A stretch of 28,920 nt of DNA from a virus: the IMG/VR virus record IMGVR_UViG_3300012189_000063, positions 1 through 28,920 of that record, one strand, 5' to 3'. The position numbers were made by a program, and so were the translations under genes. Shown piece by piece: positions 1 to 28,920 of this stretch. Under the pieces are notes generated by a model. It saw only the letters and a program-made list of their open reading frames with translations, did no database searches and was not told where the DNA came from. Numbering within the stretch: the first letter of the stretch is position 1; every line of letters starts with the position of its first letter.

Positions 1-836
1 ATGTCGAAGGCCGAGAAAAACTCCATGAGACCGAGACGGGGGAACTGGCCAAGGATACGAACGCGAGTGTAGTCAGAGTCGAGACCGTAGACGGAGATGA
101 GGTGTTCAATGCGTTTCTTGTTGGTGATTGGGACTTCGCGGGAATCGATTTGTGTTGTGTGCCAGAAGGATGAGTGTTTGCCACCGTCGAAGCATTCACG
201 GAACCGGCCAAAGTTGCGGGTTGGGTTGCCGAAGACTAGCCAAATGAGCTGGGTGGCGAGGTCCGAGAACGCACCTTCGGCTGTTTCCCAGATGATGTCT
301 TCGATCTCGGAAGCTTCATCGAAGACAAGTAGCATCCGCTTGCCTTTGTTGTGGAGGCCGGCGAAGGCTTGGGGGTTGGTCTTGGACCATGGAATCATGT
401 CGATTCGCCAGGTCCGTTCGCGGGTTTTGTCTTTGGACAGGAGCGCGGTCGCGGTGAGGGTGAAGTATTCTCGAGCGAACCAGCAGAGGTTGAACCACTT
501 GCCGAGCTCAGCCCAGGTTTTGGTTTTGAGTTGTGGTTCGGTGTTGGCAGTGACGACGCCACGAGTGTCGGGGAAAGTCATGAACGCCCAGAGGATGAGT
601 TGGGCCACGGTGGTGGACTTCGCGATGCCGTGGCCAGATGCCACCGCTTCCATGATGGCCTCGTCGATGGTTGTCAGGCCAGATTTGATTCGGCCCATCA
701 AGGCAATCGCCCAAGGCATCGGGCCGGTATACCCCTCCAACTGCGTCCCTTTCTGTCCCCAAGGAAACGCACCCATCACAAACGCCAACGGATCATCCCG
801 GACCTCAATCAGCCACTGAGCAAGGCGATCGTCCAT
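1..836 (-). CDS. terL: Terminase large subunit (partial, runs off left edge)
   Basis: ATP-driven packaging motor of tailed phages. It cuts concatemeric DNA and pumps it into the prohead through the portal. The first 278 codons are in the window; the 3' end lies beyond position 1. Visible features are an ATPase with a variant Walker A (SGHGIAKST, residues 67-75), a coupling-type stretch TANTEPQLKTKTW (about 96-108), Walker B MLLVFDEAS (168-176) and the typical GNPTRNFGRF segment further on. The nuclease domain is outside the window. The ATG at 836 is chosen because it overlaps the stop of the preceding 38-codon ORF (TGATG), with GGAAGG about 10 nt upstream. The gene order terS to terL supports the call. 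In Walker A an alanine replaces the usual glycine before the lysine (GIAKS rather than GxGKS). Confidence 0.93.
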   Translation of the reverse strand, partial: MDDRLAQWLIEVRDDPLAFVMGAFPWGQKGTQLEGYTGPMPWAIALMGRIKSGLTTIDEAIMEAVASGHGIAKSTTVAQLILWAFMTFPDTRGVVTANTEPQLKTKTWAELGKWFNLCWFAREYFTLTATALLSKDKTRERTWRIDMIPWSKTNPQAFAGLHNKGKRMLLVFDEASEIEDIIWETAEGAFSDLATQLIWLVFGNPTRNFGRFRECFDGGKHSSFWHTTQIDSREVPITNKKRIEHLISVYGLDSDYTRVRILGQFPRLGLMEFFSAFD

Positions 837-952
837 CAGGGTTGGGCCTTCCGCTTCACAATGCCTTCACAATGCCTCGGGCCAGCCGAAATACTAAAAG
901 GAGAGAAGGACGCAGCAGAGTGAATGTGGCCCGACCTCACTACTCTGCACAT
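836..952 (-). CDS. Small 38-aa protein between terS and terL
   Basis: Not a recognised family. The ORF encodes MCRVVRSGHIHSAASFSPFS and ends VKRKAQP. It is supported mainly by translation signals: GGAGGG sits 6 nt before the ATG, and its TGA overlaps the ATG of terL as TGATG, so translating it would couple ribosomes into terL. It fills the otherwise unexplained 130-nt gap between the two terminase genes. It may be a coupling leader rather than a functional protein. The composition is not strongly protein-like, so confidence is moderate. Confidence 0.45.
   Translation of the reverse strand: MCRVVRSGHIHSAASFSPFSISAGPRHCEGIVKRKAQP
855..876. repeat. Perfect 11-bp tandem repeat
   Basis: TTCACAATGCC occurs twice in immediate succession, at 855-865 and 866-876. 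It lies in the 3' part of the small coupled ORF just upstream of terL. On the minus strand the unit reads GGCATTGTGAA. It may be a slippage product or a protein-binding or cleavage site near the packaging genes; no function can be assigned. Confidence 0.8.
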
Positions 953-966
953 CAACTTCCCTCCTC

Positions 967-1623
967 TTAGATACGCCGACGAAGACCCGCTTTCGCAGCG
1001 TATGGTTGGGTTGGAGGAGCCTCGGGGACAAGACCTTTCCCCTCCAACCCTGACGCGGTGTGATGCCCCACTGCGTCAATCACGGTAGCTTTGCCCATGC
1101 GAGACATCTGGGCTTCGAGGATCTTGGCGAAGTCGAAGACTTCATTGGTCTGGCGAGATTGCTTGCCATAGCCAAGACGGTCTGCGCCGTCTGAGCTGAT
1201 CGCCAAGAGAGCGTTGATTGGAAGCAGCTCTTCCTTATCATCCGCTTGATCTAGATGCTCACCAAGCTGTCGCTCAGCCTTCAACATATTCTCAAGCTTG
1301 AGACTGCGATATTCATCAATCTCCTGCTCATGTTGAGCATCTGCCTCAGGTTGGTACTGTGCGATCAGCTCTCCAAACGCAGGATCGTTGTGATATGTCA
1401 TCAGCCGCGTGTAGCTCAATCCAGTGATCTCACTGATCTGCACTCGACTCAATCCACCAGCAAACAACTTCGCCAATCGATGATGCGTGTTCCGAAACTG
1501 CTTCACCCTTCCCTGCGGAGCCCTTGGCGCTTGCAAACACGCCAAATCATCCCGCGTGAGTGGCCTCACTGAGATTACCTTCGGCACCCTCGCCAGCTTT
1601 CCCCTATGCAGGGTCGGTTTCAC
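967..1623 (-). CDS. terS: Terminase small subunit (HTH protein)
   Basis: Likely DNA-recognition subunit of the packaging complex. It is a 218-aa protein with a helix-turn-helix-like N-terminal part: residues about 35-75 read LAKLFAGGLSRVQISEITGL and continue into a TYHNDPAF segment, the pattern of small terminases that read unmethylated phage DNA. The middle is acidic and helical (EQEIDEYRSLKLENMLKAERQ), fit for oligomerisation, and the tail is basic (GLRRRI). The GTG at 1623 is chosen because GGAG lies 8 nt upstream. The longer reading from a TTG at 1677 would begin inside the promoter spacer. It lies directly upstream of terL. Identity rests on position and HTH, not on a recognised signature. 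Confidence 0.75.
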   Translation of the reverse strand: MKPTLHRGKLARVPKVISVRPLTRDDLACLQAPRAPQGRVKQFRNTHHRLAKLFAGGLSRVQISEITGLSYTRLMTYHNDPAFGELIAQYQPEADAQHEQEIDEYRSLKLENMLKAERQLGEHLDQADDKEELLPINALLAISSDGADRLGYGKQSRQTNEVFDFAKILEAQMSRMGKATVIDAVGHHTASGLEGKGLVPEAPPTQPYAAKAGLRRRI

Positions 1624-1658
1624 AGAACTAACTCCGGTTGGATTTCTACTTACCAGTA

Positions 1659-1687
1659 AGTATGACAGAAAAACCAATCTTTGTCAA
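1659..1687 (-). promoter_or_regulatory. Sigma-70-type promoter for the terminase operon
   Basis: On the minus strand, TTGACA (1687-1682), a 17-nt spacer and CATACT (1664-1659) form a near-consensus promoter. Transcription would start near 1652, giving a leader of about 29 nt before the GTG of terS. It closely resembles the two plus-strand promoters at 2598 and 6005, which share TTGACA, 17 nt and TATACT. Confidence 0.75.
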
Positions 1688-1766
1688 TCCAATTCTCCCT
1701 CCGCCAATTCAAGTTGCCCCTACCCTCTCCTAGTCTCGTCTATGAAAATAATTTATATGACGACCT

Positions 1767-1815
1767 AAAAATTTAATAGTTTGCTCCGGGGCTCAAAAAT
1801 TATATAGTTTGCTCC
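1767..1815. repeat. Two 21-bp direct repeats upstream of the terminase promoter
   Basis: Copies at 1767-1787 and 1795-1815 differ at two positions only (TTTAATAG versus TTATATAG in the middle) and share AAAAATT at the start and AGTTTGCTCC at the end. Their start-to-start distance is 28 bp. They lie about 80-130 bp upstream of the minus-strand promoter at 1687, a position suited to an activator or repressor. Each copy read on the minus strand contains an AT-rich core after GGAGCAAAC. No coding potential covers 1688-1916. Confidence 0.75.
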
Positions 1816-1916
1816 TGAGACCTCTGGGCCCGGCGCGAGCGACGAATTTTGGCCCCCCACCCGACTTGGGCAGAGGGCCAGTTAGCTGAGTAGGTTAGGT
1901 GTTGTGCAGTGCGATA

Positions 1917-2177
1917 TCAAGCCTTGGTGGTGAGAAGATGTGAGTTGGCAGTGATGAATGCCTCGATTTGAGGCTTGCAGTTAAGCAAGCGCTCCCACTG
2001 CGAGCGGTAGAGAGTGATCGGGAAGCGGCCAAGGCCATAGATGGACAAGCCGCCCTTCTCGCCAACTTTCATCGTGATGGCTTTGGGCCGATTGGCAAGA
2101 GCGAGCTGTGCTTCCAGCTCCGCAATGCGGGCGGATTGTTGTTGTGCGAGCTGAGTTAAATTAGGTAACACGGTCAT
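1917..2177 (-). CDS. Small conserved phage protein (YGLGRFPITLYRSQWERLL motif)
   Basis: An 86-aa protein of unknown function. The N-terminus is a short coiled coil (TQLAQQQSARIAELEAQLAL). The C-terminal half has KVGEKGGLSIYGLGRFPITL followed by YRSQWERLL, a motif I recall from many unrelated tailed phages, always as a short hypothetical protein. The ATG at 2177 has GAAGGA 7-8 nt upstream. The longer reading from 2342 has no ribosome site and a cysteine-rich, unlikely N-terminus. It is the first gene leftward of the inverted repeat and is followed by the terminase promoter. Confidence 0.75.
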   Translation of the reverse strand: MTVLPNLTQLAQQQSARIAELEAQLALANRPKAITMKVGEKGGLSIYGLGRFPITLYRSQWERLLNCKPQIEAFITANSHLLTTKA

Positions 2178-2358
2178 GGCTTGATCCTTCGGGCCGGTTG
2201 CGTGATTGCAACGGGTGCAGAATGGCAGATTGACGGGCAAATGCAAATCACAACATCGTGATGAATGGTGCACTGCACAACAGAGAACAGACTGTGAACG
2301 GATAAGCGCTGTGCCCAATTTACTTGGCTCCGCCCCACTCAATCCCCATCACCTGCGT

Positions 2359-2584
2359 TCCCCAATCTAATATTCCCTCAAATACCCCCTAGTGGAGCGG
2401 TAGTAATGTACACCTCTCGACCCCATGGCACCCCCATTCAGAGGGCCTAAGTACCAGTATACCACATCGATATATATATACGACCTATAGGCTTAGGCTA
2501 CCTGGAGCTATGTGCCATGGGGTCGGCTGTCCTACATTACTAGCGCCGTATTAGAGGGTATTGCAGGGAACATTAGAATGGGGA
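2359..2584. repeat. Long imperfect inverted repeat at the divergence point (candidate origin / divergent control region)
   Basis: The arms 2359-2431 and 2512-2584 are both 73 nt and about 78% complementary. They include perfect blocks CGACCCCATGGCAC (14 bp, 2418-2431 with 2512-2525) and TAGTAATGTA (10 bp, 2401-2410 with 2533-2542), separated by equal 7-nt unmatched segments. Weaker matches continue outward (AATACCC, TCTAAT, TTCCCC). The axis falls near 2472, at an ATATATATATA tract; an inner GCCTAAG/CTTAGGC pair also fits. The element sits where leftward and rightward genes diverge. Since each arm is the head of one divergent leader, it may be an inverted duplication of a control region, an origin, or both. 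No gene lies between 2178 and 2782. Confidence 0.85.
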
Positions 2585-2597
2585 AGGGAGATTGGGG

Positions 2598-2626
2598 TTG
2601 ACATGGGAAGGTTTGTGTGGTATACT
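2598..2626 (+). promoter_or_regulatory. Consensus sigma-70 promoter of the rightward early block
   Basis: TTGACA (2598-2603), a 17-nt spacer and TATACT (2621-2626). It lies just outside the right arm of the inverted repeat and is the obvious start of the rightward transcript. A 31-codon ORF begins at an ATG (2634), almost exactly at the expected transcription start, so it could be read as a leaderless peptide; this is not claimed as a gene. Confidence 0.85.
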
Positions 2627-2782
2627 TGTGGGAATGATGAGGAATTGGAATTGGGAAATTGATGGACTGCGCAGCGCCTCACGCGATTGTGATTGGCGGG
2701 GACACAATTGGAACACAATTGCGGCGTAGGATGTGAGGGCCACGGGGAGAGGCCTGTGGCTATAGGACAAGGGAGATTGACG

Positions 2783-2935
2783 ATGATCTTTAGATGTAAG
2801 TGTGGGGAAGAGTTTGCTAAGAGAATGCATCTCAAGGAGCATATTGGCCTACTCAATCCACACTGGCCCAGGGTTAGGGATGATGATGAGCATGCTATTG
2901 TGATTGAAAGGACAAGTCATGGTCAACAAGCTTGA
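2783..2935 (+). CDS. 50-aa zinc-finger-like protein
   Basis: The ATG at 2783 has GGGAG 7-8 nt upstream. The product starts MIFRCKCGEEFAKRMHLKEH and continues IGLLNPHW. The pattern F-x-C-x-C-G-x2-F-x5-L-x2-H followed by a second His resembles a minimal C2H2-type finger, of the kind phages use as small nucleic-acid or host-protein binders. The C-terminal half is acidic then polar (RVRDDDEHAIVIERT). It is the first ribosome-sited gene of the early transcript, a position typical of host-takeover proteins. Function is unknown. It overlaps the next gene by 17 nt. Confidence 0.6.
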   Translation: MIFRCKCGEEFAKRMHLKEHIGLLNPHWPRVRDDDEHAIVIERTSHGQQA

Positions 2936-3176
2936 TAACACGCTAATGCACCGCGCAGCCAAGGCCTATGCAGAGAGCGAGGCGAGTGATCCATGGGCGT
3001 ATGCGAGAGCGATGACGCATATTGGGAACGGGATTGCAACGTGGGCCAATGCGGATGGGGAGGCTGCGTTCTATAGCGCGGAAGAGGCCAATGAGACACG
3101 CTTGCTTCCTCCTGATAAGGGTGGATATCAAGAGCCTTATCAGGCAAGAGTTTGGCGGAATAGGTTTAAGCCATGA
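2919..3176 (+). CDS. 85-aa early protein of unknown function
   Basis: Not recognised. It starts at the ATG at 2919, with AAAGGA about 7 nt upstream, and reads MVNKLDNTLMHRAAKAYAES with an acidic, alanine-rich helical first half (AMTHIGNGIATWANADGEAAF) and a basic C-terminus (YQARVWRNRFKP). No membrane segment or cysteine motif is present. The stop overlaps the next ATG (ATGA), so the two are translationally coupled. Confidence 0.6.
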   Translation: MVNKLDNTLMHRAAKAYAESEASDPWAYARAMTHIGNGIATWANADGEAAFYSAEEANETRLLPPDKGGYQEPYQARVWRNRFKP

Positions 3177-3388
3177 AGAATCGTTGTTGGAAAGAACCCA
3201 CGATCATTGAGCAGATGAAGGGGAATGCTCAATGCAGGGGAATTCATCTTCGCCAGCCTGTTTGGCATTGGGTGAAGCATGTGAAACCGATCATGCCCAG
3301 GCTATACAAGAGCTATCGAGCATGGCGCAGGGAGGAGGTTAAGGAACAACGCAGGGAGGCGAAGAGATGTACTGGTTCGGGGCAGTGA
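3173..3388 (+). CDS. 71-aa basic early protein
   Basis: Not recognised. It is a strongly basic small protein rich in Arg, Lys and Trp (QPVWHWVKHVKPIMPRLYK, then AWRREEVKEQRREAKR). The start overlaps the preceding stop as ATGA. The composition suggests a nucleic-acid or membrane-surface binder, but nothing specific. Its 3' end contains the ribosome site (GGAGG) of the 28-aa membrane peptide that follows. Confidence 0.5.
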   Translation: MKNRCWKEPTIIEQMKGNAQCRGIHLRQPVWHWVKHVKPIMPRLYKSYRAWRREEVKEQRREAKRCTGSGQ

Positions 3389-3453
3389 CGGATGTGCTGG
3401 GGATTGGGATATTTGTCTATTGGTTGAGCATATCGGCCAAGCCTAAGACTTGA
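3367..3453 (+). CDS. 28-aa single-pass membrane peptide
   Basis: A very short ORF (MYWFGAVTDVLGIGIFVYWL, then SISAKPKT) supported by GGAGG 7 nt before the ATG. It encodes one continuous hydrophobic helix (about residues 2-22) followed by a short polar, lysine-containing tail, consistent with an inner-membrane peptide with the tail inside. Phage early peptides of this size can modulate host membrane proteins; that role is inference. It overlaps the previous gene by 22 nt in another frame. Confidence 0.5.
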   Translation: MYWFGAVTDVLGIGIFVYWLSISAKPKT

Positions 3454-3487
3454 GCTGTGGCCCAACTTTAGTTTTGGCCCAACATTG

Positions 3488-3560
3488 GTTTAGATCCATG
3501 AGCTAAACGCTCTTACGGCTGGCAGAGGGCAACCTCTTACCAGCCATTAGCGGTGAGAGC
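3488..3560 (+). ncRNA. Structured leader RNA (two stem-loops, GCAA tetraloop)
   Basis: Hairpin 1: GTTTAG (3488-3493) pairs with CTAAAC (3503-3508). Directly after it, GCTCTTAC (3509-3516) pairs with GTGAGAGC (3553-3560; 8 pairs, one G-U), enclosing GGCTGG/CCAGCC (3517-3522 / 3540-3545) and AGAGG/CCTCT capped by a GCAA tetraloop (3529-3532). ATTAGCG is an unpaired bulge on the 3' side. There is no U-tract, so it is not an intrinsic terminator. It sits in the 190-nt gap before the gene at 3646, followed by another hairpin, GTCTCT/AGAGAC (3605-3623). It may be a regulatory leader or a free small RNA. Confidence 0.55.
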
Positions 3561-3645
3561 AGAGATCGGGTCAGGGAAGGGTTAGCCCTATGCTGTATTC
3601 GATAGTCTCTCGAACCCAGAGACGTTGATAAAGGATTGTACACCT

Positions 3646-4398
3646 ATGACTGACGTAACGGTTGAACAGAACGAAACAGGCCAAGCGGAAGAGGTCTTTA
3701 AGACTTTCGTCATCCCACTCAAGGGTGGCTGTGGTCACGTGACCTTGGAAGACGCTGATGCAGTTCCACTGGAAATGTATCGGTATATCTTCCAGCAAGG
3801 CTTGGAAACTATCGTGAACTCCGTGGGGATGTCAAAGCTTCTCCCCGGCATCACCAAGCTCGAAGGCATAGACGCCGAGAAGGCCAAAGATGCGGTGCGC
3901 AAACAAGCTCGGGCCAATGTTCAGGATCTCCTGAAGGGCCAAATCAAGCTTAAAGGCGCTCGCAGTGCGGTCAAAGTCGATGGTGCGGTGCAAACCGAGG
4001 CATTGAGGATGGCTAAGGAAATGGTTAAGGATCTTATCCGGCAAAGCAATCAGAAGATCGGAGCGTACAAGGCTTCCGAGATCACGACTGCTGCGAAGGA
4101 TGTGCTTGAGGCTAACCCGGAGCTCATTGCGAAGGCGCAAGCCAATCTCAATGAGCGTGCCGGTGCGGCCAAGACCACGAAGGCTCTTGATCTCAAGGCC
4201 ATGTTTGGTGCAAAGGCTGAGAGCGAAGAGGTGAAGGCCAAGCCGAAGGGGGCTAATCTCAAGAAAGCCCGTGAAGCGAAGGCCAGCGAAGCGAAAGGCT
4301 CTGCGGAAGGTCAGACTCGGGCCAAGCCCAAGGTTGAAACGCAGAAGGTCGCTCCGCGTGCAGGGGTGAAGGAAACCCATCACACGACGGCTCACTAA
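3646..4398 (+). CDS. 250-aa lysine/alanine-rich early protein
   Basis: Unknown function. The ATG at 3646 has AAAGGA 10 nt upstream. The N-terminal half looks globular (VFKTFVIPLKGGCGHVTLED, YRYIFQQGLETIVNSVG). From about residue 165 it becomes highly charged and repetitive in K, A and E (DLKAMFGAKAESEEVKAKPK, then KKAREAKASEAKGSAEGQTR), resembling the disordered tails of histone-like or nucleoid-binding proteins. It stands alone between two structured non-coding regions, so it is probably abundantly and separately regulated. Single-stranded or bulk DNA binding is a guess from composition. Confidence 0.65.
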   Translation: MTDVTVEQNETGQAEEVFKTFVIPLKGGCGHVTLEDADAVPLEMYRYIFQQGLETIVNSVGMSKLLPGITKLEGIDAEKAKDAVRKQARANVQDLLKGQIKLKGARSAVKVDGAVQTEALRMAKEMVKDLIRQSNQKIGAYKASEITTAAKDVLEANPELIAKAQANLNERAGAAKTTKALDLKAMFGAKAESEEVKAKPKGANLKKAREAKASEAKGSAEGQTRAKPKVETQKVAPRAGVKETHHTTAH

Positions 4399-4400
4399 CG

Positions 4401-4441
4401 TTGCGGCTGGCCCCATATTTGCGGCTGGCCCAACATTGCGG
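4401..4441. repeat. Direct repeat TTGCGGCTGGCCC(A/C)
   Basis: Two adjacent near-identical 19-nt units (4401-4419 and 4419-4437) share TTGCGGCTGGCCC, followed by CATATT or AACATT; a third partial TTGCGG follows. The core TGGCCCMAHATT recurs in other early intergenic regions at about 3461, 3474 and 6701, each time between a gene end and a structured RNA or ribosome site. It may be a short recurring regulatory or processing motif. Confidence 0.6.
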
Positions 4442-4444
4442 AAG

Positions 4445-4595
4445 CGCTGAGCAATGAGCATGGGCTAGATCCGCCCCAGAGAAGCTTAGGATCAGCGTTG
4501 GAAAACGGAAAATGGTAGATGCTTCACGACTGCGCCGGACTCGCAGTCCCGCCGTGAAGTTTAGCATCTCGTAAGTCATCCCGGTGAGCCATTTC
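4445..4595 (+). ncRNA. Structured non-coding region before the coiled-coil gene
   Basis: First hairpin: CGCTGA (4445-4450) with TCAGCG (4492-4497). Then AAATGG (4510-4515) pairs with CCATTT (4589-4594) around an elaborate stem: AGATGC/GCATCT (4517-4522 / 4564-4569), TTCACG/CGTGAA (4523-4528 / 4553-4558) and ACTGCG/CGCAGT (4529-4534 / 4542-4547). These are continuous on the 5' side and interrupted on the 3' side by two 5-nt bulges (GTTTA and CCCGC). Eighteen consecutive paired 5' bases are far beyond chance, so a functional RNA is likely. The rest of the 390-nt gap, to 4788, holds only the palindrome at 4746. The element shares TAGATCC and a 3' CGGTGAG with the leader at 3488-3560. Confidence 0.6.
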
Positions 4596-4745
4596 AAGTC
4601 ACGGCGCCAGTAGTGCCAACAGGGGAGAGCAATGAGGGAAGGTGATACGCAAGACTGAGAATCCAGCTAGATAGTTGGATATCATGATCTATCACCATAC
4701 AGCCTCAGGATCTCCCCTGCCATTTATCTCGAAAGTGTTGGAAAG

Positions 4746-4760
4746 GGACCAATTTGGTCC
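4746..4760. repeat. 15-bp palindrome upstream of the coiled-coil gene
   Basis: GGACCAATTTGGTCC is a perfect inverted repeat of 7-nt arms around one central base, 29 nt before the ATG at 4789. The size and placement fit a dimeric repressor operator or an mRNA hairpin controlling that gene. No other copy was noticed. Confidence 0.5.
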
Positions 4761-4788
4761 ATGGAGTTCAACAAACGGAGAGCCCGAC

Positions 4789-5829
4789 ATGTCTAACGGA
4801 AATGGAATATCATTTGTTCATGATCTTGTGGCAATGGCCACAGCAGCGGACAAGGTGCCACAGCTTGAAGCGAGGATTGCTGAGCTGGAAGAGATCAAGG
4901 CAGGTTATGAAACTGGTTTTGTCGAAAAGGAAAAGCAGCTTATCGATCACCTCAACGCACATGATGAAACCAAGGCTCGATTGCACAACGCGGAGGTAGC
5001 CCGTGACGACGCAGAACGCCTGTTTCTCGAAGCTGATGACGCTAAGCTGGCCGCAGTTCGTGCTATGCGGATTGTCATTGGTGAAGCAGAGGCTTTTATC
5101 AAAGCGGTGACAAGGGTGGAGGAATTGGCGAAACCCAGCTATGAAGGCAAATGGCTGTGGGATGTTCAGGATTGGAGTGGTCTCAGCCTAAACGAATGGT
5201 TGAACAATGGTGGATCGGTTAGTCGCTTCGTGGCGGTTAGACTTGCTGAGCCTGCAAGCCCAAACGTTCAAGACAAGTCTACTTGGTCTATCGAGGACAA
5301 GCCCAACTCCCAAGTCACTGCCGAGCAAGAGGCTGCATCTCGGCTTCAATCTGCCGCGTACTCAGTCGGTGCAACGCAGGAGGTGACTGGCCCAAACCCT
5401 ACTGTGTCCGACTTGGGCCACATCCAAGCGGCTACGGTAGGTGAGAGGAGAGAATGGAATGAGGATGGCTGGGGTGAGCCTGCCATCCCTACTGCAAACA
5501 CCCTTGGTTCAGATCATGGCCCATCGCCAAGTGCCCCATCCGACCTTGCCGCAAGCAAGGAAAGTGCATCCACGACTACGAGTGAGGATCTGCGTGAGGT
5601 GGGCCCTACATCAGCCGACGACAGTGGCTTCACCAACGAGAAGTTGCTTGGCTCGAACGACAAGACACTGGAGGGAAATAACTCCGACCCTTTTGCAGCC
5701 TCGCACTCTGGGAGCGCATCACAGACTGCGGATACTGGCGATGCCGGGACACAGGAAAGTGCTTCGGAGAAATCGATCGATGATGATCTCTGGGCCATAC
5801 CGTCTAGAGCGAGTCATTACTCAAGTTAG
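4789..5829 (+). CDS. 346-aa coiled-coil protein with disordered C-terminal half
   Basis: Unknown function. The ATG at 4789 has GGAGA 9 nt upstream; earlier in-frame starts lack a ribosome site. Residues about 20-110 form a coiled coil (KVPQLEARIAELEEIKAGYE, ETKARLHNAEVARDDAERLF). A tryptophan-containing stretch follows (EGKWLWDVQDWSGLSLNEWL). From about residue 160 to the end the protein is low-complexity and Ser/Thr/Ala/Glu rich, ending DDDLWAIPSRASHYSS. The acidic disordered tail resembles phage proteins that mimic DNA or bind many partners, but this is inference. It is followed by two hairpins that probably end the transcript. Confidence 0.65.
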   Translation: MSNGNGISFVHDLVAMATAADKVPQLEARIAELEEIKAGYETGFVEKEKQLIDHLNAHDETKARLHNAEVARDDAERLFLEADDAKLAAVRAMRIVIGEAEAFIKAVTRVEELAKPSYEGKWLWDVQDWSGLSLNEWLNNGGSVSRFVAVRLAEPASPNVQDKSTWSIEDKPNSQVTAEQEAASRLQSAAYSVGATQEVTGPNPTVSDLGHIQAATVGERREWNEDGWGEPAIPTANTLGSDHGPSPSAPSDLAASKESASTTTSEDLREVGPTSADDSGFTNEKLLGSNDKTLEGNNSDPFAASHSGSASQTADTGDAGTQESASEKSIDDDLWAIPSRASHYSS

Positions 5830-5847
5830 CCTTTGGATTTTGCCCGA

Positions 5848-5884
5848 GGAAGGGGAAGGCTTAGGTGAAGGTCCTTCCCCTTCC
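5848..5884. terminator. Strong 12-bp hairpin after the coiled-coil gene
   Basis: GGAAGGGGAAGG (5848-5859) pairs perfectly with CCTTCCCCTTCC (5873-5884) across a 13-nt loop, 19 nt after the stop at 5829. There is no clear U-tract, so it may be an RNA-stabilising or pausing hairpin rather than a complete intrinsic terminator. The next hairpin, at 5938, is a better terminator. Confidence 0.55.
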
Positions 5885-5937
5885 ATTCCTTAGCCACGCT
5901 GGTTTGGAGCTTGCACGTTCCATCCCGGATCAGGCCT

Positions 5938-5973
5938 GCCAGTGGCGCCGCGAATGGGCCACTGGCATTTTCT
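5938..5973 (+). terminator. Intrinsic terminator
   Basis: GCCAGTGGC (5938-5946) pairs with GCCACTGGC (5958-5966) over a 11-nt loop and is followed by ATTTTCT. It lies between the coiled-coil gene and the next promoter at 6005, so it separates two transcription units. Confidence 0.65.
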
Positions 5974-6004
5974 AGATCAGGGAACATGAGACGGTAAATA
6001 GGTG

Positions 6005-6033
6005 TTGACAAGACGCTGTTTTTAGTGTATACT
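6005..6033 (+). promoter_or_regulatory. Sigma-70 promoter upstream of the Y RNA / Ro locus
   Basis: TTGACA (6005-6010), exactly 17 nt, TATACT (6028-6033): the same boxes and spacing as the promoter at 2598. Transcription would start near 6040, 25 nt before the small gene at 6065, and would run through the four Y RNA-like elements into the Ro60 gene. Confidence 0.85.
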
Positions 6034-6064
6034 TATAGGATAATCAAAACTTGGGAGCCCGGCA

Positions 6065-11762: not shown

Positions 11763-11920
11763 TGAAGAAGCAGATAAGGCTTTTTCTAGCTGATTGGTGT
11801 TTGGGATTAGCATTGAAGCTAGCGGGAGACCACTGGAGCACGATGACACTGATCAGGTTTGGAGAGTTAGCCAGGAGCATCCAGGCCGATATGATTTTGG
11901 ACCAACACAATGGCAACTAA
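11762..11920 (+). CDS. 52-aa hypothetical protein
   Basis: Starts at ATG 11762, sharing one base with the preceding TAA, and ends 11 nt inside the next gene. MKKQIRLFLADWCLGLALKL, then SIQADMILDQHNGN. A basic N-terminus and amphipathic helix suggest peripheral membrane binding. No family. Confidence 0.5.
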   Translation: MKKQIRLFLADWCLGLALKLAGDHWSTMTLIRFGELARSIQADMILDQHNGN

Positions 11921-12140
11921 AGCCCCACCAGAAACCTACCTGCGCTATTGGGAAGCCGCAGCGTTGCAGGAGATCGGGATCGAGATCAAGGTCGATCCGA
12001 ATGATCAAGCGATGTTTATCAACGCACTCTATGATGCGCGGAAGATGTTCGGCGGGTATGTGGATATGATTGTTCTCCAACCCAACCCACCCGGGACGAT
12101 TTTCATCAGGACGAAGGAACTTGGGGAGATGGAGGAATGA
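11910..12140 (+). CDS. 76-aa hypothetical protein
   Basis: ATG 11910, overlapping the previous ORF. MATKAPPETYLRYWEAAALQ and VDMIVLQPNPPGTIFIRTKE suggest a small alpha/beta fold. Its stop overlaps the next start (ATGA). Function unknown. Confidence 0.55.
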   Translation: MATKAPPETYLRYWEAAALQEIGIEIKVDPNDQAMFINALYDARKMFGGYVDMIVLQPNPPGTIFIRTKELGEMEE

Positions 12141-12394
12141 GCACCGAACCCGACGAACAAGATGACCCAACCGACATCGACGAACTCATGCGGAGGATTG
12201 ACGAGGAGATCGAGTTTGGGAGTGGCATTGTCACGCCGAAGTACATCGACGCGGTGGTTGCCTATCAACGCCAGCAACGAGCGAGACGGCAGGCCGGAGT
12301 GAAGACGAAGAAGGGTGATGGGGAGAGTGGGCCGAAGCTGGATATTAATTCACTGCTGAACAAGCCTGTGTTTAAGATGAACAGGAGGGTTTGA
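12137..12394 (+). CDS. 85-aa acidic protein with FKMNRRV tail
   Basis: The N-terminus is highly acidic (MSTEPDEQDDPTDIDELMRR), the middle helical and basic, and the C-terminal tail DINSLLNKPVFKMNRRV resembles the end of the zinc-ribbon protein at 10396. The last codons (aac agg agg gtt tga) place a perfect AGGAGG 5 nt before the next ATG (12394). Unknown function; the shared tail may be a docking peptide for a common partner. Confidence 0.6.
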   Translation: MSTEPDEQDDPTDIDELMRRIDEEIEFGSGIVTPKYIDAVVAYQRQQRARRQAGVKTKKGDGESGPKLDINSLLNKPVFKMNRRV

Positions 12395-12582
12395 TGGATG
12401 ATCGATTGAAGAATGGTCTTACGAATCTTATTAACAAACACTACGCTGCTGTGCAAACAGACACTGTCCTGGAACACACAGACAATTGGAAGCTGGAAAA
12501 GAAGGCTAAGCAGTTCCGGGCTGATTATGAGACTGCTGCCAGTGAATTTAAAGAGCTCCTCGAAAAGTGTGTTATTCAATGA
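12394..12582 (+). CDS. 62-aa helical protein
   Basis: The ATG at 12394 follows AGGAGG at 5 nt and overlaps the previous TGA. MDDRLKNGLTNLINKHYAAV, then LEKKAKQFRADYETAASEFK: charged, all-helical. It ends overlapping the nuclease start (ATGA), so it is coupled to the recombination nuclease; no known function. Confidence 0.6.
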   Translation: MDDRLKNGLTNLINKHYAAVQTDTVLEHTDNWKLEKKAKQFRADYETAASEFKELLEKCVIQ

Positions 12583-13556
12583 TCGACCAGCCCAACACCG
12601 CACCATCTCCATTCCTCCCAGACACCAAAATCCAATTCGCTTGGGACTCGACCTCCATCGGTGCGATTAAGCTCTGTCCGAGATATTACTTCTACACCAT
12701 CATCTGCGGCTACGTTCCCAAAGACGAATCCATCCACCTGCGCTTCGGCATCGAATACCATGAAGCTATTCAAGACTACGAGAACCTTCGCGCATCTGGA
12801 GTTCCATTCAGCGACGCGGTGCGGGAGACTATGGGTAATCTCCTGGTTCGTAGCCACAACTTTGACCCCGATCCTACGACGAAAGCAGGTCAGTATAAAA
12901 ATCCAAACACGCTCAGGCAATTGGTCATAGACTATCTCGATGAGTTTCGCAACGATCCGTGTGAAACCTTGATCTTGGCAAATGGCAGGCCTGCGGTAGA
13001 GTTGAGCTTTAGATGGGAATTGGATTGGGGACCCACACAGCAGCACCCAGATGAAAACCCTTCTGTGCAACCCTACATACTTTGTGGTCATCTAGACCGC
13101 GTGGTGACGTATAACGATGATCTATTCGTCCTAGACCACAAAACAACCCAATCCGCGCCAACTGATTATTACTTCGCCGGGTTCAGCCCGAATAACCAAG
13201 TAACCCTGTATTCCCTCGCTGGCCAAATCGTCCTCGACTCTCCAATGCGCGGAGTGATTATCGAAGCCGCGCAGATCCTCTTGGAAACCCCCAATCGCTT
13301 TGTCCGCAGACCCATTTACACCAGCGATCAACTCATCCACGAGTGGCTTGGCGATCTCGAACCTGTGCTCCAAATGGCTGAGGACTACGCCCGTGCAGAG
13401 TATTGGCCAATGAACGACACCGCATGTGGAATGTATGGCGGATGTAAATTCCGCGGAGTTTGTTCGAAGAATCCGGAAGTGCGGAAGCATTATCTGAACG
13501 CAGATTTTACCCAACTTGAGGAGAAGGACAGATGGAACCCATTGAAAGCACGGTGA
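12579..13556 (+). CDS. Cas4/RecB-like Fe-S nuclease (PD-(D/E)XK)
   Basis: A 325-aa single-strand exonuclease of the Cas4/AddB-type PD-(D/E)XK family. Visible motifs: C33 in LCPRYYF; H61 in GIEYHEAI; E141; D173 in GHLDRV; D186-x-K188 in VLDHKTT; Q207-x3-Y211 (QVTLY); and a cysteine triad C283, C289, C295 (CGMYGGCKFRGVC). The triad would complete a 4Fe-4S cluster with C33. In phages these resect DNA ends for recombination or DNA processing. It sits upstream of a Sak4-like ATPase and an SSB-like protein, which supports a recombination role. ATG 12579 overlaps the previous stop. Confidence 0.88.
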   Translation: MIDQPNTAPSPFLPDTKIQFAWDSTSIGAIKLCPRYYFYTIICGYVPKDESIHLRFGIEYHEAIQDYENLRASGVPFSDAVRETMGNLLVRSHNFDPDPTTKAGQYKNPNTLRQLVIDYLDEFRNDPCETLILANGRPAVELSFRWELDWGPTQQHPDENPSVQPYILCGHLDRVVTYNDDLFVLDHKTTQSAPTDYYFAGFSPNNQVTLYSLAGQIVLDSPMRGVIIEAAQILLETPNRFVRRPIYTSDQLIHEWLGDLEPVLQMAEDYARAEYWPMNDTACGMYGGCKFRGVCSKNPEVRKHYLNADFTQLEEKDRWNPLKAR

Positions 13557-13774
13557 ACGATGTTTGTCTATACGTTTGCAGACTTCCAAGCACACCAAAA
13601 GGAATTTGGAAGCGGCTGAGGATTGCATTGACGAGACAAGAAGTCGATGAATTCAAGCGCATGGTCATGAATGATGGTGCTGAACATACTGAGTTCATCT
13701 ATGCCATTCGTGGTTTGCCAATTGTGATCGAGGAACACCCTGGGAATCCATTGATCTTGATGGAGCGCCCATGA
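13532..13774 (+). CDS. 80-aa hypothetical protein
   Basis: The ATG at 13532 lies inside the end of the nuclease gene with a GAGGAGAAGGA purine-rich site upstream. MEPIESTVNDVCLYVCRLPS, then FIYAIRGLPIVIEEHPGNPL. Small mixed fold; no family. Confidence 0.55.
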   Translation: MEPIESTVNDVCLYVCRLPSTPKGIWKRLRIALTRQEVDEFKRMVMNDGAEHTEFIYAIRGLPIVIEEHPGNPLILMERP

Positions 13775-13983
13775 CAAAGCAGCTCCGAGCAATCCTCCCA
13801 CTTCTCAAAGCCCACGTGGTTGATCGCGGACCAGACCACTTCACAATCAGCTTCGGCCCGGAGTACGGCTCGCCAACGCAGATTAAGATTGAGTGTAACA
13901 TGGATATGTACGATCTGCGAGACGGGGATTTGTTGACAATCTACACTGAAGTCCTTCTCTCCCAACCAAAAGGAACCACGTGA
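13771..13983 (+). CDS. 70-aa hypothetical protein
   Basis: ATG 13771 in an ATGA overlap. MTKQLRAILPLLKAHVVDRG, then HFTISFGPEYGSPTQIKIEC. The predicted beta-rich C-terminus includes DLRDGDLLTIYTEVLL. No recognised family; stop overlaps the next ATG. Confidence 0.55.
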   Translation: MTKQLRAILPLLKAHVVDRGPDHFTISFGPEYGSPTQIKIECNMDMYDLRDGDLLTIYTEVLLSQPKGTT

Positions 13984-14240
13984 TGCCTAAATTCCGAAAG
14001 AAACCAGTTGTGATCGAGGCTGTGCAGATTCCATTTCCAGATGCAGAGAGCTATTCGTTATTTCCGAACGATCCCGACATCATTTTCAAATGCGAAAATG
14101 GTCAGATCGTCGAGGCAATTATCTCAACGCTGGAAGGCACGATGTTAGCATCGCTCGGTGATTGGATCATTCGCGGCGTGAAGGGCGAGTTGTATCCCTG
14201 TAAGCCAGATATCTTCGCTGCAACCTATGAGGCCGTATAA
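13983..14240 (+). CDS. Conserved phage protein (MPKFRKKPVVIEAVQ... GDWIIRGVKGE family)
   Basis: An 85-aa protein of a family I recognise as very widespread in tailed phages. It opens MPKFRKKPVVIEAVQI and closes with GDWIIRGVKGELYPCKPDIF followed by ATYEAV. It resembles the PGDYG-type short beta protein; no function is known to me. The middle is variable, as is usual. The ATG at 13983 overlaps the previous stop (TGATG). Confidence 0.8.
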   Translation: MPKFRKKPVVIEAVQIPFPDAESYSLFPNDPDIIFKCENGQIVEAIISTLEGTMLASLGDWIIRGVKGELYPCKPDIFAATYEAV

Positions 14241-14425
14241 TGCCCGAGACCCGCGCGACCCAGCTCAAATTCTTCGAGGAAAAGAAACATTCAATCCGCT
14301 ACGTTTCTGAGAAAGACAAGGACGTAGTTAGTTCCGTTTACGTCATGAAAGCTGAGTTGGACAAGCCTTGGCGATCTAACCGAGCTTGGCCGGAGACGAT
14401 CAAGCTGACACTGGAGTGGGAGTGA
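14240..14425 (+). CDS. 61-aa hypothetical protein
   Basis: ATG 14240, sharing a base with the preceding TAA. MPETRATQLKFFEEKKHSIR, then VVSSVYVMKAELDKPWRSNR, ending IKLTLEWE. It looks like a small beta hairpin protein of the kind common next to the GDWIIRGVKGE gene. Function unknown. Confidence 0.6.
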   Translation: MPETRATQLKFFEEKKHSIRYVSEKDKDVVSSVYVMKAELDKPWRSNRAWPETIKLTLEWE

Positions 14426-14625
14426 TGCCTAAACCTAAACAATGGAAATCTTGGCGAGTGTGCCCTGAGTGTGGATCGAAGGCCACAAAGATACTCAATC
14501 TAAACTCAGGTAAGCTGAGATGTCAAATCTGTGAGCATCAATACAATTATCCAAAGGAACTTAATCATGCCCTCTCTCGCAGATCACCAATCCAACGACC
14601 TGACCAAACTCCTCCTAATCGGTGA
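14425..14625 (+). CDS. 66-aa zinc-ribbon protein
   Basis: ATG 14425 in a TGATG overlap. CPECGS (about 13-18) and CQICEH (about 33-38) are the two knuckles of a zinc ribbon; the basic surround (MPKPKQWKSWRV) favours nucleic-acid binding. The basic C-terminal 25 residues overlap the start of the Sak4-like gene in another frame and may be dispensable. Confidence 0.65.
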   Translation: MPKPKQWKSWRVCPECGSKATKILNLNSGKLRCQICEHQYNYPKELNHALSRRSPIQRPDQTPPNR

Positions 14626-15418
14626 TGCCAAGACTGGCAAAACCGGTTCGCTAGTGAGCCTTGTCAAAGCCGGATACAAACTTCGCATCCTCGACATGGA
14701 CAACCTCCTCGACAGCCTCAAATACCAAGTCCTCCGTGAGTGTCCAGAGATGATGGAGAATGTAGATTACCGAACCCTTCGAGATCACTACAAACCCACT
14801 CCTGTCGGACCGGCGCTGGATGGGAAGGCCACTGCATTCATCACAGCAATGAAAATGCTAGACAAATGGAGCTACGACAATGTTGACCTGGGAAATCCGG
14901 CCGCGTGGGGGCGTGATAGTATCCTTGTCATTGACAGCCTATCTCGACTATGCGATTCCGCCTACGATTTCCACCAATCAATTGCCCGCCCTGGTAAATC
15001 AGGCGACGTTGACGGCCGAGCAATCTATGGACTTGCACAAGATACTATTGAGATGGTACTCAGCAATCTTACTAGCGACGCCTTCGCCACCAATGTCATC
15101 GTCATCGCACACATCGCGTATCAAGACCAGCCAGACGGCACGAAAAAAGGCTTCCCGCAAGGGGTTGGGCAGAAGCTAAGCCCGAAGATCCCGCAGTATT
15201 TCTCCAGCGTGGTTCTCTACACCAACGTTCGAGATAAACGCACAATCAAGACCAATTCGACTATGCTCGTCGACCTCGCCAACCCAAAGCCGTTCGAGAT
15301 GTCGCCAGAACTTCCAATCGAAACCGGCCTCGCCACCTTCTTCGAAACCCTGCGCGGGCCAACAACCGCAGCCAGTGCAGATAAGCCCAAAGCGGTTATA
15401 CTGAAAAGGAGAGTTTGA
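14567..15418 (+). CDS. Sak4-like RecA-fold recombination ATPase
   Basis: A 283-aa ATPase of the phage Sak4/AAA_24 type, a single-strand annealing or RecA-like recombinase. Walker A GDAKTGKT (19-26), an acidic LDMDN after strand 2 (42-46), Walker B SILVIDSLSRL (118-128) and a sensor strand VIVIAHIAYQ further on. The ATG at 14567 has AAAGGA 8 nt upstream. The tail DKPKAVILKRRV ends in aga-gtt-tga, supplying AAAAGGAGA as the ribosome site of the next gene. Neighbouring Cas4-like nuclease and SSB-like genes fit a recombination-dependent replication set. Confidence 0.85.
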   Translation: MPSLADHQSNDLTKLLLIGDAKTGKTGSLVSLVKAGYKLRILDMDNLLDSLKYQVLRECPEMMENVDYRTLRDHYKPTPVGPALDGKATAFITAMKMLDKWSYDNVDLGNPAAWGRDSILVIDSLSRLCDSAYDFHQSIARPGKSGDVDGRAIYGLAQDTIEMVLSNLTSDAFATNVIVIAHIAYQDQPDGTKKGFPQGVGQKLSPKIPQYFSSVVLYTNVRDKRTIKTNSTMLVDLANPKPFEMSPELPIETGLATFFETLRGPTTAASADKPKAVILKRRV

Positions 15419-15675
15419 TGACTGATCGAGTACAGACCTTTGGTGAACAGACCTTTGGTGAAAAGGCAGTCGGACTATCTTTCAATCCATCTGGAATGGG
15501 AGATGTCGACAAGCTAAAGAAGCTCTACGCGGAAATCATCGATCACATGGACGATTTCCGCAAGGGCTACATCAATCGCGGAGACAATCCTGAGATGGTG
15601 CGTCTATGCTCCATTGCAATCACCGAAGCCCAAACTGCGCAAATGTGGGCTGTCAAAGCAGTGACTTGGCGCTAA
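15418..15675 (+). CDS. Acb2/Tad1-hairpin-like protein (candidate cyclic-nucleotide sponge)
   Basis: An 85-aa protein with the layout FGEKAVGLSFNPSG - DKLKKLYAEIIDHMDDFR - LCSIAITEAQTAQMWAVKAV-TW. I recognise this helical-hairpin family from many phages; relatives are annotated with the Acb2/Tad1 hairpin domain. Acb2 oligomers sequester CBASS cyclic oligonucleotides and Tad1 sequesters Thoeris signals. A Tad2-like gene lies 690 nt downstream, which strengthens an anti-defence reading. Family identity is from memory of the motif; binding function is inference. It begins with a near-repeat QTFGEQTFGE. ATG 15418 overlaps the previous TGA. Confidence 0.65.
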   Translation: MTDRVQTFGEQTFGEKAVGLSFNPSGMGDVDKLKKLYAEIIDHMDDFRKGYINRGDNPEMVRLCSIAITEAQTAQMWAVKAVTWR

Positions 15676-15908
15676 TGCCCAAACCTACACGCCCGATGAA
15701 GGTAGCAGATTTCATCCGCCTTCATGCCTACTTCATCCACATCTCCCCACCCCTCTCCGAACCCACCAAGGAAATCTTGCGTGAGATCGAGGAGCATATA
15801 CTTGGTGTTATTCAAAAAGAAAGGAACCCAAACCAGAACCAAGCGCATCTACTCAACCCAACCCCAACCGAACCCAAACGCACCCATTATATACCCGAAG
15901 GATTCTAA
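15675..15908 (+). CDS. 77-aa hypothetical protein
   Basis: ATG 15675, sharing a base with the preceding TAA. The first half is helical (MPKPTRPMKVADFIRLHAYF, EPTKEILREIEEHILGVIQK), the second Pro/Asn rich and probably disordered (NPNQNQAHLLNPTPTEPKRT). No family recognised. Confidence 0.55.
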   Translation: MPKPTRPMKVADFIRLHAYFIHISPPLSEPTKEILREIEEHILGVIQKERNPNQNQAHLLNPTPTEPKRTHYIPEGF

Positions 15909-15912
15909 CCCA

Positions 15913-16353
15913 ATGACTACCAACTTCGAAGACATCCTCAACCGATCCGTTGACGACATCAAACCGCCGCCAACGTTGCCAGAAGGCACTTACCTCTGCG
16001 TAGTCCAGGGTCTACCTGAGCAAATCGAATCCAGCAAGAAGAGAACTCCCGGCCTACGCTTCAAGCTCCAAGTCGTTCAGCCGCTCGAAGACGTAGACCC
16101 GGCAGAACTCCTCGCCTTCGAAGGCGGGGTTAGTGGGAAGATTGTCAACCTCGATCAATGGATAACCGAGGACAGTCTGTTCATGCTAAAGCAGTTTGTG
16201 GAGCATTGCGGAGCCTTGGAGGAAGGTGCGAGCCTAAGCGCTTGCATTGACAACATCCCCAACAGCTCGGTTTTGGCTTTCATCAAACACGAAACAAGTG
16301 ACGAGACCAAACGCACCTTCGCGAAGATCCAGAGAACCGCATCCGCAGCATAG
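15913..16353 (+). CDS. Candidate single-stranded DNA-binding / DUF669-like protein
   Basis: A 146-aa protein starting at ATG 15913 with GAAGGA upstream. FEDILNRSVDDIKPPPTLPE-GTYLCVVQG, then GLRFKLQVVQPLEDVD and SGKIVNLDQWITEDSLFMLK resemble the beta-barrel phage proteins (DUF669 type) that accompany Sak4-like annealing ATPases and are thought to act as SSB-like partners. There is no acidic C-terminal tip of the bacterial SSB kind. Position between the Sak4-like and polymerase genes supports the call; confidence in the family is moderate. Confidence 0.5.
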   Translation: MTTNFEDILNRSVDDIKPPPTLPEGTYLCVVQGLPEQIESSKKRTPGLRFKLQVVQPLEDVDPAELLAFEGGVSGKIVNLDQWITEDSLFMLKQFVEHCGALEEGASLSACIDNIPNSSVLAFIKHETSDETKRTFAKIQRTASAA

Positions 16354-16364
16354 AGGAGAGCATC

Positions 16365-16586
16365 ATGGAAAGCACTATCGGTTGGGCCATCAAGCACATG
16401 TACAATGGTGAACGCGTCCGTCGCTCAGGTTGGAATGGCAAGAACATGTATCTGGAACTGCAAGTACCTGATGCAAACTCGAAGATGACACTCCCCTACG
16501 TCTACATGCGCACGGCTCAAGGCGATCTCGTGCCTTGGTTGTGCTCTCAAACAGACCTGCTCGCGACTGATTGGGAAATCGCGTGA
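16365..16586 (+). CDS. Tad2-like (DUF2829) Thoeris anti-defence protein
   Basis: A 73-aa protein matching the DUF2829/Tad2 pattern: MESTIGWAIKHMYNGERVRR then SGWNGKNMYLEL, PYVYMRTAQGDLVPWLCSQT and DLLATDWEIA. Tad2 proteins form tetramers that sequester signalling molecules made by the Thoeris system (known for the family). The conserved GWNGK, PY(V/I)xM(R/K)T and PWxxSQxDLLAxDW blocks are all present, so the ligand pocket is probably intact. GAGGAG lies 9 nt before the ATG. It lies close to the Acb2/Tad1-like gene. Confidence 0.85.
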   Translation: MESTIGWAIKHMYNGERVRRSGWNGKNMYLELQVPDANSKMTLPYVYMRTAQGDLVPWLCSQTDLLATDWEIA

Positions 16587-16753
16587 TGGACAACGAAGGT
16601 GCAACCGAGCCTGTTGGTGAGACCTATCAACTCACCGAACTGATCTTCATCCATCGACAATTGGTCAAAGCCAACCGACCAAAGATGGCTGAGGCCCGGG
16701 ACAAGATCGAGGACCTCATCTTAGCCATGACTAACGACCTTACCTACGACTAA
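16586..16753 (+). CDS. 55-aa hypothetical protein
   Basis: ATG 16586 in a TGATG overlap with the Tad2-like gene. MDNEGATEPVGETYQLTELI, then RPKMAEARDKIEDLILAMTN: acidic and helical, no motif. It is the last gene before an intrinsic terminator. Confidence 0.55.
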   Translation: MDNEGATEPVGETYQLTELIFIHRQLVKANRPKMAEARDKIEDLILAMTNDLTYD

Positions 16754-16770
16754 CCCTGTTCCTCCCCAAC

Positions 16771-16804
16771 TGGCCGTTGGCGCAAATGCCACGGCCATCT
16801 TTTT
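16771..16804 (+). terminator. Intrinsic terminator inside the early block
   Basis: TGGCCG-T-TGGC (16771-16781) pairs with GCCA-CGGCCA (16788-16797) around GCAAAT, with one bulged T, followed by TCTTTTT (16798-16804). It would end the transcript of the recombination/anti-defence genes. The replication genes follow with no obvious promoter, so it is either leaky, antiterminated, or bypassed by a promoter I cannot see. Confidence 0.8.
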
Positions 16805-16818
16805 GGAAACCCAGTCCA

Positions 16819-17250
16819 ATGCAAAAACCCTTCCAACTCACTGAAGAAATGGCAAAGGAACTCGCCAATGAAGTCTCCTCGCTCACGCTCCAAGGGGATG
16901 AAGCAGCACATGACTCCACTGGAGCGGGGGCTTTCGCGCCACGCTTACGCAGAAGGAATGCCAATGTACAAAATAGCGGAAGCGATGCATCGGGACATCA
17001 AGACAATCCAGCGTTTGGTGAAAGATATCCGCTGGCTTCGCCGGAAGACCCAATCAATCCCAGCCACTACCGCCGCCACCCTAGCGGAATCGAATGCATC
17101 GACATCACCGAGCACATGCTATTCAACCCGGGTAACGCGGTGAAGTATATCTGGCGCTACATGGACAAAGGCGATCCGGTGGAGAACCTGCGAAAGGCCA
17201 TGTGGTATTTGGAGCGGGAGATTTTGAGGTTGACGAGGGCGCCGAGATGA
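16819..17250 (+). CDS. DUF3310 protein (nucleotide-kinase-like), start uncertain
   Basis: Residues about 80 to the end are a clear DUF3310 domain: DPINPSHYRRHPSGIECIDI then TEHMLFNPGNAVKYIWRY and DKGDPVENLRKAMWYLEREI. This family includes the T7 gp1.7 nucleotide kinase and probably serves nucleotide metabolism. The first 75 residues are low-complexity and overlap an out-of-frame HTH gene (16868-17143) that has a better ribosome site. ATG 16819 is the first start after the terminator; 16849 is another choice. Alternatively the domain is reached by a frameshift from the HTH frame. Confidence 0.65.
   Translation: MQKPFQLTEEMAKELANEVSSLTLQGDEAAHDSTGAGAFAPRLRRRNANVQNSGSDASGHQDNPAFGERYPLASPEDPINPSHYRRHPSGIECIDITEHMLFNPGNAVKYIWRYMDKGDPVENLRKAMWYLEREILRLTRAPR
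16868..17143 (+). CDS. Helix-turn-helix protein nested out of frame in the DUF3310 gene
   Basis: The ATG at 16868 has AAAGGA with ideal 8-nt spacing. Residues about 15-55 (TPLERGLSRHAYAEGMPMYK, then IAEAMHRDIKTIQRLVKDIR) make a convincing helix-turn-helix with resolvase-like spacing. After about residue 58 the sequence becomes Ser/Thr rich (TTAATLAESNASTSPSTCYS), clearly the shadow of the DUF3310 domain in the other frame. So either the true product is a short HTH protein with a non-functional tail, or ribosomes shift -1 into the DUF3310 frame to give an HTH-DUF3310 fusion. Confidence 0.55.
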   Translation: MKSPRSRSKGMKQHMTPLERGLSRHAYAEGMPMYKIAEAMHRDIKTIQRLVKDIRWLRRKTQSIPATTAATLAESNASTSPSTCYSTRVTR

Positions 17251-17642
17251 TCAAAGTCTATATCGCCAGTAAACTGAAGTACGCAGAACGCTTTCGAATC
17301 CTTCGTGATGATTGGATAGCCAACAACATTGATCTACACGCAAGGTGGTTTGATCATGCAATCATCGGACAGACTGCGGAGGTTTCGCCAGAGGACCTTC
17401 ATATATTCTGGCTTGTTGATGAGGAGGATGTAAAGACTTCGCAGGCAGTGATTGTCTACGGCAATTCAGACGATAAACTGCGGGGAGCTTTGGTCGAAGC
17501 AGGTATTGCCATTGGTCAGGGTATTCTAACTATCCTAGCCGGTAATTGCCCAGATTTCAGTACATGGCAACATCATCCCTGCGTAGTCCATGCAGGTTCA
17601 CTCGAACACGCAAAGCAAATGATTCTTCGAAGGTTTCGATGA
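17247..17642 (+). CDS. Nucleoside 2-deoxyribosyltransferase-like protein
   Basis: A 131-aa Rossmann-like protein. MIKVYIASKLKYAERFRILR opens like nucleoside 2-deoxyribosyltransferases (VYIASxF). The segment SPEDLHIFWLVDEEDVKTSQ and VIVYGNSDDKLRGALVEAGIAI gives the acidic catalytic-type VE-x-G(I/Y)A motif. The family exchanges or cleaves nucleobases of deoxynucleosides. In phages it may salvage or modify nucleotides, or remove nucleotide signals. ATG 17247 overlaps the DUF3310 stop (ATGA). Substrate unknown. Confidence 0.7.
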   Translation: MIKVYIASKLKYAERFRILRDDWIANNIDLHARWFDHAIIGQTAEVSPEDLHIFWLVDEEDVKTSQAVIVYGNSDDKLRGALVEAGIAIGQGILTILAGNCPDFSTWQHHPCVVHAGSLEHAKQMILRRFR

Positions 17643-18745
17643 GTAAGCCAATCCTCCTCATCGGGGAGCAGCGTGGCGAAGCGGAGGCCCGGATAGACCG
17701 AGCGTTTGTGGGAGCGACTGGAGCTGAGTTGATCCGTATGCTAACCGAAGCCTGTGTGATCCAACTCTCCACTAATGATTCCGCCCACCTTCACAGCTTC
17801 TGGACAACCCGCGATCCCTGGTCCTTGGACAAAATCTGGGAGAACCATCGTGAAACCTTCATCCGCACCAACGTCTTCAACATCTATCCGCCCGGGAACA
17901 AACTCGAATACTTCTGCGGGGGGAAAGCATCCGGCCTTCCCAACTACGCCAAACTACTCAAAGCCGGGTATGTTAGATCTGAATTCGCCCCAGAACTGGA
18001 TCGTCTTGGGGATGAAATCCTTTCTCATGATCCTAATCTCATTGTCTGCTTGGGGAATACTGCTATATGGGCTATGTTGGGGACTACTGGGGTTCGGAAG
18101 CTTCGGGGCACAACCGCTGTTAGCACTCATTGCGTTAGTGGGTATAAGCTTTTGTGCACTTACCATCCTAGCGCTGTTCACCGGCAATGGGAGTTGCGAC
18201 CCACAGTAGTTTCGGATCTCAGCAAAATCAACGATGAAAAGGACACCGCAAATGTCTCACGCCCACCAGTTGAAATCTGGACCGAGCCGACGCTTGAAGA
18301 CATCACTAGCTTCTTCGAAAACCATGTTCGCGGCTGTGAATTGCTTTCTGTCGACATCGAAACGAGCGGCACAAGAATCACTTGCATTGGATTCGCTCCC
18401 AGACCAGACCTTGCACTTGTTATTCCATTCGATGACGAGCGCGCAGAGAGTGGAAGCTATTGGGCTAATGCACAGTCTGAACAACAGTGCTGGAAGCTTA
18501 TACGTTCGGTGCTTGAGAATCCGACGATATGCAAACTCTTCCAAAATGGATTGTACGACATCGCCTTCCTACTGCGGAGCTATCGAATCGGAGTGAGGGG
18601 TGCGGTGCACGATACGATGCTCTTGCATCACGCGTTGCAACCTGAAAGCTTAAAGAGCCTCGGTTTTCTAGGTTCGATCTACACCAACCACGGACCTTGG
18701 AAGAGCGAGCGGAAGCGATCTGATACGGTGAAGAGGGACGCATGA
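17639..18745 (+). CDS. Uracil-DNA glycosylase fused to the first half of a 3'-5' exonuclease
   Basis: A 368-aa protein. Residues 1-200 resemble family-4-type uracil-DNA glycosylases: ILLIGEQRGEAEARIDRAFVG (5-25), VCLGNTAIWAMLG (about 138-150) and LLCTYHPSAVHR (about 172-183). Residues 215-360 are DnaQ-like 3'-5' exonuclease from a family A polymerase: Exo I D240-x-E242 (SVDIET), Exo II QNGLYDIAFLL with N304 and D308, then HDTMLLHHAL and LGFLGSIYTN. The Exo III tyrosine/aspartate is not here; it begins the polymerase gene at 18972. Many phages carry UDG-exo-pol as one chain, so this is a split polymerase. ATG 17639 overlaps the previous stop. Confidence 0.85.
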   Translation: MSKPILLIGEQRGEAEARIDRAFVGATGAELIRMLTEACVIQLSTNDSAHLHSFWTTRDPWSLDKIWENHRETFIRTNVFNIYPPGNKLEYFCGGKASGLPNYAKLLKAGYVRSEFAPELDRLGDEILSHDPNLIVCLGNTAIWAMLGTTGVRKLRGTTAVSTHCVSGYKLLCTYHPSAVHRQWELRPTVVSDLSKINDEKDTANVSRPPVEIWTEPTLEDITSFFENHVRGCELLSVDIETSGTRITCIGFAPRPDLALVIPFDDERAESGSYWANAQSEQQCWKLIRSVLENPTICKLFQNGLYDIAFLLRSYRIGVRGAVHDTMLLHHALQPESLKSLGFLGSIYTNHGPWKSERKRSDTVKRDA

Positions 18746-18972
18746 TAGACCAAATAGAAGCTTATAATAACGAGCGCGATGCTGTCTTGCTCATGGACAA
18801 CCTAGCCGTGTTTATCGACTGGGCCCTATCCAAGAAGCAAACGTTTTCCAACGACCTCGTAGCCGAGATAGCTCGAATGAAGATGATCACGGCCTGTCCT
18901 AAGCTTCCCGAGGAACTGCGTGCTCAAGCTAAACAATGGCTTGAGCAACGTGGGTTTGAGAGTTGGGATTGA
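18742..18972 (+). CDS. 76-aa protein inserted between the two polymerase genes
   Basis: ATG 18742 overlaps the stop of the UDG-exonuclease gene (ATGA), and its stop overlaps the polymerase ATG (TGATG). MIDQIEAYNNERDAVLLMDN, then LVAEIARMKMITACPKLPEE and QAKQWLEQRGFESWD: acidic, helical, unlike any polymerase segment. It splits the exonuclease domain at the linker before Exo III. It could be a bridging subunit, an inhibitor or an inserted gene. No homing-endonuclease or intein motif is present. Confidence 0.65.
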   Translation: MIDQIEAYNNERDAVLLMDNLAVFIDWALSKKQTFSNDLVAEIARMKMITACPKLPEELRAQAKQWLEQRGFESWD

Positions 18973-20525
18973 TGAAGATAATCCACACCAATAAAACAAA
19001 GCCAGAAGACATCAAAAACCAATGGGAGCGAGATCAAATCTACAACGGCCTTGACTGCGCCGTCACCCTCGAGGTCTTTAACACCATTCATCCCCAGCTC
19101 GACGCAACCACCGCCGCAACCTATGCATTCTCCCGCGCTCTGCAAGGCCCGGTTCTCGAAATGCGCTGTCGGGGATCCCTAATCAATGCCAACCGCAAAC
19201 GAGAGGTCATAAATGAATTCCATGATAAAATCGATTATCTCGAACGCAGCCTTTCTCGCATCGTGCTTGACGGTGTTGGCATGCTTTCATTCAGTTGGCG
19301 TAGTTCGAAGCAGGTTATGGAGCTATTTTATAATCATCTTCAAATCCCCATTATCAAGAAACAAGGCCGCCCAACAGCTGATCGCGATGCATTGGAAAAG
19401 GTCCGAGCCTTCACCGTAGCCAAGCCAATTGTGGCGCACCTAATCGCGCTACGAGAGTTGTCCAAGAAAATCGAAGCACTCGAAATGGGAGTAGACAATG
19501 ACGGACGAATGCGAACATCCTACAACATCGCTGGAACAAACACTGGCCGGTTTAGCTCTAGCTTCAGCGAATTTGGCACTGGCGGAAACTTTCAGAACGT
19601 GGAGGAAAGTCTTAGAAGCATATTCATCGCTGATAGAGGGTGCAAGTTCGCCAAGTTCGACGCGAAGAGCGGTGAGAGCTACATCGTCGGAGCAATAGAA
19701 GGGAACCTTTTCAATGACTGGAAATACCTCGACGCTGTCGAATCGGGAGACATTCATACAGCGGTTGCACGGCTTTGCTGGCCTGATCTTGGATGGACTG
19801 GAGACCTCAAGCGAGATAAAGTTATCGCGGAACGGCCATACTACCGTCATTACGATTACCGATTCATGTGTAAGAAGCTCGGACACGGAAGCAACTACGG
19901 AGGCCAACCCCACACCCTCGCCGAGCAAACCAAACTCCCTGAGCGGGTGGTCGCTGGATTCCAGCCAAAGTACTTCACCGCCTTTCCTGCTCACCTTGAG
20001 CGACTCAAATGGACTAATAATCGACTCAGTCGGGTGGGCTGTCTTGAAACTCTTACTGGACGAAAAAGGTGGTTTTTTGGGAGGCGTAGCGATCCGGCGA
20101 CACAGCGGGAGGCTTATGCTTACGATCCCCAGAGCTCCCTCGCCGACATAGTCAACCACGCTATGCTCCGCATTTGGCGAGCCCGAACAGCGAGTGCAGT
20201 GGTTGTTTTCCAAGACCACGATGCGCTTACATACATGTACCCAGAGGAGCGCGAGGACGAGGTCGTTCCTGAACTGCAAAAGGCCTTGGGTGAGGATGTT
20301 ATACTCACCCAAGGTCGAGTAATGCGTATTCCATATGATTGCAAAACGGGATGGAACAAAGGAGAATATTGCTGTGGGGATCGAACCCGACCCGGATGTG
20401 AGCGATGTAACAAACAACAAAACCTCGACGGGCTTAGAGAATGGAAAGGAGGGGATGAACGGACACGCACTCCGCAAGAATCCGAGCTGGATAAACTCCT
20501 TCGTGGACTCAACCGCAAGGCTTGA
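18972..20525 (+). CDS. Family A DNA polymerase (with Exo III, without Exo I/II)
   Basis: A 517-aa replicative polymerase. The N-terminus, RDQIYNGLDCAVTLEV (Y24, D28), is the Exo III motif missing from the upstream gene. Then come NTGRFSSS (189-196), motif A KFDAKSGES (D230, E235), motif B RFMCKKLGHGSNYGG (R297, K301/K302, Y309) and motif C FQDHDALT with H416-D417-A418 in place of the usual HDE. The C-terminus has a cysteine cluster (CCGDRTRPGCERC) that could bind zinc. ATG 18972 follows the 76-aa gene in a TGATG overlap. It must pair with the 17639 product to have proofreading. Confidence 0.92.
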   Translation: MKIIHTNKTKPEDIKNQWERDQIYNGLDCAVTLEVFNTIHPQLDATTAATYAFSRALQGPVLEMRCRGSLINANRKREVINEFHDKIDYLERSLSRIVLDGVGMLSFSWRSSKQVMELFYNHLQIPIIKKQGRPTADRDALEKVRAFTVAKPIVAHLIALRELSKKIEALEMGVDNDGRMRTSYNIAGTNTGRFSSSFSEFGTGGNFQNVEESLRSIFIADRGCKFAKFDAKSGESYIVGAIEGNLFNDWKYLDAVESGDIHTAVARLCWPDLGWTGDLKRDKVIAERPYYRHYDYRFMCKKLGHGSNYGGQPHTLAEQTKLPERVVAGFQPKYFTAFPAHLERLKWTNNRLSRVGCLETLTGRKRWFFGRRSDPATQREAYAYDPQSSLADIVNHAMLRIWRARTASAVVVFQDHDALTYMYPEEREDEVVPELQKALGEDVILTQGRVMRIPYDCKTGWNKGEYCCGDRTRPGCERCNKQQNLDGLREWKGGDERTRTPQESELDKLLRGLNRKA

Positions 20526-21690
20526 GAGCCCGAGAGTGTTCAGGCTCTGGGCAGCGATTAGCGTATTGGGGGCGGCGGTGGAGCAACGGGTTTGGATGAT
20601 TAGCCAATAGAGGAAGGTTTATCCGAATTTGTATTGTGGTTTGGTTGCGCATCCGGGGGTGGGGAAGACGAAGACGATACACACAGCGAGGGATTATTAT
20701 ATGGAATTGGCTGAGCCTAAGTTGGCTCCAACCACCATGACCGCGGCGAGTATGATCAAGGCGTTGAAGGCGAGTGCAAGGACGGTTATGCACATGCCTG
20801 AAGGGACGTTTACTTACAATACAATGTATGTCACCGCAGATGAGCTAACTGCGTTTATGCATAAATACGATGAAGAAGCCGCAGGGGTTATGTCTCACAT
20901 GTACGATGTTAGTGTCTATCGCCGCACTAGGGTCACGGATAACATCGACATCAAGATTGAGCGCCCACAGCTAAACCTCATCATCGGCACCCAGCCATCT
21001 ATGCTGATGAACTACCTCCCAGAACGCGCCTGGGAGCAAGGTTTCTGCTCTCGCACCATATTCGTTTTCTCAGATGAAAGAACCGTTGGCGATGATTTTG
21101 AACAAGTGGATACTGCACTTGATACAGACCTTACTCATGATTTGCTCAGTATCTCTGGGCTTGTGGGAGCGTTCGGGATTACTCCGGAGTATAGAACCGC
21201 GGTTAATAATTGGCGAGCGTTGGGAGAGCCTCCAGTGCCAACCCACCCCAAACTGCTCCACTACTGCACAAGGCGGAGGATGCATCTATACAAGCTCTCC
21301 ATGGTCAGCGCAATCGATCGTTCTGACGTGCTCCTCCTCACCGTCGACGACTTCAACCGTGCATTGACTTGGCTAGTCGAAGCAGAAGCAACCATGCCAG
21401 ACATCTTCAAAGCCGGTGCTGGGAATGCAGATGCTCGAGCGATGGATGAGATCTACCACTTCGCGCTGACCATGGGATCACAACCAATATTCAAAGGTGG
21501 AATTCCCGAGAGGAAGATAATGGATCACGCTAGGCAGTTGGTACCACTACATACTTTAGATCGACTAATGAAGCATATGGAGAACACCGGGTTGCTCGTC
21601 CCCACCACCGCTGCGGATTATAAAACCGGACAACGCAAATGGCGAGCCGCGAATCCGCATATTGAGAAACCCACAGATGGAGAGGTTTAG
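20455..21690 (+). pseudogene. DUF3987-like helicase/primase ATPase interrupted by in-frame TAG
   Basis: One continuous frame from ATG 20455 encodes NPSWINSFVDSTARLESPRV and AAISVLGAAVEQRVWMISQ, then TAG at 20608-20610, then RKVYPNLYCGLVAHPGVGKT (Walker A) and the rest. Later VTADELTAFMHKY (Walker B-like), LNLIIGTQPSML and a winged-helix-like end (LDRLMKHMENTGLLVPT) fit phage DUF3987 ATPases, which often sit beside the polymerase. The sequence on both sides of TAG belongs to the same domain. After the stop no ATG/GTG precedes Walker A (only TTG at 20629), so restart is unlikely. Possible causes: sequencing error, nonsense mutation or readthrough. It overlaps the polymerase end by 71 nt. Confidence 0.75.
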
Positions 21691-21968
21691 GTTCTGCCTT
21701 GTTGTTCTTCAATCCATCCACGATTACGTCGAAGGTCAGCTAGCTCTCGCTGCATAGTGACCACCAAACCTGTCAAGTTATCAATCCGCACATCTTGCAC
21801 TGCAATTTGGGTTATGACAACAGCCAGTTTCTTCACCTCGTCTTCCATCTCCAATAGTTGCTTGGTCAAAGCTTTATTACTCCAATCATTCTTCAACACC
21901 ATCGCGTAGCCAGCTAGAATGAAAAGGGCTGTCTGCACACCAAGACCGATCATAATATCCCAAGACAT
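21687..21968 (-). CDS. 93-aa membrane/coiled-coil protein of the lysis module
   Basis: N-terminal transmembrane helix (MIGLGVQTALFILAGYAMVL, about 6-25) followed by a long coiled coil (LLEMEDEVKKLAVVITQIAV, then RIDNLTGLVVTMQRELADLR). This is the plan of an inner-membrane spanin or of small TM-coiled-coil proteins placed next to endolysins. It is last in the leftward block and its TAA overlaps the end of the convergent helicase gene. No nested outer-membrane spanin with a lipobox was found, so the spanin role is tentative. Confidence 0.65.
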   Translation of the reverse strand: MSWDIMIGLGVQTALFILAGYAMVLKNDWSNKALTKQLLEMEDEVKKLAVVITQIAVQDVRIDNLTGLVVTMQRELADLRRNRGWIEEQQGRT

Positions 21969-21985
21969 GAGACAGCCCTTTCTGG

Positions 21986-22288
21986 TTAGGTAGTGCCAAT
22001 GACAGGTTTGGTCATGGAGAGTATCGACGAGTTGGGATGGTTTGGACTGATATGTTGAAGGAGCTGGATGAACGCTTCCATCATATCACCATTATTCCCT
22101 GCAGCGAGATCGTTCAGAGCCTTCTCCACAAACGGGGCTGCCGCGAGAACCGCGGGTTGGACCACGGCCATGATCGGTGCAGCACCTGGAACGAACATGC
22201 CAACGATCGTTGCAATGGTAGGTTCAACCTTCAATATGCCTTCAACCACCTTCTCAGTTTCCGTCGCAACGCTTTTAACATCAGTCAT
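21986..22288 (-). CDS. 100-aa holin-like hydrophobic protein
   Basis: The ATG at 22288 has GGAGAG 7-8 nt upstream. A charged N-terminus (TDVKSVATETEKVVEGILKV) precedes a hydrophobic stretch (TIATIVGMFVPGAAPIMAVV, then QPAVLAAAPFVEKAL) that could form one or two helices, ending in a polar tail. Position immediately downstream of the endolysin fits a holin, but the hydrophobicity is moderate and no family signature is seen. Confidence 0.5.
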   Translation of the reverse strand: MTDVKSVATETEKVVEGILKVEPTIATIVGMFVPGAAPIMAVVQPAVLAAAPFVEKALNDLAAGNNGDMMEAFIQLLQHISPNHPNSSILSMTKPVIGTT

Positions 22289-22299
22289 TTCCACTCTCC

Positions 22300-22947
22300 T
22301 TATAGAGGTTTGTCAAACCACGATACTTCAGCTTCACGTCGAGCGGTTAGCCCGGCGTTAACTACACCCCCAGCGTGGTTATACTGGAGGATGTCTGCTT
22401 TGACAGTATCCCATTTGGCAGCTTTGACAGCCTCGCCAAGGGAAGCGTGTTCCCATCCAGAACCTGCGTTGTAGGTCAGGTCGGTTAGGGCTTGTTGAAT
22501 ACCAATCGGGCTACCCGCTGGGATCACCTGCTCAGCTAGTTTCCAGGCCTTGTCTATCTCCACTGTTAGCCTCGCCTCGGCTTCGGCTTCGGTGATGACC
22601 TCAGCGCTGGATGCGGCTTTGGTGCCATAGCCGATGGAGTATTGTTTATAATCCCAATAAGCTTTGGCTTGAAACCCTTCTTCTTTTTTGATGAAGTTCA
22701 TAAGACCCTGATCAACAACATCAACCGGCTTAGTGCAGACTGGTGCCGGGGAAGGCATTGAAGGTGCGACAGCCTTCCCCGGCTTGGACGCAGTCAGAGG
22801 CGGAGTGGAACCAACTGCCTCCGGAGCCTGCGCCCGAGCGAGTGCGCGATCGGTGACCCCGATCATGCGGATTAGAACGTAGATGAGGGCCAGGGATTGG
22901 ATCGAGAGAGCGCCAATTACCAGGACTAGGACGTATTCATTCATCAT
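22300..22947 (-). CDS. Endolysin: GH24-type lysozyme with N-terminal membrane anchor
   Basis: A 215-aa muramidase-type endolysin that would cut peptidoglycan. The N-terminal helix, VLVLVIGALSIQSLALIYVL (about 6-25), and a 50-residue Pro/Ala linker precede the T4-lysozyme-like domain. E90 (EEGF), D99 (YWDY) and S104 in YSIGYGT occupy the E-D-T triad positions, with Ser for Thr and one residue fewer between D and S. The absence of a cleavable signal suggests a signal-anchor-release or permanently tethered endolysin. The start overlaps the stop of the giant virion protein. A cysteine (C71) in the linker is a possible activity switch. Confidence 0.85.
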   Translation of the reverse strand: MMNEYVLVLVIGALSIQSLALIYVLIRMIGVTDRALARAQAPEAVGSTPPLTASKPGKAVAPSMPSPAPVCTKPVDVVDQGLMNFIKKEEGFQAKAYWDYKQYSIGYGTKAASSAEVITEAEAEARLTVEIDKAWKLAEQVIPAGSPIGIQQALTDLTYNAGSGWEHASLGEAVKAAKWDTVKADILQYNHAGGVVNAGLTARREAEVSWFDKPL

Positions 22948-25900
22948 CGTTCCACTCTCCTCTGAGCTTCGCCATGGGTGATACCGCGAATGACTTCGTT
23001 GAGATTGCGCGGATGCTGTTGGCGGTTGTAGACGTCAAGGCCAAACCGGACCATGTTTCCAATCTCCTTGGGGAACATACCAGTTGCTTCACCAAGGATG
23101 GTGATGACGTCTTGAACAGTCTTGCCTGCGTGTTCGCGGGTCATGGAGCGGGATGGATTGGTGACGTCGCGATAGAGCTTGGCAGCGTCGTGGGCTGCGG
23201 AAGAGAGGAGCCCAACACCAGGATCGTGCGCGGTGACAAGGCCGTGGATGAGGTCACGAGCGTAGAGCACGGAGGAGGCAACTCCACCAGTAGCTGCGCT
23301 GGCAAGGTACGCTGGCCAGGATTCGTTGCGCTGAGTTGCATAGCTGCGAACCGCCTCCTCGATGATCGTTGGCCAGACAACATAGGTCATGAAGTTTGAA
23401 ACGAAGGATGGGAGGTTCCTGGCAGCCTTGGCGAGTTCACCTTCGCGACCGAGTTTATACATGTCGTTGGCTTGATAGGCAAGTTCTAGGCGACGCTGCA
23501 TGGCTGTGCCGAAGAAACCATAGACGGAGGTTAGGAAGCGGTTGAGTTGACCACCGCCAAGGACCGCTGGAGGTTGATTAGTGATCGCGGTGGAGCCATG
23601 GGCTCGACGAACTCCGCGTTCACCTAAGGTCACAGCATCACCGTGGGAGAGCCCTTCGCTGCGCGCTGTGTCGTAGATTGCCAACGCAGTTGGCTTAGCT
23701 GAGACCATATCCGACCACGCAACCCCAGCCGCTCCCCATTGCATCATCTTGGCGCGGAGATTGGAGGTTTGCTCAAACTCATTCTGCTGAGCCCCAAAGG
23801 TATCCTGCCAATGGCGCTCCCGACGTTGAATTTCTTCGAAGTTGGCCATTACGAAATCATGGTCTTGTAGGGCAACTTGGAGAGACTGACCATAAAGCGT
23901 ATGCACAGCGTTGGCATATTGCTTCACATCAACCCCTCCGAACCTCGCACGGAGGAATGGGACAATCCCGGCCTCTTTCATTGACCAAACCCAGGCGGTT
24001 GGGCCGTGCTTGGCGATGGTGCCAATGTTGCCCGCGATGTAGGTGGAGATTATGTTCGCGCGGAATTTCTCAAGGAACGAATTGGCACGGGCCTCGTTGC
24101 GAGAGGCTGAGCCTTCCGCACCTGCGATGCGTTTGAGATAGGGCATGAGACCGTCAGCATATTCCCGACCATAGTATTTGGCAACGTCAGATTGGAATCG
24201 GCGATCGGCGAAGATCTTCTGACTTTCAAGGATCACCTCACGAAAGGCGATGTCGTGTAGCATCTGGCGCATAGAATTGGGAGTCATGTCGTAGCGTAGA
24301 TCCAGCGGATAGATCGCGCCGGTCCGGGATTTGGTGTAGCCATTAGCAGTGGCGGAATGGTAGAAGTCGGTAGAGTTGTAGACATCCTCGCGTTTGCCAA
24401 CGTCTTTTTCATGCCATAGACCTGCATCGTCTTGAGTCCAGAGATTGCGGATCGGGTCTCGCTTGAGTGGGTGATACCAACCCGGGTAGGTGGCCATAGT
24501 CCCATCCGCGAAGGTGACTTCGATTGGCTTGAGGTTGATCTTCTCAAACGGCGCACCAACGATGCGTTCATACATGTTACCGGAGAGCTTGACGTATTTG
24601 GTGAAGATATCGCCGAGCTTCTGGGCCCGATCCCAATCAGCTTTGGTTGAGTTGCGGCCAAGCCATTTCATCGCTGCTTCGGGTTCGATGCCGAATCCAC
24701 CTGCCAGAACACGGAGGTTGGATTCATTCCCAGCGTTGTTGATCATTTGATAGACATGGCCGCGGGTGAACCCAGTCCAGCCACCAGAACCCGAGGAGTT
24801 CGGGTCGAAGGTCAGCGGATCGTTGAATGGAGCGTCGATGAGCTTGCCAGCGTCCTTGGGCCTATCGATTTTGCCAATCAGTTTCGAGGCTTCGCGGAGC
24901 ATAGCGGATTCATGATTGGCTGCTCTAGCAAATGGATAGGAGAACGTCCGGTTGAATATTCCCCAAGGATCATTCCGATCCCAGCGATTGAACATGGTTT
25001 CCTTAGCAGTTAGACCATAGACAACGAGCCGAGGAAACCAAGCGAATGGGCCTGGATCGGCTTTGGATGGGGTTGTACCAAAGGTAGAGAGTTTGTCTCG
25101 CATCTCTTGCTTGATCGTCACCAGATCCCTCGCCTCACCTTCAACATATATCTTCTTCTCATCTCGACCAGCCTTGATTAGCATGTCAACCGCGGATTTG
25201 AAATCCTGGAACTGGGAATTGGTTAGGGTGTCTAGCTTTTGTCTAAACCCAGCGTCTTGGATGAAATCTGCGATTGGCAAATCTCTCTGTCCATTCCATT
25301 CCGCAGTCTTTTCACGTACAAACGCGGCAAGCGTCGACGACGTCTGGCGGCCGATATTCTCTTGCAGATCTGTAAGACCTTGTTTAGTACGATCGAGAGG
25401 ATAACCCACCCGGTTAAGCAGATCATGAACCCAATTAGTGAAAGTGGTTGCGACACTGGCTACCTCTCGTTTGCGGAAGGTCTTGGCGGTGCGGTCAAGG
25501 GCTTTGCGGGAGCGCTCATACTCAAGTGCAAGCTTTGCACCTTCAACAGCATATTGACGGTGCTGCATTAGCCTATAAGCTTTGTCCCACTTGCCCTGAG
25601 CCCCGGCCTCTTCAACCTTCTTGCCGAGTTGAAGAGCGTTTTGAAAGAGCCTGCTGGAGCTTAGCTGACCTACCGGAACATTGCTGATCTTCTCACGAGC
25701 TATGGCTTTGACATTCTCCCGCGTGAGTGGGGTGGTATCGATCCCGGCTTTGAGCGCAAAGGCGAGGGTGTCTTGGTGAACCAGCTTGAGCTGGGTTTCA
25801 CTCAACGCTTGGTCTTTGGCCTCCTCAAGGATATGTGCTTCCCGGTCCCCGAATTCTTGGTTCAGGCGGCGATCGGTTTCAACGTCGATGACTCGATTAA

Positions 25901-28920: not shown

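Follow-up and report, generated by a model that had tools for sequence, protein, structure and literature searches.

The window, that is, the whole stretch of DNA that was analysed (28,920 nucleotides, positions 1 to 28,920 of the IMG/VR virus record IMGVR_UViG_3300012189_000063), encodes a family-A polymerase in two pieces. It is very likely that these descend from an ancient fission of the genes-in-pieces kind, which divided the proofreading site of a UDG-exonuclease-polymerase over two chains and left a gap that has since been re-invaded. A family-A (Pol I type) replication enzyme would have suffered a single ancient break in the loop that directly precedes the Exo III helix. The two pieces would have been inherited ever since, the first with the UDG domain and the sheet carrying Exo I and Exo II, and the second with the polymerase, preceded by the Exo III helix. 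The features concerned are the following.

17639..18745, + strand: front chain gene, 368 aa, family-4-type UDG domain with Exo I and Exo II (Pfam, AlphaFold, fold match)
17648..18196, + strand: UDG domain, residues 4-186 (Pfam, fold match, residue conservation)
18353..18361, + strand: Exo I, D239-I-E241 (invariant in 176/176 pairs)
18545..18559, + strand: Exo II, N303-x3-D307 (invariant in 179/179 pairs)
18731..18739, + strand: C-terminal KRD tail codons AAG AGG GAC, apparent SD-like site for the next gene (codon usage)
18742..18972, + strand: 76-aa putative passenger gene in the gap, without known family (dN/dS 0.06-0.29)
18972..20525, + strand: back chain gene, 517 aa, MKIIHT strand, Exo III helix and thumb-palm-fingers (Pfam DNA_pol_A, conservation)
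19041..19055, + strand: Exo III, Y24-NGL-D28, on the polymerase chain (Y and D invariant in 179/179 pairs)
19659..19661, + strand: polymerase motif A aspartate D230 (171/171)
19860..19898, + strand: polymerase motif B, RFMCKKLGHGSNY (R and K, 169/169)
20217..20222, + strand: polymerase motif C, H416-D417, A replacing the E of HDE (H and D, 166/166)
20455..21690, + strand: DUF3987 primase-like gene (PF13148), overlapping the polymerase half (Pfam)

The initial annotation had placed Exo I and Exo II in the UDG fusion and Exo III at the opening of the polymerase gene, and the motifs map accordingly. The small gene between the halves and the overlaps at the joints (ATGA at 17639-17642 and 18742-18745, TGATG at 18970-18974) also lie exactly as described there. 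The front chain consists of the UDG domain (PF03167, residues 4-186, E 6e-13) and, C-terminal to it, the initial two thirds of a 3'-5' exonuclease of the Pol I type (DNA_pol_A_exo1, PF01612, residues 217-344), the latter match stopping at position 123 of the 173 in the profile. The back chain starts 23 residues ahead of Exo III, contributes to the exonuclease domain only its Exo III end (approximately 45 residues) and holds the whole polymerase domain (DNA_pol_A, PF00476, residues 78-442, E 6e-32). The coverage of PHROG_17 is collinear, the front chain aligning to columns 548-787 and the back chain to columns 803-1232. Similarly, in the NCBIfam model PRK05755 (PolA) positions 303-422 are matched in the front chain and 444-868 in the back chain. 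The residue after H-D in motif C is A in 94% of the split pairs and S in the fused relatives.

Relatives of the window were collected from IMG/VR, further loci by alignment scans and fused relatives by a separate scan. As suggested in the initial annotation, phages with the same split and phages with the fused form were both sought, and both kinds were found. The split is represented by 110 distinct junctions, nearly all of them from the window's clade, in which no fused gene was recovered, and approximately 60 more distant loci, down to approximately 40% identity, are cut at the same place. The identical cut in all of these supports the earlier reading of an organised operon, and an assembly error or a random frameshift is ruled out by the 110 junctions. 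Caulobacter phage Kuura, the only cultured example found, is likewise split. Named fused relatives include Microcystis phage Mel-JY34 and ctMlz233. The split clade is monophyletic with a support of 100 both in a tree of 204 tips and in a tree of 145 tips with two fused outgroups, and the split/fused state changes six times on the latter. Since the clade is monophyletic in both trees and fused sisters and outgroups exist, the ancestral state was most probably fused, and the split of the window is best placed on the stem of its clade.

It had been proposed that the proofreading site would have to be assembled from two chains, and this gains support from both conservation and modelling. The D and E of Exo I, the N and D of Exo II and the Y and D of Exo III are invariant across the 179 exonuclease/polymerase pairs (Exo I was scored in 176), and so are the D, R, K, H and D of the polymerase motifs (166-171 pairs scored). 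Distances among the exonuclease halves correlate with those among the polymerase halves (r 0.911, the highest of 500 permutations reaching 0.099); the halves are co-inherited. The dN/dS ratio is approximately 0.1 in both.

The front chain alone is predicted by AlphaFold with a pLDDT of 93.1, and its exonuclease part matches the fold of EXD2 (6k19, Z 12.6 over 116 residues, rmsd 3.5). The query of the read-through model was not the window pair itself but the relative L078, in which the stop and the restart lie in frame, so that the two parts were folded covalently joined; the alignment used took in read-throughs and naturally fused homologues. One Klenow-type enzyme is predicted (pLDDT 89.2, pTM 0.87), similar to Klenow (1kfs, Z 28.9, rmsd 3.9, 549 of 601 residues) and to Bst (4dsi, Z 29.8). 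In this model the joint residues 356-366 are disordered and are followed by a short strand (369-372), the counterpart of the MKIIHT start of the window's polymerase half. Because the parts were joined and fused homologues were in the alignment, the predicted fold shows that the halves are compatible, not that they bind. From the conserved motifs and the model we infer that the chains would pair and reassemble into one enzyme with a shared exonuclease site, the Exo III helix completing its metal site.

It is distinctly unlikely that the chains do not rebuild one exonuclease and act as a separate UDG/nuclease in front and an exonuclease-less polymerase behind. There are two genes, which makes translation separable, the front chain is predicted to fold well by itself, and polymerases of family A devoid of the exonuclease are known in phages (PMC11348598). 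Independent enzymes would nevertheless have no need to keep the Exo III tyrosine and aspartate on every back chain and all of Exo I and Exo II on every front chain; the front chain is moreover without the Exo III carboxylate, and separate enzymes do not fit the correlated inheritance of the halves.

SPO1-type polymerases are a textbook case of a UDG-polymerase fusion. In the window, the UDG domain matches the fold of the family-4 UDG 1ui1 (Z 16.5 over 151 residues, rmsd 2.1) and also that of UdgX (Z approximately 16). The uracil-pocket residues of family 4 (E10, F23, N78 and H176) are all present in the window, and these E, F, N and H are 93-96% conserved across the pairs. The residue at the position tested for an Fe-S cysteine (the Cys of KCRPP) is never Cys across the pairs, and no CxxC precedes motif 1 in the window's UDG. 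The idea that the UDG fusion is peculiar to the split did not hold, as the fused sister polymerases bear the same N-terminal UDG, and that of PaBG is published (PMC7412058). These fused relatives show the UDG to be, on sequence comparison, an ancestral N-terminal domain which would already have been present in the unbroken enzyme and would have stayed with the front piece. The UDG domain may serve to inspect template uracil. A DNA-holding role for the predicted domain instead of glycosylase activity is also possible, by analogy only with the vaccinia D4 (UDG)-A20-E9 holoenzyme (PMC3946371), in which a UDG is likewise physically tied to the viral replicative polymerase; that polymerase is a different one, and D4 is its processivity cofactor.

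The view that the 76-aa gene is a part of the same machine fared worse. The protein has no Pfam match at the curated cut-off and no PHROG or NCBIfam match, and its family was found in the window and four close relatives (L002, L004, L011 and L028) only, always in the gap between the exonuclease and polymerase halves. Of the 110 junctions, 41 have an empty gap (-4 to 6 nt); the longest gap measures 1224 nt, and the gap ORFs of all loci fall into approximately 97 similarity clusters. Among the 143 gap ORFs scanned were DUF7768 (20), HNH_3 (14), Endonuclease_7 (4), LAGLIDADG_3 (2), helix-turn-helix proteins and others, DUF7768 being the commonest gap family in deep lineages. Putative endonuclease genes occupy approximately 20 related gaps; there is none in the window's gap. 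Even close relatives differ: the gap is empty in L003 and L010, holds the 76-aa gene in L002 and L011 and the same gene with a 25-aa ORF in L004, and is filled by an unrelated 140-aa gene in L005. The tree implies 33 changes between an occupied and an empty gap. The gap measures at least 60 nt in 61% of the junctions, whereas the joint between the polymerase and DUF3987 genes exceeds 150 nt in 4% and varies very little (its median, taken to the conserved motif, is -37 nt). The comparison of loci thus shows the gap to be an insertion hotspot in which genes come and go.

The DUF3987 gene is broken in the window record by an in-frame stop at 20608-20610 and is intact in L002, L003 and L005.

On this sequence evidence the 76-aa gene is one such passenger and not a subunit. 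An obligatory third subunit or an assembly factor bridging the halves could be argued from the tight overlaps within the same operon and from the purifying selection on the gene (dN/dS 0.06-0.29). We regard this as very improbable in view of the empty gaps, among them those of L003 and L010, whose halves are 86-94% identical, of the unrelated gene in the close relative L005 and of the many ORF families which use the same gap.

The pieces would be produced from one operon, in which the end of the first gene serves the translation of the next. In 76 of 110 cases KRD-x forms the C terminus of the front chain, and AGG encodes the Arg of this tail in 44 of the 76, compared to a share of 8.5% in the rest of these genes (binomial 1e-27, uncorrected for relatedness). 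The tail codons give AAGAGGGAY right before the next start, and an SD-like core lies ahead of 59 of 106 following genes, compared to 11% of random positions. Based on the excess of AGG and on these cores, the tail of gene 1 appears to be a ribosome-binding site for whichever gene follows. Polymerase halves behind a filled gap have an SD-like core of their own in only 17 of 69 cases, and translational coupling through the passenger is therefore likely.

The same signals bear on whether the gap could be a spliced or bypassed element (a group I or II intron, an intein, a frameshift or a ribosome hop) and a single chain be made after all. Phage polymerase genes commonly host introns and inteins, and the relatives L078 and L084 have a stop with an in-frame restart. 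Gaps of -4 to 1224 nt in all frames and with unrelated contents, together with own start codons and the SD-like tail, make such an element extremely improbable. No intron was found in the window or in 11 other loci when they were compared with Rfam at gathering scores. An intein or a split intein was rejected as well, since the approximately 15 and 22 residues around the joint on the halves are too few for intein halves.

In addition to the stem of the window's clade, the fused sister family has been broken repeatedly. Splits at the same site are nested among fused relatives in L311 (support 100), L301 (98), L286 (85) and L308 (84), so that by the tree at least four lineages of this family are split independently at the same spot. 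L260 is perhaps a further such split; L317, whose in-frame TAG falls on this site, was left out of the count since the amber codon may be recoded. The sister family has further breaks at polymerase motif A, in nine rows that include Vibrio phage VS-ABTNL-3, and, in L258/L281, in the linker between the UDG and the exonuclease. An HNH gene sits precisely at the break in L258/L281, L295, L303 and L308.

We propose that the fission came about as in the T4-type genes in pieces, a free-standing homing-endonuclease gene inserting into the coding sequence. The broken joint would then have become a tolerated insertion site, open to endonuclease genes from three or more superfamilies and to numerous small, unrelated genes. 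The activity and homing of the gap endonucleases are deduced from their family membership. The first intruder could have been another kind of gene, given that the window's gap is without an endonuclease and that DUF7768 prevails in deep lineages. A plausible, if less favoured, origin is fission by a nonsense mutation and restart, with endonucleases entering the already open joint later. L301 and L311 look split with no insert or with a restart codon only, 41 of the 110 junctions are empty, and the same doubt has been voiced for gene 43 of phage 25 (PMC2988022). The HNH genes exactly at the breaks, in loci which group with fused or split relatives of the sister family, speak for insertion, and loss of a selfish gene would leave an identical empty joint.

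It is also conceivable, although unlikely, that the fission has been kept since it is of use to have a UDG-proofreading subunit that can dissociate; the proportion of front chain, or its loading, would then tune fidelity or repair. If so, the gap genes or their translation would be a control point, and the enzyme would be a selected, regulated two-subunit Pol I and not a tolerated scar, which would explain the repeated fission at one loop.

The proposed mode is closely similar to that of the T4-type genes in pieces already described (Aeh1 nrdA/mobE, T4 gene 60/mobA and gene 43A/43B of Aeromonas phages 25 and 44RR; PMC2988022), in which an essential replication gene likewise consists of two ORFs with an endonuclease or another insert at the joint. 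Aeh1 nrdA and gene 43 of phage 25 are functional when split (PMC2988022). As in such cases, the unbroken gene is found in relatives, here in the fused sister family and the outgroups. The present case differs in that a family-A, Pol I type enzyme is severed between Exo II and Exo III, which would leave the proofreading site shared, and in that the cut appears ancient and is fixed throughout the clade, with approximately 97 ORF families in the gap and no endonuclease in that of the window. The PolA of the OM43 phages MEP401/402 is also a family-A polymerase divided, in most of the group, between two ORFs that flank a small unknown one, but it is cut inside the polymerase domain and its exonuclease is whole (PMC10580990). 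Its authors suspected an intron (PMC10580990). PaBG (PMC7412058), Microcystis phage Mel-JY34 and SPO1-like phages (phrog_17) have the same three domains in the same order and with homologous sequence in one chain, whereas the window's clade has two ORFs at all 110 junctions. A clade-wide fixed cut inside a predicted proofreading site combined with a changing gap is undescribed in the literature searched.

A proofreading site spread over two gene products would be a natural test of how well the Pol I exonuclease tolerates cutting and of the effects on fidelity. Moreover, the 110 junctions and their gap ORF families provide a well-sampled record of what becomes of a joint after breakage: selfish endonucleases and passenger genes settle there, and the neighbouring joint stays closed. 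One scan of genome contigs for prophages gave only two fragments, both in metagenome-assembled genomes, and the group of phages with the split polymerase is large and almost wholly uncultured. Recognition of the front half is of value for annotation, as it is labelled a hypothetical protein in Kuura (OQ067476). In the passages of the Kuura paper that were searched (PMC9959647) the split is not mentioned; the phage has the same cut, and its gap contains two other ORFs, of 98 and 102 aa.

The polymerase half (Exo III and polymerase) is 92% identical between the related viral loci L215 and L218, whereas the exonuclease half (UDG with Exo I and Exo II) is only 68% identical, and in both loci the gap between the two genes holds an ORF of the HNH cluster. 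In this pair the gap is a possible recombination joint. The gene immediately 5' of the exonuclease half in the window (17202-17642) is similar by eye to an ORF within the gap of two other related loci, L231 (5430-5954) and L235, so that, judging from this likeness, one kind of gene can apparently occupy either flank of the exonuclease half.

The otherwise fused, single-chain polymerase of L317 has an in-frame TAG at approximately 4967, at the same Exo III site as the splits, which may represent amber recoding or an incipient split. In the distant relative L242 (ctLwi270) the polymerase is annotated as two CDS (1727-2986 and 3138-4364), approximately 150 nt apart.

Behind the polymerase half of the window, the DUF3987 primase-like gene (20455-21690) is broken by an in-frame stop at 20608-20610. 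Comparison of relatives revealed no stop at that position in L002, which is near-identical to the window, or in L003 and L005.

Elsewhere the window contains the following features:

22944-28613, minus strand, ORF of 1889 aa
6729-8078, ORF with a TROVE (Ro60-like) domain (PF05731, E 2e-14)
9258-9332, tRNA-Gln(ttg) gene

A Pfam search of the 1889-aa ORF gave no match. The tRNA-Gln(ttg) gene lies approximately 1.2 kb downstream of the TROVE ORF, and the two are a candidate phage Ro-type module worth a look.
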